From: Bacteroidales bacterium
GTDB lineage: Bacteria > Bacteroidota > Bacteroidia > Bacteroidales > UBA932
Assembly (NCBI GenBank): GCA_024694675.1
Contig: JAILJO010000005.1
Span: 1 to 51,692 of the forward strand
Direction: 5' to 3'
DNA length: 51,692 bases
Under the pieces are notes generated by a model. The model searched no databases, was not told where the DNA came from, and was given only the letters and a program-made list of their open reading frames with translations. The translations under genes were made by a program, and so were the position numbers. This document shows, piece after piece, positions 1 to 51,692 of the stretch. How positions within the stretch are numbered: the stretch's first letter is position 1; each line of letters starts with the position of its first letter.

Positions 1-194
1 AAGATGAAACTCAAGATGTCAGTTTACAACACGCTCCAAGTATTGGGAATCTCGCTCACAGATACAACGCCTCTTGAAGACCTCTTCAACAAATCTAACC
101 TCAATATTGACAAAGAACTTGACGGGTTCTATGAACCCACGTTGTTTGATTTTTAACTTTTAACTACGTCCACATCTTTTAGTGGACAGCAATG
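1..194 (+). mobile_element. 3' end of an IS4-like transposase gene plus putative IS right end
   Basis: Frame 1 reads ...KMKLKMSVYNTLQVLGISLTDTTPLEDLFNKSNLNIDKELDGFYEPTLFDF* (stop ~154-156), resembling the C-terminus of Bacteroidales IS4-family transposases. It is followed by the inverted repeat GTCCAC-N8-GTGGAC (168-187). The exact IS end is inferred. Confidence 0.6.
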
Positions 195-3100
195 ATAGCA
201 TGTGATTATGAAAACGGTTACTTTTATTGGAAATACATTGATAACAAGTCGATTGAAGAGTTTAAAAGCCGGTCTGAAAGAATTCAAGATACAGTTCGAT
301 ACCATTTCAAAGCAGAAGAGACATGTTCGAAAGAGAATGTCAAAGATACAATCACAGTTTGGAAAAGGTTATATAAGGAACGAATGGATGCCATCAAAGA
401 CGAGAAACAGATGGCAGAATCATTTGCTTCAGTCCAGAGGATAGCGTTTAATAGTACTCCATCGGAGTTACATGGTCTGAAAGACTCCCATATACCTAGA
501 CCTGAATCTGAAGCATTATACAACTGGATATTAGAAGATCTGCCCAAAGGAAACAGAAACATATGTCTTCTTGTTGGAGATGCAGGCACTGGAAAGTCTG
601 TGGTTATTAAAGACTTGATTGCCACCCTTGAGAAGAATGGAGTAAATAGCCTTTGCATCAAAGCAGACGCTATTGATGAGACCAACAATCCTATCTCCCT
701 GGAAACGGTTTATGAAACCATCGCTTTTTATGCGTCAAGTCATAAATCTATGGTCTTTGTCATTGATCAAATAGATGCTTTGTCTCAAAGCCTGTCTGCT
801 GATAGAAACCGATTAAACACTTTGATAGATGTGTTAACGGCTATTGGAGACTGGCCTAATGTTAGAGCAGTAGTTTCGTGTAGGAAATATGATTTAGAGT
901 TTGATGCTGTATTAAGTGGTATAAAAGAGAATTCAAACATAGTTGAATTAGGGCTGTTGTCAGAAGATGTCGTGAAGACTGTTTTATTGCGACTGAATCA
1001 GGAACTGGTAAATAAGATAAGCCCCATTACTCTCTCTCTCTTGAGGAACGTTCAGTATCTTAATTCATACTGCTTCTTGTATCAAAGGAATAAAAGCAGC
1101 CTTAATTTCAGCAGTCCTATTGAACTATATGATGCATTATGGGACTCCGGCCTGAACGGGTTGCCTTCAACAATAAATAGAGATGACACCGAACGAGTGT
1201 TATTCAGTATTGCGGAATGTATCAAACAAACAGGGACATTAAAACCGATTTGGCAACCTATTTCATATTTACGCGGGGCTTTTGAGTATCTTGCAAGTAA
1301 TGGCATAATAATCCCAGAAGGGAGAGTTGTTTCTTTTTTCCACCAGACATTTTACGACTATGCCTTGGCAAGGTACTACATTACTCAGAATAAGTCATTC
1401 ATCTCTGATTTGGAAAACGAGTTTCAGGGACTTGAAATACGCTCTACTGTAAAGGCTGTCCTGGAGTATAACAGGGGTCATAACGATTCCGGATATGCTT
1501 TGGAAATACAGAAACTTATGACCTCTGAGAGAATACGTCTCCACATCAAATTGCTGGCGATATCTACTCTTGCAACATCTGATGATCCAAGGCCTTTTGA
1601 GAAGAGATTAGTTAAGCAAGTCTGTTATTCGGATGAAAGAATTCTTAATCATTTTTTCAGAGGAGTCCAGGGCGAAAAATGGTATAGAACTGCTTTTGTC
1701 TTACTGAAAGCATTCTTGCCTGATTCATTAAGAGGTGGCATGCTGCTAATGCCCATGCTGAGCACACTTACCCGTTATTCATTTCAGCATCCAGATGATG
1801 TGTTTTTGTTGATAGATTCAATTAATGATAAAGATACAAAAGCATTTGCGAGGTCATACGTATTGAGGGGGCATAATGATTATCGTAACAATAAGGTAAT
1901 CGAGGCATTCAGGAGTGTCAGTGATTCCAATAGCTATTTTATCGTAAGTTGGATTCAAGATGCATTGCAAAGCAACGAGAAGTTTGGATTGGAAGAGGCA
2001 GGAGAACTGCTTTTAAGATATTTGGAATCAGGTATTCGCACTCACAATCACGACGGTTATGAGTTAGTTGATGTGCTTTTCAAGAATCTCTCTCAAACAC
2101 ATCCTCGACAATGTCTTTTTCTTCTAAACTCCAGTTTGATTCAGTATATAAGTAAAAACTCATCTGAGGGATATCACGGCTTCACGATTGCAAAAAGTAT
2201 TGATGATTACTCTTCCAATGAGTATTTGGAAAAAATCATTAAGTTATATGAACAGTTACTTCTTAAGTACTCTTCGGACCAAGCTTTGATTATTCCTATC
2301 GTAGATGAATTATTATCACTTAATAATGAGACCTCTGTTGCGATGGCTCTGCTAGCAATTGCTGAGCACCCAGAGTTGCATAATAAGAGAGTTGAATCGT
2401 TGTTAGCGAGTTCTTCGATAATAGAAAAGTACCTTCAGGGTTCAGTTGAGTTCTATTTCATGAAAATGCTGAAGTCGTGGTATTCAACACTGAATAGTCT
2501 TCGTGCACATAAGTACCAGAGACTTCTCCTGTCATATGTCTCTTCTTCCGATATGTACGTTGACAGAGACAGACAATACAGTGACCTGCTCTTCCCTAAT
2601 CTTTGGCGTGAAAAATGGGAATTAATATGTAATACATTACCTGATGATGGTTTGCTACCAGAGATGAAGAAATGTATGGGAGAACTTTTTAGACGATTTG
2701 GAAGAAAGATTGTTATAGAAAGAGATAGGCACTCAGTTACGATGGCAGTATATTGTGGCGGAATAACAGATAGCGCTACTTATGCTAAGTTTTCTACTGA
2801 CAATTGGCTTAGTTCTTTTTTGAAACTCGATGAGACAAAACACTGGCATTCCCATGCGCATCCTATTGATTTGAATGTCCATGCTGACGCTTTTAAGAAA
2901 TGTGTCTCCTCAGATCTAGATAAATTCAAAGATTTCGTCTTTGATATCGCAAGAAGGGATGATATTAGGCCATTCTATATAATATCTGGAATAGAAGGAT
3001 TGTTAGATGCTGGCGTGAGCATTGATGAGATGTGGCCTCTTGCCAAAAAGTATATCTCGGTAGAATATGCATCTGAGAATAGTTACTCATTTAAGCAAAT

Positions 3101-4160
3101 AACAGGGCATTATTGCAAGAGTAATAGTCTGTATATTGACGAGATTTTGCCTGTAATCATTGATGTTATTAATATGCCACTTGATGAGCGGCTGTTGACA
3201 AGTAAAGTTAATGAGGACGAAACGAAGTTGGATAATATTGTTAACAATATGATTAACCGGGCCATTAACTCAAAACAGGGACGTGCGATTGAACTTCTTA
3301 TCCAATTGACAGCAATTCCAGAAAGAAGACAACAGGCATATGATACTCTTTTAAACTTGGTTCCTTCTTTAAATGAAAGCTTGAGGACTTTGCCGATGCA
3401 TTATTTATATGTGAAAGAGCATTTTGATGCGAACTTGTATTTCCCGCTTCTAAAGAAAAGTTTAGAGTTTATGGGACCAGAGGCTTTGCCTCTTCGAGCT
3501 GATGCTATTCAATGGTGCTTCTATCATAAACCAGATTTGGTATCCGATTATGTAAACAAAATAGAGAAGGACTGTAGGAGCCATAACATCCTTTCGCTGA
3601 TTTGTTTCTATGGACTAAGTGTTAGCCGTTGCAAGGACGTATGTGAAGAAATGCTAGAACGGATTCTTACGCACAATGACGAGAACGTTATAGCAGAAAT
3701 AATAAAAGCGTCAATGAAGATGTTCAATGATCCTGATTATACCCTGTATTCAAAGAAATTTTTGGAGTGCTATTCATCGGATGGAAGAGAGGCGATTATT
3801 GATGCTTTTTGCCTGCATTGTGATGAACTGCCTGTAGAAGCTTTAACTTTCTATAGAGAATGGGCAAAATCATGGAAGATGATAAAGCACCGTGATATTT
3901 ACTCACAACTAGAATACGTTACAAAGTGTATTTCAAGTTATCCGGTAGAGTGCTATAAGTTCATACCAGAACAGGTTCTCTCTGGTATTGATAATGAACA
4001 GTTTTCAGATGAAGAAGTGGTAAAAGTACTCTTAAAGATATATGGTAGATTAAAAGAGGACGAAGATGAAGAATCGTTGAATGAGATAATTGATATGTTT
4101 GATGAGTATATTTTTAGGGGGAATCGAGTCATTTATTCTGCGTTGGATAAGCTCAATTAG
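192..4160 (+). CDS. Large STAND/AAA-type NTPase with long alpha-helical C-terminal region (defense-associated)
   Basis: 1322 aa. Walker A GDAGTGKS; Walker B-like MVFVIDQIDAL followed by VVSCRKYDL; ~900 aa repeat-like helical C-terminus. The 5' end abuts the IS end, so the start is uncertain. Confidence 0.7.
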   Translation: MIACDYENGYFYWKYIDNKSIEEFKSRSERIQDTVRYHFKAEETCSKENVKDTITVWKRLYKERMDAIKDEKQMAESFASVQRIAFNSTPSELHGLKDSHIPRPESEALYNWILEDLPKGNRNICLLVGDAGTGKSVVIKDLIATLEKNGVNSLCIKADAIDETNNPISLETVYETIAFYASSHKSMVFVIDQIDALSQSLSADRNRLNTLIDVLTAIGDWPNVRAVVSCRKYDLEFDAVLSGIKENSNIVELGLLSEDVVKTVLLRLNQELVNKISPITLSLLRNVQYLNSYCFLYQRNKSSLNFSSPIELYDALWDSGLNGLPSTINRDDTERVLFSIAECIKQTGTLKPIWQPISYLRGAFEYLASNGIIIPEGRVVSFFHQTFYDYALARYYITQNKSFISDLENEFQGLEIRSTVKAVLEYNRGHNDSGYALEIQKLMTSERIRLHIKLLAISTLATSDDPRPFEKRLVKQVCYSDERILNHFFRGVQGEKWYRTAFVLLKAFLPDSLRGGMLLMPMLSTLTRYSFQHPDDVFLLIDSINDKDTKAFARSYVLRGHNDYRNNKVIEAFRSVSDSNSYFIVSWIQDALQSNEKFGLEEAGELLLRYLESGIRTHNHDGYELVDVLFKNLSQTHPRQCLFLLNSSLIQYISKNSSEGYHGFTIAKSIDDYSSNEYLEKIIKLYEQLLLKYSSDQALIIPIVDELLSLNNETSVAMALLAIAEHPELHNKRVESLLASSSIIEKYLQGSVEFYFMKMLKSWYSTLNSLRAHKYQRLLLSYVSSSDMYVDRDRQYSDLLFPNLWREKWELICNTLPDDGLLPEMKKCMGELFRRFGRKIVIERDRHSVTMAVYCGGITDSATYAKFSTDNWLSSFLKLDETKHWHSHAHPIDLNVHADAFKKCVSSDLDKFKDFVFDIARRDDIRPFYIISGIEGLLDAGVSIDEMWPLAKKYISVEYASENSYSFKQITGHYCKSNSLYIDEILPVIIDVINMPLDERLLTSKVNEDETKLDNIVNNMINRAINSKQGRAIELLIQLTAIPERRQQAYDTLLNLVPSLNESLRTLPMHYLYVKEHFDANLYFPLLKKSLEFMGPEALPLRADAIQWCFYHKPDLVSDYVNKIEKDCRSHNILSLICFYGLSVSRCKDVCEEMLERILTHNDENVIAEIIKASMKMFNDPDYTLYSKKFLECYSSDGREAIIDAFCLHCDELPVEALTFYREWAKSWKMIKHRDIYSQLEYVTKCISSYPVECYKFIPEQVLSGIDNEQFSDEEVVKVLLKIYGRLKEDEDEESLNEIIDMFDEYIFRGNRVIYSALDKLN

Positions 4161-4174
4161 TATTGGTATTTGAG

Positions 4175-6025
4175 ATGGAAACATTGAATGATATTTGTTC
4201 TTTGGTCAGGAAAGAAGATGTGACATTGTTTGTCGGATCCGGGTGTTCAATACCGGTCGCTCCGCCAGCGTCCGCTTTGTCAAAGAAGTTTTATGAGGAA
4301 TTGAACGATTCGATGAGGGAAGGGGTCGATGAGAATAATCTCCAAGAAACTTCATCCAGACTGATGCTTCAAGAAGGGGACTCTTTAAAACGTGATGAAA
4401 TAATAAAGATGAGTTTTTCGGGACTTACTCCCCAGGCTTTTCATAATAATATGGCGCTCATCCCTCATATTCATACTATCATAACAACGAATTATGATAC
4501 GCTGATTGAGGATGCTTTTTGTTGCGGTGGCATACAGGTTTTCAGGAAGGATTCTGAATGTTGTTGTTTCCAAGAAAGACAGACGCATCTTTACAAAATA
4601 CATGGTGATGTCAATGAGTTGGGGAGTATTGTTTTGTCTACCGAGGATTATCGTAGAACAATAAAATCGCCGTCGCAGCCAATCCTTTGGAACCATGTTC
4701 TTTCCGAATTTACAAAACATCATGTTGTATTTGTTGGCTATAGTCTATCTGATGGTAATATCCTTAATTTGATAGAGTATGTTAAGGACATGTTTGGCAG
4801 TGAAGCCAAGGGAATGTATATGGTGGCACCTACCATATCTGAAGTTCAGAAGAAAAAGCTTTCTTCTCTTGGGATAAAACCAGTTATATCGGATGCGGAA
4901 AAGTTTTCTGCATCCGTACTTCAAAGTTTGAAAGATCACTATGCCGAGGACTTACATTGCTTGAACTGTTCGGAAGAGACCGCAGCTAAGTTCGCTCTCT
5001 TAAATAATCTGAGCATATCATTGAAAAGAAAGGTATCTGAAGTTAATATCAATGGATATTCGGCTCTTAAAGGCTCTCCCAATGTTCAGTTACACATGAC
5101 AACGAAGCCAATCGAACTCTTTACCAAAGGCTTTTCTGTTTCGGATTTTACTGATGTTGAGTTCGGTTCCGGACCTATGGTAAAGATTCCAAGTGAGGAT
5201 TTACAACACCTTGAGACACGTGTAAACGGTTTAAGGTTTGACTGGGATGAAATGAAACAGGATTTGTATATCGGCCCGGTTGAGAAATCAGTGCAAATGA
5301 GATTGAGTGTCCCAAGCCGTGGCATTCTGGAAGAGTGGACGATGTCAAGTTATGGGGCCAGGGATGGTGTATTGATGAAATGGGAATGTCCTGTATTATC
5401 TTTAAAAGTTGTTATCCGTATAAATGAAAATGGGACGGGGATAACAGGAGATTTCAATATGACAGTAAAGGACCGGTATGAAAATAACGATTTGGCTATC
5501 CGTATCTTTACTGCGATTTGCGCTTATTTGGAGTGTGCCGATGCGGAACTGTCTTTGAATAAAGGAAAACTGCAGAAATATACTCCTACTCATGATAAGA
5601 TTCGAATTGTAAAACTATGGCTGGAGTATGCTTCGATACTGAAATCTATTGAACTTGCATATGGGGAGAAATTCAAGTATTATGAACCATATGACAAAGA
5701 CCGTATGGAAGCTGCTTCTATTGTTCTTGCTTATTTGAGAAAAGAGGTTAGGCTGGTTAATTCGAAACGTATCCTAAGTTTTGACTGTACATATTCTCCA
5801 GATTACGATTATCCCGTTGGGTCTACGTATGCTGTTGTGGGCAAGCGCACTTTAGAAAAAGGCATTGAAGTCGGGGGCATTTGCTTTCCGATCTTCCATG
5901 AAACTATGATGTTTAACGGGCGTATTCTGGAGAATACCAGGCTTGATGAGAAGACAATGCATTTCCGGATGGAGAATAAGGATGGGGTGGAAAGGTATGT
6001 ATATAGTGATGTGGTTGATGAATAA
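4175..6025 (+). CDS. SIR2-like domain protein (putative NADase effector)
   Basis: N-terminal LFVGSGCSIPVAPP, TTNYDTLIEDAF, YKIHGDV and VFVGYSLSDGNI are SIR2-like motifs. ATG at 4175, 14 nt after the STAND gene stop. Confidence 0.8.
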   Translation: METLNDICSLVRKEDVTLFVGSGCSIPVAPPASALSKKFYEELNDSMREGVDENNLQETSSRLMLQEGDSLKRDEIIKMSFSGLTPQAFHNNMALIPHIHTIITTNYDTLIEDAFCCGGIQVFRKDSECCCFQERQTHLYKIHGDVNELGSIVLSTEDYRRTIKSPSQPILWNHVLSEFTKHHVVFVGYSLSDGNILNLIEYVKDMFGSEAKGMYMVAPTISEVQKKKLSSLGIKPVISDAEKFSASVLQSLKDHYAEDLHCLNCSEETAAKFALLNNLSISLKRKVSEVNINGYSALKGSPNVQLHMTTKPIELFTKGFSVSDFTDVEFGSGPMVKIPSEDLQHLETRVNGLRFDWDEMKQDLYIGPVEKSVQMRLSVPSRGILEEWTMSSYGARDGVLMKWECPVLSLKVVIRINENGTGITGDFNMTVKDRYENNDLAIRIFTAICAYLECADAELSLNKGKLQKYTPTHDKIRIVKLWLEYASILKSIELAYGEKFKYYEPYDKDRMEAASIVLAYLRKEVRLVNSKRILSFDCTYSPDYDYPVGSTYAVVGKRTLEKGIEVGGICFPIFHETMMFNGRILENTRLDEKTMHFRMENKDGVERYVYSDVVDE

Positions 6026-6120
6026 TAGGGTTATATAGATACTGGCAGTTTTTTTAGTTACTTGGATGGAGGGTGGAGAAAAAGGATAAAAAGTGAGATA
6101 ATAGACATATTATTTCATTA

Positions 6121-6155
6121 TTTGATTAATGTTTAATTTTTTTTTCATATATTTG
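6121..6155 (+). promoter_or_regulatory. Candidate Bacteroidales promoter (TTTG ... TATATTTG) upstream of the HTH-dnd operon
   Basis: TTTG at 6121-6124 and TATATTTG at 6148-6155, with the ATG at 6173. The spacer is slightly longer than consensus. Confidence 0.45.
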
Positions 6156-6172
6156 AATTAAGAAAAAAAATT

Positions 6173-6397
6173 ATGGTAAAAGATATCAATCGCATTAAAG
6201 TAGTACTTGTAGAAAAGAAGCGCACAAATAAATGGTTAGCAGAACAGTTGGGCTGTGCGCCTACTACCGTATCAAAGTGGTGCACAAATGCTTGCCAACC
6301 TCCTATGGAAACATATCTGAGAATTGCAAAGTTACTTGATGTGGAAATCGACAAGTTGCTAAACAATGAATATGCCAACGAATTGGTAAATGAATAG
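6173..6397 (+). CDS. XRE-family helix-turn-helix regulator
   Basis: 74 aa; NKWLAEQLGCAPTTVSKWCTNACQPPMETYLRIAKLLDVEIDKLL is a typical HTH_3. Overlaps the next gene by 8 nt. Confidence 0.85.
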   Translation: MVKDINRIKVVLVEKKRTNKWLAEQLGCAPTTVSKWCTNACQPPMETYLRIAKLLDVEIDKLLNNEYANELVNE

Positions 6398-7727
6398 ACG
6401 TATAGAGTATATTGTTGATGAGATTTTGGACCAGTATATGTATGCTGATTCAACTGAACGTCCATGGATTATCGGTTTTAGCGGTGGGAAAGATTCTACT
6501 GTACTATTAACTTTAGTATGGCTTGCTCTTCGGAAGATAAAGGAGGGTGTTGTCACTCCCTTTCAACTTAGAAGACCCGTCTACGTTGTTTGCAATGATA
6601 CGATGGTTGAGAATCCCATTATTTCATCTTACGTTGATGAGGTACTTGAACAAATAGAAATAAGAGCTCGTGAGGAGGATATGCCTATATTTGTGCGTAA
6701 AACAGTACCGAAATTAGAGGATTCCTTTTGGGTAAACGTTATCGGCAAGGGCTATCCTGTTCCAAACAATGCATTCCGGTGGTGTACAGAAAAGATGAAG
6801 ATTAAACCTACCGCCAGGTATATTACTGAGCAAGTTGATGAATGTGGTGAGGCAATTATATTGATTGGTACAAGAAAAGCAGAAAGTGCGACAAGGGCGC
6901 GTTCAATCAAAAAACATGAGATTCATGGCCAGCGATTAACTCATCATACTCTACTACATAATACATATGTTTACGCCCCAATAAAAGATCTTTATTTGGA
7001 GGAAGTTTGGTATATTATTAACGCTATCCCTTGTCCTTGGGGATTTGATAATAAGGTTCTGTTTAACATTTATATGGATGCTAGCGCTGATGACTATGAA
7101 TGTCCAACAGTTGTTACCGATAAGAGTCATGGCTCATGTGGTCAAAGTCGCTTTGGTTGTTGGGTATGCACGGTAGTAAAAGATGATAAATCAATGCGCT
7201 CACTCATCAATAATGGTCGAGAGTGGATGCAGCCGTTATACGACTTCCGTATAGAATTAGATTCAGAACGTAATATTATTGAGAATAGAATGCCTTACCG
7301 TCGTGATGGCCGACGTGCTGTTAACGATATGGGACCATATACATTTTCGTATCGTGCAAAGATTCTTCGTCGACTTCTTGAAGTTCAACATATATTACAA
7401 CTTAAAGATCCCAAGATAAAACTCATTTCAGACCAGGAATTGATTGCTATTCAGGTAAACTGGTATCGCGATTTCAATTTTGGTTACAAAGTGTCAGATA
7501 TTTATAATTCAATCTATAACGAGTCTTTCAGAATGGAAGAAAACGAAAAGAATAAGTTAGAAGCGGACTTAATGCGCGAGATCTGTCAGAACAATCCCGA
7601 GGAAGGAGAGTTGATAGAGCAGTTATTGCTTCTTCAAAAAAGTAAGTCTCTTATGCAGCGACGCCGTGGATTAAAGAACGAAATTGAATTACGTTTGAAA
7701 GAGTTTTTAGACAATAAGAAAAAATGA
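6390..7727 (+). CDS. dndC: DndC-like PAPS-reductase-family sulfurtransferase (DNA phosphorothioation)
   Basis: PP-loop IIGFSGGKDSTVLLTL; RWCTEKMKIKP; GTRKAES; SCGQSRFGCWVC cysteine cluster. Confidence 0.88.
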   Translation: MNRRIEYIVDEILDQYMYADSTERPWIIGFSGGKDSTVLLTLVWLALRKIKEGVVTPFQLRRPVYVVCNDTMVENPIISSYVDEVLEQIEIRAREEDMPIFVRKTVPKLEDSFWVNVIGKGYPVPNNAFRWCTEKMKIKPTARYITEQVDECGEAIILIGTRKAESATRARSIKKHEIHGQRLTHHTLLHNTYVYAPIKDLYLEEVWYIINAIPCPWGFDNKVLFNIYMDASADDYECPTVVTDKSHGSCGQSRFGCWVCTVVKDDKSMRSLINNGREWMQPLYDFRIELDSERNIIENRMPYRRDGRRAVNDMGPYTFSYRAKILRRLLEVQHILQLKDPKIKLISDQELIAIQVNWYRDFNFGYKVSDIYNSIYNESFRMEENEKNKLEADLMREICQNNPEEGELIEQLLLLQKSKSLMQRRRGLKNEIELRLKEFLDNKKK

Positions 7728-9811
7728 TAATAAAGTCGATAGAACTTAACAATTTCCGCATTTACCGGGGAAAGAACAAGATTGATTTAACTCCGAATGG
7801 AGAACATAATATAATCATTGTTAGTGGTAACAATGGTTATGGAAAAACAACGTTTCTCATGTCTCTTGTGTGGTGTTTATATGGGAAAAACATGGACAAG
7901 GTCGATGAACTATATAAAAAAGAGATAGATGAAAAAGGTTCATATAGTAAGTATATTGGGAATAGTTTGAATTTAACCGCGGCTGACAATGGGGAAACAC
8001 GTTTTTCGGTATCCGTTACATTCATCAATGTTGATATTCCTAATACAACCTGTACTGAAGTTACAATTGTTCGCTCCTACGATAGAGCCACAAGTGCTTC
8101 AGATGAGCTTGAAATACTCATAGATGGTAAGGCAAGTGATTTATTTGGAGATAAAGATGAGGAAGAGTTGTTTATTCGTGACTACATTTTGCCGATAGAG
8201 ATTGCAAAGTTTTTCTTTTTTGATGCAGAGAAAATAGTGTCATTTGCACAGGTTAACACGCCCAAACAACGTGCAGAATTGAGTCAAGCATATTCCCAAG
8301 TTTTAGGCATTCAGAAATATGCAGAATTGAAAAGTGAGTTGGAAAAATTACAAGATGACTATCGCAGGGAAGCAGCGCAGCCTCAAGATAAAAAAGAGTT
8401 TAACGAGCTTTTGGCATTGATAGCTAATGCTGAAGATCATATTTCTGATTGTGAAAGACGCATTTCTGAGCACCAAGAAAAGATTTCACTTTTAAAGTAC
8501 GAGTGCGGTGAACTACAAGAAAAGCTCATTCGCGAAGGTGACTTGATGAGTGTTGAGCGTCTTGAGGAGCTTAAGGGGAAAAAAGAAAGGTGTCAATCTG
8601 ATGTCAATGAGGCTCAAGAGGGTCTAAAAGAACTCTATAACTATATACCATTCGCGCTAGCTGGGAGTATCCTCTCAGATATGACCGTGCAAATTAAGGA
8701 AGAAAAGGTTTTCAATCAGAATAAGATTCAATTAGAAGGAATTGAAGAAAAAACCGATGATATTCTTGATGAGCTTGATAAAGCTCGGGATTCTTTTAAT
8801 GGACATATAGATATTAGGATAAGGAATTTTTATGAAAAAGAGATTAAAAGACTAATACTTAAGCATTTTTATAACGAACTTGATTTCGACAAGTATGATT
8901 CATTTAAAACCTTACATGATTTCTCCGATTTACAGTATGATGATTTTCTAGGTCTTTTAGAGAATATTAAATCGAGTAAGACCACATTTGAATCTATTTT
9001 CAACAAGTATTCAAAAGCAAAAGCGGAATTATTCTCAATTGAAAAAACTATTAGAGAGGCGGAAAAGAACGCCGAGAGCGAATACATTCAGTCGCTGCGC
9101 TTAAGAAAACAAAATAAAGAGGCAGAGATTACAAATCTCCAGGAAGAGAACGCACGTTTAAATGTATCTATAGAGCAAAAGAAAGAAGAGATTAAAGCCG
9201 CCAAACAAAAAAAAGCAATACTATCTGAAAGAATTGCTGTCTCGGCAAAAAACAAGGACATGGATGATGAGGCACGAATGCTTATCCTCACAATTCAAAA
9301 GTTTCTTTTACGTTTTAAGGATGAAAAGAAGAAGGCTCTTGAGAATAGACTAAAAGATAAACTAACTAGTTTCTTGCATAAGAAAGATTTGGTTAATAAT
9401 GTTGTAGTAGATATTCAAGGGAATGGTGAAGATGTGGATATTAATTTGTTTGATGCTGGTGGGAAGAAGATAGACAAGGGTATTCTATCAATGGGAGAAC
9501 GCCAGATGTTTGCTTCTGCGTTATTGGGAGCTTTGGTTGAGGAAACCGGTCTTGATTTTCCTGTATTCATTGATAGCCCTATGCAGAAATTTGACATTAA
9601 TCACAGTCAGAACATTCTGGCAAAGTTTTACCCCAATGTATCAAAACAGGTAGTATTATTCCCCCTATTGATGAAAGAGTTGACAGAGGAAGAATATGGA
9701 TTAATTGAGAGATATGTGAACAAGGCATTTCTTATTGAGAACCATAAAACTGGTTCGCAGTTCAAGGAAATTAAACCGCAAGAATTGTTTGACATTTATA
9801 AACAACAATAG
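7724..9811 (+). CDS. dndD: DndD-like SMC/Rad50-type ATPase
   Basis: IKSIELNNFRIYRGKNKIDLTPN, Walker A GNNGYGKTTFL, central coiled coil, LSMGERQMFASALLGAL signature, VFIDSPM. ATGA overlap with dndC. Confidence 0.88.
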   Translation: MIIKSIELNNFRIYRGKNKIDLTPNGEHNIIIVSGNNGYGKTTFLMSLVWCLYGKNMDKVDELYKKEIDEKGSYSKYIGNSLNLTAADNGETRFSVSVTFINVDIPNTTCTEVTIVRSYDRATSASDELEILIDGKASDLFGDKDEEELFIRDYILPIEIAKFFFFDAEKIVSFAQVNTPKQRAELSQAYSQVLGIQKYAELKSELEKLQDDYRREAAQPQDKKEFNELLALIANAEDHISDCERRISEHQEKISLLKYECGELQEKLIREGDLMSVERLEELKGKKERCQSDVNEAQEGLKELYNYIPFALAGSILSDMTVQIKEEKVFNQNKIQLEGIEEKTDDILDELDKARDSFNGHIDIRIRNFYEKEIKRLILKHFYNELDFDKYDSFKTLHDFSDLQYDDFLGLLENIKSSKTTFESIFNKYSKAKAELFSIEKTIREAEKNAESEYIQSLRLRKQNKEAEITNLQEENARLNVSIEQKKEEIKAAKQKKAILSERIAVSAKNKDMDDEARMLILTIQKFLLRFKDEKKKALENRLKDKLTSFLHKKDLVNNVVVDIQGNGEDVDINLFDAGGKKIDKGILSMGERQMFASALLGALVEETGLDFPVFIDSPMQKFDINHSQNILAKFYPNVSKQVVLFPLLMKELTEEEYGLIERYVNKAFLIENHKTGSQFKEIKPQELFDIYKQQ

Positions 9812-9812
9812 C

Positions 9813-11396
9813 ATGCAGATAAACATAAAAACATCCGCAGCGAACCAAACTGTTGTGTCTAGGCTCACACAACGTCTTCCAGGTGGAGTAAAGGAGAATA
9901 TCATTGCTCGCATAGCATTATGTTTTTCTTTGGCATCAGGCAAACGTTTTATGCAAAACGAGTTCAGTATATATGATTCTCAAGGCAAAGAGTATAAGGA
10001 TCATATATTGTTTGATTCTGCCAACCGTGATTATTATATCGCTCTTGTTTGTCAATCTTACGGTATTAACAAGAATAATGAATTAATTCCTAAATATGTT
10101 AAATTGCATATTGATCACGGATTGGAGCAGATTAATTATCTGTTTGAGAAAAGGCCTCAGTATACTTTTTTTGATTTCTTAGTTGAGTATTTAGAAAAGG
10201 GTATCGATTCCATTGAAGATGCCCCTATATCTCTTGATGCTGTTAGGAATAATAATCAGCATATTAGCAAGACCACTTTTACTGGTCCAATAGACATAAG
10301 AATTGGATACAATCCTGAAACTCATGCGCCGATTAATTATTGCTTTAATAATACAAAGACGTACAATAACCAGCATATTGCTGTTGCAGGGAAATCTGGA
10401 TCAGGCAAGTCCCAATTTGCTTTAGAGTTTCTTCGCCAGTTAGTTACAAGAACGCAGGGACAGGTCAATTTCTTGTTTTTAGACTTTAAGGGTATTTCTT
10501 CAGATGATAGAAAGAAAATGGAAGGGTTTTTTAAAGAAACCCATACTACATGCATTAATGCCCCGGATGTCCCATTCCCACTCAACCCACTATCGTTTAT
10601 TGACAATATTAATGACAGGAATAAGCTAGTTGGTATAAACAAGTTTGTTGACATAATAGCTAAGTATTCAAATATTGGGAAAAGGCAACAGCAAACGCTG
10701 AAAGAAGCGGTGCAAGAAGCATTTATTCGAAAAAAAGGTGGAGACTATCCCTCGTTGGAAGAAGTATACGATTTGATTATTGACCGAGTTGGGGATAATC
10801 GTGATACATTAACTGAAATTATGGGCCGCTTAAGTGAATATGAATTATTTGCTTCAAAGATTAGTAATCCAAGCTTGTTCTTAAACAACAATTATTATTT
10901 ATCTTTGTCAGGTGAGTTGGACAGTACAGTACGATTTACATCTGTTTTCCTTATTATTAATTATATTTTTAATGTTTTTTCTAATATGGGAAGCACTGAA
11001 GTAAATGATAATTATAGAGAAATGCGCTATGTTCTAATGATAGATGAAGCTCATGATTTGTTCCGAGAAAAGAAATCACTAGAGATTCTAGAGGTTATTC
11101 TTAGAAAGATTCGTTCATATGGTGTGTCCGTTTTTCTATTGTCACAAGGCATTACCGAATACAATACGGCGAATTTTGATTTCTCACAAGAATGCGAGAC
11201 CTCTTTTCTTTTGCCCATAAACGATATTGCTAACACAAAGGCAATCAATAAGTTCTTGGGGTTGACAATCAAAGATGGTAATACGGCTATTCGAAACATA
11301 GAAAAACTTAAGAATGGACAAGCAATCTCGAATATGAAAGAGTATCCGAAGACGGAAGTGTTTGATGTTGTACAATATTGGAAAGAATCATTATGA
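9813..11396 (+). CDS. dndE: DndE domain fused to a HerA/FtsK-like ATPase
   Basis: The N-terminal ~120 aa (VVSRLTQRLPGGVKENIIARIALCFSLASGKRF...YIALVCQSYGIN...KLHIDHGLEQI) match the DndE pattern. This is followed by Walker A AVAGKSGSGKSQFALEFL and Walker B YVLMIDEAHDLF. ATG at 9813. Confidence 0.8.
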   Translation: MQINIKTSAANQTVVSRLTQRLPGGVKENIIARIALCFSLASGKRFMQNEFSIYDSQGKEYKDHILFDSANRDYYIALVCQSYGINKNNELIPKYVKLHIDHGLEQINYLFEKRPQYTFFDFLVEYLEKGIDSIEDAPISLDAVRNNNQHISKTTFTGPIDIRIGYNPETHAPINYCFNNTKTYNNQHIAVAGKSGSGKSQFALEFLRQLVTRTQGQVNFLFLDFKGISSDDRKKMEGFFKETHTTCINAPDVPFPLNPLSFIDNINDRNKLVGINKFVDIIAKYSNIGKRQQQTLKEAVQEAFIRKKGGDYPSLEEVYDLIIDRVGDNRDTLTEIMGRLSEYELFASKISNPSLFLNNNYYLSLSGELDSTVRFTSVFLIINYIFNVFSNMGSTEVNDNYREMRYVLMIDEAHDLFREKKSLEILEVILRKIRSYGVSVFLLSQGITEYNTANFDFSQECETSFLLPINDIANTKAINKFLGLTIKDGNTAIRNIEKLKNGQAISNMKEYPKTEVFDVVQYWKESL

Positions 11397-12484
11397 AACA
11401 AGAGATTAAATATGTAGATATTAATAATCTTCAATTAGATTTATATAATCCTCGTCTTCCAAAATCCAAGCAAGGGACGGATGAAGGTGTAGTTATTGAG
11501 TACTTACTCCTTGAAGCAGCCACTTTGGAATTGATGGAATCAATTGGAGAAAACGACTTTTTTGTCGGAGAAATGCTTCTGGTTATTCCCAGTGAAAGGT
11601 CTGGTAGTTTTATAGTGGTTGAGGGTAATAGGCGCCTTACGGCTGTTCTATTACTTAATAAACCCGAATTGGCTAGAGTTAAAAAGGCTTCAATAAAAGA
11701 GATATACGATTCGGCGAAGTATAAGCCTTCTAGTTTACCCTGCCTTATCTTTAATAGTCGAGAAGAAATCCAAAAATACATTGGTTTTGTTCATATTACA
11801 GGGAAAAAATCGTGGCGAATGTTGGAAAAAGCACGCTACTTGTATGACCTGAGTCATTCCGACAAATTTCAAGGACTATCTTTTATTGATGTGTGCAAAG
11901 AAATTGCTAGAGTAATAGGGAGTCGATCTCCCTATGTAAGAAAGATGCTCACAAGTTTCCAGTTATATACCATTATTGAGGACGAAAAGTTCTATCAAAT
12001 AGATGGTTTGTCAGACTCCTCGTTCTTCCTTAATTATTTTTCCGATGGCTTGCAAAAAGAAAACATACGAATGTACATGGGGGTCGAGCTTGATTCTGAT
12101 GATCCATTAAAGAACTTAAACAAAGAGCATCTTAAAGACCTCGTAACATGGTGGTTCAAAAAAAGTGAGGGGGTTTCTCGTGTTATTGGAGATAGCGATG
12201 GAATGAAGAAACTCAATGAGGTACTGGGAAATGAAATAGCATTATTTGCCTTTAAAAGAGGGGCTAGTATTGATATAGCATACGAACTGACTAATGACAT
12301 TGATTTACAGTTTGAGCGTAAGGTAAAAGAATCATTGATGGCGATTGAGCAGGCAGATGGATTGTCTAATAAAGTCAAGACCTTTTATATCGACTTATAT
12401 GATGATTTGAAGAGTTTACGTCAGATAGCAGTAAAGATTAACGATTTCAAGACAAGGAGGGAGCAGGATGGCGACGAGTTTTGA
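11393..12484 (+). CDS. ParB-like (ParB/sulfiredoxin fold) protein
   Basis: YVDINNLQLDLYNPRLPKS ... FIVVEGNRRLTAVLLLNKPEL is ParB_N-like. ATGA overlap with the upstream dndE fusion. Confidence 0.7.
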   Translation: MKQEIKYVDINNLQLDLYNPRLPKSKQGTDEGVVIEYLLLEAATLELMESIGENDFFVGEMLLVIPSERSGSFIVVEGNRRLTAVLLLNKPELARVKKASIKEIYDSAKYKPSSLPCLIFNSREEIQKYIGFVHITGKKSWRMLEKARYLYDLSHSDKFQGLSFIDVCKEIARVIGSRSPYVRKMLTSFQLYTIIEDEKFYQIDGLSDSSFFLNYFSDGLQKENIRMYMGVELDSDDPLKNLNKEHLKDLVTWWFKKSEGVSRVIGDSDGMKKLNEVLGNEIALFAFKRGASIDIAYELTNDIDLQFERKVKESLMAIEQADGLSNKVKTFYIDLYDDLKSLRQIAVKINDFKTRREQDGDEF

Positions 12485-13424
12485 TGAAAAATATTCCCAA
12501 AGCATTGTTAATTTGGCAAATGTCGGCAGACCCGATTATTCTAGAGATGAGACTAACCTATATGCGGACTTTGTGGAACTAATGGTGGTTTTCTCAAAAG
12601 GAGACGGGATTGCATATGGGGATATCCAGGACCGTTTTTTTGGTGAACCAGATGAGAAAAATTCTACTGAAATCAATGATGATAATGAATCTTTGATTGG
12701 CGGTATTATTAACGTCATTAAGGAGCGGCTTTTTTTATTTGGGGGTCTTTATCCGTTTATGGTCTTGCCAGAACAGACCATTATATTAAAAAGTGACTTG
12801 ACGTCGTCTCAAAAGTTATATCTTTTTTTGCTTTTTTCTTCTTCACTTGACATTTTTAGTTCTTTCAACACAGAGTTAACGACTGATTTTGAATTCGTTT
12901 CATATGAGGCAATAAAGACTTTCCTGCCAAATGCGATTGTTAAACATTTTGGAAAACTCTCTGAATACACGGGTTCAGCAATAGAAAAAATTAAGAATCT
13001 GGCTAATGACATAGGGCTACCCTTTGATGACTACGAGATCGGATGCATTGGAGAAAGGAATAATCAGGAACGTGGATTGGATATCGTTTCATGGATACCT
13101 TTTGAAGACAAGTGCCAGAATAAAGTAGTTTTCTTATGTCAATGTGCTTGTGGCAAACAATATGAATCAAAGCAACACGATATACGACGATATCAGAATT
13201 ATTACCGCTTCTACAAAACTAAGCCTCAGCTAACATTATTTGTCCCGTATTCTTTGATTAACCCAAAGGAGAATAAGTTTTATCATTCTGATTATGTAGA
13301 AGGTGATTATCTGATTTTTGAGAGGTTGCGCATTATTAGATTAGCTATCCAAAAGGAAGATTTGCTTTCATTTTTAAAATCTACTTGCCTTCTTGAGAAA
13401 TGTATTCATGATTATTGTGCTTAG
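12468..13424 (+). CDS. Putative PD-(D/E)XK-type restriction endonuclease-like protein
   Basis: ERGLDIVSWIPFEDKCQNKVVFLCQCACGKQYESKQ resembles the D-x(n)-(E/Q)xK core of defense nucleases. Overlaps the ParB-like gene by 17 nt. Confidence 0.55.
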   Translation: MATSFDEKYSQSIVNLANVGRPDYSRDETNLYADFVELMVVFSKGDGIAYGDIQDRFFGEPDEKNSTEINDDNESLIGGIINVIKERLFLFGGLYPFMVLPEQTIILKSDLTSSQKLYLFLLFSSSLDIFSSFNTELTTDFEFVSYEAIKTFLPNAIVKHFGKLSEYTGSAIEKIKNLANDIGLPFDDYEIGCIGERNNQERGLDIVSWIPFEDKCQNKVVFLCQCACGKQYESKQHDIRRYQNYYRFYKTKPQLTLFVPYSLINPKENKFYHSDYVEGDYLIFERLRIIRLAIQKEDLLSFLKSTCLLEKCIHDYCA

Positions 13425-13839
13425 AAAGGCGTAGCTAGAAGAGTAGAAGTGCCTATGACTTGTGTGCGAATATGGGTTAAACAGACGCGTGAGATATTCA
13501 TCGATTTCCGATGAGGTATAACAAATCTGAATGTTTTCTTACCTTTGCACTACAAAGAATTATCGCTTGTCAAGGGAATAGTCGCTTCTTTCGAATAAGT
13601 CAGAGAATCACTTATTTAATAATCGAGTTTTTGACAGGGATGACCATCCGCGGTCAGGTATTGACAAATAAACTTACTAAGAATTTATTTGGTTGGCCAT
13701 AAACAATTAAAAATCAATCATCTACTCCTTCTGTTTAAAAACGAGTGGTTTCAAGCTAGAGCAGGGGTTTGTAGCAGTTATTGAGGTTAAAAATCAATAA
13801 TATTTTCAAAGAAATGCAATATAATTGTGGAGAATGCAT

Positions 13840-13847
13840 TATTTTTG
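13840..13847 (+). promoter_or_regulatory. Candidate -7 box (TATTTTTG) upstream of ptuA
   Basis: TATTTTTG about 44 nt upstream of the ATG at 13891; no strong -33 match. Confidence 0.35.
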
Positions 13848-13890
13848 TAAGTGATGAATTTTGAATGCCACCGAAAGTGTTATATGGCCT

Positions 13891-15180
13891 ATGAAACTGA
13901 GAAAGATAAAACTTACAGATTTTCGTTGTTTTAAAGAGTATGAAATAGGACTTAAAAGCGGAGTGAATCTTCTTATAGGTGAGAACGGCTCTGGTAAGAC
14001 TTCAGTAATACGGGGTGTTACACTGGCATTGAACGCTTTTTTCAAAGGCTTCAGTGATGAGAACACTTCTTGCGCAGGTATAGCATCAGAGGATTTCTGC
14101 CATTCTGTAGCAAACGAGTCGAAGAGTTTGACTCGACCTGCTGAAGTGTTGTTTTCCACCATAAGTGGTGACGAGAACGTTTCCATTTTCAGGAAATCGA
14201 AGAAGACATCAACAATATATCAGAATGCCAGAGAGTTTAACTGGAAAAACAAGGATTTGTATAGTAAGGTGGCAAAAGAGGATGGTGATCATCGTCAAAC
14301 ACCTCTGCCGCTGTTTGCATTCTTTGCTACTGATGATATACATCTGAAATATCAGAATGTGGAAGCCAAGTCTTTCAAGGATTACTATCTTGCACCATCT
14401 TTTGGATACTACCTCTGCCTAAGAGGAGGCTTCCTGGCTAAATATTGGGTTAACAGGATGCTGGTTCTGGAAGAAGGCGGCAAGGGTGAAGAAGAATTGG
14501 AGATAGTGAGGAATGCGATCAGGACCGCATTGGGTAATGACGGGTGCGGAATCATCTGTGATGTGACTATCAGGCCCAAACAGGGATATGTTTATTTCAT
14601 CTTTACTGACGGCAGGGAGGTACGATTTGAAGATTTGTCAGATGGTTATATGCGTCTGGTGAACATGGTAATAGATATGGCATTCAGGTGCAGTATCCTA
14701 AATAGGCCTCTTTTCGGTCTACAGGCTTGTTCAAGGACTGAGGGGGTGGCTTGTGTTGACGAGATAGATGACCATCTGCATCCGTCATTGCAGGCAAAGG
14801 TGATAAAGGGGTTGAAACTGGCATTTCCCAGAGTGCAGTTCGTGATCTCCACACACGCACCGATGGTGATGTCAAGCGTGATGACAAACGAGGAGAATGA
14901 GGTGCTACACTTGGAATATCGTGACGGCACATATATGGCAATGCCCATTAACACATACGGTCTGGATGCATCGACAATACTGGAGATGTATATGGGAAAG
15001 AATGCACGAGTGGCAGAAGTGGAGGAACGGCTGAAGGAACTGTTTGACTTGATAGACAGCGATCATTATCCCGAGGCAAAGGCAAAGTTAAAGGAACTGA
15101 CGAACGATTTCGGTGATACTCTTCCTGAAATCATACAGGCTCGTACGATGCTGGACTTTAGAATGGAGAGCGATGATTAA
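13891..15180 (+). CDS. ptuA: PtuA-like AAA/OLD-type ATPase (Septu family)
   Basis: MKLRKIKLTDFRCFKEYEIGL, Walker A GENGSGKTSVI, GVACVDEIDDHLHPSLQAKVIKGL, VQFVISTHAPMVM. Immediately followed by an HNH gene. Confidence 0.8.
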   Translation: MKLRKIKLTDFRCFKEYEIGLKSGVNLLIGENGSGKTSVIRGVTLALNAFFKGFSDENTSCAGIASEDFCHSVANESKSLTRPAEVLFSTISGDENVSIFRKSKKTSTIYQNAREFNWKNKDLYSKVAKEDGDHRQTPLPLFAFFATDDIHLKYQNVEAKSFKDYYLAPSFGYYLCLRGGFLAKYWVNRMLVLEEGGKGEEELEIVRNAIRTALGNDGCGIICDVTIRPKQGYVYFIFTDGREVRFEDLSDGYMRLVNMVIDMAFRCSILNRPLFGLQACSRTEGVACVDEIDDHLHPSLQAKVIKGLKLAFPRVQFVISTHAPMVMSSVMTNEENEVLHLEYRDGTYMAMPINTYGLDASTILEMYMGKNARVAEVEERLKELFDLIDSDHYPEAKAKLKELTNDFGDTLPEIIQARTMLDFRMESDD

Positions 15181-15823
15181 GATTGACAAGGGTCGTGAGC
15201 CTGCGGAGTGGACGGAGCAGAGGAATACTCCCGGAATTACATACGAGACTGCACGCAAGGATGCCTTGAGGCAGGCACTGCTGGAAGAACAAGGAGGACT
15301 GTGCGGTTACTGTATGCGTCGCGTGTCTTTTGTGCCCGGTGAGGTGACAAATACCCGCATAGAACATCTGAAGCCGCGTACGCTGAGTCTGGCACAAGGG
15401 AAGCCGGAAGAGACGCTGGCCTATAGCAACATGATTCTGTGTTGCAATGGAGATATTGACGGAAGCAAGAATTTCCATTGTGACGTGAGCAAGGATGAGA
15501 CGGAGATTCACTTTAAGCCTTTTAACGCTGCTGCAATAGCTACGATTTCCTATTCATCGGGTGACGGTAGTATCAAATCGTCTAATGCTGTTTATGACAA
15601 GGATCTTAATGAAGTGCTGAACCTGAACCATCCACGGCTGAAAGCAAACAGACGTGCTGTATTAATAGGTTTGGCAACAGAGATGGGAAAGAATACGTGG
15701 AGCAAGTCGGAAATCCAACATAAGTTGACGTATTATAGTAGCAGGACATCTGGCGGCCAATTGCATGTATACTGTGGTGTGGTAATTTGGTATCTTTCGA
15801 AGAAACTAAGGCAGTTTGTCTGA
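15173..15823 (+). CDS. ptuB: PtuB-like HNH endonuclease
   Basis: CGYCMRR...RIEHLKPR...LAYSNMILCCNG...HCD HNH/zinc-type motifs. 8-nt overlap with ptuA; ends YCGVVIWYLSKKLRQFV*. Confidence 0.8.
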   Translation: MIKIDKGREPAEWTEQRNTPGITYETARKDALRQALLEEQGGLCGYCMRRVSFVPGEVTNTRIEHLKPRTLSLAQGKPEETLAYSNMILCCNGDIDGSKNFHCDVSKDETEIHFKPFNAAAIATISYSSGDGSIKSSNAVYDKDLNEVLNLNHPRLKANRRAVLIGLATEMGKNTWSKSEIQHKLTYYSSRTSGGQLHVYCGVVIWYLSKKLRQFV

Positions 15824-16026
15824 AACGGGTGAGATTAACGAATACCAAAACGAAGGTCAATGAGAGCCGTAAGGTGCATAAAATCAAATTCGGCGATAAA
15901 GACGTGTCGCTATTTACTTTCTTCCTCCAGCTTGTGAACTACTTAAAGTTCATTGGTACTGTCCCGGCGATTGATATTAATGCGTATCTGAAGGCAATTC
16001 ATGCAAAGATTGACGAGGAAATATAA
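15787..16026 (+). CDS. Small ORF of unknown function or gene remnant
   Basis: 79 aa from a TTG start, out of frame with ptuB and overlapping its end (...KIKFGDKDVSLFTFFLQLVNYLKFIGTVPAIDINAYLKAIHAKIDEEI). Confidence 0.25.
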   Translation: MVSFEETKAVCLKRVRLTNTKTKVNESRKVHKIKFGDKDVSLFTFFLQLVNYLKFIGTVPAIDINAYLKAIHAKIDEEI

Positions 16027-16200
16027 AAAGTATAGCAAGGGGTATAAATAGAAGGATTAAATACATGTAGATTAACCGATAGTAATCATTAAATATCGGT
16101 ATTTGTGTTTATCTATGAAAGTAGAGTTGACTTCAATACGCGTAACGGGCTGCTCGTTTATGTTACAAATGAAAAAAGGATGCAACTTATGAGTCACCTC

Positions 16201-17385
16201 CTATAGCGCTGGTATCAGGTCTACGGCCTTGCGTTTGCTCTCGTCCACGATCTTGGCGTAAACCTGTGTGGTGGTGACCCGCTTGTGGCCGAGGAGTTTG
16301 GAGACGGTGTACAGGTCGGCTCCGTAAGCTAGGTCCAGGGTTGCGAAGGTATGGCGGGCGCAGTGGAAGGTAATGGGTTTGTCAATCCCGGCCCGTTCCA
16401 CCATCTTCCTGAGGTATTTCTGGATCATGCACCGTTTTGGGAGTCTGAAAACGGTATCGGCATCTTTGGATTTGCCTCTTTCCGGCATTACCTTCAGGGC
16501 ATTTTCTGAGAGGGGCAGATATAACTTTTCCTTAGTCTTGATCTGGGTCAGGTCTATCTGCCTGGTCCCATCAGACATGGTTTTTATCTTCCCCCAGGTG
16601 AGGGCTTCGATGTCGCCGAGGCGGAGTCCGCAGAAACAGCTGAAAAGGAATGCTGGCAGGACAGCACGCTCATATTCGTTCTGCGGGACCACCGCGGCAA
16701 GAGCGCGGACTTCCGGCATGGTGAGGTAACAGCGGTTGGACGCCGGTTTGGCAGGCTTGTCCTTGGGCTCCATTTTGGTTACGGGATTGTATTTGATGAT
16801 ATCGTCCCGGACCGCCTTGTTGAGCGCCGCGTTAAAGATACCGAAATAATCGTACTGCGTGTGCGGAGAAAGTGGCTTTGGCGTGAAGTTCTTCTTCTTG
16901 ATGGGCTGGCGGTCTTCCCGCTTGGGCGGCAATGTCTTGGCTCGCTTCAGATAGGACACAAAGCCCATACAGAATTCTTTGTCAATGCTTCCAATCTCCA
17001 CCTGGTCACCGGCGTATTTAATGAAATGGTTGATTCCATTGTCGTATGTCTGGTAGGTGCTGGTCCCCCTTTCTTTCGCCTTCTGAGAAAGAGAGCGCAT
17101 ATAATCCACAAAGTTCATCTGGCTGCGTAGACGGGCGTTGCTGAAACCGAACTCGCCGTTCTGGAGTTCCACAATCTTTTGCGCCTTGTATGCGTTTGCC
17201 GTCCTCAGCGTCTCTGCATTTTTGTCCTTCTCTACACCCGAACGCTCCGGGACGAGGTACAGTTTCAGGAACTCGTACTGGCGCACCCCGCCGGAGTAGT
17301 AATCCAGGTACAGGGACTGGCTTCCGTCCTTCAGTTTCTTTGCCCGCAGGCGTATGGGTTCCTTGTTTTGTTTCAGCTTTCTCAT
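16201..17385 (-). CDS. Tyrosine recombinase/integrase (Bacteroidales type)
   Basis: C-terminal motifs CGLRLGDIEALTW, ITFHCARHTFATLDLAYGADLYTVSKLLGHKRVTTTQVYAKIVDESK. Probable start MRKLKQNKEPIRL with ATG at 17385. Confidence 0.92.
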   Translation of the reverse strand: MRKLKQNKEPIRLRAKKLKDGSQSLYLDYYSGGVRQYEFLKLYLVPERSGVEKDKNAETLRTANAYKAQKIVELQNGEFGFSNARLRSQMNFVDYMRSLSQKAKERGTSTYQTYDNGINHFIKYAGDQVEIGSIDKEFCMGFVSYLKRAKTLPPKREDRQPIKKKNFTPKPLSPHTQYDYFGIFNAALNKAVRDDIIKYNPVTKMEPKDKPAKPASNRCYLTMPEVRALAAVVPQNEYERAVLPAFLFSCFCGLRLGDIEALTWGKIKTMSDGTRQIDLTQIKTKEKLYLPLSENALKVMPERGKSKDADTVFRLPKRCMIQKYLRKMVERAGIDKPITFHCARHTFATLDLAYGADLYTVSKLLGHKRVTTTQVYAKIVDESKRKAVDLIPAL

Positions 17386-17403
17386 AGCATTTCCCTTTGC
17401 CTG

Positions 17404-17448
17404 CAAAGATAGCGAAAATTTGTTACCGAGTAACAAATGGGTAACAAA
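17404..17448 (-). promoter_or_regulatory. Integrase promoter with palindromic operator-like sequence
   Basis: Minus-strand TATCTTTG (17404-17411). Just upstream is TTTGTTAC-CGA-GTAACAAA (17419-17437) and a further GTAACAAA (17441-17448). Confidence 0.5.
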
Positions 17449-17741
17449 AATGAGGGTATTATTGTGTTATCAATGTCAACGAGGGTCTTTGAGGGCGAAA
17501 AAGAATAATGCGCTACACGCATTTGTAACGGCATTATTATAGCATTTTTGTAACTTTTTCATTTCACCGGGAGACCCCCATAAGCGTGAAATGCTCCCAT
17601 ATTGTTTAGTTTTAGTTTATTTACAAATATAACAAATAATTGCTAATAAATAAACTGAAAAACGATAATTGAATTCCGGAGGCCCAAAGGGCCGACAAGG
17701 GGGAGTTTGAGGGGGCGTAGCCCCTTCAATGGAGTGAAACG

Positions 17742-17787
17742 ACTTGAGTCATTCCGACCATAAAAAAAAGCAGCTCGTGCTGCTTTT
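17742..17787 (-). terminator. Rho-independent terminator after tRNA-Pro, flanked by an inverted copy of the tRNA 3' end
   Basis: Minus strand AAAAGCAGCACGAGCTGCTTTTTTTT (17762-17787), then TGGTCGGAATGACTCAAGTCG, an imperfect repeat of the tRNA tail. Confidence 0.65.
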
Positions 17788-17863
17788 TGGTCGGGATGAC
17801 TCGACTCGAACGAGCGACCCCTACGTCCCGAACGTAGTGCGCTACCAACTGCGCTACATCCCG
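17788..17863 (-). tRNA. tRNA-Pro (anticodon CGG)
   Basis: Minus strand CGGGATGTAGCGCAGTTGGTAGCGCACTACGTTCGGGACGTAGGGGTCGCTCGTTCGAGTCGAGTCATCCCGACCA. Cloverleaf stems form, anticodon loop TTCGGGA, encoded CCA. Confidence 0.93.
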
Positions 17864-17998
17864 CTCTTTTTATTGATTTTTTGCTCTTTTTTCGCTTTGG
17901 CTCAGTCACATAGGACCCCTATGCTCCTTCGCCAAATCAAAAAAATATCTAAAAAATCAATTCAAAAAGTATTTTTGAGAATAAAAAACAAGCTGCTT

Positions 17999-18253
17999 TT
18001 AGGCGAGCTTGTTAATGTAGACTTGGAGACCGCTCTTGAGGTTGGAGGCCTTGTTCTTGTGGATAACTCCAATCTTTGCAAGTTTATCGATCATTGCGTA
18101 AACTTTGGGAGCATTCTCCTGAGCCTGTGCTTTGTCTGTTACATTACGGAGATCGCGGATAGCGTTCCTTGTGGTCTTTGCATAATACTTGTTATGCAGG
18201 CGGTGACGCTCACTCTGACGAGCGGCACGCGCGGCGGATTTTGTGTTTGCCAT
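17999..18253 (-). CDS. rpsT: 30S ribosomal protein S20
   Basis: [35 protein letters not shown]... is S20. Confidence 0.95.
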
Positions 18254-18275
18254 TATGTCTATTTTTTTATATTTT

Positions 18276-18350
18276 TGGTAGTGGGTAGGAGAATCGAACT
18301 CCTATTGCGGGAATGAAAATCCCGAGTACTAACCGTTATACGAACCCACC
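18276..18350 (-). tRNA. tRNA-Glu (anticodon TTC)
   Basis: Minus strand GGTGGGTTCGTATAACGGTTAGTACTCGGGATTTTCATTCCCGCAATAGGAGTTCGATTCTCCTACCCACTACCA. A TATCTTTG promoter box lies just upstream (~18363-18370). Confidence 0.93.
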
Positions 18351-18395
18351 AAAATTGGGACTGCAAAGATAGTAATATTTTTTTACCTCACAAAA

Positions 18396-19391
18396 TTATT
18401 TTTCATCTTTTTTCCACTCGAAGGAATAGAGGATTGACTCCACCTGACGGAGGTACTGACGCTTGTCGTAACGGGGTGCGTAGACGAAGGATTCCAACAC
18501 TATAATATCCTTTCCGTCAGGGCTGTAGAAGGCATGTGAGACAAACGGACCGCCCATGAAATCCCCATGGACTTCCCAGAATCCGCGTAGCTCCATGAAC
18601 TCACGTCCCTTGTATTTGAGGGACCTGGTGGTGGGCTCCACGGCGGTGGAGGTTGTCATGTATGAGCCTTCGAACATTCCGGGCACGTTGACCTGCATCA
18701 CGGAGTCGCGTTCCGCAACCAGGTTGGCGACGGAGAAGGGCTCTCTCCGCACCGGGAACTTGTATGCCATGACGGCCTGGGTGGTGTACTGCTTTTCATC
18801 GGCAACCCACACGAAGCTGTCTGTCCACTTCTTGAGCTGGTAGCCGGAAGGGAAGTGGAGGATGCCGCCGGTGAGGTCCAGGAGGGGCTCCTGAAGCTTT
18901 TTCTCCTCATAGAGCTTGGAGTTCTCTATGATGCGGTCCCTTTCACTCTGCTCGAAGTACTCTGAGATAATGGCGCTGGCCCCGCGGAAAAGTTCATCGG
19001 CCTCTTCCTCGGTGGCGGCGTTGATCTGGACTAGGGCCTGGGGGCGGGCCCACTGGTTGCTCTTATACACTACGCCGCTAGTGGCGTTCTGGGGATTGAT
19101 GTTAACCAGCAGCAGGTTCCTGTGCATCTTGAACATGCTGTTGAAGCTTCCCGGAGGAACGTTGGAAACGTTGAACAGGGGCTCTCTCTGGGCCAGGTAC
19201 GGGGTATCGTCCGCAAGGACTTCCCTTATGCTTGTTCCAAGATTGCCAACCCACTGCTCGCGTTCAATCACAACCAGCACTTCGCCGGCCTTGCCGCTGA
19301 CGTTGGGGAGAAGATTGCGCCCGTTGTTGCTCTTGCAACCGGCGAGGGCGACCGCCGCGGCCACCAGGGCCATCAGTTTCATGTATTTCAT
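18396..19391 (-). CDS. DUF4837-family lipoprotein
   Basis: Lipobox MALVAAAVALAGCKS; typical Bacteroidales protein next to rseP. Confidence 0.75.
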   Translation of the reverse strand: MKYMKLMALVAAAVALAGCKSNNGRNLLPNVSGKAGEVLVVIEREQWVGNLGTSIREVLADDTPYLAQREPLFNVSNVPPGSFNSMFKMHRNLLLVNINPQNATSGVVYKSNQWARPQALVQINAATEEEADELFRGASAIISEYFEQSERDRIIENSKLYEEKKLQEPLLDLTGGILHFPSGYQLKKWTDSFVWVADEKQYTTQAVMAYKFPVRREPFSVANLVAERDSVMQVNVPGMFEGSYMTTSTAVEPTTRSLKYKGREFMELRGFWEVHGDFMGGPFVSHAFYSPDGKDIIVLESFVYAPRYDKRQYLRQVESILYSFEWKKDEK

Positions 19392-20686
19392 AACAGTCCG
19401 AATAATCTTGCAAAATCGTTTCCAAAAGCGAGGAGCATGAGCCCCAGGAGAAGCACCATCCCAATTGTCTGCATCACAATCATGAACTTGTCCGACGGTT
19501 TCCGCCCTGTAAGAATTTCAAACAGGCAGAACACCATGTGGCCACCGTCCAGGCCGGGGATGGGAAGGAGGTTAAGCACCGCCAGCATGATGGACAGCAT
19601 GGCCAGGATCACGAGGAACTGGTTCCAGTCCCAAACCGACGGGAATATCTGGCCGATAGCTATGAAGCTGCCCACGGATTTGTACGCGCCCGTGGACGGA
19701 GTCGCCACCAGCCTCAGGTCTTTCAGGTAGCCGGTGACGTTTTCCCAGGCCATTGCGGCGCCGGCAGGAATGCACGCAAGTCCTTTATAGGTACGATGCT
19801 CATAGTCTATTCCGGCAAGGTATACGCCCACCATTCCCAGTGAATCCACCTGCAGTGCACATGAAACGCTGTCAGAGCCACGCAGGACCGTCACTGGAAC
19901 GCTTTCCCCGGGGTGGGCCCGCAGCACCTTCTGGACGTCCTGGAGGTACGGCGTCTCAAGCCCATCGGCCATAACTACGCGGTCTCCCTTCCGTAAAAAG
20001 GCGTTGGGGGACTCCGCCATGGTGGTATCTACCACGAAGGGAACGGCCAGGCCGAACATCCCGGCATCTTTGAGGACGCGTCCAATCATGCCCTGGTCGA
20101 TGTAGATGTCCAGGGTGTCCGTACCGCGGAGGACGGTGGCCTTGCGGGTCTGTCGGCGGGCCAGATCGGCCTGGAGGGAGAAGAAGTCACGGGAGGGATG
20201 GCCGTCGAAACCAAGGATGCGGTCCCCGGTGCGGAAGCCCATTTCCTGGGCCAGTTCACTGGCATATACCGGCCTGTCCGAAGGGATGAAATCCTTACCC
20301 CAGATGCCCAGGATGAGGCTGAAGACAAGTATTGCCAGGATGAAGTTGTTGAGGACGCCGCCGTTCATGACAAGGAGCCTTTTCCAGGCCGCCTTTGAAC
20401 GGAATTCCCAAGGCTGGGGGTCATGGGACAGGAAGTCCTTGTCCATGGACTCGTCTATCATTCCGGCTATCTTGCAGTAGCCGCCAAGGGGCAGCCAGCC
20501 TATGCCGTACTCCGTGTCTCCTTTCTTGAAAGAGAAGAGCTTGACTCCGCCTACGTCAAAAAAGAGGAAGAACTTCTCTACCTTTATCCCGAAAATGCGC
20601 GCCCAGAAGAAATGCCCCGCCTCATGTATAATAATAAGGAGGGACAGCGCAAGTATTACCTGTAAAGCCTTAAATAGTACTACCAT
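19388..20686 (-). CDS. rseP: RIP metalloprotease RseP (site-2 protease)
   Basis: HEAGH motif near the N-terminus, PDZ region, LNLLPIPGLDGGHMVF. Confidence 0.93.
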   Translation of the reverse strand: MVVLFKALQVILALSLLIIIHEAGHFFWARIFGIKVEKFFLFFDVGGVKLFSFKKGDTEYGIGWLPLGGYCKIAGMIDESMDKDFLSHDPQPWEFRSKAAWKRLLVMNGGVLNNFILAILVFSLILGIWGKDFIPSDRPVYASELAQEMGFRTGDRILGFDGHPSRDFFSLQADLARRQTRKATVLRGTDTLDIYIDQGMIGRVLKDAGMFGLAVPFVVDTTMAESPNAFLRKGDRVVMADGLETPYLQDVQKVLRAHPGESVPVTVLRGSDSVSCALQVDSLGMVGVYLAGIDYEHRTYKGLACIPAGAAMAWENVTGYLKDLRLVATPSTGAYKSVGSFIAIGQIFPSVWDWNQFLVILAMLSIMLAVLNLLPIPGLDGGHMVFCLFEILTGRKPSDKFMIVMQTIGMVLLLGLMLLAFGNDFARLFGLL

Positions 20687-21822
20687 AGTGACTGCGCCAG
20701 GGCAAACGCCTCTGAATTTGTGGAGAAAATGTCTTCCAGGGTAGGATTCTCCACAAATTTCACGCCATCCATTACACGGGAAACGGTTTTTGGAATGTCG
20801 TAGAACGCAATTTGGTCATGAAGGTATGCTGCCACGGCGGCTTCGTTGGCCGCATTCATGGCGCAGGGGATGTTTCCGCCCTTCTCAATGGCCTTGAAAG
20901 CAAGGCCAAGGCAGGGGAATTTTTCAAGGTCCGGCTCTTCGAAAGTGAGGGCGCTGAGCTTGCTGAAATCCAGCCTGGGGCCCTCCAGGGACAGCCTTTC
21001 AGGGTACGCCATGGCAAGCTGGATGGGAATTCTCATGTCCGGCAGCCCAAGCTGGGCTATTACGGCTCCGTCCTCAAACTCCACCATTGAGTGAATGACT
21101 GATTCCGGATGGACCACAACATGGATTGCAGAGGCGTCAACGCCAAACAGCCACTTGGCCTCGATAACCTCGAAGCCCTTGTTCATCATCGTGGCGGAGT
21201 CTATGGTGATCTTTGCCCCCATGCTCCAGTTGGGGTGCTTGAGGGCAAGCTCTTTCCCCGCTCCGGAAATCTTTTCTTTGGGCCATGTGCGGAAAGGCCC
21301 TCCGGATGCGGTGAGATGAATCTTTTTCACCTGATTCCCGCATGCTCCCAGAAGGCACTGGAAAATTGCCGAATGCTCAGAGTCTACGGGATAAATATGC
21401 GCACCGCAGCGTGCGGCGGTTGACATCACTATTGAGCCGGCCGCAACAAGTGTTTCCTTATTGGCAAGGGCAACAGTTTTTCCGGCCTCCAGGGCTGCCA
21501 GGGTGGGCCTGAGGCCGCTGAACCCTACCATTGCGGCAACCACAACATCGACCTCCGCGTCGCGAACCCATTCGCATGCGGCCTCTATTCCAAGGCGGAC
21601 ATCGTACTCCGCGGGAAGGGCGTCACGGACGTCGCGGTAGCGGTCCGGGTTGCAGATAACAACCCTTTTAACCTTGAACTCCAGCGCCTGCTGCACCAGC
21701 AGGGCGGCGTTGCTTCCTGCAGACAGCATGTAAACGCCGAAGCGGTCCGGATGCTGCCTTATCACGTCTAGCGTCTGAGTTCCTATTGACCCCGTAGAGC
21801 CCAGTATGGCAACCTGTTTCAT
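20680..21822 (-). CDS. dxr: 1-deoxy-D-xylulose 5-phosphate reductoisomerase
   Basis: MKQVAILGSTGSIGTQTLDVI, ANKETLVAAG, VDSEHSAIFQCL. Confidence 0.95.
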   Translation of the reverse strand: MKQVAILGSTGSIGTQTLDVIRQHPDRFGVYMLSAGSNAALLVQQALEFKVKRVVICNPDRYRDVRDALPAEYDVRLGIEAACEWVRDAEVDVVVAAMVGFSGLRPTLAALEAGKTVALANKETLVAAGSIVMSTAARCGAHIYPVDSEHSAIFQCLLGACGNQVKKIHLTASGGPFRTWPKEKISGAGKELALKHPNWSMGAKITIDSATMMNKGFEVIEAKWLFGVDASAIHVVVHPESVIHSMVEFEDGAVIAQLGLPDMRIPIQLAMAYPERLSLEGPRLDFSKLSALTFEEPDLEKFPCLGLAFKAIEKGGNIPCAMNAANEAAVAAYLHDQIAFYDIPKTVSRVMDGVKFVENPTLEDIFSTNSEAFALAQSLW

Positions 21823-21823
21823 C

Positions 21824-22672
21824 CTAGAACTTTATATACTGTGCCGGATCCACGGGAGCGCCTGCGTACCACAGTTCGAAGTGCAGGTGGTCTCCCTTGG
21901 TAAGTGATACTGACGATGCCAGCATGCCTATGGCCGTTCCGGCCTTCACCGCGTCCCCGCTCTTGCGGAGCAGCTTCTGGTTATTCTTGTATATGGAAAC
22001 GATGTCTCCGGTATGCTGGATGGCGATGATGTATCCGGAATCGTCCTCCCATCCCGTGAAGATGACGGTGCCGTCAAGCACTGCCGATACGGTTGACCCT
22101 GCCGGCGCCGTAACGTCTATCCAGGGATGGATGGAGGCTTCGTACCCCTTGGAGACAACGCCCTTGATGGGGGTGAAGAAGGAAACCGCCTCAATTGGCA
22201 ACCCCTTTTTCTGGGACGATGCCGATACGCCGAACTGCTCCTGCTCAACAACATCTGCCCTCAGGAGGGAGTCCCTGATTGCCAGAAAGGCGGAGTCCGA
22301 AGCCTGATGACGGGAGGCCCGGCTGCCAAGGATGAGGCTGTCCAGACGGATGGGATCTTCTCCGGAGACCACTCTTCGGAGATTCTCCGCATAAAGCTCC
22401 CACTGGAGGATACGTGTCTGGAGGGAATCTATCCTGAGGGAATTCTGGACGGCCTGCCTGCGGCTTCTGGCGTCCGGATATCCCGGAATGAACGTGCGTA
22501 TAGGTGTGTAAGCTATTATGCAGAAAATAAGCACCAGGATAAGTATGCCCGTGGAAACGGCGGCCCAGATGAACTGGGGCTTGGTGAAGCGGATGCTCCA
22601 CAGCCTCTCATGAGACTGGGCGTCTACCAGCGCCAGGCGGAAATTCCGGGTTTTCTTATCTTTCTTTTCCAT
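21824..22672 (-). CDS. M23-family peptidase with N-terminal TM segment
   Basis: HPWIDVTAPAGSTVSAVLDGTVIFTG...GDHLHFELWYAGAPVDPAQYI. Confidence 0.88.
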   Translation of the reverse strand: MEKKDKKTRNFRLALVDAQSHERLWSIRFTKPQFIWAAVSTGILILVLIFCIIAYTPIRTFIPGYPDARSRRQAVQNSLRIDSLQTRILQWELYAENLRRVVSGEDPIRLDSLILGSRASRHQASDSAFLAIRDSLLRADVVEQEQFGVSASSQKKGLPIEAVSFFTPIKGVVSKGYEASIHPWIDVTAPAGSTVSAVLDGTVIFTGWEDDSGYIIAIQHTGDIVSIYKNNQKLLRKSGDAVKAGTAIGMLASSVSLTKGDHLHFELWYAGAPVDPAQYIKF

Positions 22673-22698
22673 AATAATTTCGTAACTTTGCGGCCTGT

Positions 22699-23121
22699 AT
22701 GGACAGGTTCATAGGCATAGACTACGGAAAGGCAAGGACCGGGATTGCGGTAAGCGACCCTCTTGGCATCTTTGCCCAGGCCCTTGACACTGTTCATTCT
22801 ACAAAGATAATAGAATATCTTCAAAATTACGCTCAAAAAGAGACAATCTGCGGCTTTGTGATAGGATATCCCGTGAATATGGACGGCCGTCCGTCGGAGG
22901 CCCAGGCGCACGTGGACGCCTTCCTGCCGCAGCTCAAGGCCGCTTTTCCCGGCATTCCTGTCACCCTGGAGGACGAGCGCTTCACCTCCGTCCTTGCCCA
23001 CCGGGCAATGATAGACGGCGGTATGAAAGCCAGTCGCCGCAGGGACAAGACTGAAGTGGACCGCATAAGCGCCGCCATCATTCTCCAGAGCTACCTTGAC
23101 CGCACCGCAAACACAAGATAA
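22699..23121 (+). CDS. ruvX: RuvX/YqgF Holliday-junction resolvase family
   Basis: MDRFIGIDYGKARTGIAVSDPLG...LEDERFTSVLAHRAM...KTEVDRISAAIILQSYL. Confidence 0.93.
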   Translation: MDRFIGIDYGKARTGIAVSDPLGIFAQALDTVHSTKIIEYLQNYAQKETICGFVIGYPVNMDGRPSEAQAHVDAFLPQLKAAFPGIPVTLEDERFTSVLAHRAMIDGGMKASRRRDKTEVDRISAAIILQSYLDRTANTR

Positions 23122-23122
23122 G

Positions 23123-23677
23123 ATGATAAAGCCCATATACCTTTACGGAGCCGATGTTCTCCGCCGCACCGCAGAACCTGCAGACCTCAAGGACAAAGAG
23201 GGGATTGCAGCCCTGATCGAGGACCTGAAAGACACCCTCAGGGTGGCTGACGGCTGCGGCCTTGCCGCACCCCAGATTGGCGTGAGCAAGCGTGTGGTCA
23301 TTGTGGACGGTGACGTTGTGTCGGACGTTTACGACTACCTGAAAGGCTTCCGCCGCACCCTCATCAACCCGGAAATCCTGGAAGAGAGTGACGAGAAGGT
23401 CACCTATTCGGAGGGCTGCCTTTCCATCCCCGGCATCTACTGCGACATAGTCCGCCCCAAGGTAATCACCGTGAAGTATTTTGACGAGGACCTGAAGGAA
23501 GTGACGGAGACATTCGACAACTTTGCCTCCCGCATGATCCAGCATGAACTCTCCCACCTTGATGGAGACCTCTTCACAGATCACGCCGCTCCCATCCGCC
23601 GCAAGATGATATCGTCAAAACTGCAGGGGATAGTCAAGGGGAAAGTGCATCCGCACTACAATTCCAAGCTTAAATAG
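23123..23677 (+). CDS. def: Peptide deformylase
   Basis: GCGLAAPQIGVSKRVV, EGCLSIPGIY, MIQHELSHLDGDLFTD. Confidence 0.95.
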   Translation: MIKPIYLYGADVLRRTAEPADLKDKEGIAALIEDLKDTLRVADGCGLAAPQIGVSKRVVIVDGDVVSDVYDYLKGFRRTLINPEILEESDEKVTYSEGCLSIPGIYCDIVRPKVITVKYFDEDLKEVTETFDNFASRMIQHELSHLDGDLFTDHAAPIRRKMISSKLQGIVKGKVHPHYNSKLK

Positions 23678-24929
23678 CCCAGGTGTCTTTGAGAGCCTGC
23701 CAGTCGTAATAGGGGCCGCCTTCCATGTTCAGGAGGGTGGCTTCTCTTTCGTTAATGAAGAACTTCACCAGGATGTTGCCGGCCTTATTGCGGTAGAAAA
23801 CGGCCTGGAGGTTGGCTGCGAAGGGGGTGTAGAGCCAGCCGGGCCACTCCATGGCCTCTTCCGCGGTAAGGCGTTCCGCAATGCCTTTGACGCCTATGAG
23901 TGCGGCGATGGCAAGGAGGTGATAGTCGTGTCCGAAGCGGAGGTCTGCGACGGTGGGGCCGCCGGCGATGGCTTCATCGGCCTTGGAGATGAAATCGTCC
24001 ATAAACGCCTTCATTTCAGGGACGGCCATGCGGGAGTCTCCGAACTCTACGCTGTTGCACTGGCGGAGATAGAGGTCCAGTGAGTATATCTTGCTGCTGT
24101 ACTCAAGGTCTTCCGGGGCGATGCAGCGGAGGAGGGAATCGTCAAGTTCGAAGGAGCCGCAGATGATGGCAATTTCCATTGCCCTGCGGGTCATTTTGTC
24201 AATTGAACCGACCACTTCATGCGCCTTGTCAATGTCAGTGAAGATGCGGGAGGCGAAGAACATGGTGTCGCGTACATGCGCGTTTCTGTATTCATTGATG
24301 ATTTCGCGGGCTTCATGACGCTTTTCCCTGGTGTCTTCGCTGGAGAGATAATTCATGTACTCTTCTCCGGTGTCCCAGCTGATGTCAAGGTTGCTGTTAT
24401 GGGAAAGCAGTTCGCCGGTGAAGGCGGCCATGCTCACTATGCAGCGGGGAACTACGCTTGATACGGCGCGCACCTTCTTGGCGCCGCTGAAGACACTGTT
24501 GTACTTATTGTACATTCTGTCTGCAATCTGCCTGTGCTCCTTTGCTCCAAGAGGGGTAAGGCGGCCGTCCATGTGGTTGTGAAGGCTTATGACCGTCTTT
24601 ACGGTCTCATAGGCCTTCTCTCCTTCCTCAGTCAGGATGCCTGCCTCGTGCGCCTTCTCGAAGGAGTTGAGAACCTTTCCGTACGACGGACTCTCCCAGT
24701 TGCTCCTTGACCCGTGACGGCCGTAATGGCTTATGTAGAATGGCCTGTACCCTGCCGGAGCATGCGTCTCCGGAGTATGGAAGTATTCGTATGGATTGGT
24801 ATTGACGCCAGTGCGGTTAAGGTTGCTTTCTATGCTGTCCGGAAGAGCTTGAAAGCTGCTGCGGGTTTTGGTCGCACAGCCACAAAACGTCATCGCTGCG
24901 ATGACGGAAAGAATGAGTATTCTTTTCAT
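23670..24929 (-). CDS. Secreted/lipoprotein histidine-type (acid) phosphatase
   Basis: Lipobox CGCATKT; SHYGRHGSRSNWESPSYGKVL is the RHG motif, MINPP/histidine acid phosphatase-like. Confidence 0.75.
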   Translation of the reverse strand: MKRILILSVIAAMTFCGCATKTRSSFQALPDSIESNLNRTGVNTNPYEYFHTPETHAPAGYRPFYISHYGRHGSRSNWESPSYGKVLNSFEKAHEAGILTEEGEKAYETVKTVISLHNHMDGRLTPLGAKEHRQIADRMYNKYNSVFSGAKKVRAVSSVVPRCIVSMAAFTGELLSHNSNLDISWDTGEEYMNYLSSEDTREKRHEAREIINEYRNAHVRDTMFFASRIFTDIDKAHEVVGSIDKMTRRAMEIAIICGSFELDDSLLRCIAPEDLEYSSKIYSLDLYLRQCNSVEFGDSRMAVPEMKAFMDDFISKADEAIAGGPTVADLRFGHDYHLLAIAALIGVKGIAERLTAEEAMEWPGWLYTPFAANLQAVFYRNKAGNILVKFFINEREATLLNMEGGPYYDWQALKDTWAI

Positions 24930-24994
24930 GTTTTAAATTATACTTTACAGTATTGAGTTACACCTACAGGCCGCAAGATAACAAAAAAATTTGT

Positions 24995-25002
24995 TATTTT
25001 TG
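24995..25002 (+). promoter_or_regulatory. Candidate -7 promoter box TATTTTTG
   Basis: TATTTTTG 23 nt upstream of the ATG at 25025. Confidence 0.4.
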
Positions 25003-25024
25003 CAAAGAAAGCAGCTAAAGTGTT

Positions 25025-26311
25025 ATGAAACGTCCTTTTTTGCGCCTTTTGCCCTTGTTTCTTGCCGCCTGCGCATGCACGAAAACTCCAGAAGAAAAAG
25101 AGTATGCTGAGGACGATTTCATCGATTATATCTCCGTTTCGGTGAATTCTCAGATCACTGAAGTTCAGCCCATGACGGGAATCGTCCTTTGGAGCGATTC
25201 CGGCTCCGTAAAGAAAGACTGGGTCACTATGGAGTATGCCTATATGCTCTACAACGATGTCTGCAAGGCCAAGGACTCCTTTGACTGGACTCCCATGGAA
25301 AATCTCCTTAGCAAGGCTGCCTCACGCGGGCACCAGGTGGTGGTACGCTTCAGGTATTCTTACCCCGGCAAGAGCTGCTCCGTTCCGGATTATATAAAGG
25401 AGCTTGACGACTATGAGGTCCTTTGGGCAAAGGCCGAGGGCAGGAATACTGAGTATCCTGACTGGCGTTGCTCAGAGCTTAAGCGTTTCCACAAGGAGTT
25501 TCACAAGAGATTCGCCGAGAAATATGACAAGGATCCGCGCCTTGCTTTTCTTGAGACAGGCTTTGGTCACTGGGCGGAGTATCATGTATATGACGGCAAG
25601 TTCATAGCGGGCCAGACTTTCCCTCCCAAAGATTTTCAGGCAGAGTTCATGAAGGGAATGGCGGAGTGGTTCAAGGAAACCACCTGGAGTATTTCCATAG
25701 ACGCCGCAGACAACCAGTACGGTCCTTTCCAGAAGTATCCGGAACTGCTTGACCTTACCTTCGGCAACTTTGACGATTCCTTCATGTGCGAGGACCACGA
25801 CAGTTACAACTACGATAGTTGGAAGTTCTTCGGTGAGAATCGTTACAAAAAGGCCCCTCTGGGAGGCGAATTCAGCTATTATTCCGATTATGACCAGAAG
25901 CACTGCCTTGACGCCGGCGGAATGTATGGCCGCAAGTTCGAGGACGAGGTGGCCAAGTTCCACATGACCTTCATTATAGGCAACGATCAGCCCGGCAAAC
26001 AGACCGATGTCCGTATAAAAGAAGCTGCAATGTCGATGGGCTACCGCTTCCGGGTGGACGACTTTCGCGTGAAACCGGGTACCGGCGCTGCCGTAAAGAT
26101 TTCCAACGTGGGTGTTGCTCCAATCTATCGTGATGCATTTGTGGCGGTGGACGGCAAGAGGGGAGAGTACTCCCTCAAGAACCTTATGCCGGGAGAAAGC
26201 AAGTGGATAAAAATAGACTCTCCCAAAATCTCGGAAGAGTCTGAACTTGCAATTGAATGCGATCACCTGGTTCCCGGCCAGGAAATCCAGTTCCAGGCTG
26301 GGGTTATTTAA
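25025..26311 (+). CDS. DUF4832-like lipoprotein, putative TIM-barrel glycoside hydrolase
   Basis: Lipobox LFLAACACTK; LETGFGHWAEYHVYDG and APLGGEFSYYSD resemble motifs in the two DUF4832-like proteins at 33-36 kb. Confidence 0.55.
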   Translation: MKRPFLRLLPLFLAACACTKTPEEKEYAEDDFIDYISVSVNSQITEVQPMTGIVLWSDSGSVKKDWVTMEYAYMLYNDVCKAKDSFDWTPMENLLSKAASRGHQVVVRFRYSYPGKSCSVPDYIKELDDYEVLWAKAEGRNTEYPDWRCSELKRFHKEFHKRFAEKYDKDPRLAFLETGFGHWAEYHVYDGKFIAGQTFPPKDFQAEFMKGMAEWFKETTWSISIDAADNQYGPFQKYPELLDLTFGNFDDSFMCEDHDSYNYDSWKFFGENRYKKAPLGGEFSYYSDYDQKHCLDAGGMYGRKFEDEVAKFHMTFIIGNDQPGKQTDVRIKEAAMSMGYRFRVDDFRVKPGTGAAVKISNVGVAPIYRDAFVAVDGKRGEYSLKNLMPGESKWIKIDSPKISEESELAIECDHLVPGQEIQFQAGVI

Positions 26312-27665
26312 TCCGGTCTTTAAAATATTTCATGATGGTGTTGAACCAATTGGCCGGATAATCATGCGTCATCTCAGCGTAGAAGTGCATCTCCTTGTCT
26401 GTGCTTAGCAGATTCTTATAAGGAGCGATGTTGGTATGTGGCGGGCATGTCCTGTCCTGGAGGCCGCTTGTGGCATATACGGCACACGAGATTCTTGTAG
26501 CCAGATTCTTTGTATCGAAATATGAGAGGAATGCATACATTTCCTCATCGGTCATCGTTCCCTGCTTTTTCTTGGCCTCATTTCCCGGCCAGTAAGCAAC
26601 CTTGAAATAATCGGGAAAATCTCCAAGGAAGGCCACATTAGGGGAGATTGCTGTGAACGGATAATCACTGAGTGCCGCCGCCGCATAGCAAAGTGCGCCT
26701 CCCTGGCTGGAACCCTCCGCGAAGAGGTTGTTCATGTCGCTGGTAGTGCGGGTGGCCATAAAACGGACTGCCTGAACACAGTCCATGAAGGCTCCGCGAT
26801 AGTAGTAGCCGTCCTTGTCTCCGAAGTTGAACGTGAACCAGTCTCCGTAAATGTTCTCAAAGTCCCTGTCAATGCCGTCAGAGCGTTTTGACGCAGGACG
26901 ATGATTGATATACTGACCTCGGTGAGACAGATAAAATTCAGCAAACTCACCGTATCCGGAAGGACAGTCAAGTTTTCCCGGATTGTTGAGAGTATCGTAG
27001 CCGTAGAAATGAATAAGAACCGGATGCTTCTTGCCGTCCTGCGGTTCCAGATAGTATCCCCGCACAATAACGGGTTCTCCGTCCAATCCGTCCGGGGCAG
27101 ACTGCATCTCCACCAGATACACTTTACATGAGGAATTGCTCTTTTTGGTAACCTCCGTCAATGTTACGGTGGTTTCATCCAAAACAGGAAGCTGACCTTT
27201 GGCAGTATCCCAGAACCGGTCAAAATCCGCCTGCTTGTCCGGGGCGGAAACAATGTCCAGAGGAGATACTCCAAAATAGAAATTCCGAGCCGTCTTCTTG
27301 TTTACTTTGCAGTCAGCATTATAGATGCTGGGATCCAAATCCTGATCCGTGGTGAAAGGAATGTCAATACTGCCGTTGGCCGGTACCTTTACACTTTTCT
27401 CAAGAGTGGCGACAGGAACCTCCATGTCGGTAGCTATCTTGACAATTGCATTTGCATCGATGGATACCTTATTTGGATTCTCAATGTGAATGGTTATGGA
27501 CGGGCGCTTTTCAAATACCCAGTTGTCGGTAACCGGGACCGATAAACTCAATGGTTTCAGGTCTGCCGGATTCTGCTCCTCGTTGTCATCAGGTGTACAA
27601 CCGGCAATCAGTACGCTGCTAATGGCAAGAGTAGCAAGAATGGGATAAAATAGACCTTTTCTCAT
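26304..27665 (-). CDS. Acetyl xylan esterase (AXE1)-family lipoprotein
   Basis: EGSSQGGALCYAAAALSDY nucleophile elbow; RISCAVYATSGLQDRTCPPHTNIAPYKNL; C-terminal His in THDYPANWF. Confidence 0.8.
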   Translation of the reverse strand: MRKGLFYPILATLAISSVLIAGCTPDDNEEQNPADLKPLSLSVPVTDNWVFEKRPSITIHIENPNKVSIDANAIVKIATDMEVPVATLEKSVKVPANGSIDIPFTTDQDLDPSIYNADCKVNKKTARNFYFGVSPLDIVSAPDKQADFDRFWDTAKGQLPVLDETTVTLTEVTKKSNSSCKVYLVEMQSAPDGLDGEPVIVRGYYLEPQDGKKHPVLIHFYGYDTLNNPGKLDCPSGYGEFAEFYLSHRGQYINHRPASKRSDGIDRDFENIYGDWFTFNFGDKDGYYYRGAFMDCVQAVRFMATRTTSDMNNLFAEGSSQGGALCYAAAALSDYPFTAISPNVAFLGDFPDYFKVAYWPGNEAKKKQGTMTDEEMYAFLSYFDTKNLATRISCAVYATSGLQDRTCPPHTNIAPYKNLLSTDKEMHFYAEMTHDYPANWFNTIMKYFKDRIK

Positions 27666-27669
27666 GATT

Positions 27670-28542
27670 CTATTCCCTTGAGAAGATAAGCACACAGCTG
27701 ATAGCGGCTACCATACCAACAATCTGCGGGACTGTAGGAACGGCGGCATAAAGGATGAGGGAAATGACGCACATGATTACAGGGGCGCAGGCGTCTGCAA
27801 GGGGAGCGATGACCATGGCCTTTCCATAGCGGTTGGCATACACCAGCGTAAAGGCGCCAATGGCGTTGAGAATCTGTACGCCGAACACTTTCATGGGTTC
27901 ACCCCAGCCGAAGGAGCACAGCGAAGCGTCACCCTTGCCCATGACCAGGGCCACAGGAATAAGGATTACGGCCGATATTGCCATATACACGAACACGCTT
28001 TCAGCATCCGGCGTGGAGTTGTTGGCAAGCTTCATGACGAAAGCCTGGATACCCCAGAATATGAACACTACGGACGCGTACAGAATCCAAATCCAGCTGC
28101 TGGCCGCGCCGCCCTCTGATTTATCAGGCAGGGCAAAGCACACCAGTGCTACAAAGGCAAGGACGATTCCCAGAATGCCCAGCCTGGACACCCTTTCCTT
28201 AAGGAATATTGCCGACAGGAGCACGGTGACGATAGGTGCCACTGAAATCATGGGCATCACCAGATATGCCGGAGCATAGTCCAGGGCAAGGAAAAGCACC
28301 AGCTGTCCGCCAGCACCCAGAAGCCCCACGCCCATGCTAAGGAGCGCCGGCTTCGAGCGTACATCCAGCTTGAATTTGATATTCACAAGTGCCAGCAGGG
28401 CGCAGGGGACCATGCTCAGCGCCCACATCACATACACCAATGTCTTAGGGAGCGTTGTCTGGTCGCTGAAAGCGCCCCAGATGCCCCAGGTTACCATAGT
28501 AATTATGGCATACAGTAACCAATTATGTTTCTTTTCAGTCAT
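27670..28542 (-). CDS. EamA/DMT-family transporter
   Basis: ~10 hydrophobic segments; VTWGIWGAFSDQTTLPKTLVYVMWAL, SAIFLKERVSRLGILGIVLAFVALV. Confidence 0.8.
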   Translation of the reverse strand: MTEKKHNWLLYAIITMVTWGIWGAFSDQTTLPKTLVYVMWALSMVPCALLALVNIKFKLDVRSKPALLSMGVGLLGAGGQLVLFLALDYAPAYLVMPMISVAPIVTVLLSAIFLKERVSRLGILGIVLAFVALVCFALPDKSEGGAASSWIWILYASVVFIFWGIQAFVMKLANNSTPDAESVFVYMAISAVILIPVALVMGKGDASLCSFGWGEPMKVFGVQILNAIGAFTLVYANRYGKAMVIAPLADACAPVIMCVISLILYAAVPTVPQIVGMVAAISCVLIFSRE

Positions 28543-28543
28543 A

Positions 28544-29674
28544 TTACTTAACAAAAGATGCAATCAACTGACCCCACTCTGCATTCTCTCTGATTCCAGT
28601 AAACTTGTCACTTCCCGGCCCCCAGGCATACACGGGAACCGCTATGCCGTTATGGGACTCGTTGGCGAAGTGGACGCCAATGCGGCCTTCCTCGAGATTG
28701 CCGTCTTGGAGGGTGAGGGCTCCGGTGTTATGGTCTGCGGTAACAATCACAAGGGTGTGGCCGTCCTTTGCCGCCCATTCAAGGACATCGCCTATAGTGC
28801 GGTCAAAGTCCAGGAGTTCTTCCATGGCCTTTTCAATGTCATTACCGTGCAGCCAGTCATCAATGCATGAGCCTTCAAGCATCATCACAAAACCTTTGTC
28901 TCCGCTTCCCTTGGACAGGAGGTCAAGACCGCGTGCAACGGTGTGGCGGTAAAGGTCTCCGCGTTCCATGGCAACGGGAAGGTTGTCCGGAGCAAGGATT
29001 CCTATTACCGGAAGGTCCGCAGCCATGAGCTCGTCTTCAGTGAGCGCCACGTTGTAGCCGGCAGCGGCCATTTCCTTTATGATATTGCGTCCGTCGGTAC
29101 GTTTGACATCTGTGAACCAGTCCGTACCACCGCCGGAGAGATAGTCAACTCCGCATTCCAGATAGTCTGCAATGAGGTCTTCCTGGTTGTAGCGTTCCTC
29201 GTTGTGGCAGCAGAAGTCGCAGGGCGTGGCATCGGCAAAATGGCAGGTGACGGCAACGCCGGTTTTTTTGCCAAGCTGCTGCGCCTTGACCAGCACAGAA
29301 GGAAGGTCCGTTCCGTCCGGGGTTACGCCGACGTGGCTCTCAGCTGTTTTGACGCCGGCGGCAAGGGCTGTTCCGCCAGCCCCGGAATCCGTGATGAGAT
29401 AGTCAGTGCAGTATGTTCTGGAAAGGCCAACGTAGGGGAAGTTATCGAAGTTAAGCTTTCCTTTGTTCAGGACCCATGCGCAACTCACCTGTTCCAGCCC
29501 CATGCCGTCGCCAATCATGAGGATAACGTTCTTGACCTCGCTGGTGACAGGCGGCATCTGGACATTTACAATGTCGTATGTATATGGCGTCTGGTAGTAC
29601 TGAAGGACAATCTCCTTCTCCTTACAGGCAGTCAATAAGGCAATGGCCGATAAGACGACGATCGATTTTCTCAT
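28544..29674 (-). CDS. Alkaline phosphatase family protein
   Basis: NVILMIGDGMGLEQV, ITDSGAGGTALAAGVKT, VIVTADHNTGALTL. Confidence 0.92.
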   Translation of the reverse strand: MRKSIVVLSAIALLTACKEKEIVLQYYQTPYTYDIVNVQMPPVTSEVKNVILMIGDGMGLEQVSCAWVLNKGKLNFDNFPYVGLSRTYCTDYLITDSGAGGTALAAGVKTAESHVGVTPDGTDLPSVLVKAQQLGKKTGVAVTCHFADATPCDFCCHNEERYNQEDLIADYLECGVDYLSGGGTDWFTDVKRTDGRNIIKEMAAAGYNVALTEDELMAADLPVIGILAPDNLPVAMERGDLYRHTVARGLDLLSKGSGDKGFVMMLEGSCIDDWLHGNDIEKAMEELLDFDRTIGDVLEWAAKDGHTLVIVTADHNTGALTLQDGNLEEGRIGVHFANESHNGIAVPVYAWGPGSDKFTGIRENAEWGQLIASFVK

Positions 29675-29680
29675 ATTCGT

Positions 29681-30925
29681 CTAATTGGCTGGGACGTCTT
29701 CCAGCATGGCGGCGCGGAATGTCTCGATGGCACTGTCGTCAATACCTATCTCGTTGAAGTATTTCTGTACGCACGTCTGGAACTCGTCATAGGAGCCGTC
29801 TTCATGCTTACCGTAATTCCAAAGGAACATGGCAGCGCCATCGTAGTCCACACCGAGGAGGCGGGTCATCTGGGTCTTTTCGCCTTCAGATACGCTGTAA
29901 CCAGCAGGCGCGAATTGGGTAATCTCATATTCTTTGGAGATATCGCCTTCATTTACACCCAGGATGCCAAGCAGTAGCAGTGATATCGTCCCGGTACGGT
30001 CACGTCCAAGGGAGCAGTGATAATAGACCGGCTCATCGTTGGCAATGCAGTTGAAGATAAAGGCTATGCACTGGCGGGTCTTTTCCTTGTCATCGCGAAG
30101 CATCTGCGTGTAACCCTCTTCGATGCACGGGGCGAGGAACGTGTATTTGGAATCGGCATTGGGATAACCGTCCATGGCGCTGTGATCCAGATATTCCTGG
30201 CTTCCGCTGGTAGTGTGGCCGCGCAAATCCAGTTGGGCGCGGATCCCTTCTCCAAGAACATCCTTGATTCCGGCAGAAGTAAGGGTGCTCTCCTGTAAAC
30301 GTCCGCCGCGGTATATCTTGCGGTATTTGATCATCTTCTTACCATCCTTTGTCTTCCATCCACCAAGGTCACGAACGTTGCGCACCCTTGCTTTGAAAGT
30401 TAGCTGGTGCAGGTGTCCGTAGGTGGTAAAGTGTCCGCTTTTGACCACGGTTCCGCCATTCTTTACCTGATATGTATAGCTGGCATTTGGACGCAGGTTG
30501 GTAATCTCCCAATAACCATCTTCTGTTGTACCGATGTTCTTGGTATAGCTCCAGTCTCCTTCCGAAAGGGTGCCGGTATAAACATCAGTCTTGTTTCCCT
30601 CGAAACGGATAGTATAAGTGGAAGGGATGTCGGAAACACCGGGAGAAACCTGATCTTTATATATACCGTTATTTCCACGCTTTATTGCCGAATAACTGTA
30701 GTCCCTCTCCGGATAATCCACTGTGGTAATAAACGTTTCGACAAGCTGATTGGTGGCCAGGATGTTGTCTCCGTCCTGAATCTCGGGAGCGAGTTCATCG
30801 GCCGGATCTACCTCTACGGGATTGGTGTTCTGCCCATTGTCGCCATTCTGGTTTTCCGCATTGTTTGGCGTGCAGAGAACCATGACAGGGATCAGCAGGG
30901 AAATGAAAAGTAAACGTGTTTTCAT
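29681..30925 (-). CDS. Secreted tyrosine/dual-specificity-type phosphatase lipoprotein
   Basis: RNVRDLGGWKTKDGKKMIKYRKIYRGGRL and the CX5R loop HCSLGRDRTGTISLLLLG. Confidence 0.85.
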   Translation of the reverse strand: MKTRLLFISLLIPVMVLCTPNNAENQNGDNGQNTNPVEVDPADELAPEIQDGDNILATNQLVETFITTVDYPERDYSYSAIKRGNNGIYKDQVSPGVSDIPSTYTIRFEGNKTDVYTGTLSEGDWSYTKNIGTTEDGYWEITNLRPNASYTYQVKNGGTVVKSGHFTTYGHLHQLTFKARVRNVRDLGGWKTKDGKKMIKYRKIYRGGRLQESTLTSAGIKDVLGEGIRAQLDLRGHTTSGSQEYLDHSAMDGYPNADSKYTFLAPCIEEGYTQMLRDDKEKTRQCIAFIFNCIANDEPVYYHCSLGRDRTGTISLLLLGILGVNEGDISKEYEITQFAPAGYSVSEGEKTQMTRLLGVDYDGAAMFLWNYGKHEDGSYDEFQTCVQKYFNEIGIDDSAIETFRAAMLEDVPAN

Positions 30926-30942
30926 ATTTTCAAGGTGCTTGA

Positions 30943-32505
30943 TTAATCTGTAATGATGGCATCGTCAAGGCCGGTGAACTGGTACTTGTACAGTCTGGAG
31001 GGGTTAGTATCAGTGTCGCATCCCACCCATATGCAACTATGTTCATGGTCGACATAAATGGACTCAGCATTTTCAACTACCTGAACAGAATAAGTGCACA
31101 GCAGGGTCTCTCCGTCTCCGGTAAGAGCATAAATCTTACGGTAGTTGGAGTCGCTTACCCACAGCCAGTCTGTGAGCGGATCGTAGCACAGGCCTCCTAC
31201 TTCTCCTATTGTGGAGTGCAGCGCATTCAGGGACTTCATTCCGTCAATCACGTTGTACGTCCCATAGTCGGTTTTGTAGGAAGTGGCATCCTTGGCAATA
31301 GTGAACAGGTTGGCTCCGGTCTGTGTGCCGCAGTACAGTTTGCCGTCTTTGTACCAGGTAATGCCTTCCATTCCGGAATTGCTGTACTTTCGGCCTTCTT
31401 CAATCTTGAGGACCGTCTCCATCTTTTTATAGTCGGGAGCTTTGACGCGACCGACTGCACAGGGCTCCTGTGCCACATATATGTCTTTGGTCTCGGGATC
31501 CATAGTGAGACCTTCAGTGTCTCCGCCAATGGACCATTTGTCTATTATGGTACCGTCAAAAGCAATCTTGGCCAGTTCTCCGCCGTCTCCGCAGCCCCAA
31601 AGGAATGTACCATCGGCGCTCATGACAAGTCCGGAAAGTTCGTTCAGTTTTACATCATATACGGTGTACTTCCCGATTACCGGCATTTTGGGCTTGGGAC
31701 CATTGTAAGCAACCAGTTTGCCGGTTATGTCTCCGAGGTCCGTTTTCGTTCCTGATTTTAACTTGGGTTGGCCGGTTACGGTATAAATAGCAGTCCAGTT
31801 ATCGTTCTTGCCAATGTAAATTGAATAGTCGCCCTTGAAATTCACACCGCCGGGGAATACCATGGTTACAGCGCCGTTCTCGATGGGTGCATAGCGGAAA
31901 GGATAACCGTCGTTCGTTGCGGGATAAATATTCGTCTCACGGGTGGAATACTCGATGATAAAAGTCTTTGGATTGATAGCTGGACGATTCACTCCGCCAA
32001 TCGCAATGGTGTCATAATCACCACTTACCTTGAAAGTGAGTATTGCTGAGGCATCGGCAAACGTAAAGGTGTCTCCCTGAAGATATGCGGCTGCAACGGG
32101 AGTAAGGAAATCAGCTATTTCCGTAGTATAATCCATCAGATTATCGTTGTCCCGCTTTGCTGCAGCGGCCGGATAAACGGCATACAGGCCATCCGGGGCG
32201 GCATAATACTCTGTCACCTCGTCCAGATAAACGCTGGCGGTCTTGCCATCGGCGGAAATCTCCGAATCCTTCAAAGTGATGGTCTGTGCCTTTGGCCCAA
32301 AAGAACCATGGACATAAATCTGGTCTCCTGTTTCCCACTTATCTTTGAAAGGAGAAGCCACAAACAAATAGTTGCCTGGTTTAAGCGAAGGTTTGGTGTC
32401 ATCTTCTATCGGCTCTGTCGTATTCTGGGGTGTGCAGGAATAACCGCAGGAAAGGGTGAAAAACGCTGCAACTGCAAAAAAGAAGGGAAGGAAAGAATTT
32501 CTCAT
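30943..32505 (-). CDS. Lipoprotein with SdiA-regulated/beta-propeller-like C-terminal region
   Basis: C-terminal LNELSGLVMSADGTFLWGCGDGGELAKIAFDGTIIDKWSIGGDTEGLTMDPETKDIYVAQE; lipoprotein N-terminus. Confidence 0.6.
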   Translation of the reverse strand: MRNSFLPFFFAVAAFFTLSCGYSCTPQNTTEPIEDDTKPSLKPGNYLFVASPFKDKWETGDQIYVHGSFGPKAQTITLKDSEISADGKTASVYLDEVTEYYAAPDGLYAVYPAAAAKRDNDNLMDYTTEIADFLTPVAAAYLQGDTFTFADASAILTFKVSGDYDTIAIGGVNRPAINPKTFIIEYSTRETNIYPATNDGYPFRYAPIENGAVTMVFPGGVNFKGDYSIYIGKNDNWTAIYTVTGQPKLKSGTKTDLGDITGKLVAYNGPKPKMPVIGKYTVYDVKLNELSGLVMSADGTFLWGCGDGGELAKIAFDGTIIDKWSIGGDTEGLTMDPETKDIYVAQEPCAVGRVKAPDYKKMETVLKIEEGRKYSNSGMEGITWYKDGKLYCGTQTGANLFTIAKDATSYKTDYGTYNVIDGMKSLNALHSTIGEVGGLCYDPLTDWLWVSDSNYRKIYALTGDGETLLCTYSVQVVENAESIYVDHEHSCIWVGCDTDTNPSRLYKYQFTGLDDAIITD

Positions 32506-32513
32506 ATTCTAGT

Positions 32514-33206
32514 CTAGAGTAAAGTATAGGAGGTCTCCACGGACCCGTCCGCGGCCACTACAAAAAATACAGGGGTAATCTTTGGATCGAATACTGCCGA
32601 TGCCTGAGGATCGGAGATGTATTCCCATCCGGGGACCGTGGGCTCCTGGCCATAGCCGAAGCAAACTGCTATGCGGCGCACATCGGCCCATTCCGGCTGG
32701 GCAGATAGTTTTGTAAGGGCTTCACGGCATGTAGGGCAGCCGGTATCTAGGACCAGTACAAGGGTGCGTTCATGGATAACACATCCTGGTACTGTGGCTT
32801 TTAAGCCCTTTTGGTTGAACTGAATCCATTCCCGCTTGCGCTGGAAAGATTCCAGGGATGATGAAGATATGATGCCGTCAGCAGCCATCCGGTCTACAGC
32901 CTTGGAATACAGGGTGGCGTTTCGGCATGGGGATAGAATATTGTAGAATGCGCCGTCTATCCATTCGGAATAGACATAATAGGCAACCTCGTCATCTTTG
33001 AGGCGGTTGAAAAGGATGTCGATGGCGGCCAGAGCATCGACTTCCGGTGCCCGGACAGCTTTCTCGGCGAATTGTGCCATGCGGTCTTCTGACACCCGGA
33101 TGTCTTTTTCCAGCAGGGGAATGTCGTTCCAAAACGAACGCACAGGGTTCTCATTGCACCCCAACAGGAATGCAAACATGAGAATCACTGTCCCCAGACG
33201 CTTCAT
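32514..33206 (-). CDS. Thioredoxin-fold-like lipoprotein (DUF5106-type)
   Basis: LLGCNENP lipobox; LVLVLDTGCPTCREALTKL CxxC motif. Confidence 0.55.
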   Translation of the reverse strand: MKRLGTVILMFAFLLGCNENPVRSFWNDIPLLEKDIRVSEDRMAQFAEKAVRAPEVDALAAIDILFNRLKDDEVAYYVYSEWIDGAFYNILSPCRNATLYSKAVDRMAADGIISSSSLESFQRKREWIQFNQKGLKATVPGCVIHERTLVLVLDTGCPTCREALTKLSAQPEWADVRRIAVCFGYGQEPTVPGWEYISDPQASAVFDPKITPVFFVVAADGSVETSYTLL

Positions 33207-34877
33207 TTACTTGATTTCGAATAGTTTGTTCAAACCCGTCTCAGAATCGAATACGCCTTCGTTGGCAAGTGCAATACTGTATTCCGGACGCGTGGGGAGC
33301 AGCGGGTCCGAAAGCTGAAGGTAGAGCGCACCTTTGGCCGATGTGGGCGTAAACTTGGTCTTGACCACATGGAACCCGGTGTGCCAGGTGCGGGGATCAG
33401 AACCAAGCATGAATTCCTGTTTTGAACCGTTGGATGCAATCCACACCAGTTTGGCTTCGCGAGGATTCATGGGAGCGGCATATCCGGTATTGTAGAAACG
33501 AAGGGTTACGTCACATGATTTGTCGGCGGCGAAGTCTTCTGAGTAGAAGAGGTCCTGCATTACCAGGCGATATCCCAGGCGGTCTACAATAGTGTCCAGG
33601 CACTTGCCCTTTTGCCATACTTTGATGACACTGGTATTGTAGTCATTGTTAAGATAAGTCCAGTGATAGTCTTCCATATCCTTCTGGGAAGCAGTGCATG
33701 TGCAATAATCAGATACTCCGCATGTTTCTCCGCCCATAAGTGTATAACGGGTATCTCCCTTCCAGAATTCACGGTCATTGGCAACGTTGTCAAAGGTGCC
33801 GGAATCGGTCTCGGATTTTCCGAAGCAGTCATTGTGGCCGCCAATACGGGACTTGATGCTGCCGTCATGAGCTGTAGCGGCAGTCAGGGTATCCTTGACG
33901 GTGAGTTTATACATGCTCATCTTAAACTGGGGAGTGCGTACTTGAATCTGACGGGACTCGGGTATGGCGTCAAGCAGGGCCTCTGCTATTTGCTTGCGGG
34001 TTTGGGTAGAGCTTAAGTTAGTGGAACTGTGCCATTCTCCCCAAGGGCCTATGAAGCCGGCCTGGAGCACAAATATTACATCGGCGTTTTTGATCAGGTA
34101 AGGTTTTAGCTGCTGAATGTGCTGGAGAACGACTTCGGCCTTGGGGTCCATAGGCTGGTCGCTGCTGTCATTCTTATATGCAAAACGTAAAACACATTTG
34201 GCACCTCCCTCGCGCAATGCGTCCATACAACTCTGAAACTTGTCTAGATATGACTGTGAGATTGTACAGTTGTCCGGATCCATGAAATCCTTAAGATAGA
34301 ATCCCGTGTACCAGAGTGTGAAGCCCTGCAGACGTGCTGCCTTAACCTCTGACACGCTTAATGCCGAAGTGTTCGTGAAAAAGTCTGATGCCTGACGGTA
34401 AAATCCTCTTTCCGGATTGGTAATGTGGCTGCTGGCTTCTGTGAAACTAACCTTGACACCTTCCAAATCTTCATGGGGATCGATGGGAACAGTACTGCCG
34501 GACCCCTCTTGAGGGAGGACTGAAAAAGTAACCTGGGTTGAGGCTTCCGAATAGTATTCGTCCTCCTCTTGAGTAAAAGTAAGGGTTACAGGCGTTTCTA
34601 CATCCGGACTACCGGTTGTTACCTTGTATTGCCTCCGGCCGTTGAGGACGATAGATGCCACTGCGGGAGAACTGGATACGAAATTGATGTATCCGTCCGA
34701 TGGGGAACTGGCTTTAAGCGTAAAAGAAGTAAAGGGTTGAACCTTTTCAGAAGGAAGTCCGCTAATGACAAGGGACGGGGACTCAATCTCCGGTTCTTCT
34801 CCTACGGGATTGATTACATAGATGTCGCAGGACAGAAACATGGAGAAGCCTGCAAGGCAAGTAAGTAAGCGTTTCAT
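33207..34877 (-). CDS. DUF4874/DUF4832-like secreted protein, putative glycoside hydrolase
   Basis: HITNPERGFYRQASDFF; VIFVLQAGFIGPWGEWHSSTN; LMGGETCGVSDYCTC. Confidence 0.7.
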   Translation of the reverse strand: MKRLLTCLAGFSMFLSCDIYVINPVGEEPEIESPSLVISGLPSEKVQPFTSFTLKASSPSDGYINFVSSSPAVASIVLNGRRQYKVTTGSPDVETPVTLTFTQEEDEYYSEASTQVTFSVLPQEGSGSTVPIDPHEDLEGVKVSFTEASSHITNPERGFYRQASDFFTNTSALSVSEVKAARLQGFTLWYTGFYLKDFMDPDNCTISQSYLDKFQSCMDALREGGAKCVLRFAYKNDSSDQPMDPKAEVVLQHIQQLKPYLIKNADVIFVLQAGFIGPWGEWHSSTNLSSTQTRKQIAEALLDAIPESRQIQVRTPQFKMSMYKLTVKDTLTAATAHDGSIKSRIGGHNDCFGKSETDSGTFDNVANDREFWKGDTRYTLMGGETCGVSDYCTCTASQKDMEDYHWTYLNNDYNTSVIKVWQKGKCLDTIVDRLGYRLVMQDLFYSEDFAADKSCDVTLRFYNTGYAAPMNPREAKLVWIASNGSKQEFMLGSDPRTWHTGFHVVKTKFTPTSAKGALYLQLSDPLLPTRPEYSIALANEGVFDSETGLNKLFEIK

Positions 34878-36265
34878 TAAAGTTCGAATGTATGCAGTTT
34901 ATTGAATCCGGTCTCTTCATCCCACACCTCTTCATTTGCCAGGCGTATGGAGTATAGAGGATTGGTGCGATAATCAGGGTCGGGAAGGTTTAACCAAAGC
35001 GTGCATGAACCGGATATACCGGACGGGAGTTCTATACTCTGGTCAATAACGGTAGTGTTTCCGCCCATCCAGTATCTGGGGTCTGATTCAAGGGGCCAGG
35101 ACGATAAAACTTCGCCTTGATCGTCAGTAAGGACCAGTTCTGCGTCCCTGGGGTTCATGACAGAGGCAAAACCCGCATTGTTTATGTACAGGACAGCCCG
35201 CATGGAATCGCCGGCGGATGGATTTTGTGTGAAATAGCCTTTTGTCAGGACAAAGCGGTATCCCAGACGGAGCCGGATTTCATTCAGGCATGAATTCTTG
35301 GACCAGTAATTGAGGACATTGGGGTCGAAAGATGAATTCAGGTATGAATAATGCTGGTCTTCCATTGTCTTTATGGCGTTGTCGCACTTACAATAAGTGG
35401 ACATGGCGCATGTCTCACCACCAATAATAACGTACTTGCTTTCCGCGCTCCAATACTCGCGATCTGTCTTGGAACGGAGAGTGCCCTGGTCAGTGGCGTC
35501 GGCAAGGAAGCAGTCGTCATGTCCGGCCAGGCGAGCCTTTGTTGTGGGCGTGTGCGCTTCTGCGCGTGTTATGGTGTCGGCAATTGAATAGCCGTACATA
35601 GTCATTTTTGCTGCCGGAGTACGCAGTTCCAGCTGTCTTGTTGCCGGGAGGGCGTCCAGCAATGCGTCTGTGACGCGTTTTCTGGGGAGATATTCTTCGT
35701 ATGTGGTGGGGCTGGCGGGGAAGGCCGTTGTATAATGCCATTCACCCCAGCATCCTATAAAGCCTGCCTGCATTACGTAAATAACATCAGCGTATTCCTG
35801 CAGGATGGGCTTGAGTTGGGCGATGTGACGGAGAACCTGCTCCTCGTTTGTGTCAAACGGAGCGTCGTTCTCCGGGTGTTTCAAGTCTTTAATATCATTT
35901 GAATATCCGAAGCGAAGGATGCACTTTGCGCCTGTTCCGCGGTATGCCTGAAGACTCTTGCGGATGAGTGCCAGGTAGGCTTCGGAAATGTCAGATTCGA
36001 AGAAGGGTTTGAGCCAGCATTCAAGCATATAAAGGCTTCTGCCCATCTTGCGGTTAGATTTGAGTACGCTGGAAGAGACCGCGGCGCCATCTTCGGACTC
36101 AAAACTGGTGCCGGAATATAGACCTCTCTCTGGATTGGGGAAATTCTCATCCGTAGAAGTATATGTAACCTTTTGCAGGCCGGGATAAGAATCATCATTC
36201 TCTGTACATGCGCAGAGCAGGATGAAAACGAATCCGAACAGTAAACAGTGCCTCTTCATACTCAA
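34877..36265 (-). CDS. DUF4874/DUF4832-like lipoprotein, paralog of the adjacent gene
   Basis: NFPNPERGLYSGTSFES; VIYVMQAGFIGCWGEWHYTTA; IIGGETCAMSTYCKC. Confidence 0.7.
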   Translation of the reverse strand: MSMKRHCLLFGFVFILLCACTENDDSYPGLQKVTYTSTDENFPNPERGLYSGTSFESEDGAAVSSSVLKSNRKMGRSLYMLECWLKPFFESDISEAYLALIRKSLQAYRGTGAKCILRFGYSNDIKDLKHPENDAPFDTNEEQVLRHIAQLKPILQEYADVIYVMQAGFIGCWGEWHYTTAFPASPTTYEEYLPRKRVTDALLDALPATRQLELRTPAAKMTMYGYSIADTITRAEAHTPTTKARLAGHDDCFLADATDQGTLRSKTDREYWSAESKYVIIGGETCAMSTYCKCDNAIKTMEDQHYSYLNSSFDPNVLNYWSKNSCLNEIRLRLGYRFVLTKGYFTQNPSAGDSMRAVLYINNAGFASVMNPRDAELVLTDDQGEVLSSWPLESDPRYWMGGNTTVIDQSIELPSGISGSCTLWLNLPDPDYRTNPLYSIRLANEEVWDEETGFNKLHTFEL

Positions 36266-36273
36266 ATCAAGTT

Positions 36274-36307
36274 AAAAAAGAGCCAGGCCTGGTTAAGGCC
36301 TGACTCT
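36274..36307 (-). terminator. Intrinsic terminator/attenuator inside the Sus operon
   Basis: Minus strand AGAGTCAGGCC-TTAACCA-GGCCTGGCTCT followed by a T-run, between the SusE-like gene and the DUF4832-like genes. Confidence 0.75.
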
Positions 36308-36320
36308 AAAGAAATAAAAA

Positions 36321-37046
36321 TTAGTTGTTGAAATTAACTTTCACCAGAGGAGCGTGGCCGTTGGGGTTCTCTTCAGTAACTTCGCCTGCAGGGAGGGCGC
36401 CGGTGGCATCCCAACCATTGACAGTGCAGAGGATACCCATGTTGAACTCCTTGGCAATCTTGCCGTCAGGATAAAGTTCGCGGGTGATTCTGAATTCCCA
36501 GACTTTCTTGTCGCCCTTACCCTCGATGAAGTTGGTAAGGCCTTCAACCTCTGTCCAGGTCCAGCCGTCAGCATTGACGTCGCCGCCCCAGATGCCAATG
36601 AAAGGATCATAGTCGCAGACCTCGCCACCGTCAATGATGGAGCCTTCGATAAGAACATCGATGCAAGGAGTTTCACCCTGGAGCCACTGGCCGGTGTAAC
36701 CACCGGTTGCGGTGTTGTTGTCACCATCGAGGCAGAAGTCAATGTGAGCCATGGTCACTTCACCGTCATATGCGGAGTAATCCATCTCGATGTAAACATA
36801 CACATAATACTTGTCAGCATAAATCTTTGCAAGTTTCATGTCCGGCTTGGGATGTCCGGCGGGGCATTTAAGCTCCTGAACTTTGGTTGCATCAAGTTTG
36901 GCCCAGTCAGAGAAGTCGCCATCAATCTTGATGGGAGCATTGTACTTTGATTTGCCACCACCATTTCCGGATCCTTCATCATCGGGCTTGTCGCATGCGA
37001 CAAGCATTACGGCTGCCATAGCCACGAGTGCGAATAACTTTTTCAT
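36321..37046 (-). CDS. SusE-position surface lipoprotein, possible glycan-binding
   Basis: MKKLFALVAMAAVMLVACDKPDDEG lipobox; PIKIDGDFSDWAKLDATKV resembles CBM9-like domains; downstream of susD. Start at 37046. Confidence 0.6.
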   Translation of the reverse strand: MKKLFALVAMAAVMLVACDKPDDEGSGNGGGKSKYNAPIKIDGDFSDWAKLDATKVQELKCPAGHPKPDMKLAKIYADKYYVYVYIEMDYSAYDGEVTMAHIDFCLDGDNNTATGGYTGQWLQGETPCIDVLIEGSIIDGGEVCDYDPFIGIWGGDVNADGWTWTEVEGLTNFIEGKGDKKVWEFRITRELYPDGKIAKEFNMGILCTVNGWDATGALPAGEVTEENPNGHAPLVKVNFNN

Positions 37047-37107
37047 AGTTTTTAAAGATTTTGTGTTAAAAAAGTGATAAAAAGGTTTTTGAATATAGTC
37101 TGATTTA

Positions 37108-38904
37108 TTATCTTGGATTCTGATTGATTCCGCTGGCGTTGATTTCATCCAGAGGGATCAGAAGGGCAATCCTGGGATCTGTCCACTTGATCTCACCGAA
37201 CTCATGGAAACCCACGAAGCGACGGTCCATATTCTTGCGGTTGCGGAAAACGTCGAAATAGCGCAGGCCCTCGAAGCAGAATTCCATGCGGCGCTCATCC
37301 AGAACCACGTCCAGAATAGTGTTATAACCGCGTGCCTGATAGTTGCCAAGAGTCATTTCTGCATCTCCGGTAAGGCCGGCGCGGTTGCGGATGATATTTA
37401 CATCATCAAGGGCATCCTGGTCTCTTCCGCCAACCTTTGCAAGAGCCTCGGCACGGTTCAGGACCACCTCACCCCAGCGAAGCAGGGCGGGGGAAGTAAG
37501 ATTTGACTTGCCTTCCTGGCCGTTGAATTTGGTATTGTAGTAAATGGGGAAGTTACCACCGTTGGAGCGTACCTTTCCATCAGGACGAACATAGACGCGT
37601 TTCTGCTGGGAAGCACCTTCTCCGTTGGAGATGAAATTGTTGTCATCTACGATATACTGGGTATATCCGTTTACGATGGTAGGAACAGCCTTGTATGTTT
37701 TCTTTGAAGAACCAATCTTGTACTGGAATGAAACAGAACCGTCAGCTGCTGCAGTAAGGCCGTGGACAATTCCACAGGAGCAATAGGTGTTCTTGTCGTC
37801 TGTCTTGATAGGAAAGGTGACCATCAGTTTATCGCCTTCTTCAAGAACAGGTACAAAATAGGCTTTGAAACGCTTGTCCTGGGGGTACCGCTGGAAAAGA
37901 TCAATGAGTTCCTCACTCCAGTAATGTTCTCCCCAACCGGAATCACCGTTAAAACGTTTGAAGTCAGAATCGTCATAATACATGGATCCGATGGCGGACT
38001 GAGGGTGCTCTGACACAAACCAGTCGGTGACGTTTGGCCTGATGCAGAAGATGGTCTCATTGACATCGTAGGTCTTTGTGGGATACTCCTCGTAATCATA
38101 TCCTACGGTTACGGAAGAGGGAGCGTGCGCCATCAGTTCGTCGCAAACCTGAATGCATTTCTGATTCTCTTCCATATAGAGATAAACGCGAGCAAGCAGT
38201 GCCCTGGCGGCATCGGCGGTAGCATAAACGCAGGAATTGCGGTTGACGTTGTCATCCATGTATTTAATGGCATCTTCGAGATCTTCCGTAATGTGCTTGT
38301 AAATGTCACCGATAGAGGCGCGGGTGGTAGGGGCAGAATAGCTGTCCATTCCCCTGTGCTCGGGAACGCCCTCTGCTTCAGGATGGTCTTTCCAATATAC
38401 ATAAGGCATTGCAAACAGAGTGACCATATGGAAATGACCTAACGCACGAAGGAAATAGTTCTCGCCAAGCACGTGGTTGGTTTCCGTGTGCTTTTCAACA
38501 GGATCCGGGACTATGAGGGCGATGTTGGAGTTCGCCGCATAGATAATCTTGTAAGCAAGCCACCAGGTATAGTAGATATTCTCTTCTGTGGGGACTTCCT
38601 TATAATCATAAGGATGGACAAAAGGGTCTGAGGTAACACCGGAGATGGTGACGTTGTCACCGCGGAGCTCTGTAAGCTGATAATAATGGCGCAGATACTG
38701 GTTACGGCCATTGGGATAATCTGAGCTTTCTCCCTTGTATGCCAGAGCGTCCTTAAACAGGGCGTAAATACCATTTGTGGTATACACAGACGCTGAGGGA
38801 TTGTCTGCAAGCTGGGACGACGTCATGGTATCCGAGGAATAGAAATCCATGTTGCAGGAGACCATGAGCAAAACGGCAAAAGCAAATGCAAATATCTTCT
38901 TCAT
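37108..38904 (-). CDS. SusD/RagB-family nutrient-binding lipoprotein
   Basis: Lipobox LLMVSCNMDFY; ENYFLRALGHFHMVTLFAMPYVYWKDHPEAEGVP; C-terminal LDERRMEFCFEGLRYFDVFRNRKNMD. Confidence 0.95.
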   Translation of the reverse strand: MKKIFAFAFAVLLMVSCNMDFYSSDTMTSSQLADNPSASVYTTNGIYALFKDALAYKGESSDYPNGRNQYLRHYYQLTELRGDNVTISGVTSDPFVHPYDYKEVPTEENIYYTWWLAYKIIYAANSNIALIVPDPVEKHTETNHVLGENYFLRALGHFHMVTLFAMPYVYWKDHPEAEGVPEHRGMDSYSAPTTRASIGDIYKHITEDLEDAIKYMDDNVNRNSCVYATADAARALLARVYLYMEENQKCIQVCDELMAHAPSSVTVGYDYEEYPTKTYDVNETIFCIRPNVTDWFVSEHPQSAIGSMYYDDSDFKRFNGDSGWGEHYWSEELIDLFQRYPQDKRFKAYFVPVLEEGDKLMVTFPIKTDDKNTYCSCGIVHGLTAAADGSVSFQYKIGSSKKTYKAVPTIVNGYTQYIVDDNNFISNGEGASQQKRVYVRPDGKVRSNGGNFPIYYNTKFNGQEGKSNLTSPALLRWGEVVLNRAEALAKVGGRDQDALDDVNIIRNRAGLTGDAEMTLGNYQARGYNTILDVVLDERRMEFCFEGLRYFDVFRNRKNMDRRFVGFHEFGEIKWTDPRIALLIPLDEINASGINQNPR

Positions 38905-38916
38905 AATACTTCTCAT

Positions 38917-41900
38917 TTAGAATTTGAGATCGATACCCAGAACTACAGACATAGGCACCGGATAATTGCTAGAATACAAGCCGGCGTGGTGGTATGTGTC
39001 GGAATCCATACCTACCTCAGGGTCCATGCCGGAGAAGCGGGAGAGGGTGAGAACGTTGTCCGCCGAGATATAAACGCGTGCATCGCTCATGCCATACTTC
39101 TGGAAAAGTTTCGCAGGTAAGTTGTAAGCGAGTGTGACATTTCTCATACGGAAGAAACTGCCATCTTCCAGGTAACGTGAAGAAGCCTTGTTGGAGCCAT
39201 CGTTGCGGGCGAGTTTGGGCTCCGGGTGTGTGGCTTTTGCCCAGGTGCTCTCATCATTCGGATCCCATCTTACCCAGCCAAGTCCATTATTAAGGGACAT
39301 CTGGTTGAGGTTGGTGTAGGTGCCGTCTGCATCCATGGTTTCACGGGTCTTGTTGTAAATCTTGTTACCCACCATGAAACTGCCGGTCATGTTGAGAGTA
39401 AAGCTCTTCCAGTGCATGCCCATGTTGAGACCGCCGCTGAACAGAGGGGAAGCGCTTCCCACAATCTCCCAAGTGGCGTCGGAGTAATTGTTGGTGGAAC
39501 CGGTCTTTTCATAACCGATGACATGTCCGTTCTCGTCCTTGATTTCCTTGGCCACCTCCCAGGTGGGAAGGCCATGGCGGACCTCAACCATCTCATAATC
39601 TTCGTTCTCTTCCAGCACGGGATCTGTAGTGGTGACGCCTTCCCATTTGGGCATGTACCATGAATAGACGTCTTGACCCACGCGTAGAATCTGTGAAACT
39701 TCGCTCTTGCTCATAACCATGTCGTCACCGTTCGGGAGTTCAAGCACGGTATTCTTGTTGAAACCGATGTTGATTCCGAAAGTGATTCCGAAGTCTTTCT
39801 TATTAACGATTGCGCCGTCTGCTGCAAGTTCCACACCCATGTTGCGGACCTTACCGATGTTTTCGAACCTTCCGAAGAAACCTGATGAAGGGGATTTGGG
39901 CGCTTCAAGGAGAATCTTGTCGTTAATGGTATGATAGAGGTCCATAGTGAGATTCCAATTGTTCTCAAGAGTAGCGTCAACACCAAGGCTGGCCATGTAT
40001 GATTCTTCCCAGCCAAGTTCAAAGTTGGCCTGGCGCTGAAGGACCGCGGCACTGTTGCCGTTGTACTTGGCGCTCAGTGAGAAGGTGTCCTGATACTGGA
40101 AAGCAGGAATATTGTCGTTACCGGTCTTACCATATCCGCCGCGGACTTTGAGGAAGGTGACGTTGGGCATTTCCTTCATGAAATCTTCCTTGGAGGCGAT
40201 CCAGGCAGCGGAGAATCCGGGGAACCATCCACCGCGGTTGTTGGGACCGAACTTGTAGCTCTCATCGTAACGGAGGGAAGCGGTGGCCACATATTTGCCG
40301 AGGTAAGAGTACTGAGCCTGGCTTAATACAGCCCAGCTGCGTGTGTTATAGTCAGCACCTGTGACTGTACTGATGTCAACGCAATTGGAGAGTGAACGCT
40401 GGCCTTCCGGGAAGTTGGCGCCTGCAGCACCCATACTGCGAACATAACCTTCACCATATTCCCAGCCTACAATAGCGTTAACGTCGTGGTCTCCAAAGGT
40501 CTTGTAGAACTTGGCAAGGTTTGTGGTGCCCCAGCCGGTATATTCGCTGTTGCTGTTGTCAAGTTCACCCTTCTTCCCTTGTCCATCATACGTGCGGCGA
40601 TCTACCATTGACTCCCAGATTGACCAGGAAGTGTCATAACGATTGATGGAAGTGAGGGTGAACCAGTCGGTAACGTTCCATGCCAGCTGCAGGTCTCCGG
40701 TCAGGCTTTCGCCGTGTCCCTTGGAATAGTTATACTGCTCACTGTGAAGGACATTGGACGGGTTCTGTGTATACCATTTGAGTCCCATGCCCTCAGGGCC
40801 CAGGCCGTTGAGGCCATAGTCGCTACGGGGAGCCTTATCTGTGGTAATGTAGATATACTCATTTGACCAGGACCCGTCTTCGTTAATCTTATAGGGGATA
40901 TCCCAAGGCATTGCGTAATAGGAGTACTCCAACAAACGCCAGGAAGAGGTGCCCTGGTCGTATGACTTGGAATAGTTGACACGCAGGCTCATGGTAAGCC
41001 TGTCAGTGATAGGAGCAGACAGGTTGAGGCGTGCAGAATTACGCTTGTAATTGGTGTTGATGAGAGTACCTTTCTCATTGTAGTGATCCATGCTCACGTA
41101 GTAGTTGACCTTGCCGGCCTTGCCTGATACGGAGGCATAGTAATTCTGGACATTTCCAAGCTTGAAGCAATTGTTCATCCAGTCGAAATAATTATCCAGA
41201 AGGTATTCAGGATACATATCTTCACCAACCACATCGGAGAACATGCCTCTTTCAAACCAGTACATCTCCTTGGTGGTCATTGGATGGAAGTGTCCCGTAA
41301 GGGCCTTCTTAATACCGCCGCTGCCTTTGAATTCAACCGTGGTCTTGTCCTGATTGCCGTTCTTGGTGGTAACGACAATGACACCGCCTGATGCGGCTGC
41401 ACCGTAAAGTGCTGTTGCTGAAGCATCCTTAAGGACGGTGAGGGTTTCGATATCGTTGGGGTTGAAGCTGCCGCCGGCAACACCGTCCACAACGTAAAGA
41501 GGACCGGCGCCTGCGGTGATGGAACCGGTACCGCGGATACGGATATCGGCATTTGCACCAGGCTGGCCGGAGGAGTTCATGACCACGACACCGGCTACTT
41601 TACCCTGAAGCATGTTGCCGACGTCCTGGCTGGCCACGTCACGAAGCTTTTCGCCACTCATGGAGACCACAGAGCTGGAGAGTTCGGCTTTTTTCTGGGT
41701 TGTGTAACCAAGAACGACAACCTCATCCAGAGCCTGGGAGTCGGGGCTAAGGGAAACGTTGATGGTTGTGCGGCCATCAATGGATTCCGTCACGCTGACA
41801 TAACCCAGTGAAGAGAAGGTTAAAGTGGCATTCTTGGGTGCCTGGATAACGTAGTTGCCTTCGTAATCGGTAATGGTACCGCTACCGTCGGGGAGCAAAA

Positions 41901-42036
41901 CGCCCGCGCCGATGAGCGGTTGGCCGTCGGAGGCATCCAGGACCTGGCCAGAGATAGTAATTTTCTGGGCGGATGCAGGAATTGCAATCAAAGTGGCTGC
42001 AAATACTGCAAGCAGGCAGGAATAGATTTTTCTCAT
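38917..42036 (-). CDS. SusC/RagA-family TonB-dependent outer membrane transporter
   Basis: ITISGQVLDASDGQPLIGAGVLLPDG; plug region PGANADIRIRGTGSITAGAGPLYVVDGV; VLKDASATALYGAAASGGVIVVTTK. Confidence 0.97.
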   Translation of the reverse strand: MRKIYSCLLAVFAATLIAIPASAQKITISGQVLDASDGQPLIGAGVLLPDGSGTITDYEGNYVIQAPKNATLTFSSLGYVSVTESIDGRTTINVSLSPDSQALDEVVVLGYTTQKKAELSSSVVSMSGEKLRDVASQDVGNMLQGKVAGVVVMNSSGQPGANADIRIRGTGSITAGAGPLYVVDGVAGGSFNPNDIETLTVLKDASATALYGAAASGGVIVVTTKNGNQDKTTVEFKGSGGIKKALTGHFHPMTTKEMYWFERGMFSDVVGEDMYPEYLLDNYFDWMNNCFKLGNVQNYYASVSGKAGKVNYYVSMDHYNEKGTLINTNYKRNSARLNLSAPITDRLTMSLRVNYSKSYDQGTSSWRLLEYSYYAMPWDIPYKINEDGSWSNEYIYITTDKAPRSDYGLNGLGPEGMGLKWYTQNPSNVLHSEQYNYSKGHGESLTGDLQLAWNVTDWFTLTSINRYDTSWSIWESMVDRRTYDGQGKKGELDNSNSEYTGWGTTNLAKFYKTFGDHDVNAIVGWEYGEGYVRSMGAAGANFPEGQRSLSNCVDISTVTGADYNTRSWAVLSQAQYSYLGKYVATASLRYDESYKFGPNNRGGWFPGFSAAWIASKEDFMKEMPNVTFLKVRGGYGKTGNDNIPAFQYQDTFSLSAKYNGNSAAVLQRQANFELGWEESYMASLGVDATLENNWNLTMDLYHTINDKILLEAPKSPSSGFFGRFENIGKVRNMGVELAADGAIVNKKDFGITFGINIGFNKNTVLELPNGDDMVMSKSEVSQILRVGQDVYSWYMPKWEGVTTTDPVLEENEDYEMVEVRHGLPTWEVAKEIKDENGHVIGYEKTGSTNNYSDATWEIVGSASPLFSGGLNMGMHWKSFTLNMTGSFMVGNKIYNKTRETMDADGTYTNLNQMSLNNGLGWVRWDPNDESTWAKATHPEPKLARNDGSNKASSRYLEDGSFFRMRNVTLAYNLPAKLFQKYGMSDARVYISADNVLTLSRFSGMDPEVGMDSDTYHHAGLYSSNYPVPMSVVLGIDLKF

Positions 42037-42097
42037 GGTTAGACCAATTGGTTATTTATAAAAAGATGCAATAATAATAAGATTCGTTTCAATAAGA

Positions 42098-43324
42098 TTA
42101 TAGCAAATCATTAAGTCCTATGAGGTTGAATGCGCGGAAGTACTTGTCCATATCCCTTTCAATGCGGCCAAGGACAATCTCCTCTGCGTCCACGCCAAGG
42201 CGCTGGAGGTTTGCGTAAAGGGTTCCGCGTGCTGCAAGCGGTTTGGGCTGCTGCCATATGTAGCGGCAGCAGGTGGCTACAATCCAATCCTGACGTTCCG
42301 GGGTGAGCTCATACAGATCCTTGCCCTTTTCGTCCTCGTGGAGCCATTTTTCCCAGCGGTGGCTTTCGTGAACAGCCTCCAGAAGGGTGTCTTTCATATT
42401 TGAAGGAACGGCGATGTGTCCTTCTGCATAGTGCTTCTTTTCAAGCTGCTCCAGCTCACAGAGTGCGCGGTATTCGCCGATTGTGAATTCAGGGCCTACG
42501 TTGGCTGCACCCATGCCGCAGAGAGGATACTCCTCAGGGTTGGCGACATCGTCTGTGTAATGACCTTTAATGTAGCTGCCAAGAGGACGTACCTTGGAGG
42601 TGAGTTTCTTGGCGACGGAACCGTCGAATATCGTAGTATCCAGGTCTGTGCCCACTTTACCCACGATGAAGCAAGGCCAGACATCTTCCAGACCAACACT
42701 CTTCAGTCCTGCTTTCAGGTCACTGATGAAAGTGTCGAATGTGGTTTCGTCTGCAAGGCCGCCGTGGACCTCTTCCGTGCCCACCTCATAGGAGATGGCG
42801 GGAAGGCCGTGGGCTTTTCGGAACTTTTCCGTGTGCTCGATGAGTTCTACGGTGCGTTTTGCTACCAGGTGAATGTCGATGATCTCTCCCTTGGGGACGT
42901 TGATGTCTACGGTGGGGTCGACATGGATAAGGTCATATCCGGCCAGGACTGCGGCCTCGAAGGATTTCTTCACGCCATCCATGGCGTCCTTAACGGACCA
43001 TTTCTCCGTCCTCTGCTTGTCCTTGAGCCAGGGACCGCCGTGGTCTATGGCAATGATGACGGGGCCGGTGAAGTTGACCCTTTCCGTTTCAAAACGGACC
43101 AGGCGGCAGAACTGCTCCTGGGTCATGCCGGTATAACCGCCGTCGCAGTCAACCTGGTTGAGGGTGGCTGCGAAATAGATGGGGGCGTTGTTGCGCTTTG
43201 CTGCGCGAAGGGATGCACGGATGACGGTAGGGGAGTTGGGGCATGCCGCGAAAATGGTGCGGGGAATGCCTGTCTCTTTCTGAAGTTGGTCAATGCGGTG
43301 AAGCAGTTGTTCTGTCTTTGCCAT
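42098..43324 (-). CDS. D-tagatose-bisphosphate aldolase subunit (GatZ/KbaZ)-like protein
   Basis: FAATLNQVDCDGGYTGMTQEQF, VIIAIDHGGPWLKDKQ, IHVDPTVD, YEVGTEEVHGG. Confidence 0.88.
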   Translation of the reverse strand: MAKTEQLLHRIDQLQKETGIPRTIFAACPNSPTVIRASLRAAKRNNAPIYFAATLNQVDCDGGYTGMTQEQFCRLVRFETERVNFTGPVIIAIDHGGPWLKDKQRTEKWSVKDAMDGVKKSFEAAVLAGYDLIHVDPTVDINVPKGEIIDIHLVAKRTVELIEHTEKFRKAHGLPAISYEVGTEEVHGGLADETTFDTFISDLKAGLKSVGLEDVWPCFIVGKVGTDLDTTIFDGSVAKKLTSKVRPLGSYIKGHYTDDVANPEEYPLCGMGAANVGPEFTIGEYRALCELEQLEKKHYAEGHIAVPSNMKDTLLEAVHESHRWEKWLHEDEKGKDLYELTPERQDWIVATCCRYIWQQPKPLAARGTLYANLQRLGVDAEEIVLGRIERDMDKYFRAFNLIGLNDLL

Positions 43325-43329
43325 AATAA

Positions 43330-44445
43330 TTAATATAAGGTTACGCCCTCTACCACGCGGGAAATGTTTCCGCTCACGGAAGGGCTGTCCGGGCAGAGCC
43401 CGCGTTCAATCGATTTGAAGCATCCCAGCATCTGGCCTACGAATACGTATGAAACGCAGCCGTAGCATACGGGAAGCTCGAGAGGAAGGCCAATCTCTAT
43501 GCAGAGGTTGTAGCAGGAAGGGTCGATGTCCGGCTTGCTGAAGCAGACAATAACTGAAGCCTTCACGTTGTTGTTGGATTTTACCTGCTTGATGAGGTCC
43601 TTCTCATAGCGCTGGACGTCCGGGTTGGGGGAGACCAGATATACCATGAGGGACTGCGGGTTCACCAGGGCTTTGGGGCCGTGGCGGAAACCAAGGAAGG
43701 AATCGTATGCGCACATGACCTCTCCGTCCGTGAGTTCCTGGAGTTTGAGGCGGCATTCCTCAGCAACGCCCTTCATGGGGCCGGAGCCAAGGAATATGGC
43801 GCGCTTGAAATCAAGGTTGGCTATACCCTTGATGGCTTCTTCATACTTATCCATGGCTGCCTTAACCTTTGAGGCAAGGAGTTCGATATGGACCTTCTGA
43901 TCCTCAATCTTGTCTATGTTGGCAATGAGAGAGCATGCCAGAAGCATGGTAGAGTAGCTGCTGGTCATGGCAAGGGAGACGTCGTTGGTCTCCGGAGGAA
44001 GCAGGACCGTAAGTATGTTGGAGGCCTTGGTGAGGGCCATCTCTCCTTCTGCGTTGCAGGTGATGAAAATGTGGGCTATGCTGCCGGCGGTCTTGTTGAC
44101 TGCCTTTACGGCGCCCAGGCTTTCCGGTGAATTGCCGGAACGGCCGAAGGAAACAAGGAGGACCTTGCTGTCCTTGTTGAAATACATGTACGGAGTTGTG
44201 ATGATATCCGTAGTTGCAATGGCTTTGGCACCCCTGAAAGGAGTGTCGTGAAGAGCTGTCTGAAGGGCGTCGCCAATGTATGCCGATGTGCCGGCGCCGG
44301 TGAGAACAATCTCATACCCAAGTGCAAGCCACTTGTCCGTGAAACTCTTAATCTCCTCTTTGCGGGATGCAATAATCTGATACGCTTCAAGCCAGACACG
44401 GGGTTGCTGCTTGATTTCCCTGTAGGTATGTAGGTCTGTTAACAT
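43330..44445 (-). CDS. AgaS-like SIS-domain sugar isomerase/deaminase
   Basis: EIVLTGAGTSAYIGDAL, LLVSFGRSGNSPESLGAV, GSGPMKGVAEECRLKLQELTDGEV. Confidence 0.9.
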   Translation of the reverse strand: MLTDLHTYREIKQQPRVWLEAYQIIASRKEEIKSFTDKWLALGYEIVLTGAGTSAYIGDALQTALHDTPFRGAKAIATTDIITTPYMYFNKDSKVLLVSFGRSGNSPESLGAVKAVNKTAGSIAHIFITCNAEGEMALTKASNILTVLLPPETNDVSLAMTSSYSTMLLACSLIANIDKIEDQKVHIELLASKVKAAMDKYEEAIKGIANLDFKRAIFLGSGPMKGVAEECRLKLQELTDGEVMCAYDSFLGFRHGPKALVNPQSLMVYLVSPNPDVQRYEKDLIKQVKSNNNVKASVIVCFSKPDIDPSCYNLCIEIGLPLELPVCYGCVSYVFVGQMLGCFKSIERGLCPDSPSVSGNISRVVEGVTLY

Positions 44446-44470
44446 TTAGTTTTTGTGTTTTAATAACATG

Positions 44471-44515
44471 CAAAAATAAAAAAATGGAGCCTAAAATGTT
44501 TCGATTCAGGCTCCA
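44471..44515 (-). terminator. Intrinsic terminator after the deoR gene, abutting the candidate agaS promoter
   Basis: Minus strand TGGAGCCT-N15-AGGCTCCA then TTTTTTTATTTTTG. TATTTTTG (44471-44478) also matches a -7 box. Confidence 0.65.
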
Positions 44516-44625
44516 AATTTATTCCGCCTCTTCCAATTCGCCCTGAAATGCGTTTGTAAATATCTTATTATCAGTTGATTGTTTTAAAAATGAAAACATT
44601 TCAAGGGGTTTCGAATCTGGAAGGG

Positions 44626-45417
44626 TTACGCACCTACCAGTTCCACATTGATTTTCAGGGACTTCAACTGGCTTTTGATGCTTGCAGGAAGGTGGATGTC
44701 CGTGATTACAGTGTTGATTTTGTCTGCCGATGTAATATATGCAAATGCACGCTTGTTAACCTTGGAAGAATCGAACACCGCAATGACCTCGCGGGCTCTG
44801 GAAATCATGACCTGATTGGTGCTGGCTTCCTCCACGCTGGGGGTTGAAAGACCGGCGTCCACGCTGAAGGAATCTACGCCCAGGAAGAGCTTGTCACAGT
44901 AGAACAGCTTGAGGTTTGATTCCGCAAGCGGTCCCACTGTGGAATTGCTTGATTCACGCACAGTTCCGCCAAGGAGAATCACCTTGAATCTCTTGTATTT
45001 CAGGGCCTCCTGCATGGCGTTCACGGAGTTTGTGATAATGGTGAGATCCTGGAATGCGTCAAGGTTACGTGCAACCTCAAGAGCGGTTGTTCCGGAGTCT
45101 ATGAGGATGGTGTCACCCTCGTTGATATGGGCGGCTGCGGCACGGCCTATGGCCTGCTTCTCGCGGGAGTTTACAAGGCTCTTGAAATTGATGTTCCTCT
45201 CTTCGGATTCATCCTTGTTTGCCTTGACGCTCATTATGGCCCCGCCATGTACGCGGACCAGAAGTTTTCTTTCTTTAAGGATCTTCAGGTCTTTTCTGAT
45301 TGTAACTTCCGAAACTCCAAACTGTTTGCTTAGCTGGGAGACGTTGACGGATGAGTCTTCGCGTACTTTCTGAAGAATGGCAGAGCGGCGCCCTTGGGCG
45401 GAATCGTAAATATTCAT
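44626..45417 (-). CDS. DeoR-family transcriptional regulator
   Basis: N-terminal VNVSQLSKQFGVSEVTIRKDLKILKERKLLVRVHGGA; DeoR sensor motif DTILIDSGTTALEVARNL. Confidence 0.93.
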   Translation of the reverse strand: MNIYDSAQGRRSAILQKVREDSSVNVSQLSKQFGVSEVTIRKDLKILKERKLLVRVHGGAIMSVKANKDESEERNINFKSLVNSREKQAIGRAAAAHINEGDTILIDSGTTALEVARNLDAFQDLTIITNSVNAMQEALKYKRFKVILLGGTVRESSNSTVGPLAESNLKLFYCDKLFLGVDSFSVDAGLSTPSVEEASTNQVMISRAREVIAVFDSSKVNKRAFAYITSADKINTVITDIHLPASIKSQLKSLKINVELVGA

Positions 45418-45433
45418 GTGGTTTCAGTTTATG

Positions 45434-45464
45434 TTGCAAATATAGAAATAATTTCAAATGAAAC
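45434..45464 (-). promoter_or_regulatory. Consensus Bacteroidales promoter for deoR with overlapping palindrome
   Basis: Minus strand TTTG-N19-TATATTTG; the spacer contains TTTCATTTGAAA. Confidence 0.55.
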
Positions 45465-45555
45465 AAAACAAAACGTTTTTTTGTGGTAAAATGGTATATA
45501 TATACTGAGGAATCGAAATATTTTTCACATATTCGCTAAATAAAAACCAATAACC

Positions 45556-46509
45556 ATGAAACAGTATGACATTGCCGCAATAGGCGAACTCAACGTAGAC
45601 ATAATCCTGAACCAGATAGAGTCGGAGCCGGAGATAGGAAAAGAGAAGTTTGCAAAGCAAATGACTGTGACCCTTGGCAGCAGCACTGCCATTTTTGCCG
45701 CGAACGCAGCGGCTCTTGGCAGTAAAGTCTGTTTCGTGGGAATGGTAGGAAAGGACTCTTTCGGGGATCTTGTCCGCACTTCCCTTGAGGCAAAAGGCGT
45801 TGATACGAAATATCTTATCATAGGTGAAACGCCAACGGGTGCCACCATCTGCATGAGCTATGGAGAGGACCGCGCCAACCTTACATACCAGGGCGCTATG
45901 GACGTGATGGGCTTCGACGATATAGATAAAACCGTTTTCGACAACGCCAAACACATTCACCTGTCCTCGCTTTTCATGCAGAGCGGCCTCCTCAGGGACA
46001 TAGACAAGATTCTTGATCTTGCCAAATCGAAAGGCGTAACCGTTTCGCTTGATACCCAGTGGGACCCCATGGAAACATGGAAACTGGACTACAAGCGCGT
46101 CCTTCCCAAGATTACCGTTTTCATGCCCAATGAGAAAGAACTCATGGCCCTCACCCATAAGGACAATCTTGAAAGCGCCATTCAGGAGGTCCTCCCTCAC
46201 CTTGGCAACGCCATGCTGGTAAAATGCGGCTCTGACGGCTCCATCCTGGTGCGTAAAGACGGTTCCAGGGTTGTTCTGCCTGCGTTCTTGAATAAGGATG
46301 TAGTAGACTGCATAGGCGCAGGAGACAGTTTCAACTCCGGTTTCATCAGCGCCTTCGTAAAGGGCCTTTCGCTGGAAGACTGCCAGATAACCGGCAACCT
46401 CACCGGCGCCGTAAATACCACAGCATCCGGCGGCACGGGCGCATTTGTGTCCCTTGAACACGTTAGGGAAATCTGCCGCACAAAATTCGGAAAGGAAATC
46501 AAACTCTAA
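45556..46509 (+). CDS. PfkB-family carbohydrate kinase
   Basis: MKQYDIAAIGELNVDIILNQ...VTLGSSTAIFAANAAALG...DVVDCIGAGDSFNSGFISA. Confidence 0.93.
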   Translation: MKQYDIAAIGELNVDIILNQIESEPEIGKEKFAKQMTVTLGSSTAIFAANAAALGSKVCFVGMVGKDSFGDLVRTSLEAKGVDTKYLIIGETPTGATICMSYGEDRANLTYQGAMDVMGFDDIDKTVFDNAKHIHLSSLFMQSGLLRDIDKILDLAKSKGVTVSLDTQWDPMETWKLDYKRVLPKITVFMPNEKELMALTHKDNLESAIQEVLPHLGNAMLVKCGSDGSILVRKDGSRVVLPAFLNKDVVDCIGAGDSFNSGFISAFVKGLSLEDCQITGNLTGAVNTTASGGTGAFVSLEHVREICRTKFGKEIKL

Positions 46510-46513
46510 TAAT

Positions 46514-48334
46514 ATGAAAAGACTCTTCCCAGCAGCCTTATTGCTCCTTGCTGCTATTTCATGCTGCAAGGCCCCTGCCGGAGACCGCCTTCTCCTTGAC
46601 AATAAAGAGGTCAAAGGCATAGAGGTAGTGGAAAACTGCATCGCCCCGGAAGGAATCCCCGGCATGACTGTCCGTGAGATTGCCTTTGTGAACAAATCCG
46701 GCAAAGCAGTCAAGGTCAATGCCGCAGAGTCTTCATTCATAAGCGTAGAAGGTCCGGAAGTCTGGACCTTCCAGCCCAGTTCTACCGCCTGGCGCAAAGA
46801 CTGGGCATTCCCTGTAGAGAAGGGCTTTTACCAGCGCAACTACCTTGGCATGAACGATCCGGATTACGGCGGCGGCATCCCCATGGTAACGCTTTGGACA
46901 AAGGATGCCAATCTTAGCGTCGGCATCGCGGAAGACCGTCTCAAACTGGTTTCCATGCCCGTAAAGCGCAAGGGCAACATCACTACCGCCTGCATTAGGG
47001 AAGATTACGATACTCCCGTGGAACTGCAGCCGGGAGACACTCTCCGCGTATGCCGCCAGTTCATCCTGGAAAGCACCGGAGACTTCTTCAATCCCCTCAG
47101 AACCTTCTCGCAGTATATGGCAGAGACCTTCTGCTGGAAGGCCCCGGTTTCCCCGGAAAGCGCATATGAGAGCGTCTGGTGCGCCTGGGGTTATGAGCGC
47201 CAGTTTACTGTGGACGAGGTGATCGGCACCCTCCCCAAGGTTGTGGAACTGGGATTCAAATGGGTGGACGTGGACGATGGCTACCAGATCTGCGAAGGGG
47301 ACTGGACCGCGAACCCCCGCATAGGCCCGGACGGTATGAGGCGCATGACTGACGCCATCCACGCCGCCGGTATGAAAGTGAAACTCTGGTGGGCGCCCCT
47401 TGCCGCAGATCCGGAGAGTTCCCTTGCAAAAGAGCACCCTGAGATGCTCCTGGTCCAGAAAGACGGTTCCCACGAGGACATCACCTGGTGGGACAGCTGG
47501 TACCTTTCACCTGTGAATCCGTACACCCAGGCATATACGCGGGATTTGGTTGACATGTTCATCAAGGACTGGAACTTCGACGGTTTCAAACTTGACGGAC
47601 AGCACCTTAACCTATGCTCCCCGGATTACAATCCTGCCAGCGGACTGGACAGACCTGAAGAAGCACCTGAACGTATGCCGGAATTCTTCAAGGACCTGTA
47701 CGACAGGGCTCAGGCGGACAAGCCGGGCGCCATCGTCCAGATATGTCCCTGCGGAGATGCTTTCAATTTCTTCAACGTCCCGTACGTGAACCAGGTGGTG
47801 GCATCGGACCCCACTTCCAGCGCCCAGATAAGGATGAAGCGCAGGGCCTTCGCCGCCATGGCTCCGGAACTTGCGTTCTATGCAGACCACGTTGAACTCA
47901 GCGACGGCGGCCTCGACTTTCCTTCGCAGATTGGCGTGGGCGGAATAATCGGCACCAAATTCACCTGGCCGGAGCCTAATCCTCACGCAACGGAGAATGG
48001 CGGAAGCCTGCTCACCCCGGAGAAGGAAGCTCTGCTCCGCAAATGGGTCCCTATCTATAATGAAAAAATGCTCTCCCGCGGAGAGTACCTGAACCTGTAC
48101 GATTATGGCTTTGACAAGCCTGAGGCCCATGTAATCAGCAAGGACGGCGCCATGTATTACGCCTTCTATGCAGAAAAATGGGACGGCGCTCCCATAGAGC
48201 TCCGCGGCCTTGAAGCCCGTGAGTATACGGTCACAGAGTACACTGCAGATGAGCCCCGCTCATATACCATTGACGGTTCCAATCCCGTCATCACCCCTGT
48301 ATTTAAAGGCAATTACCTCATTGAAGTCAAATAA
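46514..48334 (+). CDS. GH36-like alpha-galactosidase/alpha-N-acetylgalactosaminidase lipoprotein
   Basis: Lipobox AAISCCKAP; WVDVDDGYQICEGDW, MKVKLWWAPLAADP, WNFDGFKLDGQHLN. Start at 46514. Confidence 0.82.
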   Translation: MKRLFPAALLLLAAISCCKAPAGDRLLLDNKEVKGIEVVENCIAPEGIPGMTVREIAFVNKSGKAVKVNAAESSFISVEGPEVWTFQPSSTAWRKDWAFPVEKGFYQRNYLGMNDPDYGGGIPMVTLWTKDANLSVGIAEDRLKLVSMPVKRKGNITTACIREDYDTPVELQPGDTLRVCRQFILESTGDFFNPLRTFSQYMAETFCWKAPVSPESAYESVWCAWGYERQFTVDEVIGTLPKVVELGFKWVDVDDGYQICEGDWTANPRIGPDGMRRMTDAIHAAGMKVKLWWAPLAADPESSLAKEHPEMLLVQKDGSHEDITWWDSWYLSPVNPYTQAYTRDLVDMFIKDWNFDGFKLDGQHLNLCSPDYNPASGLDRPEEAPERMPEFFKDLYDRAQADKPGAIVQICPCGDAFNFFNVPYVNQVVASDPTSSAQIRMKRRAFAAMAPELAFYADHVELSDGGLDFPSQIGVGGIIGTKFTWPEPNPHATENGGSLLTPEKEALLRKWVPIYNEKMLSRGEYLNLYDYGFDKPEAHVISKDGAMYYAFYAEKWDGAPIELRGLEAREYTVTEYTADEPRSYTIDGSNPVITPVFKGNYLIEVK

Positions 48335-48349
48335 TTTAACACTTATACT

Positions 48350-49879
48350 ATGAATAAACGATTCCTGACATTATTCCTGATTCTTCCCTTACTGGTGTGC
48401 TGCAACGATAAGGACAACAAGAAGCAGGATATTGACCCAATGATCACAATCACCGGTGAAACAGAGTTCTCTATTAAAGCAGAGGGCGGTACCGCTACCT
48501 TCACGGTCACATCAAATGTGGATTGGAACTCTGAGATCGATGTTGACTGGGTAGCATTAAGCCCGGCCAGCGGAGTCGCTTCCGATAAGCCTGTCACTGT
48601 GACCTTGACTTGCTTCCAAACTCCCAAACTGAAAAAAAGGACCACCGATATTGCAATTACCGGCGGCGGTTTACGAAAGTTCATCAGCGTAATTCAGTCG
48701 GGTGATCCCATGGCCGGTGCAGCCGAGGAAATCAAGAGCGGAGCTACGGTCCTGGCCACCAATCCCCTGGTGGAGAAATTCCTTACTGAAGTGACTTACA
48801 AGGATTGGCCGGAAGAGGACAATAGCACAAGGGCGACCAGGATTTTTGACTATTACGGAGGCTTTGACGGCGTGAACCTCACTTGGGACAACTGGGGTAC
48901 GGAATGGCCCGATGGTGACATCCCGTGCCACTACAGCATCCGTTGGAAGCAGGAAGATATTGAATCCGGTGTCATGAATCTCCATCTTGAGGATAAACTT
49001 GGATGGAAGGGTGATCAGGAGATTGAAGCCGGCTCCCTCTATGTAAACATCAAGAATCTGGTTCCGAATGACAACTATACCTACAGGGTAACCGCAAAAA
49101 GTGGTAAAGTCCTGGCTGAGGGTAATTTCAGTACAACCGGCCATCTGCATCAGGTTTATTTCCTTGGAGATCCACAGAAACCCAATGTGAAGGGCGGTGG
49201 CGGACGTAATGCCCGTGACTTTGGCGGCTGGAAGACACTCGACGGAAAGACTATAAAATACCGCAAGGTCTACCGTGGCGGTCGTCTTAACGAAAAATGG
49301 ACCCCGTACCCGCTCAATGCCCAGGGAGAGAAAGAGGTCCTCTTTGAGGGGCTTGGTGCAGAGTTGGATCTTAGAGGAAATGACGACGTGATGTTTGAAC
49401 CTGCCGTTGCCGGACTTGATCACTGCGCTCCCGTTATTGAACAGGGCGGCGTGACCATGCTGAAGAATGATGCCGCCAAGACTAAGCAGTGCTTCGAGTT
49501 TGTGGTGAACAGCGTTCGCAACAACAAGCCCATCTATTTCCACTGCTCTCTGGGCCGTGACCGTACCGGCACTCTGTTCATCTTGCTCATGGGCGTTCTT
49601 GGCGTGAGAGAAGGAGACATTGCCAAGGAGTATGAACTTACGTACTTTGCCCCTGTGGGTTACAGCGTTTCTTCATCTGACAAAAAGTCCAATAAAATCC
49701 CTACTTTCCATAATACGCGCCTGGCTTGGGTTTACAGTGACGTAACTCCTTATTTCTGGGAGTTTGCACAACAAACCACTGGCAAGACGTTTAAAGAGGG
49801 CGTAGAGAAATACCTTCTTGAAGTCGCCGGCGTAAGCCAGCAGGACATCGACGATTTCAGAACGATGATGCTCGAATAA
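48350..49879 (+). CDS. Secreted tyrosine-type phosphatase lipoprotein with N-terminal BACON-like domain
   Basis: FSIKAEGGTATFTVTSNVDWNSEIDVDWVALSPASG (BACON-like); RNARDFGGWKTLDGKTIKYRKVYRGGRL; HCSLGRDRTGTLFILLMG. Confidence 0.85.
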   Translation: MNKRFLTLFLILPLLVCCNDKDNKKQDIDPMITITGETEFSIKAEGGTATFTVTSNVDWNSEIDVDWVALSPASGVASDKPVTVTLTCFQTPKLKKRTTDIAITGGGLRKFISVIQSGDPMAGAAEEIKSGATVLATNPLVEKFLTEVTYKDWPEEDNSTRATRIFDYYGGFDGVNLTWDNWGTEWPDGDIPCHYSIRWKQEDIESGVMNLHLEDKLGWKGDQEIEAGSLYVNIKNLVPNDNYTYRVTAKSGKVLAEGNFSTTGHLHQVYFLGDPQKPNVKGGGGRNARDFGGWKTLDGKTIKYRKVYRGGRLNEKWTPYPLNAQGEKEVLFEGLGAELDLRGNDDVMFEPAVAGLDHCAPVIEQGGVTMLKNDAAKTKQCFEFVVNSVRNNKPIYFHCSLGRDRTGTLFILLMGVLGVREGDIAKEYELTYFAPVGYSVSSSDKKSNKIPTFHNTRLAWVYSDVTPYFWEFAQQTTGKTFKEGVEKYLLEVAGVSQQDIDDFRTMMLE

Positions 49880-50495
49880 AGGAGAGCGCGTCGGGACCTT
49901 CGTTGAAAAGGAGGTCAAGAATGCTCAGGCCGGGGGTGAATCCTCCGGCCTTCTGTTTGAAGACCTGATACCAGGGTTTCAAACCCAGCGGCGGCATGGG
50001 CCGTTTGGGGTGGATGGAGAAACGATAATCGTCCTCCAGTGAGCCAGGGAGGGCGAATTCAGTGGTGGGCTCCAGGGTGCATTGAATCCCGGCCTTTGCC
50101 GCGCACCAGCGCGTGAGGCTGAGATTGAAATCCCACAGCCGCGGCTCCCCACTTTCCAGAAGGGCGAACAGTTCCGACGCGTAGTATTCGAAGAAGGCCG
50201 ATGTTTCGTATGCCGTAGCCAGCGCCCTCTCCGTCCGGACAACCCAGGGGGTGGAGTAGTCCACGAGGACACTGCGGATGGACATATCGTCCCCGTGCAC
50301 AACCGGCACCTGAAGCATCTGGGGGCCGTCCGATGCCAGTATATAGCAGCGGTTCCGGTAGCTCTGTTTCTGGTAGTTCTCGCACGCTTCCAGCTGAACC
50401 ACAGACGGTAAAACCCTGTCCGGTGACAGGGTCATATCGCGTGCCATGAGAGCAAAGTACTCTGCCGGCGGGAAGTATGCGGTAGACAGGATCAT
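49857..50495 (-). CDS. WbqC-like family protein
   Basis: MILSTAYFPPAEYFALMA...ENYQKQSYRNRCYILASDGPQMLQVPV. Confidence 0.85.
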   Translation of the reverse strand: MILSTAYFPPAEYFALMARDMTLSPDRVLPSVVQLEACENYQKQSYRNRCYILASDGPQMLQVPVVHGDDMSIRSVLVDYSTPWVVRTERALATAYETSAFFEYYASELFALLESGEPRLWDFNLSLTRWCAAKAGIQCTLEPTTEFALPGSLEDDYRFSIHPKRPMPPLGLKPWYQVFKQKAGGFTPGLSILDLLFNEGPDALSFIRASSF

Positions 50496-51295
50496 CTGTC
50501 CTGGCCGGGACGGGGCTTGGGGATGATTCCGCGCTTGGACGTGCGGATAAAGCGGACGATGTTGTTACGGATCTCGCTCTCCGGGAAGTTGGCTTCAATG
50601 TAGTCCAGGGCCTGGCTGAAGTTCATTCCCTTGAAATAAATCACGTCGTAGATATCCTTGATAAGGTTTACCTGCTCCTCAGTGAAGCCGCGGCGGAGAA
50701 GTCCGGTACGGTTCACGCCCTCGAAACGGAGGGGATCACGGCCGGCCAGAACGTACGGCGGAACATCCTTCAGAATCTTTGAAACCGCCCCCACAAAAGC
50801 GTGGGTGCCAATCCTGGAGAACTGATGTGAGCCGCTCTTTCCGCCCACGACGCCCCAGTCCTCTACGTCCGTCTCACCGGCAAGGCCAACGAAACTGACG
50901 ATTATGCAGTGATTGCCGATGCAGCAGTCATGGGCAATGTGGGCGTAGGACATTATGAGGGTGTCGCTTCCAATCTTTGTAAGTGCCTTGCCGCTGGCCT
51001 TGGTGCCGCGGTTGACCGTGGCGCATTCGCGGATGTTCACGCGGTCTCCAATCTCCACCCAGGAGTCCTCACCTTCGAACTTGAGGTCCTGCGGGATGGC
51101 TCCCACAACTGCTCCGGGGAAGACAGTGCAGTCTTTTCCCATGCGGACATGGCTGTAAACGGTGGCTCCGTTGAGGATTTTGCAGCCGTCGCCTATGATG
51201 ACATTATCGTCTACAAAGGCAAAGGGGCCAATTTCTACATTCTCTCCCAGTTTGGCTCCGGAATTCACACAGGCAAGGGGGTGGATCTTTGTCAT
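50492..51295 (-). CDS. lpxA: UDP-N-acetylglucosamine acyltransferase
   Basis: Hexapeptide repeats; MTKIHPLACVNSGAKLGENVEIGPFAFVDDNVIIGDG; AHIAHDCCIGNHCI. Confidence 0.95.
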   Translation of the reverse strand: MTKIHPLACVNSGAKLGENVEIGPFAFVDDNVIIGDGCKILNGATVYSHVRMGKDCTVFPGAVVGAIPQDLKFEGEDSWVEIGDRVNIRECATVNRGTKASGKALTKIGSDTLIMSYAHIAHDCCIGNHCIIVSFVGLAGETDVEDWGVVGGKSGSHQFSRIGTHAFVGAVSKILKDVPPYVLAGRDPLRFEGVNRTGLLRRGFTEEQVNLIKDIYDVIYFKGMNFSQALDYIEANFPESEIRNNIVRFIRTSKRGIIPKPRPGQDR

Positions 51296-51306
51296 ATACT
51301 TATTGT

Positions 51307-51692
51307 TTATAGCAAGGCCCTGAGGGCTTTTGCGGCTTTTGTATTAATGGAGTGGCCGGGTTTGAAGGCCGATACATGTGCGTTCAGGTACCCTCCTGCC
51401 AGGCGAAGGTCTCCTACTAGGTCAAGGAGTTTGTGACGGCCGCACTCGTCCTGGAAGTGAAGGGTGGGATTTCCCATATAGCCATCGTCCGTTACAACAA
51501 GGGCGTTGTCCAGGTCTCCGCCCTTGATGAGGTTGTTCTTGAGCATGAACTCAATCTCCCTGTAAAAGCAGAAGGTGCGGCAGGGGGCAATCTCAGAGGC
51601 ATAATCCGTGGACAGATCCCAGTGGGCGGACTGAACGCCAAGGACGGGGGAATTGAAGTCTACGGTAATGTCTGCCGATGGTTCATCTGCCG
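51307..51692 (-). CDS. lpxC: UDP-3-O-acyl-N-acetylglucosamine deacetylase, C-terminal part (truncated by window edge)
   Basis: ...APCRTFCFYREIEFMLKNNLIKGGDLDNALVV...DECGRHKLLDLVGDLRLAGGYLNAHVSAFKPGHSINTKAAKALRALL*. Confidence 0.88.
   Translation of the reverse strand, partial: ADEPSADITVDFNSPVLGVQSAHWDLSTDYASEIAPCRTFCFYREIEFMLKNNLIKGGDLDNALVVTDDGYMGNPTLHFQDECGRHKLLDLVGDLRLAGGYLNAHVSAFKPGHSINTKAAKALRALL

Follow-up and report, generated by a model that had tools for sequence, protein, structure and literature searches.

A DndE protein fused to a HerA/FtsK-class ATPase in Bacteroidales (DndEi) and the interchangeable cassettes encoded behind it

Results

The dnd genes and their surroundings

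The DNA analysed here, referred to as the window, is a stretch of 51,692 nucleotides from a Bacteroidales genome (contig JAILJO010000005.1), and carries three directly consecutive forward-strand genes in the order dndC-dndD-dndEi, an order kept in nearly all loci that have enough flanking sequence. The first, dndC (6390..7727), encodes a sulfurtransferase that keeps its four cluster-type cysteines (TIGR03183, 424 bits against a cut-off of 290), and the second, dndD (7724..9811), an ABC-type ATPase that has no CxC hook (TIGR03185, 270 bits against 246), both thresholds being the curated NCBIfam cut-offs. A single base separates the dndD stop codon (ending at 9811) from the ATG of dndEi at 9813. 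The dndEi gene (9813..11396) is a single uninterrupted reading frame of 527 codons, and its start is judged correct since residue 1 aligns with residue 1 in many homologues.

The specificity loop of the window DndC, as defined in PMC12193691, reads NNA, compared with TRS in the E. coli enzyme; it matches neither TRS (GAAC) nor R-x-K/R (GGCC). GAAC occurs in the window at chance frequency. Judged from sequence, these systems may have a different phosphorothioate (PT) motif. There is no dndA gene at the locus, and the sulfur would therefore come from a host cysteine desulfurase; genes of this family are found elsewhere in the same genome.

Directly upstream of the dnd genes (192-6025) lie a STAND-type NTPase (1322 residues) and then a SIR2_2 protein (620 residues), probably another defence pair. 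On the other side are a PtuA/PtuB pair (13861-15823), of the Septu type or the retron Ec78 effector type, and a gene for a tyrosine recombinase near a tRNA-Pro (16201-17863, with the tRNA at 17788-17863), which likely mark the end of the island and its integration site.

The two domains of DndEi

An earlier note on this DNA had described the dndEi product as a DndE segment continuing into a HerA/FtsK-like ATPase of ~400 residues, and had proposed a check of the domain boundaries. Carried out with Pfam, sequence profiles and an AlphaFold2 model, that check places DndE at residues 5-108 (9825..10136, +) and the ATPase at residues 159-523 (10287..11381, +). The fusion is thus confirmed in an intact reading frame; an ATPase is present, as the note had it, but the domain proper runs from residue ~159 to 523. 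The DndE domain scores 63 bits with Pfam PF08870, whose cut-off is 25 (E = 3e-17), and a profile of 58 relatives matches the solved DndE structure 7x4e over residues 17-113 (E = 3.8e-9) and 7es4, the solved C-terminal domain of DptH/DndH, over residues 159-523 (E = 3.6e-40). The model, predicted as a monomer, has a mean pLDDT of 86, and a fold search with it again gave 7es4 as the top PDB match (E = 1.2e-19, TM 0.84 on the target), with VirB4 and HerA ranking next. This fold match covers the ATPase part only; the DndE part is assigned from the sequence profiles and from the helices of the model, where the prediction is poor for its first six residues.

Both of the nucleotide-binding motifs that had been picked out beforehand are present and their key residues are invariant in the 58 relatives: G193, G196, G198 and K199 in the Walker A motif GKSGSGKS (residues 193-200; 10389..10412, +), and D411, E412, A413 and H414 in the Walker B motif LMIDEAHD (residues 408-415; 11034..11057, +). 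R434 and the sensor-type Q445 are likewise invariant, and R431 is nearly so. The marks of the HerA/FtsK class are described as a sensor-1 glutamine and an arginine finger just before it (PMC10853773); alongside its Walker motifs, the window protein has Q445 as sensor-1 and R434 as the probable finger.

Spread and ancestry of the fusion

The phylogenetic distribution of the fusion, which the earlier note had also proposed to trace, was followed by scanning the contigs of 84,980 species. The scan found 265 relatives, of which the best 80 are almost all from Bacteroidota, 49-89% identical and mostly full length. A few relatives are labelled Bacillota or Proteobacteria; nearly all of these are metagenome bins, and they may represent mis-binned contigs. 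Within the window's order the fused form is present in 16 of the 17 genomes that have a DndE domain (one cut by a contig end included), and in a phylum-wide sample it is present in five of ten. No relative of the fusion was found in viral contigs and no full-length relative in phage and plasmid records, and carriage by phages or plasmids was rejected on the latter ground.

Several loci depart from the common arrangement. On a Burkholderia glumae plasmid (L142:11067-12608), DndD is followed by a protein of 513 residues whose N-terminus resembles DndE weakly (16.9 bits) and which also has a genuine FtsK alpha plus motor domain; it may be a DndE-FtsK fusion of independent origin. Five further loci (L050, L051, L052, L157 and L158) have a divergent DndD and a fused DndE-HerA with no DndC gene seen nearby, and in several of them an upstream protein of 600-760 residues matches RNA_pol_A_CTD, Sigma70_r4 or HA. 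In one locus (L076) two sets stand in tandem: dndC-dndD-dndE, its DndE stand-alone, precedes a second set made up of a partial dndC, a dndD and a fused dndEi that has a DndB cassette.

In a tree of the ATPase domains, those of DndH, among them that of L155 from the same class, form a clade of their own (100/100), and the two fused clades, A and B, group together (98/98) separately from it. The dndEi ATPase is therefore not a captured DndH domain; for a recent capture from the same-class DndH of L155 the tree gives no support. In the DndD tree, the Bacteroidota rows with a stand-alone DndE join fused clade A in a group with good support, from which fused clade B is excluded. The stand-alone rows nest among the fused ones, where the forks are poorly settled, and the ATPase was either lost once or joined twice.

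Restriction partners and cassettes

All nine stand-alone DndE loci found by the DndE and DndEi searches have an adjoining PbeA or DndH/DndFGH. The picture differs for fused loci: of the 43 that are non-redundant and flanked on each side by 5 kb or more, 42 have neither DndFGH nor PbeA, and the exception (L073) has only a weak generic helicase match. The difference gives a Fisher p of 3e-9, although the rows are related and few independent events therefore lie behind this value. The absence of DndFGH and PbeA from fused loci looks new.

What, then, stands behind the fusion? A census of 91 non-redundant fused loci revealed three recurrent cassettes: a small protein with a DndB-like protein (25 loci), the small gene, of 160-190 residues, having no Pfam match; a ParB-like protein with a candidate nuclease (19 loci); and a HATPase with a Methyltransf_35 protein (three loci, plus two in which a HARE-HTH/Mrr nuclease comes first). 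A quick tree built from 49 fusion proteins requires no fewer than 14 cassette changes. One swap is seen in a pair of loci, L060 from Bacteroides acidifaciens and L059, which are 99.6% identical over 5.8 kb (~5765-11580), a stretch that comprises dndC-dndD-dndEi and ends at the stop codon of the fusion; past that codon the cassettes are unrelated, and similarity resumes further down. L059 is labelled Bacillota, by transfer or by mis-binning.

The window has the second kind of cassette. Its first gene (11393..12484, +), which overlaps the dndEi stop codon and occupies the same slot in 19 non-redundant fused loci, encodes a ParB-like protein with an EGNRR motif and a weak match to ParB 4umk. The second (12468..13424, +) has no Pfam match and encodes a candidate PD-(D/E)xK nuclease. 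A fold search with the model of this protein (pLDDT 90) placed MspJI, a modification-dependent restriction enzyme, at the top, with a probability of 1.00 but an E-value of 3.7e-3 and a TM below 0.3. D205 and Q225 are invariant, and the motif reads QCAC with an equally invariant K235 displaced, an unusual position for the catalytic lysine.

The same pair is present, with no Dnd genes, in 77 of the 80 viral contigs (L194-L273) retrieved with the ParB-like gene, with a median overlap between the two genes of ~4 bases. In 46 of the 77 a cytosine methyltransferase resembling the one in phage Wphi lies within 1.5 kb of the pair, and in 58 it lies anywhere in the locus. The pair is also seen in phages Wphi and vB_PaeM-D14A.

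Discussion

The fusion is already known, as the earlier note had supposed it might be from other lineages: it is DndEi, reported in 2016, in Bacteroidales in 2020, and as clade 3 of the HerA/FtsK ATPases in 2024. The organism of the 2016 work is reportedly Riemerella anatipestifer. DndEi was described as a DndE with an extra C-terminal helicase/ATPase domain, encoded in a PT modification cluster, whose helicase activity is reported to be essential for phosphorothioation (Zheng et al. 2016, J Biol Chem 291:1492, doi 10.1074/jbc.M115.694018), and in published work its ATPase is stimulated by DNA carrying the target motif. Compared by this description of the architecture, the window protein shows no difference from it, having an N-terminal DndE and a C-terminal helicase/ATPase domain and being encoded with dndC and dndD. 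The same architecture has been reported in Bacteroides and Prevotella (PMC7464106), and proteins joining DndE to a HerA/FtsK domain, encoded next to an ABC ATPase related to DndD as in the window, have been placed in clade 3 (Rakesh, Aravind and Krishnan 2024, PMC10853773). On swappable cassettes behind the fusion the main text of the latter paper, where it deals with clade 3, is silent, and their presence directly behind the fusion, as interchangeable restriction cassettes, looks new.

Two other relationships need to be considered. DndH/DptH proteins are ~1,600-1,750 residues long, with an SF2 remnant, a TRD, an inactive methylase and a REase core. The dndEi ATPase shares its fold (TM 0.84) and sequence profile with the C-terminal domain of these proteins (7es4), but only the C-terminal ~370 positions of DndH match the 527-residue dndEi, the extra restriction core of ~1,300 residues is peculiar to DndH, and the DndH ATPases are a separate clade. 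Membership of the DndH family was rejected, the nuclease core being missing, the ATPase falling outside the DndH clade and no DndFGH lying near fused loci. The suggestion that the fusion merges the roles of DndE and a DptH-type ATPase thus holds for the type of ATPase, whereas the merger itself is unsupported, given the separate clade and the absence of everything else in DptH. As for the PbeABCD/CxC-type systems, the best PADLOC match to the window DndD is indeed the 'PbeC' model (PDLC02742, 706 bits); the window locus differs, however, in having no CxC hook and no PbeA, and the PbeC identity was rejected for these reasons. The model name seems misleading for such loci.

We conclude, with a probability of about 0.75, that this is DndEi and that it acts as DndE subunit in a PT complex of DndC, DndD and DndEi, with a built-in motor of the HerA/FtsK class that serves modification. 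Domain make-up, conserved motifs, operon and cassette swapping were established directly; the window copy is presumed active. In E. coli, DndE binds coiled coil 2 of DndD (PMC12193691), so that the fusion would put the ATPase at the DndCDE ring around the DNA. The DndE domain would dock on DndD and contact DNA, and the DNA-stimulated ATPase would move along the duplex, or open it, so that DndC could place sulfur supplied by a host cysteine desulfurase. Restriction would fall to the separate, interchangeable cassette behind dndEi, here the ParB-like protein and the MspJI-like nuclease, which would spare modified DNA; this part for the cassette is suggested by its position. Three points count against this reading. 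DndE of the canonical kind needs no ATPase domain to modify DNA, so that a motor is not a general need; the DndC loop reads NNA rather than the TRS of the GAAC enzymes; and members of the HerA/FtsK group generally act as hexameric translocases of double-stranded DNA.

The gene neighbourhood suggests that the ParB-nuclease pair is probably a restriction half, with methylation as the self-mark in the prophages and PT here. SspE and DndI, which combine a ParB-like PT sensor with an HNH nuclease (PMC11662687), offer a model of how it may work, since there too a ParB-superfamily protein and a nuclease are coupled to a PT module; the window cassette differs in consisting of two genes, in its EGNRR motif and in its predicted PD-(D/E)xK rather than HNH nuclease. 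More broadly, we suggest tentatively, as somewhat short of an even bet, that DndC-DndD-DndEi is a fixed Bacteroidota modification chassis with swapped restriction cassettes, and that the ParB-nuclease pair, whose self-mark in P2-like prophages would be cytosine methylation, is one kind of pair matching two chemically different marks, a methylated base and a backbone sulfur. The pair might instead be an unrelated defence module that has landed in a defence island with no functional link to DndEi, and its occurrence in 77 viral contigs free of Dnd genes and the further defence genes near the window locus would agree with this. We think it unlikely, however, as the pair overlaps the dndEi stop codon and takes that exact slot in 19 non-redundant loci, and as a DNA methyltransferase adjoins it in 46 of the 77 prophage cases, as expected of a restriction half.

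Could the ATPase of dndEi work in restriction, either alongside modification or in its place? It would then replace the DndH or PbeA motor and deliver unmodified DNA to the cassette nuclease, linking both halves of the system, and this would suit both its DndH C-domain type and the absence of DndFGH and PbeA from all but one of the 43 fused loci when all nine stand-alone loci have one or the other. We nevertheless regard it as improbable: in published DndEi work, as cited above, the domain is linked with modification; the Bacteroidota rows with a stand-alone DndE are a single clade, so that one or two events may lie behind the exclusion; and there are fused loci with no recognised cassette. 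An artefact of assembly or of a frameshift, merging two genes, has next to no probability, since, for all that the source genome is incomplete (86%, in 157 contigs), the fusion is found at full length in many independent assemblies, isolates and MAGs alike, at 49-89% identity, and so is due neither to chance nor to assembly error.

The fusion having been published already, the value of the present analysis of it lies in confirmation and scope. The fused form is the usual one in this order, and searches for a DndE of ~110 residues, or reliance on the PADLOC PbeC name, will therefore mislabel such loci. The cassette result outweighs the fusion, and the exchangeable cassettes, together with the ParB-nuclease pair that prophages share, deserve following up. 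Loci with near-identical modification genes and differing downstream genes are natural swap experiments on how restriction modules recognise the self-mark, and the ParB-nuclease pair connects the PT loci with the methylation loci of prophages.
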